Assembly (NCBI RefSeq): GCF_000325705.1
Contig: NC_019904.1
Span: forward strand, 70,001-134,000
Length of the DNA: 64,000 nt
From: Echinicola vietnamensis DSM 17526
GTDB lineage: Bacteria > Bacteroidota > Bacteroidia > Cytophagales > Cyclobacteriaceae
Direction: 5' to 3'
Below, in pieces: positions 1 to 64,000 of this stretch. Position numbers and translations under genes: made by a program. How positions within the stretch are numbered: the stretch's first letter is position 1; each line of letters begins with the position of its first letter. Under the pieces are notes generated by a model. That model was not told the DNA's origin, made no database searches, and saw only the letters and a list, made by a program, of their open reading frames with translations.

Positions 1-228
1 CATACAAAAGTAAAATACACAGATTCCAATGGACTAACCCAAAAGGTCAAAACGTCAGGTGATTTAGGTCTTAACAAATTCCGCTACGGCGTCTATACCA
101 GAGTGGGCTTGGGAGGATTTAACCTTTGGGCCTATTACGGGTTAAATGAAGTGTTTAAAACTGGGCAAGGACCATACGAAACAGAAGCCAAGCAATTCAA
201 TTTCGGCATGTCCGTAGCGTTGTTTTAA
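1..228 (+). CDS. Outer-membrane beta-barrel protein, C-terminal end (partial)
   Basis: The window opens inside a reading frame of 75 codons ending in TAA. The piece has alternating polar and aromatic residues (GFNLWAYYGLNEVF) and ends in FGMSVALF with a terminal Phe, the usual last strand of an outer-membrane beta-barrel that the BAM complex recognises. Only the last two or three strands are visible, so the family cannot be named. An OmpA-like or PorT-like small barrel is plausible. A strong hairpin terminator follows within about 25 bases. Confidence 0.6.
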   Translation, partial: HTKVKYTDSNGLTQKVKTSGDLGLNKFRYGVYTRVGLGGFNLWAYYGLNEVFKTGQGPYETEAKQFNFGMSVALF

Positions 229-249
229 ACGGAAACAGTCAAAAATTAA

Positions 250-278
250 AAGCCCGGTTAATCTTCCGGGCTTTTTTT
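250..278. terminator. Rho-independent terminator, possibly bidirectional
   Basis: AGCCCGG and CCGGGCT flank a short A/T-rich loop, followed by seven T on the plus strand and preceded by an A-rich run. It closes the partial barrel gene. It may also serve the leftward enoyl-CoA hydratase gene, whose stop overlaps the T run. Confidence 0.75.
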
Positions 279-1059
279 ATTTGTAAAAACGTGGTTTTCT
301 TTTTTCTAAAAACGAAGTCACCCCTTCTTTAAAATCCTGGTGACTACCTGCTTTTTCCTGATAAACGGCCTCCATCTCCAAAACCTCTTCAAGAGACATT
401 CCATTTGATTTACGCAGCATTTCTTTGATCATTCCAATGGCACTACCGGAGGCATTTACATACACCTCCACATATTGGGCAACCGTCTCATCCAACGCAC
501 TGTGTTCTATAGCTTTATTTACCAGTCCTAATCTTTCGGCTTCCTCCGCATATACCTTGCGGCCTGTAGTGGCCAATTCAAAAGCCAGCGGATACCCTAC
601 CCTTTTGGGCAAAAAGTAATTGGACCCAGCATCCATCACCAAACCGATATGGGCAAACATCTCCGCCAAATACGCTTCTTTGGAGGCGATAATTACATCA
701 GTCGCCAGTGCCAAAGAACACCCCGCCCCTACTGCGGCGCCATTGAGTTTACAAATGATTGGTTTCGACAAGTTTCGCATCTGTATTATCAACGGATTGT
801 AATACTTCCTGATAATTTCCTTGAAGGGAATCCCATCCAAATCAGTCCCCACCGCTTTCAGGTCTTGTCCGCTGCAAAACGCACCACCCCCACCTGTCAA
901 AACGACACACCTGACTGTTTCTGCTTGGGCAGCCTGATCAAATGCCGCTTTCAACTCTTCGAGCACTTCAAAATTCAGGGCGTTAAATACCGCTGGCCGA
1001 TCAATGGCGATTTCTTGACAATGATTGTTTACCGAACTTCTGATGTATTTATAGTCCAT
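277..1059 (-). CDS. Enoyl-CoA hydratase/isomerase family protein, PaaG-like
   Basis: A 260-residue crotonase-fold protein, the normal length for a single-domain enzyme. The oxyanion-hole segments are visible: AFCSGQDLKA (about 60-69) and LNGAAVGAGCSLALATDV (105-122). The segment GLVMDAGSNYFLPKRVG carries an Asp near residue 143, where PaaG-type isomerases have their catalytic Asp. Classical hydratases use two Glu residues that are not obvious here. This favours an isomerase or epoxyenoyl-CoA type activity over plain hydration, but that is inference. It starts with ATG and lies downstream of the PAP2-like gene on the same strand, 6 bases away. No other phenylacetate genes are in view, so the substrate is open. 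Confidence 0.8.
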   Translation of the reverse strand: MDYKYIRSSVNNHCQEIAIDRPAVFNALNFEVLEELKAAFDQAAQAETVRCVVLTGGGGAFCSGQDLKAVGTDLDGIPFKEIIRKYYNPLIIQMRNLSKPIICKLNGAAVGAGCSLALATDVIIASKEAYLAEMFAHIGLVMDAGSNYFLPKRVGYPLAFELATTGRKVYAEEAERLGLVNKAIEHSALDETVAQYVEVYVNASGSAIGMIKEMLRKSNGMSLEEVLEMEAVYQEKAGSHQDFKEGVTSFLEKRKPRFYK

Positions 1060-1065
1060 AATCCA

Positions 1066-1686
1066 TCAAAACAAAAAGAAATAAAATGAGGCAAAACAAG
1101 TAATAAATCCAAGCCCAAAACCCGCTGCAAGTTCAACAGGCTTATGAGCATCTAGGTAAAGCCTGCACGACCCCACCAAACCACATAATAATACGGTACC
1201 GATTACAGGGTACAACAATGTCCCTCCGGGGAATTTCCAGCTCATCACCATCAATATGGCCAAAAGCCCTGACAAGCCCGTCAAGTGGGCACTGACTTTC
1301 CAAAAGAACGTCACGATGGTCAACAGCAAGATGGTCCCCGTCATGGTGATCATGCTAAACACTATCAGCTCGTCGTAATTTAACCTTGCATAAAAGAAAT
1401 AGGTTACCACTATATAAAAGACGCTTACCATTCCAAAAGGAAGAAAACGGTCCTTTCTATTGGCCATATGGATGCTTGGAATGGTATCCATATACCTCAA
1501 CCCAAATACACTTAGCATCGGTATCAACAAGGTCGTCACCAAGACCATCAGCAACAAGGATCCTTTGATCTCATCGGGAACGTTGGTGGCATTTGGGACC
1601 GCATAAAGAATCACGGCAAATACCATCGTTGGGACCACCAGTGGCTGAAACAAAACAGAAAGGATAAGTGCTAGTTTCCTGTACAC
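1066..1686 (-). CDS. PAP2-like integral membrane protein
   Basis: 206 residues with about six hydrophobic segments. The end has the layout of membrane PAP2 phosphatases: KVSAHLTGLSG resembles the PSGH region, and SCRLYLDAHKPVELAAGFGLG resembles the SRxxxxxHxxxD region. The first Lys/Arg-Pro motif is not recognisable and the PSGH motif is altered, so activity is uncertain. The start is GTG and shares one base with the rpoN stop (TAGTG), so the two genes are almost certainly cotranscribed and perhaps translationally coupled. Lipid phosphatase or a non-catalytic relative are both possible. Confidence 0.6.
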   Translation of the reverse strand: MYRKLALILSVLFQPLVVPTMVFAVILYAVPNATNVPDEIKGSLLLMVLVTTLLIPMLSVFGLRYMDTIPSIHMANRKDRFLPFGMVSVFYIVVTYFFYARLNYDELIVFSMITMTGTILLLTIVTFFWKVSAHLTGLSGLLAILMVMSWKFPGGTLLYPVIGTVLLCGLVGSCRLYLDAHKPVELAAGFGLGFITCFASFYFFLF

Positions 1687-3137
1687 TATAATTCTTTTCT
1701 TAGTCTGGCCACTGGAATCTGTAGCTGCTCTCTATACTTGGCCACAGTCCTTCTGGCAATATTATACCCCTTTTCATTTAATAATTTAACAAGCTTATCA
1801 TCGGAGAGCGGCTTGCGCTTATCTTCATTGTCCACTAATTTTTGCAATACGCTCTTCACTTCCCGGTTACTGACATCCTCTCCTCCTTCGGTGGATATTC
1901 CTTCTGAGAAGAAGTACTTCAGCGGAAACACCCCAAATTCGGTCTGTATCGCCTTGCTATTGGCCACCCTGGAAACCGTGGAAATGTCCATATCTATCCG
2001 CTCTGCTATATCCTTAAGGATCATCGGTTTTAGCTTCGTCTCATCACCTTCCTCAAAAAACTCCTTCTGATAATCCAAAATGGCATGCATGGTCTTGAGC
2101 AAGGTTTGCTGTCGTTGCTTGATAGCATCGATAAACCACTTGGCTGCATCCAACTTTTGCTTCACAAAACTGACCGTATCTTTAAGCTTTTTGTCCTTCT
2201 TATCACTTTTCTCATAGGCCTCGAACATCTCAGAATACGACCTGCTCACACGGAGCTCTGGAGCATTCCGGGAATTCAGCGTGATTTCTGGCTTACCGTT
2301 TACGACATTGAGTAGAAAATCGGGAATAATATACTGGGTCCTCATGAGTCCGTCTGATCCTCCTCCCGGCTTGGGATTCAGTCGGGTAATCATCTGGATC
2401 ACTTCCTTCAAATCCTCTTCGGAAAGGTTACACTTTTTGAGGATCTTATCATAATGCTTCTTGGTAAACTCATCAAAGCAATCGGTGACCACTTTAATGG
2501 CCTTTTGCACCACTTCGTCTTCTTGGTGCTCCTTTCGCTCCAACTGAATGATCAAACATTCCTGTAAGCTTCTGGCTGCTATTCCCGCCGGATCAAAGTT
2601 CTGGATTTTCCTCAACACCTCTTCCACCTCGTCCAAGTCCGTTTCGACATTTTGGCTAAAAGCAAGATCATTGATGATCGCCTCCAAATCCCTGCGGATA
2701 TATCCATCACTTTCTATACTTCCAATCAATTGCTTCCCAATGAGCTTTTGATGCTCGTCCAACCTCAAGAAACTGAGTTGACTCAACAGTTGCTCATGCA
2801 AGGAAGTCCCACTGGACAATGGCATTTCACGGTCTTCCTCATCCGGAGTATAATTTCCATCTCCCTGCATTTTATACCCACCATAATCATCGGACAGGTA
2901 ATCTTCCAAGTTGATATCCTTATCCTCTTTATTCCCCTCGTCATAATTGTCTGCCAGCACCTCCTCTTGTGCATCATCGCCCTCTTCTTTTCCTTCCTCA
3001 AGCGCCGGGTTGATCTCCAACTCCTCTTCCACCCTAGCCTCCAACTCGGCAGTAGGCACCTGCAACAATTTTATAAACTGGATCTGTTGGGGACTCAGCT
3101 TTTGGGAAAGTACTTGGTTTAAATTTAACTTTTGCAT
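1686..3137 (-). CDS. rpoN: RNA polymerase sigma-54 factor
   Basis: A 483-residue RpoN. Region I is the Gln/Leu-rich N terminus (KLSPQQIQFIKLLQ). A strongly acidic stretch follows around residues 45-100, then the core-binding domain. A helix-turn-helix region (DISTVSRVANSKAIQT) is near 390-405, and the RpoN box ARRTVAKYRE at 461-470 reads the -24 promoter element. The frame is open to an ATG at 3173. I prefer the ATG at 3137 (MQKLNLNQ) because homologues begin there and the extra 12 residues are Lys/Asp-rich and unlike the family. Sigma-54 needs AAA+ activators; none are encoded in this window. Confidence 0.95.
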   Translation of the reverse strand: MQKLNLNQVLSQKLSPQQIQFIKLLQVPTAELEARVEEELEINPALEEGKEEGDDAQEEVLADNYDEGNKEDKDINLEDYLSDDYGGYKMQGDGNYTPDEEDREMPLSSGTSLHEQLLSQLSFLRLDEHQKLIGKQLIGSIESDGYIRRDLEAIINDLAFSQNVETDLDEVEEVLRKIQNFDPAGIAARSLQECLIIQLERKEHQEDEVVQKAIKVVTDCFDEFTKKHYDKILKKCNLSEEDLKEVIQMITRLNPKPGGGSDGLMRTQYIIPDFLLNVVNGKPEITLNSRNAPELRVSRSYSEMFEAYEKSDKKDKKLKDTVSFVKQKLDAAKWFIDAIKQRQQTLLKTMHAILDYQKEFFEEGDETKLKPMILKDIAERIDMDISTVSRVANSKAIQTEFGVFPLKYFFSEGISTEGGEDVSNREVKSVLQKLVDNEDKRKPLSDDKLVKLLNEKGYNIARRTVAKYREQLQIPVARLRKEL

Positions 3138-3215
3138 ATATCGCTTACAACTATCGTCTTTTTTTAAAAACATTCCTTGCTTAGCACTTTACTAGCAAGA
3201 CCCCTTTCATGTATT

Positions 3216-3249
3216 CAAATTTAGGAAATTACAGCAAAATTTTGACAAA
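3216..3249 (-). promoter_or_regulatory. Candidate rpoN promoter (Bacteroidota -7/-33 type)
   Basis: On the minus strand TAAATTTG (3223-3216) matches the -7 consensus TAnnTTTG exactly. TTTG (3249-3246) lies 22 bases upstream, within the usual 17-23. The predicted start is near 3212, about 75 bases before the preferred rpoN ATG. The region is AT-rich, so a chance match is possible. Confidence 0.4.
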
Positions 3250-3345
3250 AAGGTGATTATATCGTTTTTTTGCATTCCATTTTAAAACATTGATTAGCTT
3301 TAAAACTTGAAAACAAAGTAGTAAAGCTTCAAACCTTCAATTCCT

Positions 3346-4797
3346 ATGGCATTCAACAAACGATCAAAGATAAAATTATTGCTCGAAAGCAGCAAAATAG
3401 GTAAAAACACCACCATCATGGGCTGGGTGCGGACCAAAAGAGGCAATAAAAACGTCTCTTTCATTGCCGTCAATGACGGATCCACCATCCAAAACTACCA
3501 GGTCGTAGCCGATCCGAATGTCATCAGCGAAGAGGTCCTCAAGCGGATCACCACCGGTGCCTGTATCAAAGCCACTGGCGAAGTAGTCGCCTCTCAAGGA
3601 GCAGGGCAGGATTCTGAGTTGATTGCCCAAAAAATAGAAGTGTTGGGAGAAGCCGATGCTGACAAATACCCGCTGCAGCCCAAAAAGCATTCTATGGAAT
3701 TTCTACGGGAAAATGCCCATCTGAGAATGCGTACAAATACTTTCGGAGCGGTGTTCCGTGTAAGGCATGCCTTGGCATTTGCCGTGCATCAATACTTTAA
3801 TGATAAGGGATTCTTCTACATCCATACCCCCATCATTACGGCTTCAGATGCCGAAGGGGCAGGAGAAACATTCCGCGTATCGACGCTAGACATGAAAAAT
3901 CCACCGCTGACTGAGGATGGCGCCGTTGACTATACCAAAGATTTCTTCGAAAGAGAAACCAACCTTACGGTGTCCGGCCAATTGGAAGGGGAACTAGCCG
4001 CGATGGCATTGGCAGAAATCTATACGTTCGGACCAACTTTCAGAGCAGAAAATTCCAATACCACCCGCCACTTGGCTGAATTTTGGATGATCGAGCCTGA
4101 GATGGCTTTTTATGATGCTGAGGACAACCAGGATCTAGCAGAAGACTTCCTTAAATATATCATCTCCTATGCCATGGAGCACTGCAAAGCCGACTTGGAA
4201 TTCCTTGACAAAAGGGCTGCTGAAGAAAATGCCAAAAAACCGACCAATGAACGGACTGAACTGGGCCTATTGGACAGGCTTAGGTTTGTCGTGGATCATG
4301 ATTTTGAACGCATCAGCTATACAGAAGCCATCGAAATCCTCAAAAACTCCAAGCCCAATAAAAAGAAGAAATTCTCCTATATCATCGATGAATGGGGCGC
4401 AGACCTACAATCCGAGCATGAACGGTTTTTGGTGGAAAAGCATTTCAAGAAGCCCGTCATTCTTACCGACTATCCTAAAGACATCAAAGCATTCTATATG
4501 AAACAGAATGACGATGGAAAGACGGTAGCAGCCATGGATATTCTATTCCCGGGCATTGGGGAAATTGTCGGAGGCTCACAGCGTGAGGAAAACATGGAAA
4601 AGCTCACTACCAGAATGGATGAAATGGGAATCAGTCAGGAAGAACTCTACTGGTATTTGGACACCAGGAGATTTGGCGCCACGCCACACTCCGGGTTTGG
4701 ATTGGGCTTCGAACGGATGGTTCAGTTCGTCACAGGAATGGGAAACATCCGAGATGTAATCGCCTTTCCAAGAACCCCTGGAAACGCAGAGTTCTAA
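3346..4797 (+). CDS. asnS: Asparagine-tRNA ligase
   Basis: 483 residues, class II synthetase of the Asp/Asn subgroup. The N-terminal OB-fold anticodon domain (about 15-120, [15 protein letters not shown]) is followed by the catalytic core. Motif 2 is [21 protein letters not shown] and motif 3 is [16 protein letters not shown] near the end. [16 protein letters not shown] is characteristic of AsnRS. An insertion-like stretch (around residues 185-205, [18 protein letters not shown]) before the GQLEGE motif is common in bacterial AsnRS. It attaches Asn to tRNA-Asn in the cytoplasm. ATG start; it is divergent from rpoN. Confidence 0.96.
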
Positions 4798-4819
4798 TAC
4801 ATATTATACTTCAAAAAGA

Positions 4820-4853
4820 TAAGCCAAGGCATGAAAATGCTTTGGCTTTTTCG
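4820..4853. terminator. Hairpin terminator between asnS and the NAD(P)HX repair gene
   Basis: AAGCCAAGGCAT, a GAAA loop and ATGCTTTGGCTT form a 12-bp stem with one wobble, followed by five T. It separates two convergent genes and may work in both directions. Confidence 0.75.
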
Positions 4854-4856
4854 ATT

Positions 4857-6368
4857 TTAGTCGACATTTAACTGCAAGTAACTTTTAGGAATCGCTTGAA
4901 TGATATCCGTGGCGATGGTGCCTCTCTTTTTATCTTCGGAAGCAATCTCCCCCGCTAAACCGTGCTGGAATACGCCACAAAGCACAGCATTTTTAGTACC
5001 ATATCCTTGCCCAAGAAAAGAAGTGATCATGCCGGTCAGTACATCTCCTGCTCCCCCAGTGGCCATATGTTTGTTTCCTGTGGAATTAAAATACTGCGTA
5101 CCATCAGGAAAAGAAATACTTGTATGAGCTCCCTTTAAGACCAACACACAACTGTGTTCACTGGAAAACTCAAGGGCTTTGCCCAAGCGTTGCTTATGGT
5201 TTTCACAATGTCCTACCAATCGCTCAAACTCTTTTATATGCGGGGTGAGGATAGCATCTTTATCAAGATAATTCAAAAGTTTTTTATGATTGGAAAGTAT
5301 ATTGATAGCATCAGCGTCAATTACTTTTGGCCCCTTGTAAACATTCAAAAAGCTTTCTAAAAATGTGACAGTTTCTGCTGACCCCCCCATTCCTGGCCCG
5401 ATTCCCACGGCATCAAACCGATTTACCCCCATATCACCCTCATCCCAACAGAGCCTTTTCTCACCACTGCTGGAGATCACTTGGACCTCCGGCAAACTGG
5501 CCTGAATTACATCAACCCCGCAGGCGGGTACAAAACAGGTGGCCAATCCACTTCCCGTCCGCAAAGCGGCTTCTGCAGACATTCTGACGGCACCTATTGA
5601 ACCGTAACTTCCTCCCACCAGCAATACCCTGCCAAAATCTCCCTTATGAGCAAACCTGCTAAAGTTAAGATGCCGTTTGCTGATATCGCTGGGCTGCAAA
5701 TAATATTTACTTTCAGTAAACTGACGCATAAATTTATTTCCAATCCCAATCCCCACCACATGGAGTACCCCCACATAACCCGCGTGCTCAGGAAACATGA
5801 GTGAAAATTTAGGGTACTGGAAACTCACCGTAACATCTGCCTTTAGGGCTTCTCCTTGAAGACATTCATCGGCCGGAAGCCCCGTGGGAATATCCACTGC
5901 CACCTTACGGACATTAGAAAGATCATTAAGTTTGACCACCATGTTTAAAAAATCACCGGCCAACGGTCTGTTCACCCCTATTCCAAGCATGGCATCTACC
6001 ACGACATTGAGATCAAATTCCATGTGGGCAATGTCATCGCTGCTCATCGAAATGGCCGGCAACTTATCAGGCAACAACTCCCTGTTCAATCTACAATCTG
6101 CTGAGGCCTTCTCCGTATCACCCACCAGAAAGACAATAATGTCATACCCCTTCCTCCACAGTAAGCGTGCAATCGCCAAACCATCACCTCCATTGTTTCC
6201 AGGGCCACAAAATATCCCCACCTTATCATTTCGATGATAGTTTTCCTCAAACCAATCACAAAAAGCCAAAGCGGCATTTTCCATTAACCGGTGCGAGGTA
6301 ATTCCCTTTTCTGTAATAAAATCCGTATCGAGTTTCTTTACGGAACTTCCAGAGATTATTTCTAGCAT
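4857..6368 (-). CDS. nnr: Bifunctional NAD(P)H-hydrate epimerase / ADP-dependent NAD(P)H-hydrate dehydratase
   Basis: A 503-residue fusion. The N-terminal YjeF_N epimerase domain (about 1-215) contains IFCGPGNNGGDGLAIARLL, the NAD(P)HX epimerase signature. The C-terminal ribokinase-like dehydratase domain (about 235-495) starts at GDFGRVLLVGGSYG, includes GIGPGMGG, and has the GGAGDVLTGM catalytic motif near residue 438. Together they repair hydrated NADH and NADPH, the epimerase interconverting R and S forms and the dehydratase using ADP. The gene lies 10 bases downstream of the UMF1-type transporter on the same strand. Confidence 0.93.
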   Translation of the reverse strand: MLEIISGSSVKKLDTDFITEKGITSHRLMENAALAFCDWFEENYHRNDKVGIFCGPGNNGGDGLAIARLLWRKGYDIIVFLVGDTEKASADCRLNRELLPDKLPAISMSSDDIAHMEFDLNVVVDAMLGIGVNRPLAGDFLNMVVKLNDLSNVRKVAVDIPTGLPADECLQGEALKADVTVSFQYPKFSLMFPEHAGYVGVLHVVGIGIGNKFMRQFTESKYYLQPSDISKRHLNFSRFAHKGDFGRVLLVGGSYGSIGAVRMSAEAALRTGSGLATCFVPACGVDVIQASLPEVQVISSSGEKRLCWDEGDMGVNRFDAVGIGPGMGGSAETVTFLESFLNVYKGPKVIDADAINILSNHKKLLNYLDKDAILTPHIKEFERLVGHCENHKQRLGKALEFSSEHSCVLVLKGAHTSISFPDGTQYFNSTGNKHMATGGAGDVLTGMITSFLGQGYGTKNAVLCGVFQHGLAGEIASEDKKRGTIATDIIQAIPKSYLQLNVD

Positions 6369-6378
6369 CCTCGTTACA

Positions 6379-7677
6379 TTAAGCTTTTACCAATTTATAC
6401 TTAGGGAAAGTCACTCTCAGTAAGAATAACATACCAATAATAAAAAAAATACCAAGAACTAGCGAACTATCCCTCATACTTCCTGTAAACTTTTCTATAA
6501 ATCCATAAGAAAATGTGCCAAATACAATCGCTAGCTTTTCTGTAACATCATAAAAGCTAAAATAAGACGCATGATCGCTGGTGTCACCCGGGATCAATTT
6601 GGAATAGGAAGATCGGGAAATCGCTTGAATACCTCCCATGACCAAACCTACAACAAAAGCTAAACCATAAAATTCAAATTCACTGGTTACAAAATAAGCA
6701 GCCATACAGATACCGATCCATATGAACACCATGCTTAATAGGGAAATTTTGTTTCCGCTGGTTTTAGCAATCCAACCAAAAAGAAAACTTCCCATGATAG
6801 CAACTATCTGTATAATCAAAATAGTGAGGATTAACTTATCTCCTGCCAAGCCTAATTCCTTATCCCCAAATGATGCCGCCATGTACATAACGGTCTGCAC
6901 ACCCATGCTGTAAAATAAAAAAGCCGATAAAAACTGTTTGAGATCCCCTCGATGCGTGAGCTCCCTGTAAACTTTCTTGATTTCCTTATAACCTGACCAC
7001 AATAATGAAGTATCGGAGAAGTTTCCCCGAGTATTGTTGGGTAGATACCTGAAAGGAATCCCCGCAAAACCTAACCACCAAATCCCGGTAATCAAAAAGG
7101 ACAAACGAGCAGCTTCTCCACCATCGTTTAATAAGAACCAAGCTGGCTTTTGAATCATGACCAGATTTATCACCAGCAACAAAACACTCCCAATATACCC
7201 CAATGCAAACCCTCGGGCGCTAAGGATATCATATTCTTCAAAGGTGCTGATTTCAGGCAAAAAGGCATTGTAAAAAACGATGCTACCAGCATATCCTATA
7301 CTGGCCAAGACACTGAAAATAATCCCTAACTCCAAATTACTTCCATCAAAAAAGAAAAGCCCCATACATGACACGGAACCAATGGCAGCGAAAATTTTCA
7401 TAAACAACAACTTTTTACCGCCATAGTCCGCCATACCGGACAATAATGGCGAAAGTAAAGCAATTACTAAAAAGGAAAATGAAATAGACCAAGAATACAA
7501 AACCGTATTGACCATTTCAAATCCAAAAAAGGATACTACATCCCCTTTTCCCTGGGAGGCCGTGACGTTGTTAAAGTACACTGGAAAAATGGTGGACGTG
7601 ATCACCAAACTATATACGGAGTTCGCCCAATCATACATGGCCCAGGCAAATTGCACTTTTTTCATTTTTGCGCCCAT
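6379..7677 (-). CDS. MFS transporter, UMF1 / Atg22-like family
   Basis: 432 residues with about 12 membrane segments. The N terminus AWAMYDWANSVYSLVI is the hallmark of the UMF1 (unknown major facilitator 1) family related to Atg22. GGIQAISRSSYSKLIPG in the second half is also typical. The substrate is unknown; amino-acid or peptide efflux is suggested for Atg22 relatives only. ATG at 7677 (MGAK) or at 7665 (MKKVQ) could be the start; the latter matches the family's usual short N terminus. Confidence 0.82.
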   Translation of the reverse strand: MGAKMKKVQFAWAMYDWANSVYSLVITSTIFPVYFNNVTASQGKGDVVSFFGFEMVNTVLYSWSISFSFLVIALLSPLLSGMADYGGKKLLFMKIFAAIGSVSCMGLFFFDGSNLELGIIFSVLASIGYAGSIVFYNAFLPEISTFEEYDILSARGFALGYIGSVLLLVINLVMIQKPAWFLLNDGGEAARLSFLITGIWWLGFAGIPFRYLPNNTRGNFSDTSLLWSGYKEIKKVYRELTHRGDLKQFLSAFLFYSMGVQTVMYMAASFGDKELGLAGDKLILTILIIQIVAIMGSFLFGWIAKTSGNKISLLSMVFIWIGICMAAYFVTSEFEFYGLAFVVGLVMGGIQAISRSSYSKLIPGDTSDHASYFSFYDVTEKLAIVFGTFSYGFIEKFTGSMRDSSLVLGIFFIIGMLFLLRVTFPKYKLVKA

Positions 7678-7703
7678 ATGTTTACCAAAACATCGTTAAA
7701 CTA

Positions 7704-7734
7704 AAAAAAGCTACCCGCAAGTGCGGATAGCTTT
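7704..7734 (-). terminator. Terminator of the exbB-exbD operon
   Basis: On the minus strand AAAGCTATCCGC, loop ACTT and GCGGGTAGCTTT form a 12-bp stem with one mismatch, followed by a T run. It sits about 25 bases beyond the last exbD and before the transporter gene. Confidence 0.75.
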
Positions 7735-7758
7735 CTATAAACTTCATTATGTTTTAAA

Positions 7759-8226
7759 TCAATCTTCTTGATTTACTTTCCCTACGGAAGCATAAAGGAT
7801 TTTCCTTGCATCCGCATCTCTCAGTTCTAACTGAATGTCGGCAACAGGTCCCATTTTAACGTCCCTGTCTGCTTTAAGGGAAATATAAATTTGATCTCTC
7901 TCTGCTTCTGACAGCTTATCCTTCTCTTGGTTAACCCACTGGATAATATCACTTGTCGTGATCAAGGCATCATTTGCTTGTATCCTAGGCTCTGTACCGT
8001 AAACACTAGTGTTTTTAGGTTTTCCAAGGAACAGGTAAGAAATCAGCGATTTCTTTTCCAGTTTCTGAAGCTGTGTCGCCTGAGGTAATTTCTGCTCTAC
8101 CAATAGTTCTTGTTCCCTTAGTACAGTGGTCACCATAAAGAAAAACAAGAGCATAAAGATGATATCTGGCAAGGCGGAAGTTGGAATATTCTCCTCGGTC
8201 TTATTCTTTTTCTTAAACTTTGCCAT
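7759..8226 (-). CDS. ExbD/TolR family biopolymer transport protein (second copy)
   Basis: 155 residues. A basic N terminus (MAKFKKKNK) precedes one membrane helix at about 22-40, in IPTSALPDIIFMLLFFFMVT. The Asp of SALPDIIF is the conserved proton-path residue of ExbD/TolR. The remainder is periplasmic. It pairs with the ExbB-like protein of the same operon to turn proton flow into work on an outer-membrane partner. It lies 2 bases after the first exbD, so the pair is cotranscribed. No TonB gene is in the operon. Confidence 0.9.
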   Translation of the reverse strand: MAKFKKKNKTEENIPTSALPDIIFMLLFFFMVTTVLREQELLVEQKLPQATQLQKLEKKSLISYLFLGKPKNTSVYGTEPRIQANDALITTSDIIQWVNQEKDKLSEAERDQIYISLKADRDVKMGPVADIQLELRDADARKILYASVGKVNQED

Positions 8227-8228
8227 AA

Positions 8229-8861
8229 TTATTCTCCTCCTTTATCTGGTTCTGCAATTGAAATCGCCATAGGTATATTTTCCTTACCCCTGTCCATAAG
8301 CTCTTTTTCAGCAGCCGTTCTACTGGACAATGCGCGGTATTCATCCGCAGTAAGTCCTACCCTTTCGGCATAGATTTCGTAATATGCTTTCTTTACTTTA
8401 TCAAGTACCTCTAAGTACAGGTCATAGCTTGTACCACGGTTTGTCTTGATAGAAACAACAGCCTCATTGGGGTGGTCAGAAGATTCAGGATCCCGGTTGG
8501 CCTGCGCTTTCAGCACAGGAGGTAGACTATTGTAAAGATCCATGTTCTCCTGATCCGGATCACCAAAATTCATGACGAATTCTTTTATTTCTTTATCGAG
8601 CCCGTCTGTATTGTCCCTAAAATCATCCTCTACCAGTAGTTGGTCATTCGAGTTGATCAATATCTTAAAGATATTACGCTCGTTTTTATCAATTTCAGGT
8701 GGTGGATTATTTGGATCAATTTTAGGCGGGAGAACGTTGGTAATCCCCTTGTCAGAAGCAATTGTCGTTGTCACAAGAAAGAAGATAAGTAGCAAGAAGG
8801 CGATATCCGCCATGGATCCTGCATTTACCTCCTGACTCATTCGGCTTTTCTTTCTTGGCAT
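8229..8861 (-). CDS. ExbD/TolR family biopolymer transport protein (first copy)
   Basis: 210 residues, longer than a typical ExbD (about 140). Basic start, then a membrane helix with the conserved Asp in SMADIAFLLLIFFLVTTT (about 16-33). The periplasmic part has an extra acidic stretch (NPPPEIDKNERN, then FGDPDQENMDLYN) and ends in Asp/Lys-rich sequence. The two ExbD proteins in this operon differ enough to suggest a mixed ExbD stator. It lies 6 bases after the small membrane protein gene. Confidence 0.9.
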   Translation of the reverse strand: MPRKKSRMSQEVNAGSMADIAFLLLIFFLVTTTIASDKGITNVLPPKIDPNNPPPEIDKNERNIFKILINSNDQLLVEDDFRDNTDGLDKEIKEFVMNFGDPDQENMDLYNSLPPVLKAQANRDPESSDHPNEAVVSIKTNRGTSYDLYLEVLDKVKKAYYEIYAERVGLTADEYRALSSRTAAEKELMDRGKENIPMAISIAEPDKGGE

Positions 8862-8867
8862 ACTAAA

Positions 8868-9197
8868 TTACTTTATAAGTTTATTAAGTTCTGTCACTAC
8901 AATTCCTGCTAGTGCAAGGAAGAATAGTATGTAAGTGGTAAACAAGATACCACCGACTGCCTTAGAGCTTGAAGCGGTGATGTTAAATGGTGCCACGGCA
9001 TATTTAGGTGCCACTTCATCACTTGCAATTGAATATGCAATGAAGAATAGGACAGCTACACCGATCACACCAACACCTATCTTAAGCAAACTTTTAGGAT
9101 TATCTAATGATTTCACCAAGGGCATCAGGATCGCTGCAACAGCGCCCAAGCCAATCAAAAGATATCCTACATATAACATTATATCGTAAGAATCCAT
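8868..9197 (-). CDS. Small membrane protein of the exbB-exbD operon, function unknown
   Basis: 109 residues with three predicted helices: about 6-26 (IMLYVGYLLIGLGAVAAILMP), 38-60 (LLKIGVGVIGVAVLFFIAYSI) and 80-104 (KAVGGILFTTYILFFLALAGI). Between helices two and three is a short probably periplasmic loop (ASDEVAPKYAVAPFNITASS). I do not recognise a named family. Its fixed position between ExbB and ExbD suggests an accessory part of the energising complex; this is inference from context only. Confidence 0.75.
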   Translation of the reverse strand: MDSYDIMLYVGYLLIGLGAVAAILMPLVKSLDNPKSLLKIGVGVIGVAVLFFIAYSIASDEVAPKYAVAPFNITASSSKAVGGILFTTYILFFLALAGIVVTELNKLIK

Positions 9198-9258
9198 ATT
9201 GTTAAGTTCTTTGGTTGGTTGTATTAATTTTTCAATGATTCAAGCTACAGCTGACCGA

Positions 9259-10074
9259 TTATTTGGTCAGTTTGTGCTTCACAAGGATATCAACCAAAGT
9301 AATGGAAGCATCCTCCATATCGTTTACCAAAGAGTCGATCTTCGCTACACAATAGTTATAGAAAAGCTGAAGGATAATCGCAACGATCAAACCAGCAACT
9401 GTAGTCAAAAGGGCGATTTTAATACCACCTGCTACTAGGGAAGGAGAAATATCACCGGCTGCCTCGATAGAGTCAAATGCACCGATCATACCAATTACCG
9501 TACCCATGAAACCAAGCATTGGAGCCAAAGAGATGAATAGGGAGATCCATACCAATCCTTTTTCCAAACGGCCCATTTCTACGGAACCATAAGCAATGAT
9601 GGATTTTTCTACCATTTCAATACCTTCTGAATATCTCATCAGGCCTTGTGTAAAGATAGAAGCAACTGGACCTTTAGTGCTCTTCGTCACGTCTTTAGCA
9701 GCTTCAATACCGCCTTGGTCAAGTGCATCTTCTACTTTGGCAAGAAGTTTTTTGGTGTTTGTAGTAGCCAGGTTAAGCGTGATGATTCTTTCCAATGCCA
9801 CTGCAAGACCTAAAATCAAACAGATCAATACGGGAGTCATGAAAGTAGGATCACCTTCAATGAACTTGTCCTTGATAATTTGGTGGAATGGTTGCTCTTC
9901 AACTACAACCTCATCATCTGTAACTACAGGAGCCGGTGCTGGCGCTGCAGCTTCTTCCTCCATCATTTCAGTAGTGTCTCCTGCAGAAGCTTCTTCTGAG
10001 GTGTCTTGTGCTTTTGTAATAACCGGAGAAATAAGCATTCCGGTAAGCATGAACAAAGCGATTAACTTTTTCAT
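9259..10074 (-). CDS. MotA/TolQ/ExbB family proton channel protein
   Basis: 271 residues. An N-terminal signal-like helix (MKKLIALFMLTGMLIS, cleavage after TKA) is followed by an acidic, Ala/Pro-rich linker (about 25-65, EEEAAAPAPAPVVTDDE). Three membrane helices of the ExbB core follow. The hallmark GLVWISLFISLAPMLGFMGTVIGMI (about 170-195) and LLTTVAGLIVAII near 225-237 are clear. It forms the proton channel with ExbD. The cleavable signal plus acidic linker is unlike E. coli ExbB but seen in Bacteroidota. It is the first gene of the operon ExbB, small membrane protein, ExbD, ExbD. Confidence 0.9.
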   Translation of the reverse strand: MKKLIALFMLTGMLISPVITKAQDTSEEASAGDTTEMMEEEAAAPAPAPVVTDDEVVVEEQPFHQIIKDKFIEGDPTFMTPVLICLILGLAVALERIITLNLATTNTKKLLAKVEDALDQGGIEAAKDVTKSTKGPVASIFTQGLMRYSEGIEMVEKSIIAYGSVEMGRLEKGLVWISLFISLAPMLGFMGTVIGMIGAFDSIEAAGDISPSLVAGGIKIALLTTVAGLIVAIILQLFYNYCVAKIDSLVNDMEDASITLVDILVKHKLTK

Positions 10075-10412
10075 AATTTAGTTTTTAATAGACTTTAAAT
10101 AAAGGTTAAACGGTTTCTAACTTAATATTGAGCTTTTAAAGATATAATTTTTTCAATTCAAATGACAAGGGATAATGTTATAATTTTTTTTCACCTCGCC
10201 TTTTTAATAAATGTTCTTACAATGTAACCATCTTTTTATGAACTAAAAAAGCTTTACTTAATAAGAATGATGAATGGTAAATAATTATGAAGTGGAGCAG
10301 CTGAATGAAAGAACTTTTGAGTTTGCTTATTGGGTGAAGCATAAAACTAAAATGGTTGCTTTTCAGGTGATTTCTCATCACCTATGCCCTATGGACGAAA
10401 TTCATGTTTTTG
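10075..10412. other. Gene-free AT-rich stretch upstream of the exbB operon
   Basis: About 340 bases that hold the presumed exbB promoter region. I see no clear TAnnTTTG match. A rightward frame (10274-10714) runs through it into the tRNA repeat, but its first part has no recognisable motif and its last part is repeat and antisense tRNA. Confidence 0.4.
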
Positions 10413-10531
10413 CCGATGGTCGATTTCAAACCCTGGGTTCTCATCCCTTCCAATTTAATCGGAACAGGATTCTAAAACGACCAGGGAAAGACGCCATTGG
10501 CAGACTTTTTAGTTGCAGAGAGGAAGGGATT
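10413..10531. repeat. 119-bp direct repeat, copy 1, ending in a tRNA-Ser 3'-end fragment
   Basis: This segment equals 10575-10693 with 3 differences in 119 bases; the spacing is 162 bases. Its last 16 bases (10516-10531, CAGAGAGGAAGGGATT) copy the 3' end of the tRNA-Ser gene in the same orientation. The unit also carries near its left end CCTGGGTTCTCATCCCTTCC, which resembles a tRNA T-arm on the opposite strand. Confidence 0.9.
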
Positions 10532-10574
10532 ACTCATCCCCGCAATGCATGCCGCACTGCCCCTCGTGAATCTC

Positions 10575-10693
10575 CCGATGGTCGATTTCAAACCCTGGGT
10601 TCTCATCCCTTCCAATTTTATCGAAACAGGATTCTAAAACGATCAGGGAAAGACGCCATTGGCAGACTTTTTAGTTGCAGAGAGGAAGGGATT
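10575..10693. repeat. 119-bp direct repeat, copy 2, overlapping the tRNA-Ser 3' end
   Basis: Partner of 10413-10531. It begins at the same CCGATGGTCG and runs into the real tRNA-Ser gene, sharing its last 16 bases. The 43 bases between the copies (10532-10574) are not repeated. No integrase or transposase is nearby, so this is either a tandem duplication or a scar of a lost element. Confidence 0.9.
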
Positions 10694-10765
10694 CGAACCC
10701 TCGATACCCTTTAGGGGTATACACGCTTTCCAGGCGTGCTCCTTCGACCGCTCGGACACCTCTCT
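10678..10765 (-). tRNA. tRNA-Ser (anticodon GGA)
   Basis: Read on the minus strand, the acceptor stem AGAGAGG pairs with CCTCTCT, with G as discriminator. The anticodon stem CACGC/GCGTG holds loop CTGGAAA, so the anticodon is GGA (Ser codons UCC and UCU). A long variable arm (TACCCCTAAAGGGTA) identifies a class II tRNA, and the T-arm contains GGTTCGAATCC. Length is 88 bases; CCA is not encoded. Its 3' end is duplicated 162 bases downstream. Confidence 0.97.
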
Positions 10766-10972
10766 GTGTTTTTTTGGTCTCAATTGAGGCGACAAATAAA
10801 TGGATAAATTTTAGTTCCTGCAAGGAAAAGACTGCTTTATTTATGCTAAATCACTCCTTTTCCTTGATCCTTTACCGCCTCAGCAAACTAGCGCATTGAA
10901 AATCAAAACCTTGCACTTTCTGAATATTTTTCAGGTTTTTCCAGGCCTTTCCCGAAAAATAAGAACAACAGA

Positions 10973-12049
10973 TCACTTGCTCGTCAATGACATTTCTCCC
11001 GCGAGGGGTGTGATCAGCTTTCTTCTGATTTCATCTTCGTCCGTTTCATTGGCCAATAAGAACATCATCTTACAAATGGCCGCCTCGGAGGTAATGTCCC
11101 CGCCGCTCAGCACTCCTAATCTTTTCAATTCCTTGCTGGTCTCGTACCGGCCCTGAATCACCCTACCGCCATTGCACTGAGAAACATTCAGGATAATAAT
11201 GCCTCTGTCTACGGCTTTGCGGACGGTTTCTATAAACCAAGGCTCTGTCGGACTGTTTCCCGAGCCATAGGTTTCCAAGACCACTCCTCGCAACCCCTTA
11301 ATGCTAAAGCAACTGTCGATCACTTCTGCAGTGATCCCGGGAAATAATTTCAGGATCATGACCCGTTTATCCAGTTTGTTGAGGTACTTGAGCTGCACCC
11401 CTTCTTTATAGGGTTTGATGGCTGCATAATTATAATCGATGACGATGCCTGATTCCGCCAGGGGAGGATAGTTTTCCGATTCGAACGCATCAAAATGCAC
11501 ACTTTGCATTTTCTTGGCTCGGTTTCCCCTCAGCAGCATATGGTTAAAGAATATACACACTTCAGGAACGATGGGCTTACCGTTGGCTTGGCTAATGGCT
11601 ATTTCCAGGGAAGTCATTAAATTTTCCCGGGCATCTGAACGCATGGCACTGATGGGAAGCTGGGCACCTGTAAAAATAACAGGCTTGCTCAGTCCTTTGA
11701 GCATAAAACTCAGCATGGATGCCGAGTAAGCCATGGTATCTGTTCCGTGTAGCACTACAAATCCATCGTAGGTATCGTAATTCTCATATATGATATAGGC
11801 CATATCCACCCAATGCTGCATGTTGACATTGGAACTATCAATGGGTTCTGGAAATGAAATGACGGTAATGGCAATATTCAAATTCCCGAGATTCGGAATT
11901 TTCTCCATTATCTGGCCGAAGTTAAAGGGAACCAAAGCCCCCGACTCATCATATGCCATCCCCAGGGTTCCCCCTGTATAGATGATCAGTACCGAGGACT
12001 TTATCTCACTTTTTGCCGCTGTATTTAATCTTACGATTTTATAATTCAT
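10973..12049 (-). CDS. ansA: Type I (cytoplasmic) L-asparaginase
   Basis: 358 residues, usual length for AnsA. The first catalytic motif YTGGTLG is at 24-30 (nucleophilic Thr25) and the second, HGTDTMAY, at 101-108. There is no signal peptide, which fits the cytoplasmic low-affinity type I enzyme that hydrolyses Asn to Asp and ammonia. The ATG overlaps the tatD stop as ATGA, so it is the last gene of the operon that starts at the 16-kb glycosyltransferase. Confidence 0.93.
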   Translation of the reverse strand: MNYKIVRLNTAAKSEIKSSVLIIYTGGTLGMAYDESGALVPFNFGQIMEKIPNLGNLNIAITVISFPEPIDSSNVNMQHWVDMAYIIYENYDTYDGFVVLHGTDTMAYSASMLSFMLKGLSKPVIFTGAQLPISAMRSDARENLMTSLEIAISQANGKPIVPEVCIFFNHMLLRGNRAKKMQSVHFDAFESENYPPLAESGIVIDYNYAAIKPYKEGVQLKYLNKLDKRVMILKLFPGITAEVIDSCFSIKGLRGVVLETYGSGNSPTEPWFIETVRKAVDRGIIILNVSQCNGGRVIQGRYETSKELKRLGVLSGGDITSEAAICKMMFLLANETDEDEIRRKLITPLAGEMSLTSK

Positions 12050-12822
12050 CCTTCCACCCTGTTAAAAACCTTGTTCGCGTTTGCATTAGTCACTTCTGAC
12101 ACCTTCTCTAAGGTAGAAGCCGTCAGATCCCCCACTCGTTCAGCTATGATCGGAATATATTCCGGAGAGTTTCGCTTCCCCCTATGAGGAACAGGAGCCA
12201 AGTAAGGCCCGTCGGTCTCCAGCACTAATTGCTCCAGACCAATTTCAGGCAGCACTTTGTCCATCCCTCCGTTCTTGAAGGTAGAAACACCTCCTATGCC
12301 CAAAAGAAACCCCATTTCAATGATTTCCTTTGCCTGCTCCACTGATCCTGTAAAACAATGGAAGATACCGGTAAGGTTTTCATCATTCATTTCGCCAATG
12401 ATGGCAATGGTCTCATCAATGGATTCACGGCAATGCAGCACAATGGGCAGCTTTTTCTGCTTCGCCCAGTCCACCTGGATCTTAAGGGCCTCTTTTTGAA
12501 GTTCAAAACTGTCCTTGTCCCAATATAAATCCGTACCGATTTCACCTATCGCCACAAAAGGCCGCTTTGACAGCCAATCCTCCATGACATAAAGCTGTTT
12601 CTCGAAATCCTTATCCACATCACAAGGATGCAGGCCCATCATCGGTATGCACATTTCCGGATAGCGCTGCTCGGCTTCCAGCATGGCATCGATCGACTCC
12701 ACATCTACATTCGGCATGTAGATGCGGTTCACTCCATTTGCCTTGCACCGCTCGATTACTTCATCACGGTCATTGTCGTACTTTTTGGAATATATATGGG
12801 CGTGGGTATCAATAAACTGCAT
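12046..12822 (-). CDS. TatD family metal-dependent hydrolase (DNase)
   Basis: 258 residues from the chosen start. Metal ligands are visible in IDTHAHIY at the start, a Glu in AIGEIGTDLYWDK, VLHCRES, and later IFHCFTGS and LETDGPYLAP. This is the TatD/YcfH fold, a 3'-5' exonuclease or related hydrolase. The frame extends to 12843, but the ATG at 12822 overlaps the preceding gene's stop (TGATG) and gives the canonical beginning MQFIDTHAHIY. Confidence 0.9.
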   Translation of the reverse strand: MQFIDTHAHIYSKKYDNDRDEVIERCKANGVNRIYMPNVDVESIDAMLEAEQRYPEMCIPMMGLHPCDVDKDFEKQLYVMEDWLSKRPFVAIGEIGTDLYWDKDSFELQKEALKIQVDWAKQKKLPIVLHCRESIDETIAIIGEMNDENLTGIFHCFTGSVEQAKEIIEMGFLLGIGGVSTFKNGGMDKVLPEIGLEQLVLETDGPYLAPVPHRGKRNSPEYIPIIAERVGDLTASTLEKVSEVTNANANKVFNRVEG

Positions 12823-13925
12823 CAGTATGTTCTCTCTTTCCAATTAACTTTCGAAGGCCAAAAATAATACACTATTGTTGACCATGAAATTACTAGATAA
12901 TAAACTTCAAAAATAAACAATTCCCACAAAGGGATATAAATATTTGCTTTTTTTGCCAATCCCCTAACAAACATTACCTGAAACATCAACTTGCACCCCC
13001 ATAAGCCCAGCCCCAACAAGGGAGTAGAAAATAAGATTATTACCACCATTGGAAAAAAAAGTACCTGAAGGGCAAGTACTGCCTGCCAAAACCACGGAAG
13101 GTTCAGCGCACCCCTCATCCAACGCTTCCGCTGCCTTAACAAGGCATGTAGCCCTGTTTCTGATTTAGTCAACACAAGGCTCTCCTGATCGAACTGAAAA
13201 ATAGGACGAAAGCCTGCTGCCTTGATGGCCTCACCCATCACAAAGTCCTCCGTAACGGAAAATGGAAGCCCCTCGAAACCGCCCACACGGCGATAGGCTT
13301 CTTGGCTGATCAGCATATTGTTCCCGACTGCCGTCAGCAAATGGCCTACATCTGACGTCACCTTTATCATTCCCAACGTAAGCCACCAATCTTGCCCCTG
13401 AAGCCGTCCAAAAAGCCCTCTCCTTCGGACACTTGTAAGCCCTACCACTAATCCCACTTTCGGCGTATAAGCCTTTACCATGGCCTTAACCCACATCGGA
13501 TTCACCTCACAATCCGCATCTGTAAAGAGAAGCAACTCTCCTGATGCCTTCTGGGCCATCTGGGCCAAAGCGTTTGCTTTACCATTGAGGTGCGTGTACT
13601 TGGCTTCTATTTTTACTTTCTCCCGGTTCGCCCCCTCACTTGCCCATGCCTCCAACATGGGACCAGTACCGTCAATGCTTTGATCATCTGCTACAAGTAG
13701 CTGGAGCTTTTCGGAAGGATAGTCCAAGCGGGACAATGCTGCCAAACATGTTGGTAAAACTTGTATTTCATTTCTAGCGGGAATTATAACACTCACGGTA
13801 GGCAATTGCTCCTTCCATTGAAGACCTTCATCGTGCCGTTTAAATCGGGCATGGAAAAAATACACCAGCAAAATATCCTGTGCAATCAATATCACGACCA
13901 CCGCCAATGCCACCCATAGCATCAT
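12822..13925 (-). CDS. Family 2 glycosyltransferase, membrane bound
   Basis: 367 residues. An N-terminal helix (1-25), then a GT-A domain beginning VSVIIPARNE. The nucleotide-sugar motif is FTDADCEVNP, the acceptor motif VTEDFVMGEA, and the processive-enzyme motif QRKRW. Two or three helices follow (about 275-360). QxxRW with C-terminal membrane helices is the arrangement of cellulose, hyaluronan and poly-N-acetylglucosamine synthases. The product is unknown. The ATG overlaps the deacetylase stop as ATGA, which supports joint action of polymerase and deacetylase. Confidence 0.88.
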   Translation of the reverse strand: MMLWVALAVVVILIAQDILLVYFFHARFKRHDEGLQWKEQLPTVSVIIPARNEIQVLPTCLAALSRLDYPSEKLQLLVADDQSIDGTGPMLEAWASEGANREKVKIEAKYTHLNGKANALAQMAQKASGELLLFTDADCEVNPMWVKAMVKAYTPKVGLVVGLTSVRRRGLFGRLQGQDWWLTLGMIKVTSDVGHLLTAVGNNMLISQEAYRRVGGFEGLPFSVTEDFVMGEAIKAAGFRPIFQFDQESLVLTKSETGLHALLRQRKRWMRGALNLPWFWQAVLALQVLFFPMVVIILFSTPLLGLGLWGCKLMFQVMFVRGLAKKANIYIPLWELFIFEVYYLVISWSTIVYYFWPSKVNWKERTY

Positions 13926-14548
13926 AACAGTTCTGCTTGAAGTTTCTTCTCCCTGACGAATCTTAGATACTCTGGCAATACTTTCTTGATTACTTCAGCC
14001 GTTTTTTGCTGGTCATGGAACAATACAATCGACCCGTTTTGGGTATACTGAATGGTTTTTTGCAGACAGGTTTCAGGGGACTGGCCTTGGTCATAATCAC
14101 CGGAAAGCACATCCCACATGACCACTTCGTAATCATTTCCCAGAAATGCAGCCTGCTTTCCCTTGATCCTTCCATATGGTGGGCGAAATAATGTCGGATA
14201 GTTTCCGGTCACTTCAAAAATCGTATCGCTACACTTTCCGACATTTTGATAATAGTGGACATTTTCTGTCTTGGAGCCATTCAAGTGGTGATAGGTATGA
14301 TTGCCAATCTGATGTCCCTCTTTGATGATCCTTTTGGCCAAATCCGGATGCTTGCGCACATTATCACCCACACAAAAAAACGTAGCCTTTATTTGCCACT
14401 TTGCCAATTCGTCCAAGACAAAATCCGTGACACCCGGAACGGGACCATCATCAAAGGTCAGGTAAATAGTAGGACTTTGGCGACTCCTGTTCCAAGTGAG
14501 TTTTGGAAAGATCCATTTCACTATTTTGGGCACATGATGGACGACCAT
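13922..14548 (-). CDS. Polysaccharide deacetylase (NodB homology domain)
   Basis: 208 residues, a bare NodB domain. All five motifs are present: TFDDGP (about 31-36), HTYHH (metal-binding His pair), RPPYG, WDVLSGDYD and VLFHD. These bind a divalent metal and remove acetyl groups from N-acetylglucosamine-type sugars. No signal peptide or membrane helix is evident, which is odd for an enzyme acting on an exported polymer. It could act on a lipid-linked or cytoplasmic intermediate. It lies 7 bases downstream of the SpoIIE phosphatase gene. Confidence 0.9.
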   Translation of the reverse strand: MVVHHVPKIVKWIFPKLTWNRSRQSPTIYLTFDDGPVPGVTDFVLDELAKWQIKATFFCVGDNVRKHPDLAKRIIKEGHQIGNHTYHHLNGSKTENVHYYQNVGKCSDTIFEVTGNYPTLFRPPYGRIKGKQAAFLGNDYEVVMWDVLSGDYDQGQSPETCLQKTIQYTQNGSIVLFHDQQKTAEVIKKVLPEYLRFVREKKLQAELL

Positions 14549-14555
14549 AGCTACC

Positions 14556-15767
14556 TTATTTAAATCGCATGCTTAGTAATGTGATATCATCCCTTCGAGG
14601 CTCTCCCCCTGCGAATGCATTCCACTCGCTGAAAAAATCCTCGTGAAATTGTTCCGGGTCTACAGCCATGTTCCTATTGACAAAACCCACAAACCGCTCG
14701 TCTCCATATTCCTCATTTTGGGCATTGAACACCTCTGTAAGGCCATCGGTAAACAGGTGAATGGTAAAACAGCCCAGCCCATAACGCTTCCCTACCTCCA
14801 AAAACGGCAACTCTGGAAATGCTCCAAGAATAGTAGTGCCAGCATCCAGCAGTTCGCTTTCACCTTCGTTTTCCCTGCAAAGTACTGGAGGGTTATGCCC
14901 GGCATTGATGTACTTGAGGGTTTGGGTCTTGTAATTATAATAACCCAAAAAGAAAGTAATAAACCGTTCTCCATGGGTATTCTCAAAAATGGTATAATTC
15001 AGTTGTTCGGTGATCATTTTCAGATCTGAAGAACTCCTTAGCAGGGTCCTTAAAGCTGCTTGGAAATTGGACATCAACAGGGCTGCAGGCATCCCTTTTC
15101 CGGAAACATCCGCTATGCAAAAAAACACCTCGTTTTCGGATTTCTTGATCAGATCGTAATAATCTCCCCCCACGGTACTATGGGGAAAGTACGTCACTTT
15201 GGCCTTTAGGCGGTCGGCCTCTGGCAGAACTGACGGAAACAGCATACGCTGTACATTGCTGGCAATTTCCACCTCTTTCTTTAGTCGTTCCTGCTCTAAC
15301 TGCCTTCTGGCAAAGCGTTTATTCTCCAAGGCCACCACCAGGATATTGGTCAGCGCCTGGGTAAAATCCAAGTCTAGGTCCTTGTCGCTATCTTTGGTTT
15401 TCAATAGTAAAATGGCCAACATTTTATCCTTATGATAAACGGGCACATAAATATCCAGCTCGGTAAAGGAATATTCTGGAGGCATCACCAAGTTAAGCTT
15501 GCCGATTTCACGGTTATCATCCACATCTCCATGAGGAATCAGTGCCGGCAGGTTCTGCTTGACCCCATGCTTGACCCTTTCCGCAAATCCCTCCTGATTG
15601 GCCACATAAAGCACCAAGGCCTTGATATTCAAATGCACCAAGCAGGTAAACTTAAAGATATTGAGCAGGACTGACTCGTCCTTGTTTTCATTGATCGCCT
15701 GTGTGATCTCCAGCAAGGCTTTCAGCTCTAACTCTTTTCGTTGGTATTTGAGGGTTTCTGTAGTCAA
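14556..15767 (-). CDS. GAF domain plus SpoIIE-type PP2C serine phosphatase
   Basis: 403 residues. An N-terminal GAF-like sensor region (about 15-150) leads through a helix (QLEQERLKKEVEIASNVQRM) to a SpoIIE/RsbU phosphatase domain (about 190-403). Metal-binding and core motifs are visible: GGDYYDL, VSGKGMPAALLMSNF, INAGHNPP, FTDGLTEVFN and RRDDITLL. Such enzymes usually dephosphorylate anti-anti-sigma factors, but no STAS or anti-sigma gene is in view. Its location inside a polysaccharide-type operon suggests control of that pathway. It lies 11 bases after the small upstream gene. Confidence 0.88.
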   Translation of the reverse strand: MTTETLKYQRKELELKALLEITQAINENKDESVLLNIFKFTCLVHLNIKALVLYVANQEGFAERVKHGVKQNLPALIPHGDVDDNREIGKLNLVMPPEYSFTELDIYVPVYHKDKMLAILLLKTKDSDKDLDLDFTQALTNILVVALENKRFARRQLEQERLKKEVEIASNVQRMLFPSVLPEADRLKAKVTYFPHSTVGGDYYDLIKKSENEVFFCIADVSGKGMPAALLMSNFQAALRTLLRSSSDLKMITEQLNYTIFENTHGERFITFFLGYYNYKTQTLKYINAGHNPPVLCRENEGESELLDAGTTILGAFPELPFLEVGKRYGLGCFTIHLFTDGLTEVFNAQNEEYGDERFVGFVNRNMAVDPEQFHEDFFSEWNAFAGGEPRRDDITLLSMRFK

Positions 15768-15778
15768 GGTTGTATGAT

Positions 15779-16030
15779 TTACAAAGTATTGTGTTCCATT
15801 AGTCCTTTTTTGGTAGCCAAATAGTAATAGGACTTACCGTCATCCATGATCTTGGCATCTCCAAAGACCTCCTCATCAGGCTCGGAGAGACACTTGATCA
15901 ATCCTCTGTGGTAAAGCCCTTGCAAGGTAGTCAAAAGCACCTCATCATCCCAGTTGAGCACCTCTTTTAAATAGGTAAACGGCTGTACAAAATACAGCTC
16001 GTCCATCATTTCAAATTCTTCTTCAGACAT
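15779..16030 (-). CDS. Small protein of unknown function (83 aa)
   Basis: 83 residues, acidic (starts MSEEEFEMMDELYF), no membrane segment or signal. The order helix-helix-turn-strand with LLTTLQGLYHRGLIKCL resembles a winged-helix fold, but this is a weak impression. It lies between a glycosyltransferase gene (49 bases upstream) and the SpoIIE phosphatase gene (11 bases downstream) and may partner the phosphatase. Confidence 0.7.
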   Translation of the reverse strand: MSEEEFEMMDELYFVQPFTYLKEVLNWDDEVLLTTLQGLYHRGLIKCLSEPDEEVFGDAKIMDDGKSYYYLATKKGLMEHNTL

Positions 16031-16079
16031 GTTGCTGATCTATTTTTTTGGTCTTTTTTGGTCAAATGATCAATATGCA

Positions 16080-17198
16080 TCACTTCCTTCCTTTCCATCT
16101 GGACTTTACCAAGAAAGAACGGAATGCAACCAATATCACATAAATCGGGTGTAAAACACTCGCCAAGAACAAGTTGCCAACCGACAATGGTATCTCATAG
16201 GTATTAAGCACCTTTCTAAGCACAAAATACTCAAATAATAGCTTTAAAAACCAATATACTGCAAACATTGCCACTCCTATGGGGCCTGTCAGCAAAAGCA
16301 AAATACTGCAAATGCTGGCCAATGACAGGAATGCACTTAACACGGCTCCACCGGCATTTTGCCAAAACTGATGCTTGTTCCACTTGCTGGCCCAGCGGGA
16401 TCGCTGTTCCAGAAATCCACTAATGCTTCCCACGGGATGGGTTTTCACCAACACATTGCTAGAGGCCAGGTAGCGGATAGCCTGATGGCCAAACCGCTGG
16501 TAGATTTTTTCCAATAAGTAAGAATCATCCCCAGAAGGGTTCCCATGATTCCCCTGATAGCCTTTTATATGGTAAAAAGCTTCCTTGCGATAGCCCATGT
16601 TGGCAGCACTGCACATGACGGGCTTTTTGATACTGAAAAAGAAATTGGTCATCAGCAAGATACTCGCCCAATCAATCTGCTGAAAATGGTCAAACGTCCC
16701 ATCTCCACCCTTGGTCATCACTGGCCCTGCCACCATCTGCACCGAAGGATCATCAAAAGCCCGCAGCATGTTTTGTACCCAATCTGCCGAGAGGGTGCAA
16801 TCCGCGTCAGTGGTCAGGATGATATTGGCATTGGCCATGACCACGCCTTGTTCGATAGCAGCCTTTTTTCCTTGACCTTGCCCGGAAATCAATTTAAAGT
16901 TATGCTTGTTCTCTGCCAAGATCCAAGCCTCCACCTGATCGCCCCCGCCATCTTCACTATGATCATCGATAAGGATAATTTGTAAATTGGGATAACTGAG
17001 GCCTGCCAAGTTACGCAGCAATCCCGGCAGGTTTTTCTTCTCATTTCGAAAAGGCACCAATAGCGTCACAGGATAATCCACCCCGCCCTGGATCCGCTCG
17101 TTTTTGGCACGCCTCCATTTCCATTTTGATGACAATATTGCCAGCGAAAGCAGGTAGACGAGCAGTGCTGCAAATAATAAAATTGGCAAAAGATTCAT
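16080..17198 (-). CDS. Family 2 glycosyltransferase, membrane bound (second copy)
   Basis: 372 residues from the ATG at 17198. An N-terminal helix (MNLLPILLFAALLVYLLSLA) is followed by a GT-A domain from YPVTLLVPFRNE, with LTTDADCTLS, GDDSYLLEKI and the processive motif EQRSRW, then C-terminal helices. It is built like the 12.8-kb enzyme but diverges in sequence. The frame opens at 17228, only 2 bases from divergent ruvC; 17198 leaves room for promoters and places the helix at the very start. First gene of a seven-gene leftward operon. Confidence 0.87.
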   Translation of the reverse strand: MNLLPILLFAALLVYLLSLAILSSKWKWRRAKNERIQGGVDYPVTLLVPFRNEKKNLPGLLRNLAGLSYPNLQIILIDDHSEDGGGDQVEAWILAENKHNFKLISGQGQGKKAAIEQGVVMANANIILTTDADCTLSADWVQNMLRAFDDPSVQMVAGPVMTKGGDGTFDHFQQIDWASILLMTNFFFSIKKPVMCSAANMGYRKEAFYHIKGYQGNHGNPSGDDSYLLEKIYQRFGHQAIRYLASSNVLVKTHPVGSISGFLEQRSRWASKWNKHQFWQNAGGAVLSAFLSLASICSILLLLTGPIGVAMFAVYWFLKLLFEYFVLRKVLNTYEIPLSVGNLFLASVLHPIYVILVAFRSFLVKSRWKGRK

Positions 17199-17230
17199 GT
17201 CAATGGAAGGATTTCTAGTAAATTGCACTA

Positions 17231-17800
17231 ATGAGCAAAATAGCGAAAAAGGACGTGAAAGAGCAAATCATTTTGGGAATAGATCCAGGGACAAATGTGA
17301 TGGGATATGGCCTGGTACTGGTGAAAGGCAACAAATACGAACCCCTTCAGTTTGGCGTGATCCACCTCAAAAAATACGGCTCTCATGAGCTGAAGCTCAA
17401 AAAGATCTTTGAACGGGTCACGGGGATCATCGATGAATTCTTGCCCGACAAGGTCGCCCTGGAAGCCCCTTTTTACGGCCAAAACGTTCAATCCATGCTC
17501 AAACTTGGCCGCGCCCAAGGAGTGGCCATGGCCGCGGCTTTGGCCCGGGATATTCCTATCGCGGAATACTCTCCCAAAAAAGTCAAACAGTCCGTCACCG
17601 GCAACGGAAACGCCTCCAAGGAACAGGTGGCAGAAATGCTCAAAACCCTTCTGCATATCGACGTCCCCAAGCTCTTGGATGCCACTGATGCGCTGGCCGT
17701 GGCATTGTGCCACCACTTTCACGATGGCCGCCTGCAGACCCGCGGCCGAACGGCAGGTTGGAAGGCCTTTCTTGATGAAAACCCCGGCAGAATCAAGTAA
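17231..17800 (+). CDS. ruvC: Crossover junction endodeoxyribonuclease RuvC
   Basis: 189 residues. The catalytic acids are in GIDPGT (first Asp, residue about 18), [10 protein letters not shown] (Glu) and [13 protein letters not shown] (Asp pair near the end). This RNase H-fold dimer resolves Holliday junctions together with RuvAB, which are not in this window. ATG start; the extra N-terminal [12 protein letters not shown] is slightly longer than in E. coli. It is convergent with thiL. Confidence 0.95.
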
Positions 17801-17884
17801 CCCCTGTCCTACGCATCCAACTTATCCATGCTGCCGTTCGCCCCGTAGTGAGCATTATCTTCTACTGCTGGCAAACCTTATCAT

Positions 17885-18934
17885 TTATGATGATTTTCCT
17901 CCTTCAGGAAAATGCACCCATCCCTGTGCCTTCAACTCCACTGCCGTTTCACTCTTGGTGACCATGAATTTACCGCTTTCCGCCTTGGTAATATGACCGA
18001 TAAAATGGACATCAGGATGCTTCTCCAGCTTTGAAAAGTCATTTTGGTCTATCGTGAACACCAACTCGTAATCTTCTCCTCCATTCAGTACGCAGGTAAT
18101 CGGATCGATATTGAACTCCACGGCGGTGTCGTAAGTCTGCTTGTCTATCGGCAACTTGTCTTCATAAATGGTTACGCCCACTTTTGATTGCTTACAGATA
18201 TGGAACAGCTCTGATGCCAACCCATCGGAAACATCCAACATGGCCGTGGGTACTACCCCAAGCTCCCGAAGTTCATGGATGATGTCCATCCGGGCATCCG
18301 GCTTCAGCTGTCTTCCCGTCACCAAAGTATACTTCTCCAGCTGGGGCTGCATGTTTGGATTGGCCATAAAGACCTCTTTCTCTCGTTCCAAAACCTGTAG
18401 GCCCATCAATGCTCCACCCAGATCACCGGTAACACAGACAATGTCATTTTCCTTGGCGCCTGAACGGTATACTTCCTTCCCTTTTTCCACTTCGCCAATG
18501 GCCGTAATGGAAATCACCAGCCCAGATCGGCTTGAAGTCGTATCTCCTCCCACGACGTCTATGTTATAGTGCTCGGCAGCAGCATTGATCCCTGCATAAA
18601 GTGCCTCCACTGCTTCCACGGCAAACCGATTGCTCAGGGCAATGCTCACTGTAATCTGCTTCGGAATGGCATTCATCGCGGCGATATCCGAAATATTCAC
18701 GGCTACCGCCTTAAAACCCAAATGGTGCAATGGCGCATAGGAAAGGTCAAAATGAACCCCTTCCAACAACAAATCCGTGGTCACCACTTTCACCTTATCA
18801 CCTGCATCCAACACCGCTGCGTCGTCTCCGATCCCTTTAAGGGTGTCTGCATGGCGAACTTTTATCTTTTCATGGAGCCGATCGATCAGCCCAAACTCTC
18901 CTATTTCTCCGATTTCTGTTCTCTTATCGCTCAT
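17885..18934 (-). CDS. thiL: Thiamine-monophosphate kinase
   Basis: 349 residues with the PurM/ThiL fold. GIGDDAAVLDAGDK binds ATP-Mg, followed by VVTTDLLLEGVHFD, the glycine-rich VVGGDTTSSRSG, VTGDLGGALMGLQVL and LDVSDGLASELFHI. It phosphorylates thiamine phosphate to thiamine diphosphate. No other thiamine genes are adjacent. ATG start (MSDKRTEIGEIGEFGLI). Confidence 0.94.
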   Translation of the reverse strand: MSDKRTEIGEIGEFGLIDRLHEKIKVRHADTLKGIGDDAAVLDAGDKVKVVTTDLLLEGVHFDLSYAPLHHLGFKAVAVNISDIAAMNAIPKQITVSIALSNRFAVEAVEALYAGINAAAEHYNIDVVGGDTTSSRSGLVISITAIGEVEKGKEVYRSGAKENDIVCVTGDLGGALMGLQVLEREKEVFMANPNMQPQLEKYTLVTGRQLKPDARMDIIHELRELGVVPTAMLDVSDGLASELFHICKQSKVGVTIYEDKLPIDKQTYDTAVEFNIDPITCVLNGGEDYELVFTIDQNDFSKLEKHPDVHFIGHITKAESGKFMVTKSETAVELKAQGWVHFPEGGKSS

Positions 18935-19001
18935 AAATGGTTATCTCAATTATTATCTTTTTCTTTTTGTCGTTTGCCCTGATCCTGCGCCAAGGTTCGC
19001 G

Positions 19002-19406
19002 CTACTTAACATCATCTTGGCACAACTCCACCAACACACCATTTGTGCTGCGGGGATGCAAAAATACAACTAATTTATGATCCGCCCCTTTTTTTGGGAC
19101 ATCATTGAGTATTTCAAAGCCCGCTTTTTTTAGCCTGTCCATCTCTGCATAAATATCATCCACCGCAAAGGCCACATGATGCACCCCTTCAGCCCTTTTG
19201 TCAATAAATTTAGCAATCGGACTGTCAGGGGCAGTCGCCTCGAGCAGTTCGATCTTGACATCTCCCACTTGAAAAAATGAAGTCAATACTCCCTCGTCTT
19301 CCACACGCTCCTCTTTGTAAGCTTCTTTTCCAAACAGCCTGGAAAACAACTCATTGGATTTTTTAAGGTCCTTTACCGCTATTCCCAAATGTTCGATTTT
19401 TCTCAT
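19002..19406 (-). CDS. mce: Methylmalonyl-CoA epimerase
   Basis: 134 residues, the normal size of this vicinal oxygen chelate enzyme. It starts at the ATG at 19406 (MRKIEHLGIAV), which matches the family start; the open frame continues to 19472 with unrelated residues. Metal ligands are His in IEHLGIAV, HHVAFAVDDI and the late Glu in NGVLVELCQ. It interconverts R- and S-methylmalonyl-CoA between propionyl-CoA carboxylase and methylmalonyl-CoA mutase. A carboxylase beta subunit that may belong to the same route is at 37.4-39.0 kb. Confidence 0.93.
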   Translation of the reverse strand: MRKIEHLGIAVKDLKKSNELFSRLFGKEAYKEERVEDEGVLTSFFQVGDVKIELLEATAPDSPIAKFIDKRAEGVHHVAFAVDDIYAEMDRLKKAGFEILNDVPKKGADHKLVVFLHPRSTNGVLVELCQDDVK

Positions 19407-19597
19407 GGCTGAATTTTCTGTATTTTTGTATGTGGAATTAATTATAAGGTAAGTATGTTTGTAACAAAGCACCTACCAACTTAATTAAAAATTTAACCTT
19501 TAGGGCCTAAAAAGGGAAAGGTTTTATCCTTGGGGCAAATAAAACGGGTTATCTTAAATACTAAAATCGACATTTAATAAACAAAACATTAAGCAAT

Positions 19598-19924
19598 ATG
19601 ATCATCGTTTCAGACCAAGCGAAAGAGCGGATTAAAGAGTTGAGACAGGAAGAGGGCCGAAAGGAAAGCGAAAACATCCGGGTATCTGTCAAAGGCGGTG
19701 GCTGCTCTGGACTCATGTACGACCTGGGTTTTGATGAAAGCATCACCGACAGTGATCAGGTATTTGAGGACAAAGGCGTCAAGATTGTCGTGGACAAAAA
19801 GAGCCTGCTCTATTTGGCCGGCACCACCTTGGAGTTTTCTGATGGCCTGAACGGCAAAGGCTTTCAGTTTGTAAACCCCAATGCCTCCAGAACCTGCGGC
19901 TGCGGAGAAAGTTTCTCGATCTAG
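19598..19924 (+). CDS. A-type iron-sulfur carrier protein (IscA/SufA/ErpA family)
   Basis: 108 residues. All three cluster-binding Cys are present: Cys36 in GGGCSGLMYDL and the pair Cys100/Cys102 in TCGCGESF. It delivers or assembles Fe-S clusters in the cytoplasm. ATG start (MIIVSDQAKERI). A paralogue at 31.6 kb lacks the Cys pair. It stands alone, with a strong terminator after it. Confidence 0.92.
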   Translation: MIIVSDQAKERIKELRQEEGRKESENIRVSVKGGGCSGLMYDLGFDESITDSDQVFEDKGVKIVVDKKSLLYLAGTTLEFSDGLNGKGFQFVNPNASRTCGCGESFSI

Positions 19925-19983
19925 GCAAAAAAGTATGTGCTCTATATTAATACTGGAGCAGAAAAAAGCTTTTTATTTCACCA

Positions 19984-20013
19984 AAAAGACCGGTTTCTTC
20001 CGGTCTTTTTTTT
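19984..20013 (+). terminator. Terminator of the A-type carrier gene
   Basis: GACCGG and CCGGTC, extended by A:T pairs, close a 6-base loop; eight T follow on the plus strand. Confidence 0.85.
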
Positions 20014-20135
20014 GCTCCATTGATCCAAAAAACCAACCCAGGAGGGATCAGCACTGGTGATTTGTTTCCTGTTTTACCCGGTGTATGCATCAAACAGCCT
20101 CAAGGGACCATAGTTGGTCACTGCGGCATGAATAC

Positions 20136-20166
20136 GCCCATGGCGTCCCGGGCTGAAGCCATGGGC
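20136..20166. repeat. Perfect 9-bp inverted repeat upstream of gcvT
   Basis: GCCCATGGC and GCCATGGGC are separated by 13 bases. No T run follows, so it is not a standard terminator. It could be a protein site or part of a dispersed palindromic repeat. Confidence 0.6.
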
Positions 20167-20214
20167 CCCGCCCTCTTTTTCCCAAGGCCATTCGCTATGT
20201 TTCCGGGCTTTTAC

Positions 20215-20222
20215 TACCTTTG
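20215..20222 (+). promoter_or_regulatory. Candidate gcvT -7 element
   Basis: TACCTTTG fits TAnnTTTG exactly, 26 bases before the gcvT ATG. No good -33 TTTG is found at the usual distance, so confidence is limited. bioF has the identical octamer. Confidence 0.4.
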
Positions 20223-20248
20223 CCAAAACTGAAATTAAACCCGGATAT

Positions 20249-21343
20249 ATGGAAAATACGATTAAAAAAATTGCGCTGAACGACAAGCACATTGAACTGG
20301 GCGGAAAGATGGTGCCATTTGCAGGATATCATATGCCTGTGCGCTATTCTTCCGACAAAGAAGAACATAATACCGTCCGTAATGGCGTGGGGGTCTTTGA
20401 TGTGTCCCACATGGGAGAATTTATGGTCACCGGTCCCCATGCGCTGGCGCTGATCCAAAAAGTCACTTCCAATGATGCTGCCAAACTGGTCATTGGCCAG
20501 GCGCAATACTCTTGCCTTCCCAACGAAACAGGAGGAATCGTGGATGACCTGCTCGTGTACAAAATGGACGAAGAAAAGTACCTGCTTGTGGTCAATGCTT
20601 CCAATATCGAAAAGGACTGGAACTGGATCAACCAACACAATGACATGGGCGCAGCATTGGAAAACATCTCCGATGAGATGTCCCTCTTTGCCGTCCAAGG
20701 TCCCAAGGCCGTCGAAACACTCCAAAAAGTGACTCCTGTAAACCTCGACGAGGTGAAGTTTTACCATTTTACCGTTGGGGAATTTGCAGGCAAAAAAGAC
20801 GTGATCATCTCTGGCACTGGATATACTGGCGCTGGCGGATTTGAAATATATGTCAAAAACGAAGATGCGTTGGACGTATGGAATGCCATCTTCGAAGCAG
20901 GTGAAGCCGCAGGCATCAAGCCCATCGGCCTGGGAGCCCGCGACACTTTGCGCATGGAAATGGGCTATTGCCTTTATGGCAATGACATCGACGACACCAC
21001 TTCTCCTTTGGAAGCGGGGCTCGGATGGATCACCAAGTTTACCAAGGATTTCATCAACAGCGAAAACCTGAAAAAACAAAAAGAAGAAGGTGTCACCAGG
21101 AAGTTGGTAGGCTTTAAATTTAAGGACAAAGGCATTCCCAGGGCCCACTATCCCATTGTCAATGAAGCTGGCAAGCAAATCGGTGAAGTAACGTCCGGCA
21201 CCATGTCGCCCAGTATGAACATCGGCATCGGTTTGGGTTATGTGGAAAAAGCTTATGCCAAACCGGGAACGGAAATTGCCATCACCGTAAGAAATAAAAA
21301 CTTGGCAGCTGTAGTAGAAAAGCTGCCGTTGCTTAAAAAATAA
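20249..21343 (+). CDS. gcvT: Glycine cleavage system T protein (aminomethyltransferase)
   Basis: 364 residues. Family motifs include [16 protein letters not shown] near the start, [12 protein letters not shown] (catalytic-region Asp), [20 protein letters not shown] and the C-terminal barrel with [12 protein letters not shown]. It transfers the methylene carbon from lipoylated GcvH to tetrahydrofolate, releasing ammonia. gcvH and gcvP are not in this window. A 394-codon antisense frame over it is a shadow. A long inverted repeat with a T run ends the transcript. Confidence 0.95.
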
Positions 21344-21361
21344 CGTATACATCATCAAACG

Positions 21362-21473
21362 AAGGCTGTCGCAACACATTGAACGCGTCCTCTTGATCTG
21401 CCGCAGTATGGAAGTGACCCAGAGGTATCTTCTCGTAATGATCGCAATGACGCCGACTTGTTGGGACAGCCTT
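21362..21473. repeat. MITE-like or terminator-like inverted repeat (112 bp)
   Basis: 15-base arms AAGGCTGTCGCAACA (21362-21376) and TGTTGGGACAGCCTT (21459-21473) match with one mismatch and enclose about 82 bases. Six T follow, so it can end gcvT transcription. The interior carries CGCAATGACG, a motif of dispersed intergenic repeats in other genomes (from memory). There is no coding capacity. Confidence 0.55.
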
Positions 21474-21484
21474 TTTTAAATAAA

Positions 21485-22198
21485 ATGAACAAAATAGAAG
21501 TTTGCCTAAGCCCTGAGCTGATCCATCTTCATGACCTTCATGGTAAAATCGTGGTGGTCGTGGATATTTTCCGTGCTACCTCCACCATGGTCACAGGACT
21601 GGCCAACAAGGTCACCTCCATCACCCCTGTCGCGGGATTGGAAGCATGTCGAACCATGAAATCCAAAGGATATATCATCGCCGGTGAACGAAACGGGCAA
21701 ACGGCTGAAGGGTTCGAATTGGGAAACTCCCCGCTAAGCTACCTTAACAACGGCTTTGAAGGCAAGAAAATAGCGGTCACCACCACCAATGGCACCCTCA
21801 CCATTGAAAAATCCAAAGCAACAGCCGATGAGGTTTTAATAGGAGCCTTTCTAAATCTCCAAGCCACCGCCACTTACTTGGCCCAACAAAACAAAGATGT
21901 GGTCATCCACTGTGCCGGCTGGAAAGGGATGTTTAACCTCGAAGACTCGCTTTATGCGGGTGCTTTGGTAAGTGTGCTCGATGGCCAATTTGAATATGAC
22001 TGTGATGGTGCGATCGCTATGAAAGCGCTTTTTGAACAGCACAAAGATGACCTCAAAGGTTTTCTAAGCCAAGCCTCACACGCCAAAAGGCTCCAAAACC
22101 ACAACATCGAGGCAGATATTGACTTTTGTTTGACCATGGATGAATTTAACTTTATCGGCAAACTCCAAGGAGAAGAACTCGTGAAGGTAGCCTTGTAG
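21485..22198 (+). CDS. comB: 2-phosphosulfolactate phosphatase family protein
   Basis: 237 residues with the ComB fold: VVVVDIFRATSTMV near the start, IAGERNGQ, GFELGNSPL, TTTNGTL and HCAGWKG. ComB removes phosphate from 2-phosphosulfolactate in coenzyme M synthesis in archaea; in bacteria without coenzyme M its role is unclear. The ATG at 21485 is preferred over a TTG frame opening at 21458, since MNKIEVCLSP is the natural start and the earlier part lies in the inverted repeat. It is followed after about 190 bases by bioF. Confidence 0.88.
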   Translation: MNKIEVCLSPELIHLHDLHGKIVVVVDIFRATSTMVTGLANKVTSITPVAGLEACRTMKSKGYIIAGERNGQTAEGFELGNSPLSYLNNGFEGKKIAVTTTNGTLTIEKSKATADEVLIGAFLNLQATATYLAQQNKDVVIHCAGWKGMFNLEDSLYAGALVSVLDGQFEYDCDGAIAMKALFEQHKDDLKGFLSQASHAKRLQNHNIEADIDFCLTMDEFNFIGKLQGEELVKVAL

Positions 22199-22284
22199 GC
22201 GCGGCAATACTGGCCCATGGCTACAAAAACCGGCCCTAACCAGGATAAACGTGGCGCAGTTTCGGTTCCTTCGCTTCAATTCTA

Positions 22285-22322
22285 AAGCAGCGTCAACCCT
22301 TTCTTTCCCCAGGGCGCTGCTT
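22285..22322. repeat. Hairpin between comB and bioF
   Basis: AAGCAGCG pairs with CGCTGCTT and, after a 4-base bulge, CCCT with AGGG. No T run follows. It lies about 30 bases upstream of the bioF promoter -33 element and may be an operator or a weak terminator. Confidence 0.45.
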
Positions 22323-22353
22323 GCCGCTAATGCTTCGACTTGACATCAGATAC

Positions 22354-22384
22354 TTGCTCCTTGCTACTTTTCAATTTACCTTTG
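22354..22384 (+). promoter_or_regulatory. Candidate bioF promoter
   Basis: TTG (22354-22356), a 20-base spacer, then TACCTTTG (22377-22384), an exact TAnnTTTG. The predicted start point, about 4 bases past the octamer, is near 22388, only about 3 bases before the bioF ATG at 22391. The mRNA would be leaderless or nearly so. Confidence 0.5.
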
Positions 22385-22390
22385 TGCCCC

Positions 22391-23512
22391 ATGGAAAAGC
22401 ATCGCCAATTTATCCGGGCCAAACTGGAGCAAGTAGCCGCCTCCAATAGACTGAGGACGCTGAAGAACCCGCCCATGGGAAACATCGATTTCTTTTCCAA
22501 CGACTACCTAGGTTACGCTACCAAAGGGTTCCTAAAACAAGCCACCAACCCCGCATATGATGCTGCATGGACTGGAGCGACCGGCTCCAGGCTGATCAGC
22601 GGAAACCACCCCGAAATGGAACAGCTGGAGCGGGACGTTGCGAAATTCATGGATTGTCCGGCAGCATTGCTGTACAATTCCGGTTATATGGCAAATACGG
22701 GATTGCTTTCCGCCCTGGGTGACAAAGACAGCATTTTCCTGTTTGATGAACATGTCCATGCCAGCATCAAGGAAGGCATGCGGTTGGGCTTTGGTCAGAA
22801 AGCAGCCTTTAAGCATCATGACCTTGAAGACCTGGAAAGGAAACTCACCCATCACGATCAAAAAGGAAAGAGGCTCTTTGTCCTTACAGAAGGGCTCTTC
22901 TCCATGCACGGAGACATCCCCGATGTGGGCAAACTCCTTGGGATTTGCGAAAAACACGGTGCCGCATTGATCATTGATGAAGCACATGCTTTGGGTACCT
23001 TGGGCAAGGAGAAAAAGGGCGTTTCGCATGAATTCTCCCGACACCCCAACCTTTTGGCCAGGATCATTACGTTTGGCAAGGCCGCCGGTGGACACGGAGC
23101 AATGGTGTTAGGCAATGAAGACCTAAGGAGCTTCCTGGTCAATTTCAGCAGGGCTTTCATCTATACCACCGCCCCTTCCCGGGATCAGGTACGCAGTATT
23201 GATGCCGCCATGAAACTTATGGCTGCCAAGGTGAACTTTGAAGCAATGGACAGGGCTGTGGCCACATTTCTGGAAACGGTTCCTTCCTCTTCAACAGGCT
23301 TTTCAAAAAACATAAGTCCTATCCAGTATTGGCGATGTGCTGACGTGCCCCTGCTCAAAGAGAAAGTCAATCAACTACAACAGTCAGGCATCAACTGCTA
23401 TCCGATTCTTTCTCCTACCGTCAAAAAAGGAGAGGAAAGGATCAGGATCGTATTGCATGCTTTCAATACACCCGAAGAAATCAAAAAATTGATCAATATA
23501 CTCCATGCATAA
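22391..23512 (+). CDS. bioF: 8-amino-7-oxononanoate synthase (alpha-oxoamine synthase)
   Basis: 373 residues. Motifs: FFSNDYLGYA, GATGSRLISGNHPEME, YNSGYMANTG, FDEHVHASIKEG, IIDEAHALGTLG, and the PLP-lysine region ITFGKAAGGHGAMVLG. It condenses pimeloyl-ACP or -CoA with alanine in biotin synthesis. The ATG at 22391 is chosen because the frame upstream overlaps the promoter. Its stop overlaps the possible bioD start. Other alpha-oxoamine synthases (serine palmitoyltransferase, cysteate acyltransferase) look similar, but the following bioD supports BioF. Confidence 0.9.
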   Translation: MEKHRQFIRAKLEQVAASNRLRTLKNPPMGNIDFFSNDYLGYATKGFLKQATNPAYDAAWTGATGSRLISGNHPEMEQLERDVAKFMDCPAALLYNSGYMANTGLLSALGDKDSIFLFDEHVHASIKEGMRLGFGQKAAFKHHDLEDLERKLTHHDQKGKRLFVLTEGLFSMHGDIPDVGKLLGICEKHGAALIIDEAHALGTLGKEKKGVSHEFSRHPNLLARIITFGKAAGGHGAMVLGNEDLRSFLVNFSRAFIYTTAPSRDQVRSIDAAMKLMAAKVNFEAMDRAVATFLETVPSSSTGFSKNISPIQYWRCADVPLLKEKVNQLQQSGINCYPILSPTVKKGEERIRIVLHAFNTPEEIKKLINILHA

Positions 23513-23513
23513 A

Positions 23514-24107
23514 ATGAAGGATAAGGTTTTTGTAACTGGCATTGGCACGGGGATCGGCAAGACCGTATGTGCGGCATCCCTATGCAAAACCTTTGGCCAT
23601 ACCTATTGGAAACCGGTACAGTGTGGTGATCTGGATCAGTCGGACGCCATGTTCGTAAAGCAGCACAGTCCACAAACAGACGTACTGCCCGAAGCCTATC
23701 GGCTCAAAACACCCCAGTCCCCACATTGGGCTGCCGAAATAGAAAATACCACCATCCAATTGACCAGCCAACTGATCCCTGACCGTCCCAAGTGCTGTGT
23801 AGAGGGGGCTGGTGGGCTGATGGTTCCCTTAAATGATGAAGAAACCTTTCTGGACTTTCTCCTTTCAAGTGGACTCCACCCCGTAATCGTCATTAGGCAC
23901 TACCTCGGCAGCATAAACCACAGCCTTCTTACCTTGGAGACCTTGAAGCAAGCAGGCATTACGGACTTCACCATTATCTGGAACGGACCGGAAAACACCG
24001 CTTCTGAAAGTGCCATCCTCAAACGATTTACGCCTGCCGCGCAATTCCGCATGCCGGAATGGAACGACCAACAAAGTGGGCTTCCGTTATTAAATCCATT
24101 GGACTAA
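23514..24107 (+). CDS. bioD: Dethiobiotin synthetase
   Basis: 197 residues. The P-loop VTGIGTGIGKT is near the start; WKPVQCGD and EGAGGLMVPL are typical BioD motifs. It closes the ureido ring of dethiobiotin using ATP and CO2. Two starts are possible: ATG at 23514 (MKDKVF) or an in-frame ATG at 23505 that overlaps the bioF stop. Either way it is coupled to bioF. The following ketosynthase gene is 23 bases downstream. Confidence 0.92.
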   Translation: MKDKVFVTGIGTGIGKTVCAASLCKTFGHTYWKPVQCGDLDQSDAMFVKQHSPQTDVLPEAYRLKTPQSPHWAAEIENTTIQLTSQLIPDRPKCCVEGAGGLMVPLNDEETFLDFLLSSGLHPVIVIRHYLGSINHSLLTLETLKQAGITDFTIIWNGPENTASESAILKRFTPAAQFRMPEWNDQQSGLPLLNPLD

Positions 24108-24130
24108 CACCTTAACTCGACACTATTTAA

Positions 24131-25264
24131 ATGGGCAATTTTCACATCAGCATTACCAAGGCAATGGGAATCAATCCGCTTGGATTTCATAGCGCTGAAG
24201 AAAAAGATCGCTACAGCTCCTCCCACCACGCACTGGATCAAAGCGAACGGGGCGACTGGAAAGGCAGTATCCCTGATGAAATATGGAGGGAAATCAATGG
24301 GTATATTCATGCATTGGGGCACAAACCAGAGCGTTTTCCGGAGGAAGCGAAGTTACTTTCTTACCTTATCCGGCACATGCACCTCCACCCCCAAGAGAAG
24401 CAAATGATCAATGCCGCCACTTCCAGGGGAAGCATTGATTTCCTCAGCCGCATGCAAGTGGACCACCACATGCTACCGGTTTACACTTCTCCCCATTCCA
24501 CACTTGGCTTTCCCAGCAGCTGGCCGGCCCTCCTGCATGAAGAGGAAGCACCTTTGTTTTTTCAATCGTCCACCTGCAGCAGCTTTGGGCTCACGTTACA
24601 AAACGCCTTTGCATGGCTCAAAAGTGGCTTGGCGGATACTTTCATTGCGGCAGCAGTAGAATGCCCCACGGCTCCACTGACCATTGACCAAATGAAGGCT
24701 ATTCGCATATACGCCCAAGACGAAGCTGTAGCTTACCCCTGCCAATCCATGGATTTCCAAAAAGACCAGAACACCATGGTCCTCGGCGAAGGTGCCTATG
24801 CCTTCCAGCTGGAACAACATAGCCCCAAAAGCCTGGCCTACCTCAAAGGCGTGGGATCTGCCATGGAAAAAATCCACCATAGCACCGAACTTTCCCAAAC
24901 AGGAGATTGCATCGTTTCGGCTTCAAAGGATGCTTTTAAAAATTTCCCCAAAGAAAATATCGACCTGATCATCGGACATTTTCCAGGTACAAAACTGGGA
25001 GATTTAGCAGAAAAAACGGCCTACGAAAGCATATTTGGCGAGGTCCCTTATACGCTTTCAAATAAATGGAAGATCGGACACTCCTTGGGGGCCAGCCTGG
25101 CGGCCAATCTGGACTTGGCCATTCATATCCTTCAGCATCAGGAGCTGCCCAAACTACCTGCATACATCCAACAAAACACACCTCCTCCCACCACCATAAA
25201 AAACATTCTGATCACAGCTCTAGGGTTCGGCGGACAGGCCATCTGTGCGGTCGTGGGAAAGTAA
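24131..25264 (+). CDS. Divergent beta-ketoacyl synthase-like protein in the biotin operon
   Basis: 377 residues, thiolase fold, shorter than FabF/FabB (about 410). The active-site Cys is Cys149 in SSTCSSFG. The C-terminal His in KIGHSLGASLAANLDLA (His317) is kept. The first catalytic His (HGTGT in FabF) is not: here the sequence is GHFPGTKLGD, with Pro285 in that place and a His two residues earlier. FabF gatekeeper motifs are not obvious. Cotranscribed with bioF and bioD, it may make or extend a pimeloyl precursor, as the unrelated BioZ does elsewhere; this is inference. Decarboxylation-only or structural roles are alternatives. Confidence 0.78.
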   Translation: MGNFHISITKAMGINPLGFHSAEEKDRYSSSHHALDQSERGDWKGSIPDEIWREINGYIHALGHKPERFPEEAKLLSYLIRHMHLHPQEKQMINAATSRGSIDFLSRMQVDHHMLPVYTSPHSTLGFPSSWPALLHEEEAPLFFQSSTCSSFGLTLQNAFAWLKSGLADTFIAAAVECPTAPLTIDQMKAIRIYAQDEAVAYPCQSMDFQKDQNTMVLGEGAYAFQLEQHSPKSLAYLKGVGSAMEKIHHSTELSQTGDCIVSASKDAFKNFPKENIDLIIGHFPGTKLGDLAEKTAYESIFGEVPYTLSNKWKIGHSLGASLAANLDLAIHILQHQELPKLPAYIQQNTPPPTTIKNILITALGFGGQAICAVVGK

Positions 25265-25388
25265 GCGGTATGGAGTATGCATTTAGGCAGGATCATGAGC
25301 CGTGAGCGTGACGCAAACGTTAAGTTCGATACCTTTACCCGAAATCCTCGCACCTTGCCACCTCCCACAGGCCCAAGACGATGGCTCA

Positions 25389-25715
25389 CTACTTCAGTTT
25401 ATCGTTGTTCCTGTGGCGGTCCTTGTCCCGGATATTTTTCTTTTCGAAGTTCTTTTCCAAGGCCTTGGTGAGGTCCACGCCTGTTTGATTGGCCAGACAC
25501 ATCAGCACCCATAGGACATCGGCCATTTCATCACCAAGATCCTTGTCCTTATCACTTTCTTTGAAAGATTGCTCTCCGTATTTTCTTGCCATGATCCTGG
25601 CCAACTCCCCTACTTCTTCGGTGAGGATAGCCATGTTGGTCAGCTCATTAAAATACCGGACTCCGACGGTCTTGATCCAATCGTCTACTTGCGCTTGTGC
25701 TTCTTCTATTGTCAT
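25389..25715 (-). CDS. MazG-like nucleotide pyrophosphohydrolase
   Basis: 108 residues, all-alpha NTP-PPase. The metal-binding EEVGELARIMARKYGE (about 33-48) and LGDEMADVLWVLMCLAN (about 61-77) form the EExxE...ExxD signature. It hydrolyses (d)NTPs to monophosphates as house-cleaning. The tail is unusually charged (KKNIRDKDRHRNNDKLK). It is convergent with the biotin operon. Confidence 0.88.
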   Translation of the reverse strand: MTIEEAQAQVDDWIKTVGVRYFNELTNMAILTEEVGELARIMARKYGEQSFKESDKDKDLGDEMADVLWVLMCLANQTGVDLTKALEKNFEKKNIRDKDRHRNNDKLK

Positions 25716-25814
25716 TGCTTGTTTTTGATTATGACGTTTTTTTTTCGTCTTTGGGCAGGTTACATTTTACATTCCATTGCCAACTCAGCCCAACATATGG
25801 ATTTATCTCCGGTG

Positions 25815-27323
25815 CTAAACCTGCTTCACCACTTTCCCTTCTTCCAGAACCAGCTCATGATCCACCACCTGTGGAACATCCTGCTCATAGTGGCTGACAT
25901 AAATCATCGATACATCCGGATGGCTTCCGATATGGTCGATGGTTTCCCTGAAAAGGATTCGCTGCTCATCGTCCATCCCTTGAGCCGCCTCATCCAAGAT
26001 GAGCAAAGCCGGTGACTTGATCATCGCCCGGGCAAGCAAGCAAAACCGCTGGTTTTCCAGAGGGATCTGGGTTAGCCGCAGCTGGGCCACATGGGCGATC
26101 CTAAACAGTTTCAACCAGTCCATTGCCTGCTGCTCCTGCTCAGGGGTCACTTTCTTGAAAAGGCCCATCGTATCAAACAGTCCTGACAAGACCACCTTTA
26201 AACAGGTTTGGTTAGCAGGGAAATACCGGGCCAGCTCCGGTGAAACAAATCCAATCGGCCGCTTGATATCCCAAATGGTCTCTCCAGTGCCTCTTTTCCG
26301 GTCAAATAACACCAAGTCATTTGCATAAGCCTGGGGATTCTCGCCATTGATCAGGCTGAGCAAGGTGGATTTCCCCGCACCGTTATGCCCCCGCAGCGCC
26401 CAGCATTCCCCTTGGTTTACTTGCCAGTTGACATCATCCAAAATAACTTTTTTGTTGTACTCGATGTGGACATGATTCATCTGGATCAACGTATCAAACT
26501 TCTCCACCGGCTTGAGCTGGATCAGCTCATCCAACCTTTTATGGTCAAACCCGCTCAAGGCCGCGTGATCTACCAGATCCACTTGATGGACCTCTTCTCG
26601 CTTCGCTACTTGCACGACCTTTCCTCCATCCAGAATGGCCACGTGGCTAATGGCCTCGGGAATTTCATCAGGTGAAGTGGTCATGATCACTTGTATCCTT
26701 GAAGCGGTGATGGCCTTGAGCACCTCTCCAAAGTGCTCCCTAGTACTCACATCCAATCCCGTCATAGGCTGATCCATCAAAAACAACCTCGGATTGCGCA
26801 ATAGGGCGCAAGCAATGGCAAGTCTCCGCGACTCACCATTCGACAATTTGATCAGCGATTTCTCGCCAAGGGATTGAAGCTCCAGCAGATCCATGACATT
26901 TTTCACATTCCAATGTCCACTTTGCTTTGCTTCCACACTTTCCAACTGTTCTTTCACGGTGGCGGCCTCCTCTGACTCGGAGGAATTGAACCGTTGCTGA
27001 TAATAGAAATTCTGTAAGTTGGATTTATTCGTGAAGGTGTACCGCTGGGAAACCACTGCAATCAGGTCCCGAAAACTATTGATCTTTCCTTCAGCTGTCA
27101 TCTTCTGCTGGTATGCCACCGCAAAATCCCGCGTTACCCTTCCCGCTGATAAAATGGTCTTCCCCAAAATCGTATCCAAAAAGGCGGTTTTCTCGGCTCC
27201 CGAGGCACTTAAAATCGCCCAGTTTTCCCCGGTGCTCATTGAAAAATCCAATTCTTGGAAAATGGTACGATCCAAGTACTTGACCTTGGCACCTTCTATT
27301 GAAAGAAATATATCCTGCGTCAT
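25815..27323 (-). CDS. Twin ABC ATPase, ModF-like, with one degenerate ATP site
   Basis: 502 residues, two fused ABC domains and no membrane part. Domain 2 has intact Walker A GHNGAGKST (312-320), Walker B with Glu445 and switch His478. Domain 1 has an intact signature LSNGE (160-164), but its Walker A is SASGAEKT (39-46), the catalytic Glu is Gln185 and the switch His is Ser217. Domain 2's signature is replaced by IPLENQR (420-426). So one composite site is intact and the other degenerate at every position. Relatives include ModF/PhrA. No permease or molybdate genes are adjacent, so the partner is unknown. Confidence 0.82.
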   Translation of the reverse strand: MTQDIFLSIEGAKVKYLDRTIFQELDFSMSTGENWAILSASGAEKTAFLDTILGKTILSAGRVTRDFAVAYQQKMTAEGKINSFRDLIAVVSQRYTFTNKSNLQNFYYQQRFNSSESEEAATVKEQLESVEAKQSGHWNVKNVMDLLELQSLGEKSLIKLSNGESRRLAIACALLRNPRLFLMDQPMTGLDVSTREHFGEVLKAITASRIQVIMTTSPDEIPEAISHVAILDGGKVVQVAKREEVHQVDLVDHAALSGFDHKRLDELIQLKPVEKFDTLIQMNHVHIEYNKKVILDDVNWQVNQGECWALRGHNGAGKSTLLSLINGENPQAYANDLVLFDRKRGTGETIWDIKRPIGFVSPELARYFPANQTCLKVVLSGLFDTMGLFKKVTPEQEQQAMDWLKLFRIAHVAQLRLTQIPLENQRFCLLARAMIKSPALLILDEAAQGMDDEQRILFRETIDHIGSHPDVSMIYVSHYEQDVPQVVDHELVLEEGKVVKQV

Positions 27324-27462
27324 TTATTTGCTAGTTTCTTGTCAATGCTTATTTCGGAATGTACAACCACATCCCGGCAAGCAAATTGCTGCCAAGTGCT
27401 TGCCTCGATAATTTTTTCATGGAGTTAGCTCCTTTCCGCTACCTTTATAGCGGATATTTACC

Positions 27463-27915
27463 TTACATTTTATTTTTGGTATCGATCGTAATGGTGACTG
27501 GCCCATCATTGATCAAGGCCACTTTCATGTCGGCACCAAACTCCCCTGTCTGAATGGGCTTGCCCAGATCTTTTTCTACTGAAGCGATAAATTTCTCGTA
27601 AAGCGGAATGGCCACTTCAGGTTTGGCCGCTTTGATGTAGGAAGGACGGTTTCCTTTTTTGGTGCTGGCATGCAGGGTAAATTGGCTGATCAGCAGAACA
27701 TCTCCTCCTACCGCTAACAGGCTTTTGTTCATGACGCCCGCCTCATCACTGAAAATCCGGAGATTGACCATCTTCCTGCTCAGCCAAGCAATGTCCTCCT
27801 CTCCATCTGCTTCCTCGATTCCTAAGAGCACCATCATTCCGATGCCGATTTGCCCTTTTATCTTCCCGTCAATTTTCACCGAAGATTCAGAAACTCGCTG
27901 AATAACTGCTATCAT
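27463..27915 (-). CDS. dtd: D-aminoacyl-tRNA deacylase
   Basis: 150 residues, complete. The catalytic SQFTLHAST (about 97-105) and the cross-subunit GP motif NDGPVTITID near the C terminus are present. It starts MIAVIQRVSESSVKI, as the family does. It hydrolyses D-aminoacyl-tRNA (and Gly-tRNA-Ala) as proofreading. ATG start; divergent from the following membrane protein gene with about 35 bases between. Confidence 0.96.
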   Translation of the reverse strand: MIAVIQRVSESSVKIDGKIKGQIGIGMMVLLGIEEADGEEDIAWLSRKMVNLRIFSDEAGVMNKSLLAVGGDVLLISQFTLHASTKKGNRPSYIKAAKPEVAIPLYEKFIASVEKDLGKPIQTGEFGADMKVALINDGPVTITIDTKNKM

Positions 27916-27948
27916 TGTATTGCTGTGTTAAATAAAATTTGAAGATAG

Positions 27949-29133
27949 TTGAAATCAGGCAAGATATACAGTTTTACCGATGTCATTTTGGCAATGGCCC
28001 TTACCATGGGAGGTTTTATGCTCTTCAACATCTATCAATCTCCCCTGCAGCACTCACTTAATCCTCTTTTTGATGCCAATCAATACGAAAAAGCATATGC
28101 CTATTTTCGCGGAGAATCAACCGACTACCCGGTAAATTACCCCTTTAGTGTCCGCATACTGGTCCCTTGGCTTGCTGCCCAACTTCCTTTTGAAAACATC
28201 ATCGACAATTTCAAAGCCCTCAACCTCTGCTTTGGCTTGGCTTGGATACCCCTTTGGTTTATGGTCGCTAAACGGATCGGCATCGACCGCTTTAAAGCAT
28301 GGGCAGGTTGGTTTTGGATCACTTTTCACTGGGTGGGTGTGCTGAAGGGAAACCTTTCTGATCCCATCACGGTAGATGTGCCGCTTTACTGCTTTCAGCT
28401 TCTTTTAGTGTATGCCTTATGGAGCCAAAGGTGGGGATTGCTCCTGTTGATCACTCCCCTGATGACCATCCAGAAGGAATCCATTTTACCACTTCTACTG
28501 GCATTGGTCGCCTTTCCCGGGATTTCCCTTTGGCGTAACCATCAAAAAAAGGCGTTCTTCTTCCTCGTTGGAGCCTTTCTAGTGAGTCTCCTCAGCTTAA
28601 AATTGACAGGACACCTGTTTCCTCCTGCCAATACGGGAAACAATGGCGCTGTCAACCTGTTTTACAACACACTGGGGTTGCTGGGGCACCCTGATCTTTT
28701 TCTCCATTGGATTTGCTCGATCACCGTGGCTTATGGCGGATTTTTGTGGGCCTTTGTCCGACAGCAGCAGCTAAGTTCCTTCTACAACCAAAAATGGCTG
28801 GCTCCACTGACCCTTACGTATGCCTTTTTCAGTCTTTTTGCCGGTGGGGATTTTACGCGCATTGCGTTCTTGGGCAGCCCGTTTATCATGCTTTTCCTGT
28901 TAAAGGAACTGGCATTGACCAGACGCCAATGGATAATTTTGCTTTGCATAAGCCTTCCCGCGATGCGATTAGGTGAATTTCTGCCAGATGGCGGCGCAGC
29001 CTTTGAAAAATGGAAAACATGGTATCCCGAATACGCTCCTTGGAAATGGATGGTGATCTATGCACTTTATACCGTCGTGGTGGCGGCAGTTTCCTGGAAA
29101 TGGCTCAAAAAGCCCAAAAATTTGCTGGATTAA
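27949..29133 (+). CDS. Polytopic membrane protein of unknown function
   Basis: 394 residues with about 10 hydrophobic segments separated by short loops. An early extracytoplasmic loop (about 25-65) contains FDANQYEKAYAYFRG. I do not recognise the family. The layout resembles GT-C glycosyltransferases or bacterial polyprenyl-sugar enzymes, but no DxD motif is clear. The start is uncertain: TTG at 27949 follows directly after an in-frame TAG, and the first ATG is at 27994 inside the first helix. TTG leaves a reasonable cytoplasmic N terminus. Confidence 0.65.
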   Translation: MKSGKIYSFTDVILAMALTMGGFMLFNIYQSPLQHSLNPLFDANQYEKAYAYFRGESTDYPVNYPFSVRILVPWLAAQLPFENIIDNFKALNLCFGLAWIPLWFMVAKRIGIDRFKAWAGWFWITFHWVGVLKGNLSDPITVDVPLYCFQLLLVYALWSQRWGLLLLITPLMTIQKESILPLLLALVAFPGISLWRNHQKKAFFFLVGAFLVSLLSLKLTGHLFPPANTGNNGAVNLFYNTLGLLGHPDLFLHWICSITVAYGGFLWAFVRQQQLSSFYNQKWLAPLTLTYAFFSLFAGGDFTRIAFLGSPFIMLFLLKELALTRRQWIILLCISLPAMRLGEFLPDGGAAFEKWKTWYPEYAPWKWMVIYALYTVVVAAVSWKWLKKPKNLLD

Positions 29134-29195
29134 ATCAAAAATCCTCTCATTAAAGCAGGCATTCCCATGAAACCAACCTGATACCGATGATTCAA

Positions 29196-29915
29196 CTATT
29201 CGAATATCTGCATCTCCTTGGATTCTATGATCTTTACCACCTCCAATTCATCATTTATGGCTTGGTGTAACATGGCCTTTGCCACTTGATGATCGTAGAT
29301 CGGTTTATATTTCTTAAAAAGCCCCAAAGCCGTAATCGCTTTGGCAGCCACTTTTCCAAGACTCTCCCCGATCCGCGTTTCCTTTCGATCCCCAAGTAGA
29401 ATGGATGGCCTGAAAATACCCAAATACCTGAATGGGATCAATTTCAGGTCTTCCTCCACTTCACCTTTGACCTTGGAATAAAACACAGAGGAAGTTTGAT
29501 CGGCTCCGAGCGAGCTAACATAAAGGAATTTTGACGCTCCCCATTGGTGGGCCCACTTGGCAAAGTCGATCACATAGTCATGATCTATCTTGTAAAAGTT
29601 TTCTTTGGATTTTGCTTTTTTGATCGTGGTCCCTAAGGCACAAAAAGCGTGTATGGTCACTTCTTTTTTTTCATAATCTTGCACCAGACCATGGTTTTCT
29701 CCTCCTATATCCTTTTTTCGAAATGCTTCCAATAAACTGGCCTGATCCAAATGATCAAAGTCCACCACCAACTGAATAAGCTTTTGATGCTTAATGGCCA
29801 GCGCTCGCCGGGAGACCGTAACCACATGATCATACTGTGGTGCTTTGAAAAGCTGATGCAAAAGCTGCACCCCTATCAGTCCTGATGCTCCCGAAACGAT
29901 GGCGATGGTCCTCAT
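29196..29915 (-). CDS. NAD(P)H-binding oxidoreductase, TIP30/HTATIP2-like short-chain fold
   Basis: 239 residues. The Rossmann motif GASGLIG is at 9-15. The active-site area VSSLGADQTSSVFYSKVKGE has the Tyr-x-x-x-Lys pair as YSKVK. FRPSILLGDR is typical of the atypical SDR group that includes HTATIP2 and YwnB. Substrate unknown. It lies 11 bases downstream of the thioredoxin-like gene. Confidence 0.83.
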   Translation of the reverse strand: MRTIAIVSGASGLIGVQLLHQLFKAPQYDHVVTVSRRALAIKHQKLIQLVVDFDHLDQASLLEAFRKKDIGGENHGLVQDYEKKEVTIHAFCALGTTIKKAKSKENFYKIDHDYVIDFAKWAHQWGASKFLYVSSLGADQTSSVFYSKVKGEVEEDLKLIPFRYLGIFRPSILLGDRKETRIGESLGKVAAKAITALGLFKKYKPIYDHQVAKAMLHQAINDELEVVKIIESKEMQIFE

Positions 29916-29926
29916 ATCAAATCATT

Positions 29927-30538
29927 TTATTGGGTCAATAACGTTTTAAACTCTGCCTCCAAAGTCTGGTGCTTATCTTTGGCATACCAAAGGTGAATGG
30001 TCTTTTTAAACTCTTCAGCAGAAACACCTTTTGGATCCTCCTTAAAGGCCGCCATCATTTCCTGCAAAGGCTGTGGCCGTGGCCCCCAAGTAAACAGGAC
30101 GTCCATTGTGGCTTCGTCCAAGGCTACTAGTTTGGGAATGGAACGCCCACCATTGGTCAGAAATTCATCCATGACAGCAAGGTTTTCGTCCCTTAGGATA
30201 TAGCGGATTTTTATGTTTTCATTGAATGCTGCCAGTTTTTCGATATATGAGATATTCTGTGCAGCATCCCCACACCACGCCTCTGTCAGCACCAACCACA
30301 CCTGCCCGCGAGCTATCTTCTTTACGGCTTCCACCGCCCCTTTACCGACCTTTGCCGTTTTATCCCAACGCTTCATTCGCTGGACATTCATGCGGGTATA
30401 GTCCATCATCGCTTCAGAATGGTTACTCCCCGTAGTTTTATTTTGCAACAGCAGCTGGTCAATGAGCGCTCGATACTGCGCAAAATCCATGGATTCGTCT
30501 ATCAGTTCCCTGGTAATCGAAGAAGAAATAACGGTCAT
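29927..30538 (-). CDS. Thioredoxin-like protein with a single active-site Cys
   Basis: 203 residues. The thioredoxin-fold motif is VWLVLTEAWCGDAAQNISYI, where the usual CxxC reads C-G-D-A, so the second Cys is lost. A cis-Pro region follows (GGRSIPKLVALDE). A family of such proteins occurs in Bacteroidota and Bacillota (Thioredoxin_9-like). It is probably not a disulfide reductase of the classical kind. The start may be ATG at 30538 or 30490 (MDFAQYRAL). Confidence 0.78.
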   Translation of the reverse strand: MTVISSSITRELIDESMDFAQYRALIDQLLLQNKTTGSNHSEAMMDYTRMNVQRMKRWDKTAKVGKGAVEAVKKIARGQVWLVLTEAWCGDAAQNISYIEKLAAFNENIKIRYILRDENLAVMDEFLTNGGRSIPKLVALDEATMDVLFTWGPRPQPLQEMMAAFKEDPKGVSAEEFKKTIHLWYAKDKHQTLEAEFKTLLTQ

Positions 30539-30573
30539 ATAATTTCCTTTTTTTCAGGTACCAACAAGCGCTC

Positions 30574-31005
30574 TCATGCCTTAGTTCGCTCCCATTCCAA
30601 AAAATCCTCGATATCGTGCTGCATGCTCTTGGTGACGGCCAATAGCACGGAAAGGTCATCCACAAAACCCAACCCTGCTATAAAATCCGGTATGAAATCC
30701 AGCGGCATCACAAAATAAAGCAAGCCCAATACCAATAGTACCAGGGTCTTGGTAGAAAAGGCCCGATATTCATTTTTATAGTACGCTTTCACCATTCGAA
30801 TAAGCGTTTCCAAATAATAGCGCGACTCCTGAACCGTGGGATTATCAGCAACCTGATGCAGCTTTTCCGTAACCCGCTCCAATAGCACGTGTACTTTTTC
30901 TTTGCTTTGGGCGATTCTCTCTGCTTTCTTTTCATACATTCTTTTTGCCTTACCTAGCAAGTTGACCTGTTCTTTGTTGCTGTATTCCATGTTCATCGTC
31001 TTCAT
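30574..31005 (-). CDS. YkvA family membrane protein (DUF1232)
   Basis: 143 residues. The C-terminal half has the DUF1232 core: a hydrophobic helix followed by PLDFIPDFIAGLGFVDDLSVLL. The N-terminal 60 residues are charged and likely coiled-coil (KKAERIAQSKEKVHVLLERV). Function is unknown. It lies 6 bases after the upstream gene and in the same run as the thioredoxin-like and SDR genes. Confidence 0.85.
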   Translation of the reverse strand: MKTMNMEYSNKEQVNLLGKAKRMYEKKAERIAQSKEKVHVLLERVTEKLHQVADNPTVQESRYYLETLIRMVKAYYKNEYRAFSTKTLVLLVLGLLYFVMPLDFIPDFIAGLGFVDDLSVLLAVTKSMQHDIEDFLEWERTKA

Positions 31006-31011
31006 CGTCGC

Positions 31012-31533
31012 TTAAAAGTATATTCTAATTTCAGATTTCACTTTCGTTAATGCAAAAGATATGCCGTCATTTTTCTGATCCAGAGCACGTTGGAAGATCC
31101 TTTTGGCTAAATCCACCCCTTTATCATCAGGATTTACATCCTGCATGGCAGAATTTACCAGAGTGATCACATTTTCCACCGCACTCTTCACGCTGGCCCA
31201 TGTTTCATCAGAGAAATAAACCTGCTGCGACAGGTTATGATTGAATTCTTCCCGAATTTCCTGCAACAACAGCCCATGAAGCTCTTTGGCAGAATAAGGC
31301 TGGTTATTTACCCTTCTTACTAAATTATTGGGCGTAAGCCGCTCCAACAAAAGACAAAGCCGCTCTCCCGCCTGCAGCCGAATCGGCATGACGACCTGGC
31401 TGTTCTTGGTTTTCAGCTCCACCAGTTTGGACTCCCTTTCCTTGGAAAGAAAGGATACCACCACCAAATACATCCCATAAATAACAAGCCCTGCGGGCAA
31501 AATGATCTTCAACAGTTCAATAACGTACTCCAT
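31012..31533 (-). CDS. Membrane-anchored protein of unknown function, Bacteroidota type
   Basis: 173 residues. One N-terminal helix (about 6-28, LKIILPAGLVIYGMYLVVVSFL) is followed by a soluble alpha-helical domain. It includes RLQAGERLCLLLERLTPNNLVRRV and QEIREEFNHNLSQQVYFSDETW. I know similar proteins only as conserved hypotheticals. It is first in a leftward group of four genes. Confidence 0.75.
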   Translation of the reverse strand: MEYVIELLKIILPAGLVIYGMYLVVVSFLSKERESKLVELKTKNSQVVMPIRLQAGERLCLLLERLTPNNLVRRVNNQPYSAKELHGLLLQEIREEFNHNLSQQVYFSDETWASVKSAVENVITLVNSAMQDVNPDDKGVDLAKRIFQRALDQKNDGISFALTKVKSEIRIYF

Positions 31534-31637
31534 TTACTATTTTTGATTGATTCCCGAATATCTAAAATATTTCAAAGAGAAGTTGATAATTTGTCATTAA
31601 TTTTGAACTATCCAATTGTCCGGAACATTAATAAGAC

Positions 31638-31958
31638 ATGCTGATTCCAATTACCATTACCGAAAAAGCTCAAAAAGAGATCAAAAACATCATGGAGCAT
31701 AAAAACATCCCTGTTGACTATTCCCTTCGTGTAGGGGTAAAAGGCGGCGGATGCGGTGGAATGTCCTATGCCCTTGGCTTTGACAAGCCTAAAGAAGACG
31801 ATCAGCAGTTCGAAACGGGCGGGATCCCAGTGCTGATCGAAAAGCGGCATGTGATGTTTTTGATGGGCATGCAGGTGGATTTCTATGAAGGAAATGAAGC
31901 CCGAGGGTTTACGTTCGAAAATCCCGATATCCCCAAAAGACATGACGTAAACGAATAA
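31638..31958 (+). CDS. A-type carrier paralogue lacking the C-terminal Cys pair
   Basis: 106 residues. The N-terminal half matches IscA/HesB, with VGVKGGGCGGMSYALGFD holding Cys39. After GFTFENPD, where carriers have TCGCGxSF, this one has IPKRHDVNE and no Cys. So only one of three cluster ligands remains. It cannot bind a cluster in the usual way; it may dimerise with another carrier or have a new role. It is followed 18 bases on by a secreted protein gene. Confidence 0.85.
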   Translation: MLIPITITEKAQKEIKNIMEHKNIPVDYSLRVGVKGGGCGGMSYALGFDKPKEDDQQFETGGIPVLIEKRHVMFLMGMQVDFYEGNEARGFTFENPDIPKRHDVNE

Positions 31959-31976
31959 TCCCACACCAACTGTACC

Positions 31977-32477
31977 ATGAAAACACGTGCTTTCTTCCTG
32001 CTTTTCATGATGTCGGCTTTCTCTCCAGCTGTTGCTCAGGAAGTTTTGCATCTAAAAAAAAATGAACCCGCTGCCGCCGGAAAGGTGGAAGACCTCGCCT
32101 GGATGGCCGGTTACTGGAAAGGCACGGGGTTTGGCGGGGACTGTGAAGAGCTATGGCTTCCCCCACAGGGAAACAGCATGACTGGAATTTTTCGGTTCGT
32201 TGAAAATGGCAAGCTGGTATTTTCTGAATATATGGTTCTTCACGAATCTGAAGGACAACTTCTGCTAAAGGTGAAACACTTTAGCGATGATTTTTTTCCA
32301 TGGGAAGAAAAAGAAAAATGGATCAATTTTCGCTTCATCAAAACCACTGGCCAAACCGCCTATTTTAGTGGATTGACCATTCAGCGTGACGGTGATTCCA
32401 TGACCCTAAAGCTGGCCATGGAACAAGATGGCAAAAGGTCCATCGAAACGTTTGTATACCAAAAGTCAGATCTGTAA
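31977..32477 (+). CDS. Secreted protein, DUF6265-like
   Basis: 166 residues with a signal peptide (MKTRAFFLLFMMSAFSPAVA, cleavage before QEV). The mature part contains DLAWMAGYWKGTGFGGDCEELWLPP, the typical start of DUF6265-like lipocalin-type domains. It probably sits in the periplasm. Function is unknown. Confidence 0.75.
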   Translation: MKTRAFFLLFMMSAFSPAVAQEVLHLKKNEPAAAGKVEDLAWMAGYWKGTGFGGDCEELWLPPQGNSMTGIFRFVENGKLVFSEYMVLHESEGQLLLKVKHFSDDFFPWEEKEKWINFRFIKTTGQTAYFSGLTIQRDGDSMTLKLAMEQDGKRSIETFVYQKSDL

Positions 32478-32520
32478 TTCAGTGTTCACCCCTTAGGTTT
32501 AAACCTCACCAGCATTTTCT

Positions 32521-32982
32521 TTATAAAAAGTCTTCAAAAGCCGGTTTCACATTGCTCCAAAACTCATCCAGAGCAATAATGCGTGGCTTTAAAAAAGAGA
32601 TAATGGCCGGCCAATCATCATGGTTCATGACATTCACGCCTTCCAGTCTTTTTTCTATTTTGGACGTGGCTTTTCCGTAGTCATCATAGGTATGCAGCTG
32701 CCAGTCCCATTCTTCCTCCAAGGTCCCGTGCAGCAACTTTTTGAACGTTTCAAATTGCTCAAAAACCAGCTCTTGCATGTCAAGGTCCTTAAAATTGATT
32801 TCAATACCGATGGAGGCAAATCCTCGTTCGGCTTTCATCCTAAAAAACACTTGGGGCACATGGGTCTTGTAGTTTTGCCAATTTACGCGTCCTCCTTCTG
32901 CAGAAGGCACTGGCTTCATATACTGCCCAAATGCCGTCCAAAAATCTTTCTTAGTCTTGGTAATTTCAGCTCTTTTGTACAC
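32521..32982 (-). CDS. DUF4268 domain protein
   Basis: 153 residues, no signal or membrane helix. The text FWTAFGQYMKP followed by VNWQNYKT and a central GIEINFKD is typical of stand-alone DUF4268 proteins, whose domain is also found in some restriction-related proteins. Function unknown. It lies 8 bases after folB in the WD40-DivIVA-FolB operon. Confidence 0.75.
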   Translation of the reverse strand: MYKRAEITKTKKDFWTAFGQYMKPVPSAEGGRVNWQNYKTHVPQVFFRMKAERGFASIGIEINFKDLDMQELVFEQFETFKKLLHGTLEEEWDWQLHTYDDYGKATSKIEKRLEGVNVMNHDDWPAIISFLKPRIIALDEFWSNVKPAFEDFL

Positions 32983-32990
32983 GTATCGAC

Positions 32991-33356
32991 TTATTCGTAA
33001 TCTGCAGGATAGGAAACTTTCACCACGGAATAGTTCACTACTCCACCTAAGGCAGGATTATGTTTTTTTATGATGATATCTATGGATTCCAGGTTTGGGT
33101 AAACCTTGAGAATATCTTGAAGCATGAGGTGCGCCAAATGCTCCAAAAGCTTTACAGGTTCCTCCATATGGGACTTGGCGATTTGGTAGATCCGGGAGTA
33201 ATCGACGGTCTCGTTTAAGTCATCCTCCAACATGGCTTGCTTAAAATCCGTTTCCACATGAATATCCACGGTAAACCGATTCCCCAATTTTTTCTCTTCA
33301 GAAAACACCCCATGAAACGCATGGAATTCTATTCCTTCCAGTGATACTTTACCCAT
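32991..33356 (-). CDS. folB: Dihydroneopterin aldolase
   Basis: 121 residues from ATG 33356. Motifs: GIEFHAFHGVFSEEKKLGNRF with the pterin-site Glu, and the late IIIKKHNPALGG with the catalytic Lys. It cleaves dihydroneopterin to hydroxymethyl-dihydropterin in folate synthesis. An upstream in-frame TTG at 33362 is less likely; the ATG lies 2 bases after the divIVA-like stop. Confidence 0.93.
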   Translation of the reverse strand: MGKVSLEGIEFHAFHGVFSEEKKLGNRFTVDIHVETDFKQAMLEDDLNETVDYSRIYQIAKSHMEEPVKLLEHLAHLMLQDILKVYPNLESIDIIIKKHNPALGGVVNYSVVKVSYPADYE

Positions 33357-33358
33357 AA

Positions 33359-34243
33359 TCAATCAAACTGGTCAAAAAATGAACCTGAAGCTTTCTTCTT
33401 TTCTGCTTGGGGTTCTTCCTCCTTCTTCGCCTCCTCAGGGGCTCGCTCATCGACCTTTGGCGCATCCTTTTCAGGTTGCTTGGCCTCGGTATCTTCGTTT
33501 GCTTTAGGGGCGTGGGGATCTTCTTTTATTTCATGGCTGGGTGAGGGCTGCTCTTTTTCCACTTCCGGCGCCACCGGTGCTTGTTCTTTCTCTTTACGGG
33601 GCTCTATTACAAAAGTATGGGACTTTTCTTTTGGTGACTGTTTCGGAGCGTCTTCTTCGTTAAAATGCGGTGACTTACGGCTTAATTCCTTTACCGCTTT
33701 GGTATGCACATCCAAGTCGATCCGCTTGATATCCTCTTGTGACTGCTTCACATTTTCAAGGCTATCACTGGCCATATTTTTGAGGTTGCGGATGACAATT
33801 TCCCGCTGGGCCAGCAATTCCTCGTAGCTTTCTACCAGTGCACTGACATCTGCCTTCAAATCCTCCATGATCCTTTTTGATCGGCTTTCGGCCTCTTCAA
33901 TAATGCTTCTGCTTTTGTTTTTGGACTCGGCGATCATGGCATCGGCATTCATTTGGGCCTCTTTGAGGATCAGCTCCGCTGTTTTATTGGCCTGCTCGAT
34001 CATATTTGCACCGGTATCTTCAGCGGCTTTGAGGGTCTTGAAGAGAGAATCCTCCACTTCCCTGAGCTTGGCGGATTCTTTTTGGACTTGCTCCAGCTTT
34101 ACCTGTAACTCGCGCTTTTCATCCATTTCCCGCTCCCACTCTTGTGAAAGGGAGACCAAAAAGGAACTCACCTCGTCTTTATCGAAGCCCCTGAAATTTT
34201 TTTCAAATGTCTTTTGACGTATTTCTAACGGTGTAATCTTCAT
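33359..34243 (-). CDS. DivIVA domain protein with disordered tail
   Basis: 294 residues. The N-terminal DivIVA membrane-targeting motif is clear: ITPLEIRQKTFEKNFRGFDK and DEVSSFL (about 3-30). A long coiled coil follows (about 32-190). The tail (about 195-285) is Pro, Glu, Lys and Ala rich and probably disordered, ending SGSFFDQFD. In Gram-positives DivIVA marks curved membranes and recruits division proteins; the role in Bacteroidota is unclear. Its ATG overlaps the WD40 stop (ATGA). Confidence 0.88.
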   Translation of the reverse strand: MKITPLEIRQKTFEKNFRGFDKDEVSSFLVSLSQEWEREMDEKRELQVKLEQVQKESAKLREVEDSLFKTLKAAEDTGANMIEQANKTAELILKEAQMNADAMIAESKNKSRSIIEEAESRSKRIMEDLKADVSALVESYEELLAQREIVIRNLKNMASDSLENVKQSQEDIKRIDLDVHTKAVKELSRKSPHFNEEDAPKQSPKEKSHTFVIEPRKEKEQAPVAPEVEKEQPSPSHEIKEDPHAPKANEDTEAKQPEKDAPKVDERAPEEAKKEEEPQAEKKKASGSFFDQFD

Positions 34244-35160
34244 ATTTTTTCATCTAATGCAATGTCCCAAATGGAAACCGTCCGATCATCACTGACGGCC
34301 ACAACTTGCTGGCTGTAACGGCTCCAGATCACCTTATTTACGGACGTCCCATGCCCAGCATGCCGGGATTTATCGATAACCTTTCTTAATTGGAAAGTTT
34401 CCGTTTCCCAGAGCTTTATGGATTTGTCCATACTACAAGTTACAAAATATTTGCCATCTTCTCGAAAGGCCAGGTAGTTGATCGCATACATATGGGCAAC
34501 GATGTCTTCCACCTGTCGATAATCTCCCGTGTCCCATATCTTGAGGTGGGCATCCCTACCGCCACTGACCAATAATTTCCGGTCCGGCGAATACCGCAGG
34601 GCAAAAACGGAATTGGTATGGCCTTCCATGCGGCTAATGGGAGCATAGGTTTCCAAGTCCAGTACTTTAACGGTATTATCGCTGGCCCCTACCGCCAAAT
34701 GTCCCCTTTCGGAATCAACATCCAAAACCCTGATGCTTTCCTCGCCGAGCTTGATATGCTTCAGCAAAGACCTTTCTTCAATGTCCAACACGGTAATCAC
34801 ACCATCTCCCGTCCCCACATACAGGCGCCCTTCGTACGCTTTGATGTCGAAAATGGCCGCATCTGTAATTTTTAACGACCAAATCTCCTTATTGGTATCG
34901 AGGTCGATCACATGAATGCCTTCAAAGTTATGACCGATATAAAGCAGGCCTCGAAGGCTGTCCACCTCAAGGGCATAGACCGAGTTGGGCAATTTTGCGA
35001 TCAGCTTACCGTCCTTTGGATTTGCCAGATCCCATTGGACCACCATGCCGTCACCGGCACCTGTGTAAAAAAACCGCGGATCATTCCCCTCCACCAAGGC
35101 AAATATGCTATCATTGTGTCCTGTAAGTGTATAAAGTTTATTTACTTGGATTTTTGACAT
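34240..35160 (-). CDS. WD40 repeat protein
   Basis: About 306 residues with seven WD40-type units. Examples are LYTLTGHNDSIFALVEG at the start, LVSGGRDAHLKIWD and FVTCSMDKSIKLWE later, and VAVSDDRTVSIWD at the end. It should form one seven-bladed propeller. No signal peptide, so it is cytoplasmic and likely a protein-interaction scaffold. The start is ATG 35160 (MSKIQV) or 35169. First gene of the operon WD40, DivIVA, FolB, DUF4268. Confidence 0.85.
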   Translation of the reverse strand: MSKIQVNKLYTLTGHNDSIFALVEGNDPRFFYTGAGDGMVVQWDLANPKDGKLIAKLPNSVYALEVDSLRGLLYIGHNFEGIHVIDLDTNKEIWSLKITDAAIFDIKAYEGRLYVGTGDGVITVLDIEERSLLKHIKLGEESIRVLDVDSERGHLAVGASDNTVKVLDLETYAPISRMEGHTNSVFALRYSPDRKLLVSGGRDAHLKIWDTGDYRQVEDIVAHMYAINYLAFREDGKYFVTCSMDKSIKLWETETFQLRKVIDKSRHAGHGTSVNKVIWSRYSQQVVAVSDDRTVSIWDIALDEKI

Positions 35161-35199
35161 ATATTGCATTTAAATTCTTTCAATTCCGCGCTACGCTAT

Positions 35200-35829
35200 A
35201 TGCAAGCAAAAATAGAAAAAATAAGTCCTTTATCTGCTTTGGCCATCAAGAATATTGACGAACAGGAAAACAAACCGGTTGACTTCCTGAGCTTCCGCGA
35301 GAAACTTTCCTTTGCCAATATCAGCCATCCCGAAAAGCGAAAAGAGTGGAAAGGGGCTCGCTTGGCCATCAAGTCCGCCTTGGATGCCATCAACTTGGCC
35401 TATCCGGGTTTTTACAAGGACGAACACGGCAAATCCTACCCGATGGACGGTTATGGAAATGTTTCCCTGACGCACACCAAAGGCCTCGCCGCCGCTATCT
35501 TTCACAAAGAGATGCCGGTGGGCATTGACATTGACTATGTAAAGGAAAAAGTGGTAAGGCTGGGGCCTAAATTCCTGGATCCTTCAGAAATTGAATTCCT
35601 CCAAGGGGATCCTATTCTTTACACCATCGCTTGGTCGGCCAAAGAATCCATCTTCAAATGCCAAGGAAGAAAGGGCATTAGTCTTCGGCAGCATATTCTC
35701 CTTTCCCCTTTTTCATCGGATGACAAGGTCATCAAAGGCAAAATCCATAACACGGATTTTGCAGACCATTATTATTCAGTCAAGGTGGAGAGAATTGACG
35801 ACATGATCATGACGTATACCATTTGGTAA
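35200..35829 (+). CDS. 4'-phosphopantetheinyl transferase superfamily protein
   Basis: 209 residues, Sfp-type. Motifs VSLTHTKGLAAA, VGIDIDYVKEKV and WSAKESIFKCQG carry the Mg-binding acids and Lys. It transfers phosphopantetheine from CoA to a carrier protein. The ATG at 35200 is preferred; an upstream TTG frame overlaps the divergent WD40 gene. No synthase cluster is near, so the carrier target is open. Confidence 0.85.
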   Translation: MQAKIEKISPLSALAIKNIDEQENKPVDFLSFREKLSFANISHPEKRKEWKGARLAIKSALDAINLAYPGFYKDEHGKSYPMDGYGNVSLTHTKGLAAAIFHKEMPVGIDIDYVKEKVVRLGPKFLDPSEIEFLQGDPILYTIAWSAKESIFKCQGRKGISLRQHILLSPFSSDDKVIKGKIHNTDFADHYYSVKVERIDDMIMTYTIW

Positions 35830-35888
35830 TCCCTCCACAGTTTAGCCTGATTTTTGCTATATTTCCCATTAACCAATCGCTCAATATC

Positions 35889-36473
35889 ATGTGGAGATTC
35901 TTGATAGTAGCCCTCTTGGCCATAATGATCCAAACCAACGCCACTGCGCAGGAAATGGACAATTTCCAGTTGCAGGACATGGTCTCCAATACGACTTTTA
36001 CCCTTCAGGATCACCAGGAGGCTTCCGCTGTCGTGCTGGTCTTTGTTTCCAATAGCTGTCCTTTTGTCCGGCTTTATGAAGACAGGCTGATCCATTTGGA
36101 ACGTAAATTCAGTAGCCAAGGAGTGGTATTTGCTTTTGTCAATCCATTGGTTTCCACGGCGGAAGGTGAAAGTAAGGATGCTGTTCAAGCGAAAATATCT
36201 ACGAAAAAGTTTTCTTTCCCCTACCTTGACGACAGCAAGCGTACGGTCACCAATGCCCTTGGGGCCCAGAAGCTCCCGGAGGCATTTGTCCTTACTCCCA
36301 GCCCTACTGGGTTTGGCGTGGTTTACCATGGAGCCATTGACAATAATGCCCAGCTTCCACAAGCCGTCACCAAGACCTACTTAGAAGATGCGTTAACGCA
36401 GCTAACCGAAGGCAATCATCCAAATCCAACCTATTTCAGACCTGTCGGCTGCAATATTTTGCCCATCAAATAA
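35889..36473 (+). CDS. Secreted thiol peroxidase/redoxin-like protein
   Basis: 194 residues. A signal peptide (MWRFLIVALLAIMIQTNATA) precedes an AhpC/TSA-like domain with VFVSNSCPFVRLYEDRL, whose Cys is the likely redox residue. A second Cys lies at the end in PVGCNILPIK, typical of periplasmic redoxins in this phylum. The start at 35889 is set by the signal peptide. Its stop overlaps the convergent transglutaminase-like gene by 8 bases. Confidence 0.8.
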   Translation: MWRFLIVALLAIMIQTNATAQEMDNFQLQDMVSNTTFTLQDHQEASAVVLVFVSNSCPFVRLYEDRLIHLERKFSSQGVVFAFVNPLVSTAEGESKDAVQAKISTKKFSFPYLDDSKRTVTNALGAQKLPEAFVLTPSPTGFGVVYHGAIDNNAQLPQAVTKTYLEDALTQLTEGNHPNPTYFRPVGCNILPIK

Positions 36474-37323
36474 CCGGAGGCTCCAAGATCAACAACAGTT
36501 CCCGAACTTCCTCCACCTTTTCCGGCTCTCCTAGCTTGTCAAAGGAGACAATCAAGTTTCGTAAGGTGCGCTTTGCTATGTCCAAGTGGGTACATGGTTC
36601 AAAAAATTCATCTTTTGGAGAAATCTTCAGATGCTCCAGGTAATTGTTTACATCCTGTCGGCTAAAGATCAATCCTTTATTAAAGGCATTAATATAGAAC
36701 ATGGCTTCAGGAGCCTTGTAAGTCAGGACAAATAGGTTGGGCAAATTCACCCCATAAACCGGCAACCCCAGCTTTTGGGCCACCAAATAATACACCGAGC
36801 ACAAACTGATCGGGTTTCCCCGCCGGGTATCCAGCACATTGCTGATCATGCTGTTTCCCGGAGAATGAAAATTCTTGGTATTGGCAGAAAACCGCAGCTG
36901 GCTAAATAATATGCTGTTGATGAGCCGAATTTGATCATAGGGAGACACCTCTGCATTAAAGCCAGTCCACACCTCAAAATAAATCTGGTTCATCTCCGCG
37001 TTCAACGTCTCAAACTCCAGGTCAGGGTATTGATAGGTATTGATGATCCAAAGTCCTTTCAGCAAATCTTTCCCCCCAGAAGCTTTCCATTGCCCAAGCC
37101 TTTCCTTCAAAAGGTCAAATTGCAGCTGGTGCACAAGCTCCTCGATTTCCTTTTGTATGTCAGGGTTAAAACTGCTTTCCCACTTTTTCTCCAAAAAGGG
37201 GATGACATCATTGCCCAATGAAATGATCTTGTCCTTGACATGGTCTTTGACTTCGCGATCGGTATCGTCCAATAACGACACCAGTGCATTCAACTCACTT
37301 TCTGATAATTTTTCCATAAACAT
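36466..37323 (-). CDS. Transglutaminase-like SirB1 family protein
   Basis: 285 residues. Residues 1-70 look helical and HEAT-like (LDDTDREVKDHVKDKIISLG). The SirB1/Transglut_core2 domain (about 90-280) has LDTRRGNPISLCSVYYLVAQKLGLPVYGVNLP, keeping the Cys of the transglutaminase triad. The next motif ends NLFVL where an active enzyme would often have His, so catalysis is uncertain. ATG at 37323 or 37317. Confidence 0.8.
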   Translation of the reverse strand: MFMEKLSESELNALVSLLDDTDREVKDHVKDKIISLGNDVIPFLEKKWESSFNPDIQKEIEELVHQLQFDLLKERLGQWKASGGKDLLKGLWIINTYQYPDLEFETLNAEMNQIYFEVWTGFNAEVSPYDQIRLINSILFSQLRFSANTKNFHSPGNSMISNVLDTRRGNPISLCSVYYLVAQKLGLPVYGVNLPNLFVLTYKAPEAMFYINAFNKGLIFSRQDVNNYLEHLKISPKDEFFEPCTHLDIAKRTLRNLIVSFDKLGEPEKVEEVRELLLILEPPVI

Positions 37324-37394
37324 TTCCCCAATAGCTATCCGGTAACAACTTTTCTGGAGGTCCTCCTACGTCATTATAACACTCAAATTTACGA

Positions 37395-39020
37395 TCAAGT
37401 TTGTATAACTCCTACATTAAAGCGATCCTTGATCGGTGCATGATCCGCTGCAGCGATGCCTTTGGACACTATCTCCCTGGTATCCAAGGGACTGATCACC
37501 TCATCCACCCAAAGCCTTGCGGCAGCATAATATGGGCTCAACTCCTCTTCGTATTTATCTGTAATCTCCTTTAGCAATTGCTCCTCGTCCTCTGAGGTAA
37601 TGACTTTTCCTTCTTTTTTCAGCGAGGCCACTTTGATCTGGAGCAGGGTCTTTGCCGCTGAAGTCCCTGACATGACCGCCATTTGGGCAGTCGGCCAGCT
37701 GACGATCAACCGTGGGTCATAGGCCTTACCGCACATGGCATAGTTTCCGGCCCCATAAGCATTCCCGATCATCACGGTGAATTTTGGCACCACCGAATTG
37801 GCCATGGCATTTACCATTTTCGCCCCGTCTTTGATAATTCCACCATGCTCAGCCCTGCTGCCGACCATAAACCCACTGACATCCTGGATAAATAACAACG
37901 GCACCTTCCGCTGGTTACAGTTCATGATAAACCTTGCCGCCTTATCGGCAGAATCGGAATAAATCACTCCGCCCATCTGGAGTTCTCCTTTTTTGGTCTT
38001 GACCATTTTCCGTTGGTTTGCCAAGATCCCTACGGCCCATCCATCTATCCTTGCGGTTCCGCACAGCAGGGTCTGACCAAAATCAGGTTTGTATTCATCA
38101 AAGCTGTCCGCATCCACCAAGGTCTCCAATATCCCGTGCATGTCATAGGGTTTTGCCCGGTCCACGGGAAACCGCTCAAAGACTTTCTCCGGCGCCACTG
38201 CAGGTGCTTTGGCTGGTTTCCTGTCAAATCCCGCTGTCTCAGGTGCCCCCAGCGTTTCGAAAATCCGCTTTATGGCTGCCAAACATTCCTCGTCATTATC
38301 ATATTTATTATCGGTGACCCCTGAGATCTCACAATGGGTCGTGGCCCCTCCAAGGGTTTCATTGTCCACGCTTTCTCCTATGGCAGCCTTCACCAAATAC
38401 GATCCTGCCAGAAATATGGAACCTGTTTGGTCCACGATCAATGCTTCATCGGACATGATGGGCAAGTAAGCTCCACCTGCCACACAGCTTCCCATGATGG
38501 CGGCTACTTGGACGATTCCCATAGCCGACATTTTAGCGTTGTTTCTGAACTGTCTGCCGAAATGTTCTTTATCTGGAAAAATCTCATTTTGCATGGGAAG
38601 GAAAACTCCTGCACTATCCACCAAATAGATGATGGGAAGCCTGTTTTCCATGGCGATTTCTTGGGCGCGGAGGTTCTTTTTTGCCGTCATGGGGAACCAT
38701 GCTCCGGCTTTGACAGTGGCGTCATTGGCTACGACGACACACATGCGGCCGCTTACCTTGCCAAGCCCCATAATGACGCCCGCTGAGGGACAACCGCCCT
38801 CCTCTTGGTACATGCCATCTGCTGCAAAGGTACCGATCTCCAAAAAGTCATGAGGATCGTCCATCAGGTAATCAATGCGTTCGCGAGCAGTCAGCTTTCC
38901 TTTGGCGTGCTCTTTTTCTATGCGCTGTTTTCCCCCTCCACGCTTGGTACGGGTCGTTTTCTCTATCAGCTGCTGGATAAGCTCCAGGTGCTTTTCTTTG
39001 GGATTTTCTAAAGTAGTCAT
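37395..39020 (-). CDS. Acyl-CoA carboxylase beta (carboxyltransferase) subunit
   Basis: 541 residues, two crotonase-like halves. GGCPSAGVIMGLGKVSGR, MGSCVAGGAYLPIMSDE and GNAYGAGNYAMCGKAYDPR are carboxyltransferase motifs. The overall pattern is closest to methylcrotonyl- or geranyl-CoA carboxylase beta subunits; propionyl-CoA is also possible. It transfers CO2 from biotin to the acyl-CoA. The biotin carboxylase/carrier subunit is not in the window. The biotin genes at 22-25 kb would supply its cofactor. Confidence 0.88.
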   Translation of the reverse strand: MTTLENPKEKHLELIQQLIEKTTRTKRGGGKQRIEKEHAKGKLTARERIDYLMDDPHDFLEIGTFAADGMYQEEGGCPSAGVIMGLGKVSGRMCVVVANDATVKAGAWFPMTAKKNLRAQEIAMENRLPIIYLVDSAGVFLPMQNEIFPDKEHFGRQFRNNAKMSAMGIVQVAAIMGSCVAGGAYLPIMSDEALIVDQTGSIFLAGSYLVKAAIGESVDNETLGGATTHCEISGVTDNKYDNDEECLAAIKRIFETLGAPETAGFDRKPAKAPAVAPEKVFERFPVDRAKPYDMHGILETLVDADSFDEYKPDFGQTLLCGTARIDGWAVGILANQRKMVKTKKGELQMGGVIYSDSADKAARFIMNCNQRKVPLLFIQDVSGFMVGSRAEHGGIIKDGAKMVNAMANSVVPKFTVMIGNAYGAGNYAMCGKAYDPRLIVSWPTAQMAVMSGTSAAKTLLQIKVASLKKEGKVITSEDEEQLLKEITDKYEEELSPYYAAARLWVDEVISPLDTREIVSKGIAAADHAPIKDRFNVGVIQT

Positions 39021-39111
39021 GGGTTTATATCTGAATTGATTGGTGCGGAGATTCCTACATCCTCCTCATGTTAAATATAAAAAAATAAGGGGATTATCAG
39101 CACAAAGCCCC

Positions 39112-39144
39112 CAAAAGTACCGCACAAAAAAATCAAACATCAAA
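39112..39144 (-). promoter_or_regulatory. Candidate promoter of the carboxylase gene
   Basis: On the minus strand TACTTTTG (39119-39112) fits TAnnTTTG, with TTTG (39144-39141) 21 bases upstream. The predicted start is near 39108, giving an 88-base leader. Confidence 0.4.
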
Positions 39145-39169
39145 CATAAACCGCTTGCTCATTTCCCTG

Positions 39170-39976
39170 TTAAAATGCCTCCACTTCTTCCTTGTAGGCT
39201 TTGATGGAGCGGTAAATGGCCGAAGCAATATAAGCTTGCCCATTTTCACTGTTCAAGTACCGCTCTTCATTGGAATTGGAAAGGAAACCTGTTTCGATCA
39301 GCACACTTGGCATGCTGGTCGTCCACAGCACATACAACGGCAGCTGCTTCACTCCCCTGCTGTGGCGGTTTAGCCGGGTCTTAAAATCGTTCTCCACCTT
39401 CTGCGCCAAGGACAGGCTATTCGCAAAATAAGCCTTCTGCATCAAATTGACCATCATGTAAGACTCCGGTGAATTCGGATCAAACCCATCATAATTCTCC
39501 TTATAACCATCTTCCTGTAACATTACGGAGTTTTCGCGCTTTACCACATCAAAATTCCGCTCAAAATGATTGGAGCCCATCACATAGGTCTCTGTCCCGT
39601 AAGCATTGGAGCCCCGGACGGCATTGCAGTGAATGCTGACAAAAAGGTCCGCCTTGTTTCGATTGGCAATATTGGCCCTTTCCTTCAATTCAATAAAAAC
39701 ATCTGTCTTCCGGGTATAGATCACCTCCACGTCCGGAACGTACTGTTGGATATAATTGCCCACTTTCAGGGCAATGGCCAATGCCACATCCTTTTCCTTC
39801 GAACGACTTCCCATCGTCCCGGGATCTTTCCCACCATGTCCTGCATCAATGACGACCCTACGCATCTTGAATTTCGGGGAGCGCTCCCCAGCAGGAACAA
39901 AGGCTGACAACAATGCAGCCATGGTCAGAAAAAGAATTATTATAACATTTTTGACACTGGTTCGTTTCATAAACAT
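39170..39976 (-). CDS. N-acetylmuramoyl-L-alanine amidase (Amidase_3)
   Basis: 268 residues. A signal-anchor or signal peptide (about 1-27) precedes the zinc amidase domain: VVIDAGHGGKDPGTMG (first His), KEKDVALAIALKVG (Glu), FVSIHCNAV (His) and VLIETGFLSN (catalytic Glu). It cleaves the bond between muramic acid and the peptide in the periplasm. It is divergent from lptD. ATG at 39976 or 39970. Confidence 0.92.
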   Translation of the reverse strand: MFMKRTSVKNVIIILFLTMAALLSAFVPAGERSPKFKMRRVVIDAGHGGKDPGTMGSRSKEKDVALAIALKVGNYIQQYVPDVEVIYTRKTDVFIELKERANIANRNKADLFVSIHCNAVRGSNAYGTETYVMGSNHFERNFDVVKRENSVMLQEDGYKENYDGFDPNSPESYMMVNLMQKAYFANSLSLAQKVENDFKTRLNRHSRGVKQLPLYVLWTTSMPSVLIETGFLSNSNEERYLNSENGQAYIASAIYRSIKAYKEEVEAF

Positions 39977-40034
39977 TATTAAGCTTAACTTTACGCAAAA
40001 TTTAAAAATTTTTGAAGCAAATAGAAGTAAATCG

Positions 40035-42797
40035 GTGCAGAATATTAAGGTAGCTTATCTTTCCTTTATCCTACTGTTCATTTCTTTCCAGGGTTCCTTT
40101 GGGCAAACCAAACTCCAAAGGCGTCCTGCAGAAAACGAAATCGTAGCACCAGACCTGTCACCTTTGCAAGACACGATCGCCCCCACGCTTCCCGACAGTT
40201 TGGTACTCAATGACTCCATCCCCCAAAACGACACAACAAAGGTTGTGCCCAAAGGAGATATCGAAACCACTATCAAGTACGCAGCGCAAGATAGCATATT
40301 GTCCGACTTCAGGAAAAAAAAGGTTTACTTATATAACAAGGCGTGGTTCGAATATGGCAACATCCGGCTAGATGCCGACTATATCGAAATCAACTGGGAA
40401 AAGAACGAACTGTTTGCTTCTGGTGTCACGGACTCCACGGGAACCGTACAGGGCAGCCCTATCTTCAAGGAAGGCAGCAGCACCTATGAAATCCGAAAAG
40501 AGATGCGTTATAATTTCAAGACACGCAAAGCCATCATCTCTGATGTGGTCACCGAGCAGCAGGAAGGATTGTTACGAGGTGAAATCGTCAAGAAAGACGA
40601 CAATGGAGATGTCTACCTCTACCACGGATATTATACCACCTGTAACTTAGCCGAGCCCCATTGGCATATTTCTTCCAAACGGCTCAAGTCCGTGGAAGGC
40701 AAACAGACCATCTCAGGCCCCTTTAACCTATATTTTAACGGCATTCCCACCCCTGTAGGATTGCCTTTTGGGTTTATCCCCGACCAGAAGGAAGAGCAGG
40801 TTTCCGGCATCATCATTCCTTCCTATGGTGAAGAACGACGCCGGGGTTTTTACCTTAGGGATTTCGGATATTATTTTGCCTTTAACGACTACATCCATTC
40901 AAAACTTACCGGTGAAATCTACTCAAAAGGTGGATACGGAGCCAAATTAGCCACGGCTTACAAAAAGCGATACCGGTTTAGCGGTGGATTCAATGTGGAC
41001 TACCAACAATTCAGAAGTCCAGAAACGGACGAAAATCCGTTGGATTATACCACCATGTGGATCAACTGGAGCCACAGTCCCGAATCACGCGGCAATTCCC
41101 GTTTTTCCGCGTCGGTGAATGCAGGTACGACCAACTACAACAACCTGGTGGTCAACCCAAACAACTATATTAGAAACACCAATTCGGAGTTCACCTCTAA
41201 CGTTTCTTACAGCAAGACCTTCACGGGAACCCCCTTCAGCATGTCTGCCAACCTACGGCATTCCCAAAACGTGCAGACCAACGAAGTAAGGTTGATCCTT
41301 CCCGATGTCTCCGTCAACATGAACCGGCAGACACCTTTCAGAAACTCAAACTTTGAGCCGTTGAAAACCTTAAACTTCGCCTGGAACTTCAATGCCCAAA
41401 ACTCTATCGACAATGCCGAAAAACCAATCTTGGGCGTAGAGGAAAGCTTTTTGCAGAACGATGCCTTTGAAGATGATGTGACCGCACCGGATGTGATCCC
41501 TTTTACTTGGGCAAACCTCCCTACGCTACTCAAGCAAGCAGAAAATGGGTTCCGCCACACCCTACCGGTATCGTCCAATTTCACTCTGTTCAAGTATTTC
41601 ACCGGAACAGCCAGTTTCCAGTACACAGAGCTTTGGTATTTTGATCGGATCAATTACTATTATAACGCCCCGGAAGAGCGTGTAGACCAGATCCTTGAAA
41701 ATGGCTTCAGCAGGGTCGGCTACTATAATACCTCTTTTAACATGGCGACCAACGTCTACGGTTTCTACCGGTTCAAACCGGATTCCAAACTGGAAGCTAT
41801 CCGTCACCATATCCAGCCGACTATCGGAATGTCCTTTAGCCCTGATTTCTCGGATCCCAAGTATGGCTACTACCAGCAGGTACAGGTGGACAATGAAGGG
41901 AATACCCAGCTCTATAGCCGCTTCCAAGGATACCTTTATGGCGGAGCCCCCAGAGGGGAATCCCGTTCGCTGAACGTATCGATCCGAAACACGCTGGAAG
42001 GCAAGAAAAGGGTGGAAAATGACAGCACGGAGGCTACTACGGAAAAATTCCCGTTGCTCCAATCATTCAACATTTCTACCAGCTATAATTTCGTCGCAGA
42101 CTCCTTTAAGTTGGCTCCCATCAACATGAGCACGCGGACCACCTTCTTCGACAATAAAATCTCGGTGGCCTTATCGGCGACGCTCAACCCCTACGCTACA
42201 GCCAGCTATACCGACGGTGACCAAACCTACTATAGAAGAGTCAACGAATACGCTTGGCAGAACGGGCAAGGGATCGGCTCTATCAGCCGGGCAAACCTGA
42301 ACCTGAACGGCAGCTTCAATCCCACAGGATCCGCGGACAAAACCCCTGCCGATACCCGAGAGGAGCTCACCAACGAATACCTCCAGGATGGTGGCCAAAT
42401 GAATGAATTTGTCGAAAACGAAATCGAGCGGATATCCAATGATCCCAGTCAATACATCGATTGGAGCATTCCCTGGAACATCAACTATGGCTACAACCTG
42501 AGCTACAGCAAAAATGACCGGACCGGAAACACTAATATCACCCAAGCCTTAAACGTCTCTGGGGATGTCAGCCTGTCGGACAAGTGGAAAGTAAATTTCA
42601 ACACAGGCTACGACTTTTCTACCGCCAAAATCACCCAAACCATGATCGGCATCGCCCGTGACCTCCACTGCTGGCAGATGAATGTCAGCTGGATTCCTTT
42701 TGGGGCCTTTACCAGTTATAACATCGACATCCGGGTGAAAGCCAGTATCCTTCAGGACTTGAAGGTATCGAGGAGGAGGTCCTTCTTTGATTATTAG
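40035..42797 (+). CDS. lptD: LPS assembly outer-membrane protein, LptD_2 type
   Basis: About 920 residues. I place the start at GTG 40035 (MQNIKVAYLSFILLFISF, signal peptide to SFGQ), because the upstream frame is antisense to the amidase gene and no ATG follows it. An AGAAG 10 bases upstream may help. The N-terminal part (about 90-250) is the jellyroll: VYLYNKAWFEYGNIRLDADYI, then HISSKRLKSVEGK and FGFIPDQ. The remainder is a large barrel rich in aromatic strands. It inserts LPS into the outer membrane with LptE. Confidence 0.85.
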   Translation: MQNIKVAYLSFILLFISFQGSFGQTKLQRRPAENEIVAPDLSPLQDTIAPTLPDSLVLNDSIPQNDTTKVVPKGDIETTIKYAAQDSILSDFRKKKVYLYNKAWFEYGNIRLDADYIEINWEKNELFASGVTDSTGTVQGSPIFKEGSSTYEIRKEMRYNFKTRKAIISDVVTEQQEGLLRGEIVKKDDNGDVYLYHGYYTTCNLAEPHWHISSKRLKSVEGKQTISGPFNLYFNGIPTPVGLPFGFIPDQKEEQVSGIIIPSYGEERRRGFYLRDFGYYFAFNDYIHSKLTGEIYSKGGYGAKLATAYKKRYRFSGGFNVDYQQFRSPETDENPLDYTTMWINWSHSPESRGNSRFSASVNAGTTNYNNLVVNPNNYIRNTNSEFTSNVSYSKTFTGTPFSMSANLRHSQNVQTNEVRLILPDVSVNMNRQTPFRNSNFEPLKTLNFAWNFNAQNSIDNAEKPILGVEESFLQNDAFEDDVTAPDVIPFTWANLPTLLKQAENGFRHTLPVSSNFTLFKYFTGTASFQYTELWYFDRINYYYNAPEERVDQILENGFSRVGYYNTSFNMATNVYGFYRFKPDSKLEAIRHHIQPTIGMSFSPDFSDPKYGYYQQVQVDNEGNTQLYSRFQGYLYGGAPRGESRSLNVSIRNTLEGKKRVENDSTEATTEKFPLLQSFNISTSYNFVADSFKLAPINMSTRTTFFDNKISVALSATLNPYATASYTDGDQTYYRRVNEYAWQNGQGIGSISRANLNLNGSFNPTGSADKTPADTREELTNEYLQDGGQMNEFVENEIERISNDPSQYIDWSIPWNINYGYNLSYSKNDRTGNTNITQALNVSGDVSLSDKWKVNFNTGYDFSTAKITQTMIGIARDLHCWQMNVSWIPFGAFTSYNIDIRVKASILQDLKVSRRRSFFDY

Positions 42798-42891
42798 GAG
42801 CGTGTTGTAGGATTGGACAGTTGGGAAAAGGTTACAAGGTCACAACACATGACAATGTCAGGTTTCAATGCGCAACACTTACCCCTCTTTA

Positions 42892-44109
42892 CTAAATCTT
42901 CGACCGGCTCAGCGGCATGGTCATACACCTCGGGCCGCCCAATCCTCTGGAAAGCTCCGAGGAAGGAATGTCCAGCACCTCCACTCCCATATCCCGCAGG
43001 GCACGGTTGGTGTGTTTGTTTCGCCGGTAGGAAATGACCTTTCTCGGCCCGATAGCAAATACATTGGCCCCGTCAAACCATTGTTCTCTCAGGGCATAAT
43101 CCTTATTGCCGTTACCGCCAAGATGAATGATCTCCAGGTAAGGGATCTCTTTCTCCAAGACCGTCAGCAAGGATTCTTTCAGTACCGTCCTTTTGATGTG
43201 AACTTGATCTCCATCGTTACTCTTTAAGGTATATAGGGATGTCTGCAGGACGGCCTCCATGGCATCGGGATAGGTGAGCACCAGGTTTTCATCTAAGACG
43301 GTAAACACCGTATCCAAGTGCATAAAATTACGTTGCTGTGGCAAGTGCACTTCGTAAACCCTTTCCACGGTTCCTTCCGCCAAAAGTGACTTGGCCACAT
43401 GGTAAATGGCCTTTTCATCCGTACGTTCAGAATTGCCGATGGCCACGGCCTTATCCGAAATTACGATGATGTCTCCTCCTTCGATACAAGCAGGATCTTT
43501 GTGCCCATCGATGGGATAGATTTGGTTCACCTGGTCCTTAAAGAGCGGGTGGTTTTCGAAAATAGACCTGATCACGTTTGCTTCTCGCTGCCTACCTTCC
43601 ATTTTCATACTTGAAAAAACCACTCCACCAGGTGTCAAGGCTATCGGGTCACGCTGAAAATACAGGTTGGGACACGGAGGAATCACAAAAGCAAAGTCCA
43701 TCAAATCCACCATGGGCAGTTTACTGATTTTCTTTTTCAGCTCGTGCACTTTGATCCCTGCGATCAACGCAGTGGCACATTCCGAGGTAGAAAGTCGTCC
43801 AAGAATACTTTCGGTAAAATGGGATAATCGGCTAAACGATAGCGCCTCTTCCATCATTCTAAACAGAATACCATCGTCCGACATGGTTTCCATGAGCAGT
43901 TCGTGGAGACTGTAGACCGTAGCACCCGTGGTTTGTTTGATGATATTGGTAAAGTAATCATGTTCCTGCTGCATGGCTTCCAGGTAAGGAACGTCTTCAA
44001 AAAGCAGCAACTCTTTGTTATAGGGTGTCAACCGGTCAATTTCTTTTCCCGGTCTATGCATCAATACGGCTTTTAGCGTTCCAAACTCAGAATGTATTCT
44101 CAGATCCAT
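42892..44109 (-). CDS. arcA: Arginine deiminase
   Basis: 405 residues. Catalytic groups are visible: FQRDP (Asp), CIEGGD, MHLDTVFTVLD (His) and the nucleophile Cys395 in LGGPRCMTMPL near the C terminus. It hydrolyses arginine to citrulline and ammonia. There is no carbamoyltransferase, carbamate kinase or antiporter next to it, so the classical ATP-yielding pathway is not encoded here. A terminator lies upstream of it, so it has its own promoter. Confidence 0.92.
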   Translation of the reverse strand: MDLRIHSEFGTLKAVLMHRPGKEIDRLTPYNKELLLFEDVPYLEAMQQEHDYFTNIIKQTTGATVYSLHELLMETMSDDGILFRMMEEALSFSRLSHFTESILGRLSTSECATALIAGIKVHELKKKISKLPMVDLMDFAFVIPPCPNLYFQRDPIALTPGGVVFSSMKMEGRQREANVIRSIFENHPLFKDQVNQIYPIDGHKDPACIEGGDIIVISDKAVAIGNSERTDEKAIYHVAKSLLAEGTVERVYEVHLPQQRNFMHLDTVFTVLDENLVLTYPDAMEAVLQTSLYTLKSNDGDQVHIKRTVLKESLLTVLEKEIPYLEIIHLGGNGNKDYALREQWFDGANVFAIGPRKVISYRRNKHTNRALRDMGVEVLDIPSSELSRGLGGPRCMTMPLSRSKI

Positions 44110-44205
44110 AAATTACTATATCCTCTAAAATTTTAATAAGATCAACAATTTAAGGATAACTTTACCAACATTGAAAAAAATAAAACAATTAATTATAGGT
44201 AAAAC

Positions 44206-44238
44206 AAAAAGGACAGCATTTAATTCCGCTGTCCTTTT
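44206..44238 (-). terminator. Terminator of the M13 peptidase gene
   Basis: On the minus strand AAAAGGACAGC and GCTGTCCTTTTT form an 11-bp stem followed by T-rich sequence. It lies about 70 bases beyond the M13 peptidase stop and before arcA. Confidence 0.8.
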
Positions 44239-44309
44239 AGGTTGTTTCATGAAATTAGCTGAGCAGGATAAATCCCACTTGCCAAAACCGGGCCTCTACG
44301 CCCCAAGCT

Positions 44310-46370
44310 TTACCAGATCCTCACCCTATCATCTGGTGCTTTGTACATTTGATCTCCTTCTTTCACCGCAAAGGCATCATAGAAAGCATCAATGTTTACC
44401 AAAGGACCATTGCCACGATATTGGGCCGGAGAGTGCGGGTCGGTTTGGATCTGCGTCCTTAGTGCCTCTTCCCTGCTCTTCATCCTCCAAATGGTGGCCC
44501 AAGAAATGAAATACCGCTGCTCTGGTGTGAAGCCGTCGATATCTTCAGGTCTTCCATGTTCTTCAAAGTGACGCTGAAGGCCATCATAAGCGACCAATAA
44601 ACCTCCTAAATCACCAATATTCTCTCCCAAGGTAAGCGCTCCCTTCACATGCACTCCTTCAATGGGCTCGTACTCATCAAACTGGGCGACCAACTGACCT
44701 GTGCGCTGCTCAAAGTTTTCTCTGTCCTCATCTTTCCACCAGTTTTTAAGGTTCCCCGCCGCATCATACTGGCTTCCTTGGTCATCAAAACCATGCGAAA
44801 TCTCATGACCGATCACCGCACCGATACCACCATAGTTGACCGCTGCATCAGCCTTATAATTATAAAATGGTGGCTGGAGAATCCCTGCAGGAAACACGAT
44901 TTCATTCCAGGTAGGATTATAATAGGCATTGACGGTTTGAGGAGTCATAAACCACTCGTCTTTGTCAATGGGCTTGCCCAGTTTCTCAATGTTTCGCTTG
45001 AAATTAAAACGGGAAGACGCCATGACGTTCTCAAAATAAGAAGCCGTCTCAGGATCACCGTTGACCTCCAAAGCACTGTAATCTTTCCACTTGTCCGGGA
45101 AGCCGATTTTCACATTAAAGGTCCCTAGTTTTTCCAAGGCCTTTACTTTGGTATCTTCAGACATCCAAGGAAGTTCCTTGATGCGATCTCCCATGGCCAC
45201 CAAGATATTGTCCACCATTTCTTTGGCCTTGTCCTTGGCCTCTTGCGGAAAGTATTTTTCCGTATAAAGCTTTCCTATAGCCTCTCCTGCTGCCCGCTCG
45301 GTAGTGCCCAGGACACGTTTCCACCTTGGGCGCATCTGGTCTGTCCCCTGAAGCTCCTTGCCATAAAAATCGAAATTGTTCTGCACAAATGCATGACTCA
45401 AATACGGAGATGCCGCATCAATCACATGCCATTTCAAGTAGTCCTGCCAAGTGGCTACCGGCACCTCGTTCAGTACCGCCTCTACTTCTTTCATGAACTT
45501 GGGCGTGGATACGATCACTTCCTCAACATCGGCTCCGATAGCTGCCAAATAACCTTCCCAATCCAATGATGGCAGCAACGTTTTCATATCGGCTACCGCA
45601 TACTTATTGTACCTGCCTTCAGGGTCACGCAGCTCGATCCTGGTCTTACTGGCATGTGCCAATCGCGTCTCCAAAGCCATGACCGCTTTGGCGGCAGCAG
45701 CGGCCTGAGCTTGCTCATAGCCTATCAGACCAAAGGTCTTTTCCAAATGGGCCAGGTATTTCGTCCTGATTTCAGCAAACTTTTCGTTGTCCTCGGTATA
45801 GTAATCCCGGTCGGGAAGGCCTAAGCCGCCCTGTGAAATATAGAGGGCCATGGCCTCGGAATCTTTCAGGTCGGTATTGACGCCAAGACCAAAAAATGCC
45901 CCGCCACCGTGTGTCTGCTGATAGGCCAAATAGTCCTGCAAGGATGCTTTATCGGTAATTTTCTCAATCTTCTCAAAAATCGGCTTCACCGGATCCATTC
46001 CTCGCTTTTCGGCCAAAAGCGAATCCATACCGATTTGGTAAAAGGACACTGCTTTGCCTTGATCGGTAGTGGCAGAAAACTGCTCATCGTCCTTTGCTTC
46101 TTCCAAAACGGTCAGGACGGCTTCATTATTAAATTCCCGAAGCTCGTTAAAACTGCCCCAACGGCCTTGATCTGCGGGAATCTCGGTATTCGCAATCCAT
46201 TCGCCATTGACAAAACCAAAAAAATCATCCTGGGGACGAATGGTGCTGTCCATATTGTCCAGGTTAATGGCCTGAACCTTTTCCTCTTCATGGGCTTCCT
46301 TGGGAGAACAGGCAAATAACATGGTACCTGCCAGTCCCAAACCCATTGCTGCTTGTAGACTTTTTTTCAT
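44310..46370 (-). CDS. M13 family (neprilysin-like) metallopeptidase, lipoprotein
   Basis: 686 residues. The lipobox LFACS gives a lipidated Cys21. The zinc motif HEISHGFDDQG is near residue 520, with ENIGDLGG near 578 supplying the third ligand. The N-terminal helical domain (about 40-430) is complete. It cuts oligopeptides at the envelope. ATG start. It lies downstream of lysS but is separated from it by a terminator. Confidence 0.94.
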   Translation of the reverse strand: MKKSLQAAMGLGLAGTMLFACSPKEAHEEEKVQAINLDNMDSTIRPQDDFFGFVNGEWIANTEIPADQGRWGSFNELREFNNEAVLTVLEEAKDDEQFSATTDQGKAVSFYQIGMDSLLAEKRGMDPVKPIFEKIEKITDKASLQDYLAYQQTHGGGAFFGLGVNTDLKDSEAMALYISQGGLGLPDRDYYTEDNEKFAEIRTKYLAHLEKTFGLIGYEQAQAAAAAKAVMALETRLAHASKTRIELRDPEGRYNKYAVADMKTLLPSLDWEGYLAAIGADVEEVIVSTPKFMKEVEAVLNEVPVATWQDYLKWHVIDAASPYLSHAFVQNNFDFYGKELQGTDQMRPRWKRVLGTTERAAGEAIGKLYTEKYFPQEAKDKAKEMVDNILVAMGDRIKELPWMSEDTKVKALEKLGTFNVKIGFPDKWKDYSALEVNGDPETASYFENVMASSRFNFKRNIEKLGKPIDKDEWFMTPQTVNAYYNPTWNEIVFPAGILQPPFYNYKADAAVNYGGIGAVIGHEISHGFDDQGSQYDAAGNLKNWWKDEDRENFEQRTGQLVAQFDEYEPIEGVHVKGALTLGENIGDLGGLLVAYDGLQRHFEEHGRPEDIDGFTPEQRYFISWATIWRMKSREEALRTQIQTDPHSPAQYRGNGPLVNIDAFYDAFAVKEGDQMYKAPDDRVRIW

Positions 46371-46418
46371 CTGTTATATATTGAAAGGTTTATATTTTCA
46401 AGAGGTGAAGTTAATAAA

Positions 46419-46450
46419 AAAACCGAATCGGAAAGATTCGGTTTTTTTAT
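46419..46450 (-). terminator. Terminator of lysS
   Basis: ACCGAATC and GATTCGGT with a GGAAA-type loop, T/A runs on both sides (seven T on either strand). It lies between lysS and the M13 peptidase gene. Confidence 0.85.
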
Positions 46451-46468
46451 TTTTATGCTGTGCATGGC

Positions 46469-48187
46469 TTAGGCCAGCCAATTGGCCACATCCTCTTTGC
46501 TCGGATTTTTGACCTCCAGCTTCAGTTTTTTACGCTTTCCGCACACATCGTTAAACAGCTTGTTGACATCCTGCTCTTTCAGCTGCTCAATGGTGTGGAT
46601 ATTCAATTCTCGGATCGCAGGAATCAGCCCTGCATCAATGCCAAGAGCAATAAAATCCTCATCCGTGGCAATTTTCACCTTCTTCTCTGGTCGCATCTGT
46701 GGGAAGAACAACACTTCTTGGATGGTGCTGTTATCGGTCAGCATCATGGTCAGTCGATCGATACCGATTCCCAGTCCTGAGGTGGGCGGCATACCATACT
46801 CCAATGCCCGAAGGAAATCTTCGTCCATGGCCATGGCCTCATCATCGCCCCTTTCGGCCAGTTTCAATTGATCTTCGAAACGCTCACGCTGGTCGATCGG
46901 ATCATTCAATTCGGTATAGGCATTGGCGATCTCCTTCCCGTTTACAAACAGCTCAAAACGCTCCACCAAACCTTCTTCCGTACGGTGCTTTTTGGCCAGC
47001 GGGGTCATCTCAATAGGATAATCCGTGATATACGTAGGCTGGATCAAATGCTCTTCCACCTTCTCACCAAAAATTTCATCAATCAATTTTCCCTTGCCCA
47101 TGGAATCATCCACTTCGATGCCAAAATCGGCACAGACTTTCCGCAGCGCTGTCTCGTCCATCTTGCTGACATCCACTCCTGCATACTCTTTGATAGAATC
47201 AAACATCGTCAGCCTTCTGTATGGTCCGGCAAAATCAATTTCCCGCTCCCCTACTTTTACCTTGGAAGTTTCGTGGACGGACAAGGTCACCTTTTCCAGC
47301 AGGTCCTCCACCATCTCCATCATCCAGACATAATCCTTGTAGGCCACATAGATTTCCATGGAGGTAAATTCAGGATTATGGGTACGGTCCATGCCCTCAT
47401 TTCGGAACATTTTACCAAACTCATACACCCCGTCAAAACCACCAACGATCAAACGCTTCAGGTAAAGTTCATTGGCAATCCGCAAGTAAAGCGGCATGTC
47501 CAAGGAATTGTGGTGGGTCTCAAATGGCCTCGCGGCTGCGCCGCCATGGACAGCTTGGAGAATAGGAGTCTCCACTTCCAGCCAGCCATGATCATCAAAA
47601 TACTTCCGCATATTGGTGATGATCCTGGAGCGCGTCAAAAACACATTTTTCTTTTCCGGATTGACCGTCAGATCCACATACCGCTGACGATAGCGGAGCT
47701 CTGGGTCGGTAAAACCATCGTAGACGTTCCCTTCTTCATCACGCTTCACCACCGGTAGGGGCTTCACGGATTTGGAAAGGACGGTCAATTCCGTGACGTG
47801 CAAGGAAATCTCACCGGTCTGGGTGGTGAAAATGTAGCCTTTTACACCAATAAAATCTCCAATGCCCAACAGCTTTTTGAACACCTTGTTATAAAGTGTC
47901 TTATCTTCTCCGGGGCAGATATCGTCCCGACGCACATAAACCTGCAATCTCCCTGAGGAATCTTGGATTTCGGCAAAAGACGCTGACCCCATGATCCTTC
48001 TGCTCATCAACCTCCCCGCTATGGAAATATCCTTATAGTCGTTCTTGTTGTTTTCATAGTTCTTATGAATGTCTTCAGCAGATGCGTTGATGGGAAATTG
48101 GATGGCCGGATACGGGTTAATGCCCAATTTCATCAACTCTTCACGGTCTTTCCGTCTTTCTATCTCTTGTTCACTCAGTAATTGCAT
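46469..48187 (-). CDS. lysS: Lysine-tRNA ligase, class II, with C-terminal extension
   Basis: 572 residues. OB-fold anticodon domain (about 50-165), then the class II core with motif 2 [18 protein letters not shown] and motif 3 [13 protein letters not shown]. Standard LysRS ends near [10 protein letters not shown] (about 503); here about 69 residues follow ([17 protein letters not shown], then a Lys-rich end and ANWLA), which look helical and may bind tRNA. Bacteroidota LysRS proteins often have this tail. ATG start. Confidence 0.95.
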
Positions 48188-48204
48188 AGCAATGTAATGT
48201 ATTG

Positions 48205-49401
48205 TTAAATTATGGTTTTCTTGAGTGACGCCCGTCGCGCCATCTCATTTTTGATCAATTCAAACTCCCTACTACTCTGTCCGGCCACACTGGTATTTTC
48301 TGAAGCCCTTCTGTAAAGATAAGGCATCACCGATTCCACGGGGCCATACGGCACATATTTGGCCACATTATAACCTGCAAAGGCTAAATTGTAGGAGATA
48401 TTATCACTCATCCCGTACAATTGCGAGAAATATACCCGCTTATCGTTTGCCGCTACCCCATGAAGGTTCATCAGCTCGGTCAGAATGATATTGCTCAGCT
48501 CATTATGGGAGCCACTGACCAAATAAATCCGATCTTTGTGCTCCATGCTGAATTTGAGCGCATCATTATAGGCATTGTCCGTATCTTCCTTGGTATCTTG
48601 GATAGGACTGGGATATCCTCTATCCTCTGCCCGATCCCTTTCCTTTTCCATATAGGCGCCACGAACCAATTTCGCCCCGACATGATACCCCTTCAGCTCT
48701 GCTTCCTCATGGGCCTTTTTCAGCAGCCCCAACATATCCTTTCGATACATTTGGAAGGTATTGTACACGATGGCCTTTTCCTTGTTGTACTTCTCCATCG
48801 CTTCGTAAGCCATATCGTCAATGACATCCTGAAACCAACTCTCCTCTCCGTCGATCATGATCCGGACATCATTTTCATATGCCGCCTTGCACAGCGTATC
48901 CACCCTATCTTTTAACCGTTCAAACGCCTCTTGCTCCTTGGCGCTCAGTTTTTGGCCCGCTTGGACCTTGGTCATGATTTTATAACTCCCCAGTCCGGTG
49001 ACCTTAAATACCGAAAACGGGATCTCACTGGCTCCTGCCGAACGCTCAATGGTCCTTAGGATCTCGTCCCGGGTAAAATCATAACTCTTTTCTGTTCCTG
49101 TCCCTTCCACGGAGTAATCCAGAATGGTCCCAATGCCAAACTCCTGTAACTCCTGAATGGATTTTGAACAATCTTCGACACTTTCACCACCACAGAAGTG
49201 GCCAAATATCGTTTTTTTCATGATCCCCTTTACAGGTAACTTCAACTTAAAGGCGACAGCTGACAAGTTTGTTCCTATCTTTACCGCCCAGTTCTTATCC
49301 ATTACTGCAAAAAAAAGATACATTTTTCTGAGCTCTGCATCCGTCCTGGAGGCAAAGGCAATTTCAGTATTTTCAAAAGAAATATTGGGTTTTGTATTCA
49401 T
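48205..49401 (-). CDS. Proline dehydrogenase (monofunctional)
   Basis: 398 residues, FAD-dependent PRODH barrel. Signature [27 protein letters not shown] and the late [12 protein letters not shown] are present. It oxidises proline to pyrroline-5-carboxylate. The dehydrogenase half of PutA is absent and must be separate. ATG start. A candidate -7 element TATATTTG (minus strand, 49427-49420) lies 19 bases upstream, without a good -33. Confidence 0.9.
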
Positions 49402-49740
49402 CGTTTTGAATCAAGGTGCAAATATATAAAAAAACACGTCCTGACTACCTTAGCCAGTGCAAATAATCTTGCAAGAAACTTGCCACAATTCCACCATCAT
49501 ATTTCCTCAAACAAACCCTATCAAGCCTATATGATATCCTTTTCCAATCTAATACGCTTAAACGGATTTATTTATACCCAAAAGCAAAAAAAACACCCTC
49601 CAAAGAATACTTTACACCACCGCACACATTGGACACATGTCAAAATATTATATGGAAACACCACCCTTCTACCTCATTTTTATAATACCCTTAACTAGTC
49701 TCATTCAAAAAATATCCATTTCACAAAAAATTAATCTAGT
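49402..49740. other. Gene-free AT-rich intergenic region
   Basis: It holds the start region of the proline dehydrogenase transcript on the left. A 72-codon rightward frame (49480-49698) is rich in His, Tyr, Asn and Lys, lacks any motif and is probably not a gene. No hairpin is evident. Confidence 0.5.
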
Positions 49741-49745
49741 TTTTA

Positions 49746-49776
49746 TTGGTTTTTATAAATCCACCCGCTAATTTTG
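49746..49776 (+). promoter_or_regulatory. Promoter of the aromatic operon
   Basis: TTG (49746-49748), a 20-base spacer, then TAATTTTG (49769-49776), exact to TAnnTTTG. The predicted start is near 49780, about 2 bases before the leader ATG, so the leader transcript is almost leaderless. Confidence 0.6.
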
Positions 49777-49781
49777 GAGCC

Positions 49782-49877
49782 ATGATAAAACAAGCAGCAA
49801 GATATTTTACCTTTTTCTTTTTTTACTTTCGTCCCAAAGGTCGAATCGGAGCTGCTTATTGCCTGAATGAAAAATAA
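49782..49877 (+). CDS. Phe/Tyr-rich leader peptide of the aromatic operon
   Basis: A 31-codon frame: MIKQAARYFTFFFFYFRPKG, then RIGAAYCLNEK and TAA. Codons 8-16 (49803-49829) are Tyr Phe Thr Phe Phe Phe Phe Tyr Phe, so eight of nine are Phe or Tyr. GGAG lies 3 bases before the ATG, but may be upstream of the transcript start. This is the layout of pheL-type leader peptides whose stalled ribosome senses charged tRNA-Phe and tRNA-Tyr. It is not a normal protein gene. Confidence 0.85.
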   Translation: MIKQAARYFTFFFFYFRPKGRIGAAYCLNEK

Positions 49878-49927
49878 AATTCAAACATAAATTAAGAAGC
49901 CCGATTCGAAAGAGTCGGGCTTTTTTT
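49792..49927 (+). promoter_or_regulatory. Transcription attenuator of the aromatic operon
   Basis: Three mutually exclusive pairings are visible. (1) Early hairpin: AAGCAGC (49792-49798) with GCTGCTT (49851-49857), and inside it ACCTTT (49809-49814) with AAAGGT (49836-49841). (2) Antiterminator: TCGAATCGG (49841-49849) with CCGATTCGA (49901-49909), 9 bp. (3) Terminator 49897-49920, which shares 49901-49909. A ribosome stalled on the Phe/Tyr codons would cover ACCTTT, free TCGAATCGG and block the terminator. Pairings are read by eye; the mechanism follows the enterobacterial pheA and trp models. Confidence 0.8.
49897..49927 (+). terminator. Attenuator terminator before aroF
   Basis: AAGCCCGATTC, loop GAAA, GAGTCGGGCTT: an 11-bp stem with one G-T wobble, followed by seven T. 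It ends 20 bases before the aroF ATG. Confidence 0.92.
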
Positions 49928-49947
49928 ATTTAAAAACCAAATCAATA

Positions 49948-51051
49948 ATGAAAGATCACTTAAAAACATCGGAATGGGGACTGGGTCTCAAAGGTCATGT
50001 CATCATCGCAGGCCCATGTAGTGCCGAAACTCCTGAGCAGGTAGAAAAGGTTTGCCTGGAAATGAAAGAGCAAAACATCATCCCTTCCATGTTCCGTGCG
50101 GGCATCTGGAAACCCAGAACCCGACCAGGAAGCTTCGAAGGAATCGGAGAAGATGGCTTGAAGTGGATGGAAATCGTTCGCCACCACCTGAACATCCCCA
50201 TTACCACGGAAGTAGGCAACACCGCCCACGTAGAACTAGCCCTAAAGCACAAGGTAGACGTGTTGTGGATCGGTGCCAGGACTACCGTAAACCCATTTGC
50301 CGTACAGGAAATTGCCGAAGCACTGAAAGGCACTGACATCCCTGTTATGGTGAAAAACCCGATGAACCCTGATCTGCAGCTTTGGATTGGTGCCTTGGAA
50401 CGCCTCCATGCAGTAGGTATCAACAAACTGGCCGCCATCCACAGGGGCTTCAGTGATGCTTACGACAAACGTTTCAGAAACAAACCAAACTGGTCCATGC
50501 CCATCCATCTGAAAAGAGAATGGAAAGGAATGGAAGTCATCAATGACCCTAGCCATATTGTAGGCAAAAGAGATGGGATCTTGGAAATCTCCCAAAGGGC
50601 CATCAACTTCGGACTGGACGGCCTAATGATCGAAACCCATCATGACCCGGACAATGCATGGAGTGACGCCAAACAACAAGTAACCCCTGCTCAGCTGAAA
50701 GACATCCTTTCCAAAATCGACTTCAAAACTCCCCTTGACTCCGAAAAACCAAGTGAAAAGCTGCACGATCTCAGATCGGCCATTGACCACATGGACGACC
50801 AGCTGATCGACTTGCTTGCGGAAAGATTTGCTGTAATCGACCAGATAGGAGCGCACAAGAGAGAGCATAAGCTGACGGTTTTTCAGTCAGACAGATGGAA
50901 AGAAGTGATGGACTCCAGAACTGACAAAGGAGTAAAAAAAGGACTGAGCGAGAAATTCATGAAAGAATTGTTATTTTCGATCCATGAAGAGTCCGTAAAA
51001 AGACAAGAAAAACAACTGAGAGCCGGAGACCCGGTAAACAAGAACGCTTAA
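49948..51051 (+). CDS. aroF: Bifunctional 3-deoxy-7-phosphoheptulonate synthase / chorismate mutase
   Basis: 367 residues. The N-terminal type Ib DAHP synthase barrel (about 1-260) has IAGPCSAETPEQ, MFRAGIWKPRTRPGSFEG and IHRGFSDAY. The C-terminal AroQ-type chorismate mutase (about 275-355) has LRSAIDHMDDQLIDLLAERF and AHKREHK. One protein thus makes the first intermediate of the pathway and the committed step to Phe and Tyr; the mutase domain often makes such enzymes sensitive to prephenate. First structural gene after the attenuator. Confidence 0.95.
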   Translation: MKDHLKTSEWGLGLKGHVIIAGPCSAETPEQVEKVCLEMKEQNIIPSMFRAGIWKPRTRPGSFEGIGEDGLKWMEIVRHHLNIPITTEVGNTAHVELALKHKVDVLWIGARTTVNPFAVQEIAEALKGTDIPVMVKNPMNPDLQLWIGALERLHAVGINKLAAIHRGFSDAYDKRFRNKPNWSMPIHLKREWKGMEVINDPSHIVGKRDGILEISQRAINFGLDGLMIETHHDPDNAWSDAKQQVTPAQLKDILSKIDFKTPLDSEKPSEKLHDLRSAIDHMDDQLIDLLAERFAVIDQIGAHKREHKLTVFQSDRWKEVMDSRTDKGVKKGLSEKFMKELLFSIHEESVKRQEKQLRAGDPVNKNA

Positions 51052-51076
51052 CTGAGATTTAAACCTAATCGATCCA

Positions 51077-52114
51077 TTGGAATCTATCATTTTCTCCACG
51101 CAAATCGCACCTGATTTGGAGAGGTTCTTGAAATCAAAGAACTTCTCCAAACTCGGTGTGATCACCGATAGCAACACCTCTCAAGCCTGCTATCCGCTCA
51201 TTCGGGAGGCATTGCCCCTGCATGAGCACTTTGCCTTTGAAGCAGGCGAGGTAAACAAAAACCTGGACACCTGCCAGAAAATATGGCAATGGATGACCGA
51301 TTGTGGCTTTGACAGAAAATCGCTGATCATCAACCTCGGTGGTGGTGTCACAGGCGATATGGGCGGATTTTGTGCCAGCACCTATAAACGTGGCGTAAAA
51401 TTCATCAATATCCCTACTACGCTACTATCCCAAGTAGATGCCAGCGTTGGCGGTAAGCTGGGAGTGGATTTTAATGGCTTCAAAAACCACATTGGGGTTT
51501 TTAACGAGCCTGAAGCAGTCATCATTTCTGCAGCTTTCCTATCTTCATTACCCCTTCCGGAACTTCGCTCGGGCTATGCCGAGGTTTTGAAGCACGGACT
51601 GATCAGAAACGAGAATTATTTTAACAGCCTTAAGCTCCAAAACTGGGAAGACCAACGCTGGACAGAGATCATCGAAAAGTCGGTATACATCAAAAAGGAT
51701 GTCGTCACCAAAGATCCCAAAGAAGACGGACTGCGAAAGATCCTTAACTTCGGCCACACGGTGGGGCACGCCGTGGAGTCTTTTTATTTGGACACCGAGC
51801 GGCATTTGCTCCATGGAGAGGCCATTGCTATCGGCATGATCGCAGAAGCTTACCTTTCCCAAAAGCACATCAGGCTCCCCAAGGAAGAATTGCAATCCAT
51901 CACCACAGCATTACTGGAGGTCTTTGGCAAAGTGGAAATCCCTAAAGAAGACTTGGACGCAATTGCGCAGCTTTGCTTTCAGGACAAAAAAAACGATGGA
52001 AAAACCATCAATTGCTCTTTGCTAAAAAAGATTGGTGAATGCGACTATAACATTGCCGTCAGCTTGGATGACATCATCGATTCGCTGCATTTTTACAACA
52101 ACCAACATTCATGA
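51077..52114 (+). CDS. aroB: 3-dehydroquinate synthase
   Basis: 345 residues. NAD-binding LGGGVTGDMGGFCASTYKRG, then PTTLLSQVDASVGGK, GYAEVLKHGLI and the zinc site FGHTVGHAVES plus LLHGEAIAIGM. It makes dehydroquinate from DAHP. The start appears to be TTG 51077, since there is no ATG between the in-frame stop upstream and residue 70 or so. It lies 25 bases after aroF; its stop overlaps the aroA ATG (ATGA). Confidence 0.94.
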   Translation: MESIIFSTQIAPDLERFLKSKNFSKLGVITDSNTSQACYPLIREALPLHEHFAFEAGEVNKNLDTCQKIWQWMTDCGFDRKSLIINLGGGVTGDMGGFCASTYKRGVKFINIPTTLLSQVDASVGGKLGVDFNGFKNHIGVFNEPEAVIISAAFLSSLPLPELRSGYAEVLKHGLIRNENYFNSLKLQNWEDQRWTEIIEKSVYIKKDVVTKDPKEDGLRKILNFGHTVGHAVESFYLDTERHLLHGEAIAIGMIAEAYLSQKHIRLPKEELQSITTALLEVFGKVEIPKEDLDAIAQLCFQDKKNDGKTINCSLLKKIGECDYNIAVSLDDIIDSLHFYNNQHS

Positions 52115-53328
52115 ACAACATCACACTACCCGTCAAAAACCATTTTGGCGAAGTAACCATACCACTGCCTTCTTCCAAAAGTGAAAGCAACAGGGTCCTG
52201 ATCGTGGATGCCCTCACAGAAGGCCAAAACCAAATCTCCAACCTCGCCGAAGCCCGCGATACCCAGACCATGATCCGGCTACTGGCCGAGGATCCGGAAA
52301 CATTGGACGTACTCGACGCGGGCACGACCATGCGGTTCCTGACCGCTTATGCTGCCCTTACCAATCGCCGCAAAACACTTACCGGAACACCAAGGATGTG
52401 CGAAAGGCCCATAGGAATCCTGGTCGATGCCTTAAGGGCAATCGGGGCAAAAATCGAATACAAAGGAAAGGAAGGCTATCCGCCGATGGAAACCCTCGGG
52501 TTTGAAAAGCAACTGACCAACAAGGTACAGATAAGAGGTGATGTCAGCAGCCAGTATATCTCTGCACTGTTGATGAATGCCCCGCTTTTGCCGGAAGGAC
52601 TGACACTTGAGCTTACGGGAAAAATTGGTTCCAAGACCTATATCACCATGACCTTGGAGCTGATGAAACAATTCGGAATAGCCTACTCCTTTGAAGGCAA
52701 CACCATTTCTATCGCTCCCCAATCCTACAAAAACACCTCCTTCGCGGTAGAAAGTGACTGGTCTGGTGCAAGTTATTGGTTCAGCTTGCTGGCATGTGCC
52801 GATGAAGGAAGTTTCTTCCTGAAAGGCCTGAAGGAAAATAGCCTCCAAGGCGATTCAAAAATCGTAGAGATCATGGACAAACTGGGGGTACAAAGTGAAT
52901 TTAAGGATGACGGCATCCTATTGACCAAAAAAGCCATCACAGGGTTGGGAAGCTATGATTTCACACATTGCCCCGACCTCGCCCAGACCGTGGCGGTTAC
53001 TTGCGCCCTGATCGGGCAAAAAAGCCAATTCACTGGATTGGAAAGCCTTCGCATCAAAGAAACCGACAGGATCTACGCCTTACAACAGGAACTGGCAAAA
53101 TTCAATGCGAAATTGGAAGAAGGCGAAAACGGTGCATTTACCGTGATCCCTTCCACTGATATCCCGGCTAACGTGACCATTGAAACTTATGATGATCACC
53201 GCATGGGCATGGCGTTTATGCCATTGGTTACCAAGACATCGGTGACCCTCCTCGACAAGGAAGTGGTCAACAAGTCTTACCCAAGTTTCTGGAAACACTG
53301 CGTGCTAGCAGGAATAGAGGCCCAATAA
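52111..53328 (+). CDS. aroA: 3-phosphoshikimate 1-carboxyvinyltransferase (EPSP synthase)
   Basis: 405 residues. LPSSKSESNRVLIVDAL near the start, LDAGTTMRFLTAYAAL, GDVSSQYISALLMNAP, and RIKETDRIYAL then TYDDHRMGMAF near the end are the phosphate and PEP-binding motifs. It joins PEP to shikimate-3-phosphate. The substrate-binding LxAGTxxRF motif is standard. ATG overlaps the aroB stop. Confidence 0.96.
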   Translation: MNNITLPVKNHFGEVTIPLPSSKSESNRVLIVDALTEGQNQISNLAEARDTQTMIRLLAEDPETLDVLDAGTTMRFLTAYAALTNRRKTLTGTPRMCERPIGILVDALRAIGAKIEYKGKEGYPPMETLGFEKQLTNKVQIRGDVSSQYISALLMNAPLLPEGLTLELTGKIGSKTYITMTLELMKQFGIAYSFEGNTISIAPQSYKNTSFAVESDWSGASYWFSLLACADEGSFFLKGLKENSLQGDSKIVEIMDKLGVQSEFKDDGILLTKKAITGLGSYDFTHCPDLAQTVAVTCALIGQKSQFTGLESLRIKETDRIYALQQELAKFNAKLEEGENGAFTVIPSTDIPANVTIETYDDHRMGMAFMPLVTKTSVTLLDKEVVNKSYPSFWKHCVLAGIEAQ

Positions 53329-53431
53329 AAGGACTTCCATTGGGCGGCTCCGCCAGAAGACACATCCTGTCCTTTGCTGCGGCAATAAACACCGTCTTCA
53401 GGCCTCGCAAGCTCATTATTTTAAACATTAA

Positions 53432-54283
53432 TTGGTAAAACAAGTGACCTCGACACCACATCAGCAAAAAGTAGCCATCCAAGGAATCAAAGGCTCCTAC
53501 CATTACCAGGTGGCCCTGAACCAATTTGGCCAAGACATTCATGTCATCGAGTGCCTGACCTTTTCGGACCTTGTCAAAAGCATCACTTCGAATGATGCTG
53601 ACATTGGTGTTTTGGCACTGGAAAATTCCATAGCCGGGGCCATCCTTCCCAATTATGACCTGATGGACAGAAACAACCTTCAGGTCATAGGTGAATTTTA
53701 CCTCCCCATTTCGCATCAATTAATGGTGCTAAAGGGGCAATCCATTGACGACATCACCGAAGTCCGGTCACACCCCATGGCCTTGCTGCAGTGCAAGGCT
53801 TTCTTTGAACAATATCCGCAAATCAAATTGATCGAAGATTTGGACACGGCATCAGTGGCCAAGGAAATCAGTGAACAGCACCTCCAAGGAGTGGGAGCCA
53901 TTGCCGGAAAGTCAGCCGCTGAATTTTACGGACTGGATATTTTAGCCTCTGATATTCAAACCATCAAAAACAACATCACGCGTTTCTGTATCGTTAAAAA
54001 TGCAGCTGACGCCAAACCGGTAATAGGGTTTGACAAGGCTTCGATCAAGGTCACCATTAAAAACGAACAAGGCAGCTTGGCCAAGGTCCTCACGACCATG
54101 AGTGCCTATCGGCTGGATTTGACCAAGATCCAGTCATTGCCCGTCATCGACCAACCGTGGCATTATGCCTTTTTCATTGACTTGCTCTTCGAAAACCTAG
54201 AGGATTACCAACAGGCCCTGAAAGAGCTGAAAGCCAATGGCCATCAAATCAAAGTTTTGGGAGAATACAAAAACACAAAATAG
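53432..54283 (+). CDS. pheA: Prephenate dehydratase
   Basis: 283 residues without a chorismate mutase domain, which is supplied by AroF. The catalytic region (about 15-195) has AIQGIKGSYHYQVALNQF, GVLALENSIAGAI and the Thr-Arg-Phe-like NNITRFCIV. The ACT domain (about 208-283) has KNEQGSLAKVLTTMSAYRLDLTKIQS for Phe feedback. Start is TTG 53432, or GTG 53444; no ATG is available. A 100-base gap with small hairpins separates it from aroA. Confidence 0.93.
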   Translation: MVKQVTSTPHQQKVAIQGIKGSYHYQVALNQFGQDIHVIECLTFSDLVKSITSNDADIGVLALENSIAGAILPNYDLMDRNNLQVIGEFYLPISHQLMVLKGQSIDDITEVRSHPMALLQCKAFFEQYPQIKLIEDLDTASVAKEISEQHLQGVGAIAGKSAAEFYGLDILASDIQTIKNNITRFCIVKNAADAKPVIGFDKASIKVTIKNEQGSLAKVLTTMSAYRLDLTKIQSLPVIDQPWHYAFFIDLLFENLEDYQQALKELKANGHQIKVLGEYKNTK

Positions 54284-54288
54284 CCGCC

Positions 54289-55449
54289 ATGATCGCTCCA
54301 GCACATCGCCTTGCCAACGTCAAAGAATACTACTTTTCCAAAAAGTTACGTGAGGTCGCCCGCCTGAAAGCGGAGGGGCATCCCATCATCAACATGGGCA
54401 TTGGCAGCCCTGACCTGCCGCCGCACCCAAGTGTTACCGAAGCCCTGAACCACTCCAGCGCACAACCGACGTCCCATGGCTACCAAAGCTACCAAGGCAT
54501 TCCGGCCTTGCGGGAAGCCATTGCCAGTTTTTATCAAAAACACTACGCGGTTTCCCTTTCCCCTACCGACGAAATATTGCCCATGATGGGCTCCAAAGAA
54601 GCCATCATGCACATATCATTGGCTTACCTTAACCCCGGCGACAAGGTACTGATTCCCAACCCCGGCTACCCTACCTATTCTTCTGTCACCGAATTGGTCG
54701 GAGCCAAAGCGGTTTATTACGATCTCAAAGAGGAAAACCAATGGCTTCCGGACATCGGCCAGCTGGAAGAACTGGCGCAATCAGGCATTAAGCTGATGTG
54801 GATCAACTATCCCCACATGCCCACCGGTGCCAATGCCTCCCGAGAGGCCTTGGAAGCACTGGTCACTTTTGCCAAAAAGCATCAGATCCTATTGGTCAAC
54901 GACAATCCATACAGCTTTATCCTCACGCAGAGTCCAATCAGTATCCTATCCATTGACGGCGCAAAGGACATTGCCTTAGAATTGAATTCGCTCAGCAAGA
55001 CCTTTAACATGCCCGGATGGAGAGTGGGCATGCTCTGCGGTCAGGCCAGCTACTTACAGGAAGTCCTAAAGGTCAAAAGCAACATGGACTCGGGGATGTT
55101 CCTGGGCATCCAGGAAGGTGCCATTGCAGCCTTGAACCTCGATCAAAGGTGGTTTGACCAGATGGACGCCATCTACCACAAAAGACGGGAAGCCGTTTGG
55201 AAATTGGCAGAAAGGGTTGGTGCCATTTGTGAGCGAAACAGTGCTGGAATGTTTGTTTGGGCAAAACTGGCCACCCAAACCACCCCTTCAGCACTTGTGG
55301 ACAAGCTGTTGTACGAAAACCATATCTTTATCACGCCGGGAGACATTTTTGGGAGTAATGGACATGGCTACATCAGGTTCTCCTTGTGCGTGCCGGAAAA
55401 CCTGATCCAGGAAGCTTTTGACCGGGTAAACAGCACTTGGACAAAATAA
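54289..55449 (+). CDS. Class I/II aminotransferase, probably aromatic
   Basis: 386 residues, PLP fold type I. INMGIGSPDLPPH, GYQSYQGIPALREAIASF, NPGYPTY, and the PLP-lysine motif SLSKTFNMPGWRVGM are clear; GYIRFSLCVPEN near the end has the substrate-carboxylate Arg. It resembles LL-diaminopimelate and aromatic aminotransferases. Its place between pheA and tyrA, 5 bases after pheA, suggests it aminates phenylpyruvate and 4-hydroxyphenylpyruvate, or prephenate. Confidence 0.88.
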   Translation: MIAPAHRLANVKEYYFSKKLREVARLKAEGHPIINMGIGSPDLPPHPSVTEALNHSSAQPTSHGYQSYQGIPALREAIASFYQKHYAVSLSPTDEILPMMGSKEAIMHISLAYLNPGDKVLIPNPGYPTYSSVTELVGAKAVYYDLKEENQWLPDIGQLEELAQSGIKLMWINYPHMPTGANASREALEALVTFAKKHQILLVNDNPYSFILTQSPISILSIDGAKDIALELNSLSKTFNMPGWRVGMLCGQASYLQEVLKVKSNMDSGMFLGIQEGAIAALNLDQRWFDQMDAIYHKRREAVWKLAERVGAICERNSAGMFVWAKLATQTTPSALVDKLLYENHIFITPGDIFGSNGHGYIRFSLCVPENLIQEAFDRVNSTWTK

Positions 55450-55471
55450 AAGGACAGAAAACACGATCCAT

Positions 55472-56320
55472 ATGAAGCAAATTCACATTATCGGACTTGG
55501 TCTTTTGGGCGGCTCTTTTTCACTTGGGCTCAAAAAAGCCTTGACGGGACTATCTGTTTCCGGATTTGACTTAAACAAGGGCCACCTGCAAGAAGCCTTG
55601 TCACTCGGCATCATCGATCGGGTCAGCGAAACCGTTCCTGCAGACACCGACTTGGTCATCGTGGCCACACCGGTGGATACCATCAGTGGAATTGTCAGTC
55701 GTTTGCTCGATCATATTCCCCCTGAAACCCTTGTTGTAGATTTTGGCTCTACCAAAGAACATATCTGCTCTTCCGTATCCGGTCACGCCCATCGCCAAAA
55801 CTTCCTGGCCGCCCACCCCATCGCCGGCACAGAGTATGCAGGTCCTTCGGCTGCTTTTCCAGACCTTCTGAAAGGAAAGATCATGATCTTGTGCGAAACG
55901 GATAAAACGGGTCCGGACCTTTGTAAGAAAGCCTATCGAGCTTTTGAAGCCCTTGAAATGCAAATCCGCATCATGGGGCCGCACGAGCACGACAACCAGC
56001 TCGCTTTCGTATCCCATTTGTCGCATATCAGCTCGTTTATGCTCGGCAAAACCGTACTCGATAAAATGGAGGATGACAAACACATCCTGAACATGGCTGG
56101 GAGCGGATTTGCCTCCACCGTCAGGCTGGCCAAAAGTTCACCATCGATGTGGACGCCTATCATGAAAGAAAACAAAGAAAATATCCTTGAAGCATTGAAT
56201 GGCTACATCGAAAACCTGGCATCCTTCAGAGACCACCTGGTAAATGACCAATACGAGGAATTGTCAAAAAACATGAAAAATGCCAATCAGATCGGTCAAA
56301 TCTTAAACTTTAAGAGCTGA
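55472..56320 (+). CDS. tyrA: Prephenate dehydrogenase
   Basis: 282 residues. N-terminal Rossmann motif IIGLGLLGGSFSLGLK, then VDFGSTKEHI and AAHPIAGTEYAGP, and a helical C-terminal domain with FVSHLSHISSFMLG. It oxidises prephenate to 4-hydroxyphenylpyruvate. There is no ACT domain, so Tyr feedback may be weak and attenuation more important. Last gene of the operon, 22 bases after the aminotransferase. Confidence 0.94.
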   Translation: MKQIHIIGLGLLGGSFSLGLKKALTGLSVSGFDLNKGHLQEALSLGIIDRVSETVPADTDLVIVATPVDTISGIVSRLLDHIPPETLVVDFGSTKEHICSSVSGHAHRQNFLAAHPIAGTEYAGPSAAFPDLLKGKIMILCETDKTGPDLCKKAYRAFEALEMQIRIMGPHEHDNQLAFVSHLSHISSFMLGKTVLDKMEDDKHILNMAGSGFASTVRLAKSSPSMWTPIMKENKENILEALNGYIENLASFRDHLVNDQYEELSKNMKNANQIGQILNFKS

Positions 56321-56329
56321 GAAATACAC

Positions 56330-57097
56330 TCACAAAGACTTAAAATAATCCATCGCCAAACGCAACCGGCTGCCATACCAAGAAAACATTTCTCCATCCA
56401 CCAGCATCACCTTGGCCCTTGGAAATTCCTTTTGTAGGACTCTTGCGTGTTTGGCTTGAAAAGGAAATGGCTCAGAGCTCAGCATGATGACATCGGGAAC
56501 TAACTCCCGAATCTCCTCCAAGGTCACCTCAGGGTAACGATCTTGCCCAATCAGGTTTTCAAATCCTGCCTGGGCCAGCATCTCATGAATGAACGTCTTC
56601 TTGCCAGCGGCCATGTAAGGTCCTTGCCAAATCAGGTAGACTGCAGTCCCTTTTTTTTCAAGGCCGGAACGAAACCGACTACCGATCTCCTGCACCAATT
56701 CCTTGGCCATATCATTTCTACCGGTGAGCTGTCCCACCCCTTCCATCATCTCAAGGGCATCCTCCAAGGTGAAAATATCGCTCATCCATACCGGATATTT
56801 GGCCACCAAGCGCTCAATGCCTTCCTTATAATTCTCCTCCTTGTTGCCAATGATCAAATCCGGCTCTAATTGGTCAATCACCTCAAAACGGAAATGCTTT
56901 GTTCCACCGATAATGGCCTTTTTCTGACGAAGACCAGATGGATGGACACAAAACTTCGTCACCCCCACCAACTGCTGTTCCAACCCCAAATCAACCAATA
57001 ATTCTGTCTGTGAGGGCACCAAGGAAACAATGCGTTTAGGAACACCCTGCACCCTTACTTCCCGACCCATCTGATCCATATATGGTTTAGTAGTCAT
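56330..57097 (-). CDS. Metal-chelate/cobalamin-binding protein (BtuF/FepB fold) without signal peptide
   Basis: 255 residues, helical-backbone binding-protein fold: RIVSLVPSQTELLVDLGLEQQLVGVTKFC at the start of the fold, LIIGNKEEN, and a late DVIMLSSEPFPF. It starts MTTKPYMDQMGREVRVQGVP, so no signal peptide or lipobox is present although the fold is normally periplasmic. No permease genes are adjacent. It may act in the cytoplasm or be exported by another route. The function of this signal-less subgroup is unknown to me. Confidence 0.85.
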   Translation of the reverse strand: MTTKPYMDQMGREVRVQGVPKRIVSLVPSQTELLVDLGLEQQLVGVTKFCVHPSGLRQKKAIIGGTKHFRFEVIDQLEPDLIIGNKEENYKEGIERLVAKYPVWMSDIFTLEDALEMMEGVGQLTGRNDMAKELVQEIGSRFRSGLEKKGTAVYLIWQGPYMAAGKKTFIHEMLAQAGFENLIGQDRYPEVTLEEIRELVPDVIMLSSEPFPFQAKHARVLQKEFPRAKVMLVDGEMFSWYGSRLRLAMDYFKSL

Positions 57098-57128
57098 TTG
57101 CTTTTTTACTTAAAATCGAATCTAAAAA

Positions 57129-57158
57129 AAATCCCCGAATGCTCCGGGGAATTTTTTA
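57129..57158. terminator. Hairpin with T runs on both sides
   Basis: AATCCCCG and CGGGGAATT enclose a short loop, with an A/T run on each side, so it can act in either direction. It lies in the 5' region of the binding-protein gene; a leader transcript from a match at 57288 would cross it. Confidence 0.65.
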
Positions 57159-57165
57159 ATATTAA

Positions 57166-57627
57166 ACCGTATGAAGAAAATCTTTAAGCATCTATCGTAT
57201 AATGCTGTGGGAAGCAGGGAAACAACTCCCTCCCCTAAATAGCTCATTTTATATTTGGGTCTATACCCTGACCGGGCATACATATGTCAAATTTACAAAA
57301 GTTTTTGAAACAAATAAACTTTCATTTACCTATTTTTATAAAATATTTAACCAAATCCTAAACAGTAAATCAAAGGTTAAAAGTCGGAAATCTATGCGAT
57401 CACAAATTAACACAACCAAACTTATTAAAACGATTTAAAGATATACAAACTAAAAAATAAATTTTACCTCAAATAAAACAATACACACAAAATAAAATAT
57501 CGAGCAAAGTATCACCAAGATCGTTCATCGATCATAAGCCCTACATATTCAAAAAATTTCGTTTCCTTTAATTCACTAACCTCCATCAAATCCAGAAGCC
57601 GAAGCATGGATTCATTTTACTGTTTCT
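57166..57627. other. Gene-free AT-rich intergenic region
   Basis: About 460 bases of very AT-rich sequence. TAAATTTG on the minus strand (57295-57288) and TATATTTG on the plus strand (57250-57257) match the -7 octamer, but -33 elements are poor. A 23-codon frame (57171-57242, MKKIFKHLSYNAVGS) follows the terminator; I cannot support it as a gene. Confidence 0.4.
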
Positions 57628-58110
57628 TTAAAATTCGGGGAATTCACGTATTTGACGATACGTTCCTGATGTGACATCAAACGCCAAGCACACGTGCTGC
57701 AAACCGTTACTGATGGCCATGAACCGGGCCTTAATGGTTTTGTTGTACACGCAGACCTGTTCGACCACTTTTTGGTTAAGCTTCACTTCAGGGGCTTTGC
57801 ATTCCACCAACAAAAACGGTTGTCCAGACCTGTCCAGCACCAATATATCAAAGCGTTTCTTCAGCCGGTTATATTCCAGCCCTTTTTCCAGGGCAAAAAG
57901 GCTCTTGGGATATTTTTTAAAGTTGATCAAATAATAAATGATATGTTGCCGAACCCATTCCTCTGGTGTCAATATCAAAAATTTCTTTCGTAAGGCATCA
58001 AAAATGGTTAATTTACCACTTTCTGTAGCCATTCGGAAATCAGTAGTTGGCAAGTTCAGGGGATTCTTCAAAAAGGGATAATCTGCAGCTGTCATGTCAC
58101 AAATATCCAT
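57628..58110 (-). CDS. Orphan HsdR N-terminal domain protein
   Basis: About 160 residues. The nuclease-like core has RFDILVLDRSGQPFLLVECKAPEVKL, i.e. the D...ExK motif of type I restriction R subunits (HSDR_N_2). No helicase, S or M subunits follow. Such stand-alone proteins are common in Bacteroidota and are not part of a known restriction system. The start is ATG 58110 (MDICDM) or 58095 (MTAADY); the frame opens at 58143. Confidence 0.83.
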   Translation of the reverse strand: MDICDMTAADYPFLKNPLNLPTTDFRMATESGKLTIFDALRKKFLILTPEEWVRQHIIYYLINFKKYPKSLFALEKGLEYNRLKKRFDILVLDRSGQPFLLVECKAPEVKLNQKVVEQVCVYNKTIKARFMAISNGLQHVCLAFDVTSGTYRQIREFPEF

Positions 58111-58136
58111 GCTTATTCTATCAAATAAAACCAAGA

Positions 58137-59777
58137 ATGACAAAAATGAAAAGATTCCACACCATCCTGTTTGGCATTATTTTACTGTTTTCAGCTTGTG
58201 CAAAAAAAGAAAACGTAGACCTCATTGTCCATAACGGGCTGATCTATACTGTCAATGGAGCATTTGAACAGGCGGAAGCATTTGCTGTCAAGGATGGAAA
58301 ATTTATTGCAGTCAATTCCAGCGAAACCATTCTAAAAAAATATTCGGCACCGAATATCATGGACCTGAAAGGTAAATTCGTTTACCCCGGATTGATCGAT
58401 GCACACACCCATTTCTACCGGTATGGCACCGGGCTAAAGGTCGCCGACCTGACGGGAATCACCTCCTTTGAAGCCTTGGTCAAAACCGTCAAAGCGCACC
58501 GCAAAGCCCATCCCAACCAAGCGTGGGTTCTGGGCAGGGGCTGGGACCAAAACCTATGGCCTGAAAAATCCTTCCCTGAAAAGTCCTTATTGGACGAAGC
58601 CTTCCCCAACACCCCTGTCCTGCTTACCCGGATAGACGGCCATGCCGCCATCGCCAACCAAAAGGCCTTGGATATGGGTGAAATCACCGCCACCACCGAC
58701 ATCCTTGGCGGAAAAATCATCCTTCAAAACGGAGAACCTACCGGCGTACTCATTGATAACGCCATCGGCATGGTCTCCTCCAAAATCCCTGAGATTTCCA
58801 CCGCAGAATCTCGTCAGGCACTGCTGGACGCCCAAGAAAATTGCTTTGCCGTAGGCCTTACTACCGTAGCAGATGCAGGGCTGGACAAGCCCATCATTGA
58901 CCTCATGGAAAGCATGCAGAAAGAAGGGGACTTAAAAATGCGCATTTACGCCATGGTAAACCCCACGGAGGAGAACATGGCATACTACTTTGAAAAAGGC
59001 CCTTTCCAAAACGAATCGCTGACGGTAAGAAGTTTCAAAATTTATGGCGATGGGGCATTGGGATCCAGAGGAGCTTCCTTACTCGCCCCCTACCACGACG
59101 CCCCGGACGAACTGGGCTTTTTGTTGAACACCCCCGAAAACTTTTTGTCACTGGCCGAAGACATTCACGACCATGGCTTTCAGATGAACACCCACTGCAT
59201 CGGAGACTCCGCCAACCGAACCCTATTGAACATTTATGCCAAAGTCCTGATGAAAGAAAATGACCAACGCTGGAGGATCGAACACGCCCAAGTGGTCCAT
59301 CCTCAGGACGTTGAAAAATTTGCCACCTACCACATCATTCCTTCGGTTCAGCCCACACATGCCACCTCCGATATGTATTGGGCGGAAGACCGTCTTGGCG
59401 AGGAACGTGTAAAACATGCCTATATTTACAAGGACCTGTTGGAGCAAAATGGATTGATCGCGCTGGGAAGTGATTTTCCTGTGGAAAGCATCAACCCGCT
59501 TTTTGGCTTCCATGCCGCAGTGGCCCGTCAAGACGCCAACAATTGGCCCACCGATGGGTTTCAAACCGAAAACAGCCTTACCCGTCAAGAGGCTTTGAAA
59601 GGCATGACCATCTGGGCTGCTTATGCCAATTTTGAAGAAAATCTCAAGGGAAGTATTGAAAGCGGAAAACTTGCAGACTTTATCATCACCAGCAGGGATT
59701 TGATGACCGCCCCTCATGAAAACCTGCGGGAAATCAAGGTAGAAGCCACCTATATCGGGGGAGAAAAAGTTTATTGA
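58137..59777 (+). CDS. YtcJ-like amidohydrolase, lipoprotein
   Basis: 546 residues. Lipobox LFSAC gives a lipid-linked Cys21. Metal sites: PGLIDAHTHFYRYG (about 80-95), and late HCIGDSANRTLL, RIEHAQVVHPQD and ALGSDFPVESINP. This is the Amidohydro_3 type found in YtcJ; substrates are N-acyl or cyclic amides, not known here. ATG 58137 (MTK) or 58146 (MKRFHT) both leave a good signal. Confidence 0.9.
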   Translation: MTKMKRFHTILFGIILLFSACAKKENVDLIVHNGLIYTVNGAFEQAEAFAVKDGKFIAVNSSETILKKYSAPNIMDLKGKFVYPGLIDAHTHFYRYGTGLKVADLTGITSFEALVKTVKAHRKAHPNQAWVLGRGWDQNLWPEKSFPEKSLLDEAFPNTPVLLTRIDGHAAIANQKALDMGEITATTDILGGKIILQNGEPTGVLIDNAIGMVSSKIPEISTAESRQALLDAQENCFAVGLTTVADAGLDKPIIDLMESMQKEGDLKMRIYAMVNPTEENMAYYFEKGPFQNESLTVRSFKIYGDGALGSRGASLLAPYHDAPDELGFLLNTPENFLSLAEDIHDHGFQMNTHCIGDSANRTLLNIYAKVLMKENDQRWRIEHAQVVHPQDVEKFATYHIIPSVQPTHATSDMYWAEDRLGEERVKHAYIYKDLLEQNGLIALGSDFPVESINPLFGFHAAVARQDANNWPTDGFQTENSLTRQEALKGMTIWAAYANFEENLKGSIESGKLADFIITSRDLMTAPHENLREIKVEATYIGGEKVY

Positions 59778-59898
59778 CAGCAGGAAACTTCCCACCCCAC
59801 AGGAAAAACCATCGCTGTAGACAGATCAGGTTTGCCCTAGCATTAACCGTGTCTTTCGCCGGTCAATTTCCTCAAACCTCCAGGCCTATCCAGTCATT

Positions 59899-60612
59899 TC
59901 ATTGGTCGACAGGAGCTTCCTCGAGTTTCAGATATGGCTTTACCCGGTCAAGCCAATCTTCGGAGAGGATCTTAATCCGAAGCAAATCTTCCACCCGGGC
60001 ATAGGCACCATGCTGTCCGCGATAAGCCACAATCACCTTGGCTTCACCATACCTGATATAGGGATGAGCCGCCAAGTCCTTTATCCCCGCTGTATTTAAG
60101 TAGAGATAACGATCGACAGCAGGGGTAAAGGTAAAATACTCAAATACCCTCTTGGCTACCGGCACTTTAATCCCGTACACATCCAACAACTGCTCTTTAC
60201 GGTGCAGGCCACCAAGGCTTTCGCGAAACTTTACGATTCTTGCTGCAAGGGTAGGCCCAATCCCCGGAACGACCTGCAAGACCACCGAGTCTGCCGCAGC
60301 AAAATCCATCTTGTTTAGCGTGGCTTGTTTACGTTGGTAAGCTTCCCACCTCCCCGTATCCTTGGCCAGGAAGGACCGATTTACGCGGGCATAACGTGCC
60401 ACCGAATCCTCTTTCACTGCTTGGAACATACTGTCTGCCTTTACGAGGTATTCTTGATATTGGGCACGGGCTTCTCGGTGCTGATACCAATGAAATCCTT
60501 TGGGGACCAGTGCCAGCACCACTAATACAGGGATCACCAAGAAAAAGCCGTTGGATTCTCGCTGCGTAAAACCAAAATACTCTTGTAAAAAATAGCGTAG
60601 TCTCTTTTTCAT
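59899..60612 (-). CDS. Helix-hairpin-helix (ComEA-like) protein
   Basis: 237 residues. One N-terminal helix (about 20-40, NGFFLVIPVLVVLALVPK) anchors it. A long linker leads to HhH motifs: VVLQVVPGIGPTLAARIVKFRESLG and YGIKVPVAKRVFEYF, then a second pair (LNTAGIKDLAAHPYIRYGEAKVIVAYR). Such proteins bind DNA at the membrane during uptake. Involvement in competence is inference; no comEC is in view. Confidence 0.82.
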   Translation of the reverse strand: MKKRLRYFLQEYFGFTQRESNGFFLVIPVLVVLALVPKGFHWYQHREARAQYQEYLVKADSMFQAVKEDSVARYARVNRSFLAKDTGRWEAYQRKQATLNKMDFAAADSVVLQVVPGIGPTLAARIVKFRESLGGLHRKEQLLDVYGIKVPVAKRVFEYFTFTPAVDRYLYLNTAGIKDLAAHPYIRYGEAKVIVAYRGQHGAYARVEDLLRIKILSEDWLDRVKPYLKLEEAPVDQ

Positions 60613-60854
60613 AATATTCGCATTCTACGGAACACCATAAACGGTTAAAAAAACACCAAAAATTTGTTTAAAAGGCACTATTGCTCTGATCATTGATTTC
60701 TTCAATACCTCATAAAATAATCATATTGGAATTATTTCCAAAGATTTACCATTATTGCACTGTAAAAATCAATTAAATAGCCCACTTACTATTTAGACAG
60801 ATTTTAAATTAATAAGAGCTGACAGAAATAATTCATTTCGTGGAGTTTCTGTAA
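60613..60854. other. Divergent promoter region between the HhH gene and hemA
   Basis: AT-rich, no gene. It contains the hemA -7 element at its right edge. I see no strong hairpin. Confidence 0.45.
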
Positions 60855-60862
60855 TAAATTTG
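60855..60862 (+). promoter_or_regulatory. Candidate hemA -7 element
   Basis: TAAATTTG, exact to TAnnTTTG, 21 bases before the hemA ATG at 60884. A TTG inside it opens the reading frame at 60860 but cannot be the start if this is the promoter. The -33 match is poor. Confidence 0.45.
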
Positions 60863-60883
60863 CACCATATAACAGTACCAATA

Positions 60884-62155
60884 ATGCAGCATAACTTTAG
60901 TGCCATAAGTCTTTCCTATAAAAACGCCCCGGTAGAGATCAGGGAAATTATAGCATTGGACGACAAGGCCATCCATTCTCTTTTGATAAAACTAAAGGAG
61001 TTTTTCAACGTGAAAGACACTTTGATTTTGTCTACCTGCAACAGGACAGAGGTGTACTATGCCCATGAACTGGATCTCAGCACAGAAATCATCAAGTTAA
61101 TTGGTACTGAAAAAGGGCTGCACAATGTAGTCTCCTACCTGGAGTATTTCACCATTATTCAAGACGACAAGAAAGCCATTGAACACCTTTTCAAGGTTTC
61201 CATGGGGCTTGAAGCACAGGTGGTCGGGGATATGCAAATCTCCAATCAAGTAAAAAGGGCCTATCAAGCATCTGCCGACATGGAAATGGCCGGGCCATTC
61301 CTTCACCGTTTGATGCACACGATCTTCTTTACCAATAAGCGTGTAGTACAGGAAACGGCCTTTCGGGATGGGGCTGCCTCTGTTTCGTATGCAGCGGTGG
61401 AACTGATTGAGGAAATCACTTCCAACACCATCAATCCCCGGATTTTACTTGTGGGACTTGGAGAAATCGGTGAAGACGTCGCCAAAAACATGGTGTATGT
61501 ACCAAATGCCAAAGTGACCATCACCAACAGGACTTATGAAAAAGCCCTTCAGATGGGGACTGAATTAGGGTATAACGTTATCCCCTTCGACAAAGTACAC
61601 CAAGCCATGCAGGAAGCTGATGTAGTGGTGTCATCCATTTCATCCTCCCGGCCCTTCATCACCAAGGAACTGGTCAAGGCATTTGACATTAAAAGCTATA
61701 AACTTTTTGTGGATTTGTCCGTTCCTCGCAGCATCGAAACCATCGTGGAAGATGTTCCGGGCGTGCTACTTTATAACGTGGACAACATTCAAAGCAAGAC
61801 CACTGAAGCACTGGAAAGAAGGCTGGCTGCTGTCCCACAAGTGGAAGGCATCATAAACGAAAGCATTGACGAGTTTTACAATTGGAAGAAAGAAATGATG
61901 GTATCTCCCACCATCAACAAGCTCAAAAATGCCTTGGAGCAGATCCGAATGGAAGAACTGGAGCGTTACATGAAAAATGCCAGTGAAGAAGAATATGCTG
62001 TGATCGACAAAATCACCAAGAGCATGATGCAAAAGATCATCAAAGTACCCGTGGTGCAGTTGAAAGCAGCTTGCAAAAAAGACCAAGCAGAAGAAATGAT
62101 CGGAATTATTTCTGATCTTTTTGACTTGGAAAAAGAAAACACCAAGCATTCATAA
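60884..62155 (+). CDS. hemA: Glutamyl-tRNA reductase
   Basis: 423 residues. The catalytic Cys52 is in LSTCNRTEVYYA. NADPH-binding LLVGLGEIGEDVAKN is near 190, and a dimerisation helix forms the C terminus. It reduces Glu-tRNA to glutamate-1-semialdehyde, the first step of haem synthesis. ATG 60884 (MQHNFSAISLSYKNAP) is chosen over an upstream TTG that overlaps the promoter. No other hem genes follow here. Confidence 0.95.
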   Translation: MQHNFSAISLSYKNAPVEIREIIALDDKAIHSLLIKLKEFFNVKDTLILSTCNRTEVYYAHELDLSTEIIKLIGTEKGLHNVVSYLEYFTIIQDDKKAIEHLFKVSMGLEAQVVGDMQISNQVKRAYQASADMEMAGPFLHRLMHTIFFTNKRVVQETAFRDGAASVSYAAVELIEEITSNTINPRILLVGLGEIGEDVAKNMVYVPNAKVTITNRTYEKALQMGTELGYNVIPFDKVHQAMQEADVVVSSISSSRPFITKELVKAFDIKSYKLFVDLSVPRSIETIVEDVPGVLLYNVDNIQSKTTEALERRLAAVPQVEGIINESIDEFYNWKKEMMVSPTINKLKNALEQIRMEELERYMKNASEEEYAVIDKITKSMMQKIIKVPVVQLKAACKKDQAEEMIGIISDLFDLEKENTKHS

Positions 62156-62251
62156 ACACAAGCATTAAAGTAAAGAGGCAATAATTTTGAAACATCCAGG
62201 ACAGATTTCAAGTCAAATTTGCCCTAGATGTTTTCTTTGTTTACGAGGCAA

Positions 62252-62286
62252 TTTTTTGAAAAACATTTGCTTTCGACTTACTTTAG
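62252..62286 (+). promoter_or_regulatory. Candidate promoter of the WG-repeat gene
   Basis: TTTG at 62255-62258 (within a longer T run), a 20-base spacer and TACTTTAG (62279-62286), seven of eight to TAnnTTTG. The predicted start, near 62290, is 22 bases before the ATG at 62312. Confidence 0.4.
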
Positions 62287-62311
62287 TGGCAACATAAAAA
62301 ACGCTACTTCA

Positions 62312-63874
62312 ATGTCAACAGTAATCGGTAAATGGGCCATTGCCCTTTGTTTGTATCTAGTATCCTTTAGCTTCACTAACGCCCAAATGTATGAGGTGTA
62401 CAACCCTCAGCTGGAACTGATCCAGAAAATCAACGACGACCACATCTTTCTGTTAAGTGAATCTATCCGAGTGAGTGACAAAGACCAAAAGCTCAAACTC
62501 CTGAATCAAAATTATGAGCCGTTTTTGGAACTGGAAGGATCATCGATATACCAATACCTAAGCCCTTGGATACTGGTGGAAAAAGATGGAAAGCTTGGAG
62601 CCTACCACGAATACGGCGAACAGATCATGAAGCCGGAATACGATCACATTGACACCCGCTACAACGAACTGCTCGGCAAAAGGGGAAACACCTTTTACCA
62701 TTATGATATCGGCACCAAAATTTTGAATTCCCTAGGCACTTTCCAAGAAGCAAAAATTGCAAAAAATGGCCAGGTGATCGCCAAGGTACCCGCCGGCTAC
62801 CAACTCCCGCTTTCTGAAAACCCCCAACATATCTATCAACATTTGGCATCGGCTTCAAACAGCGCTATCCTTTCCCGTGAAACCAGCGGGTATGGACTTA
62901 TCAACAGGCATGGGGACTATATTCTTGAGCCGGTTTTGGACACCCTCCTGCACCTTGAAAAAGAATTCTTTTTTGGCTTTAACGAAAACCAGTACATGCT
63001 CATCAAGGCCACAGAGGATGATGCTCAAATCAAGTACAGTAGCTATCACAAAATCGCCTTGGAAAACGATGTCATCCTCGAATACATCCATGGACGCCTC
63101 CGAAGGATCATGAAAAACGACGGAATCCTACTTGACATCATGGGCATGGCAGACGTAAACCGCATAGATGCCCACCATTATAATGTTTATTTCAAAAATG
63201 GAAAAGTAGGTCTCCTGGACAGCAAAGGAGTTTGGCAAGTCGTCCCAGCGGACAGCATCACCTCGATCTTACCCGGCAATGAAGAACGTTACGGGGCTTT
63301 GCACGGCCGATTCTACGGCTATGTAAACCGCGCGGGAAAATGGGTGATCCCCAATACTTTTGAAGGAACCGGACGGTTTTCTGAAGGGTTGGCTGCCGTA
63401 AAGGCCAAAGGAGCTTGGGGCTACATTGACAGTCATGGCAGCATGGTCATCCCTCCTCATTTCGATGACGCAGGGGAATTCCATAACGGACTGGCGGTCG
63501 TCAAAAAAGAAGGAAAAGCTAACCTGATCGATCGCAGCGGAAAGGAAATCCTATCCTCTTACTACCAGCATATTGATCGATCTGACGACCACTATTACAT
63601 CACCGAAAATGACGGAATGTTTGGGATCATCGATCCTAACGGAAAGGAAATCGCCTCCCCAACCTTCCAATCCGTAAGACGGGAAGGTTATGACCGAATC
63701 ATCGTACAGAAAAACGGAAGATTTGGCATCATCAATGAATCCGGAGAAGCACTCCTTCCGGTGTATTATCAAGACATCATCATCGACAACAGCGCCCAAA
63801 AAATACTTGCAGAAGACATTTTTAAGCCAATGGTCCCCGAAGAGGACAAAAAAGGTAAAAAGAAACGGAAATAG
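62312..63874 (+). CDS. Exported WG-repeat protein
   Basis: About 520 residues. A signal peptide (MSTVIGKWAIALCLYLVSFS, cleavage near TNA) is followed by WG-type repeats, e.g. GYVNRAGKWVIPNTFEG, GYIDSHGSMVIPPHFDD, GIIDPNGKEIASPTFQ and GIINESGEALLPVYYQ in the second half. The tail is Lys-rich (EEDKKGKKKRK). The repeats form a beta-rich surface structure of unknown role. The start follows from the signal peptide and promoter; the open frame begins at 62228. Confidence 0.85.
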   Translation: MSTVIGKWAIALCLYLVSFSFTNAQMYEVYNPQLELIQKINDDHIFLLSESIRVSDKDQKLKLLNQNYEPFLELEGSSIYQYLSPWILVEKDGKLGAYHEYGEQIMKPEYDHIDTRYNELLGKRGNTFYHYDIGTKILNSLGTFQEAKIAKNGQVIAKVPAGYQLPLSENPQHIYQHLASASNSAILSRETSGYGLINRHGDYILEPVLDTLLHLEKEFFFGFNENQYMLIKATEDDAQIKYSSYHKIALENDVILEYIHGRLRRIMKNDGILLDIMGMADVNRIDAHHYNVYFKNGKVGLLDSKGVWQVVPADSITSILPGNEERYGALHGRFYGYVNRAGKWVIPNTFEGTGRFSEGLAAVKAKGAWGYIDSHGSMVIPPHFDDAGEFHNGLAVVKKEGKANLIDRSGKEILSSYYQHIDRSDDHYYITENDGMFGIIDPNGKEIASPTFQSVRREGYDRIIVQKNGRFGIINESGEALLPVYYQDIIIDNSAQKILAEDIFKPMVPEEDKKGKKKRK

Positions 63875-64000
63875 TGGTCCACGCGATATTCCTGGCAAGC
63901 CGCTTCCTTGATAGCATGATCAATAAGCAGCATACTCCACGCCTTGGCAGGGCCCCTCTGCATAGCAAAGGGCAAGTCCATGGTAACCATTAGCCTGATT
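63875..64000. other. Right-edge segment without a supported gene
   Basis: 126 bases. A short leftward frame (stop at 63920-63922, open to the window edge) reads NQANGYHGLALCYAEGP and onward; it could be the end of a leftward gene, but 26 codons are too few to judge. Confidence 0.3.

Follow-up and report, generated by a model that had tools for sequence, protein, structure and literature searches.

A probable Phe/Tyr leader-peptide attenuator with a predicted leaderless mRNA ahead of an aromatic amino acid gene cluster in Echinicola vietnamensis, and related leaders in Bacteroidia

The window analysed here is a stretch of 64,000 nucleotides of Echinicola vietnamensis DSM 17526 DNA, in which a short leader region precedes six co-directional open reading frames spanning 49948-56320 (Table 1). 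The earlier note on this DNA had assigned these, in order, to aroF-chorismate mutase, aroB, aroA, pheA, an aminotransferase and tyrA, and family matches agree with all six assignments; for the aminotransferase, no NCBIfam cut-off was reached among the matches listed. From their order and spacing we infer that the six genes form one operon. The same note had described, ahead of aroF, a promoter match, a 31-codon frame with Phe or Tyr in eight of nine consecutive codons and a strong terminator with an 11-bp stem, and each is present at the positions tabulated.

Table 1. Features of the leader region and of the genes downstream (positions in the window).
Feature	Position	Strand	Details
Bacteroidota-type promoter	49746..49776	+	TTGG (-33) 49746-49749, 19-nt spacer, TAATTTTG (-7) 49769-49776
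Gap between -7 box and AUG, 5 nt	49777..49781	+	predicted transcription start 49781-49782, 5' UTR 0-1 nt
Leader peptide ORF	49782..49877	+	31 codons; ATG 49782, stop 49875-49877
Segment 1, 5' arm of start-proximal anti-antiterminator stem (predicted)	49792..49798	+	fold, permutation test
Control codons 8-16	49803..49829	+	Phe/Tyr in 8/9
Inner protector hairpin (predicted)	49828..49845	+	49828-49834/49839-49845, covers part of segment 2; P ~0.5
Segment 2, antiterminator 5' arm	49841..49853	+	97.9% of cells paired with segment 3
3' arm of start-proximal anti-antiterminator stem (predicted)	49851..49857	+	fold, permutation test
Segment 3, antiterminator 3' arm	49897..49909	+	arm 49898-49909, overlaps terminator 5' arm 49897-49907
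Intrinsic terminator	49897..49927	+	11-bp stem 49897-49907/49912-49922, GAAA loop, T run to 49927
DAHP synthase-chorismate mutase (aroF)	49948..51051	+	family matches
aroB, 3-dehydroquinate synthase	51077..52114	+	family matches
aroA, EPSP synthase	52111..53328	+	family matches
Prephenate dehydratase (pheA)	53432..54283	+	family matches
Class I/II aminotransferase, presumably aromatic	54289..55449	+	family match
Prephenate dehydrogenase (tyrA)	55472..56320	+	family matches

The leader frame encodes MIKQAARYFTFFFFYFRPKGRIGAAYCLNEK, with codons 8-16 reading Y F T F F F F Y F. It is thus a short upstream frame rich in codons for the end products of the genes behind it, followed by an intrinsic terminator ahead of the first gene, as in a classical attenuator. 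As a chance control, 70 upstream regions were scanned over their final 400 nt; frames with at least seven of eight codons for Phe, Tyr or Trp occurred 22 times on the forward strand and never on the reverse strand or in shuffles. Close relatives were taken as the best 80 of 121 loci from a scan of named genomes, presumably all Cyclobacteriaceae except for L105 and L108, both metagenome records under the label Spirosoma fluviale; the nearest are Echinicola. The earlier note had proposed looking among relatives for a conserved Phe/Tyr frame and covarying stems. The frame, together with the promoter geometry, is kept in 79 of these best 80 of 121 loci, and aroF is followed by aroB and aroA in all 80. 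The best 30 loci of a separate family search, the window's own genome included, also carry the leader (at L020 it was placed by eye), and as this set overlaps the named species it is not independent. At ten loci whose aroF is only 56-65% identical (L112-L121), a Phe/Tyr-rich peptide of otherwise unrelated sequence and a terminator are present in every case. Upstream of more distant aroF homologues and of upstream paralogues, a convincing Phe/Tyr leader was found in none of 30 regions (L122-L151), the weak matches there having four or five aromatic codons of eight.

Substitutions in the leader follow a coding-like pattern. Our alignment A1 holds 78 rows, 74 of them distinct, from the window and 77 named loci (L070, L108 and L109 were left out). 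In the 73 of 74 distinct rows that share a register, diversity over codons 8-16 is 0.000 at the first codon position, 0.109 at the second and 0.166 at the third, and the changes are mostly third-base T/C exchanges, swaps between Phe and Tyr, and variation at codon 10, the sole non-aromatic codon. With such a pattern, the leader may well be translated.

Some individual loci depart from the common arrangement. L108, the sole locus without the leader among the best 80 of 121, has a longer aroF match than the others (1583 nt). At L109 (Nitritalea), with a leader upstream of position 2501, the aromatic run is frame-shifted into Leu codons while the RNA segments are kept, which could reflect either a sequencing error or a decaying sensor. 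In 24 of the best 80 of 121 named loci (e.g. L036, L038, L086), a second DAHP synthase-chorismate mutase gene, less than 65% identical to the operon copy, lies 329-818 nt upstream on the same strand. The attenuator there sits between the two paralogues, so the upstream copy would escape it.

The start codon of the leader lies only 5 nt behind the -7 box, a proximity that the earlier note did not record. In the 79 leader-bearing loci from the best 80 of 121, this gap is 4 nt in 75 and 5 nt in four, all of them Echinicola; the box has the form TAnnTTTG, or TACATTTA in 20, and its distance from the TTTG/NTTG element is 19 nt in 69 loci, 20 nt in eight and 21 nt in one, with no such element found in one. 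In Flavobacterium psychrophilum the sigma-A box spans -12 to -5 (PMC9723704, available part). With a box so placed, a gap of 4 nt makes the A of the AUG position +1, and by the same measure transcription of the leader would begin on the AUG or one base before it, the geometry of a leaderless leader-peptide mRNA. Given attenuation by the Phe/Tyr leader, we consider it likely from this spacing that the leader mRNA is leaderless.

A variant that is compatible with attenuation has the real start further upstream, with an ordinary 5' UTR. Leaderless mRNAs are a minority in the phylum, amounting to 5.5% in F. psychrophilum (PMC9723704, available part), and about 3.7% of 5' UTRs are shorter than 10 nt in Bacteroides thetaiotaomicron (PMC7366714); moreover, a chance match of box and AUG at such a spacing is expected about once per 64 kb. 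Since a single match is not rare by chance, the evidence for a leaderless start is the conservation of the spacing. An upstream start is unlikely against a gap confined to 4-5 nt in 79 of 79 loci from the best 80 of 121, with the -33 element at 19-21 nt in 78, and against the larger gaps of comparison leaders: 8-50 nt before pheA (exact boxes in 11 of 20 leaders, the other nine having no exact box within 75 nt) and 10-53 nt for his, trp and ilv leaders. Among the ten diverged relatives the gap is 4 nt in seven, 6 nt in L120, and 5 nt (L118) and 7 nt (L119) behind imperfect boxes.

The RNA between 49783 and 49927 folds better than 200 of 200 shuffles (z -3.7). Its terminator, with a stem energy of -18.4 kcal/mol, is paired in 99.1% of the cells of alignment A1, and three of its pairs have changed on both sides. 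The 9-bp alternative pairing between 49841-49849 and 49901-49909 put forward in the earlier note is exact, and grows to 12 bp through three more pairs (49851-49853/49898-49900) around one bulged base. By complementarity and spacing, this antiterminator uses the 5' arm of the terminator, and the two structures exclude each other. The pairing is nearly invariant in A1 (no two-sided changes, not above shuffles), so that covariation inside the family gives no evidence for or against it.

A stem that would keep segment 2 from acting lies close to the start codon. Before segment 3 has been transcribed, its core (49794-49798/49851-49855) is predicted to form in the nascent chain with a probability of about 1.0. 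Column-wise counting on A1 blurs this stem because its arm shifts by one codon between clades, and was replaced by a comparison of cognate with non-cognate partners. In the ten diverged leaders, some of which share a genus and one of which (L115) is a near-duplicate, pairing scores averaged 17.9 with the species' own partner vs 12.9 with that of another species, a difference reached in 1 of 20,000 permutations; with L115 dropped and the window and one Algoriphagus leader added (11 leaders), it was reached in 0 of 20,000. By this comparison the start-proximal stem is kept by compensating changes, and it is the best evidence that an anti-antiterminator has been under selection. The 5' arm of this main switch stem falls in codons 3-6, upstream of the control codons, a point on which the earlier reading needs correcting. 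An inner hairpin, the predicted protector, covers part of segment 2, with weaker covariation. It is paired in 79.2% of cells and has three two-sided pairs, and its covariation score was reached by 0 of 500 shuffles; a control slid by -3 equals it in two-sided changes (3 pairs, 17 cells) and scores 0.048 vs 0.061. Its four outer pairs hold in 74 of 74 rows with one G-C to U-A change, and the inner three are variable and often broken. The covarying stems sought among relatives are the terminator and the start-proximal stem, the protector hairpin being the weaker case.

We consider it very probable that ribosome-mediated attenuation by this leader, sensing charged tRNA-Phe and tRNA-Tyr, controls the whole Phe/Tyr operon. 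In the sequence of transcription start, translation, stalling and amino-acid response that we infer, RNA polymerase would start at the AUG or one base before it, so that a ribosome could bind the emerging 5' end directly, with no 5' UTR. Were Phe- or Tyr-tRNA short, the ribosome would stall in codons 8-16 and displace the start-proximal stem and the protector hairpin, freeing segment 2 to pair with segment 3 (49898-49909); the terminator could then not form and the operon would be read. With both Phe and Tyr plentiful, the ribosome would run over segment 2, or segment 2 would refold into the 1:2 stem behind it, the terminator (49897-49922) would form and transcription would stop near 49927. 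Without translation, the 1:2 stem would form first and termination would be the default.

Folding with the ribosome represented by an assumed mask of about 30 nt gives the antiterminator a probability of 0.97 when the A site is at any of codons 8-16, 0.71 and 0.46 at codons 17 and 18, and 0 at codons 20, 22, 24 and 28. The Phe/Tyr run thus ends at the point from which the ribosome would start to mask segment 2. Averaged across the 74 rows, the probability is 0.94 with the A site at codons 9-16 and 0.00 at codon 26. With the mask as assumed, a stalled ribosome would disrupt the anti-antiterminator stem. In a nascent chain ending before segment 3, the 1:2 stem has a probability of about 1 and the protector about 0.5. 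When the chain ends before the 3' arm of the terminator and no ribosome is present, equilibrium favours the antiterminator (P 0.97; mean 0.89 over 74 rows), and it does so with a ribosome at the stop codon (codon 31-32; P 0.97, mean 0.93 at codon 31). Termination, the off state, must therefore depend on kinetics; equilibrium folding alone did not reproduce it, and the nascent-chain calculation suggests a kinetic route. Once the chain includes the whole terminator, termination is the preferred fold in every case.

The spacing of these elements is similar in other leaders. A terminator was found in 25 of 31 leaders (the window, the ten diverged relatives and 14 pheA leaders), and in these the distance from the last aromatic codon to the start of the best antiterminator segment is 5-17 nt (median 11). 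Its complement beats shuffles at 15/300 or better in 20 of the 25, and not in L117, L120, L182, L183 and L201. The classical ribosome-stalling mechanism proposed earlier is supported by anatomy, conservation, covariation, coding-type substitutions and spacing; what that proposal lacked is an mRNA that is probably leaderless.

Leaders of this kind also occur where pheA stands without aroF before it. The prephenate dehydratase family was found in 95 of 109 genomes of the phylum, 24 of them in the window's class. We examined the regions upstream of pheA in 22 of these 24, the other two (G000, G074) having an aroF-first operon, and found aromatic-rich leaders in 20 of the 22; these do not show the leaderless geometry. 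The two class loci with no aromatic leader (L185, L199) belong to one genus. Leaders were listed at a looser threshold of five aromatic codons in eight, for which chance matches occur elsewhere in the same loci, and four (L186, L187, L194, L196) have only that number. A terminator was found in 14 of the 20. L182 has two aromatic-rich short frames in tandem before pheA. Outside the class, such a leader was seen in none of the 36 genomes examined, of 71 with a match (one region being only 283 nt long).

An RNA model derived from the family reaches E <=0.01 in 41 of 212 genomes of the order, 16 of them with strong matches (at least 140 bits). Among 14 weaker places (36.6 to 52.1 bits), an aromatic leader is present in eight (L249, L250, L252, L253, L254, L258, L261, L262) and not in the other six; gene names at L249, L250, L252, L253, L254 and L262 come from protein starts read by eye. 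Codons for Phe, Tyr and Trp occur together in the leaders ahead of DAHP synthase at L253, L254 and L262, in other families of the order, which fits the common pathway; the leaderless geometry was not seen at these three.

Elsewhere in the window's own genome (G000), leader codons follow the product of the genes downstream. trpE is preceded by a Trp leader (L228), ilvD by one with Ile, Leu and Val codons (L223) and hisG by a His leader (L217), and outside the window, at G000:C1:2985303 (L292), a Tyr leader, MKNLSVKYYSYYYHFLPEKD, with a terminator precedes phenylalanine hydroxylase. Terminators were seen for the ilvD and trpE leaders; for the his leader one was looked for and not found. The antiterminator complement stands above shuffles for the ilvD and phenylalanine hydroxylase leaders of this genome and not for either trpE leader tried (154/300, 134/300). 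A match to the Bacteroidales small SRP RNA lies upstream of trpE (L228:233-328, minus strand).

Phenylalanine hydroxylase is present in 60 of 88 genomes of the family, and a Tyr-rich leader with a terminator precedes it in 11 of the best 30 loci. Ten of these 11 leaders have at most two Phe codons, and L264 has four. The RNA-model search added three more, two of whose three genes were confirmed as phenylalanine 4-monooxygenase. Tyr-rich, mostly Phe-poor leaders with terminators stand at L292, L252, L258, L261, L264, L266, L267, L271, L272, L274, L275, L278, L279 and L286. Judged on sequence, these are apparent Tyr-specific attenuators of phenylalanine 4-monooxygenase. Of the 13 scored (L278, nearly the same as L274, was left out), five have a complement that beats shuffles at 15/300 or better, so that the hydroxylase leaders are weaker cases individually. 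We found no leader-peptide attenuator of phenylalanine hydroxylase in the literature searched, and the available part of a review (PMC11802643) does not mention one.

That codon identity tracks the downstream pathway also bears on what else the region ahead of aroF could be. From promoter to terminator the unit measures about 146 nt, and a small RNA would be released from it; Sinorhizobium meliloti rnTrpL, which starts at the trpL AUG, acts in trans (PMC7298713, available part). The 5' region might then act in trans as a self-terminated small RNA, or be a terminator that leaks into the operon without control, the frame being incidental in either case. We regard this as very unlikely, given the tracking of the pathway by the codons, the conservation of Phe/Tyr at codon level across unrelated peptides and the presence of an antiterminator. 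The leader may have an additional trans role beside attenuation. Less probable still is small-molecule sensing by a nascent-chain arrest peptide, formed by the conserved C-terminal half of the leader (FRPxGRIGAAYC), to which the Phe/Tyr run would contribute no more than a hydrophobic stretch: although RIGA.Y is nearly invariant inside the close clade, this part encodes RNA segment 2 and an arm of the 1:2 stem, the codons past it stop early in L045, L058, L065 and L075, and diverged relatives differ at the C-terminus while keeping the Phe/Tyr codons and the pairings. A riboswitch or T-box was rejected, as none of 18 matches up to E 1 reaches its gathering score and none is of either kind. The Rfam Phe_leader model (RF01859) gives the window leader 26.9 bits, below its gathering cut-off of 55, and the PyrR binding-site model 25.8 of 54 bits. 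Twenty further loci scanned at gathering level yielded one match, to a small SRP RNA, and none for the leaders.

Returning to attenuation, we think it somewhat probable that the Cyclobacteriaceae aromatic leaders are a leaderless form, with the AUG welded to the -7 box, within a class-wide set of Bacteroidia attenuators whose codons follow the pathway. An AUG at the box would let a ribosome load on the first nascent nucleotides before the switch stem, whose 3' arm is about 70 nt downstream, can exist. The set would comprise Phe/Tyr leaders before pheA or aroF, Phe/Tyr/Trp leaders before some DAHP synthases, and leaders of nearly Tyr alone before phenylalanine hydroxylase. Taken together, the results suggest a mechanism that is ordinary in principle and strongly supported, unusual in its predicted leaderless start, and more widespread in the class than the literature searched conveys. 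The system is a well-defined case of attenuation in Bacteroidota, both conserved and open to testing. It predicts which amino acids regulate which operons, provides a clean setting in which to study how leaderless mRNAs are initiated and how transcription couples to translation in the phylum, and yields alignments of an RNA element with no Rfam match at gathering level. The literature searched, which leaves out Lopatovskaya et al. 2010, reportedly a comparative study of attenuation, holds only brief mentions of attenuation in Bacteroidota.

Among known systems, a similar layout is found in the pheL/pheA attenuator of Escherichia coli, with a Phe-rich leader, a terminator and an antiterminator. 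The system described here resembles its enterobacterial counterparts in all three and in the direction of its logic; unlike them, it uses Tyr codons too, its main switch stem begins before the control codons, and its start is leaderless or nearly so, as predicted. Nearer at hand is F. psychrophilum, which belongs to the same class as the window's organism. Strong clues for leader-peptide attenuation have been reported upstream of its amino-acid operons (PMC9723704, available part), an arrangement like that seen here, so the earlier remark that the mechanism is little described in Bacteroidota is fair, but it is not undescribed. The available part of that paper, whose lists stand in supplements, mentions neither the leaderless geometry nor an aromatic leader; it does report that Bacteroidota mRNAs are without Shine-Dalgarno sequences (PMC9723704).

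Also among the closest known systems is aroR of Corynebacterium glutamicum, where a Phe-Tyr-Phe leader precedes a DAHP synthase operon that is induced through stalling upon Phe limitation and on which Tyr availability has no effect (PMC11802643, available part). Both systems place an aromatic leader upstream of a DAHP synthase operon, whereas the one described here belongs to another phylum and has another promoter, eight aromatic codons, and both the Phe and Tyr terminal branches in its operon. Corynebacterial leader transcripts are reportedly often leaderless (Neshat et al. 2014). Leaderless initiation has been discussed for the ilvBNC leader (PMC11857589, available part), and leader transcripts begin at the leader peptide AUG for trpL of S. 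meliloti (PMC7298713, available part) and for leuL, trpL and ilvL of Streptomyces lividans (PMC8079986, available part). Those leaders belong to other phyla and other amino acids, whereas here conservation ties the AUG to the Bacteroidota -7 box.
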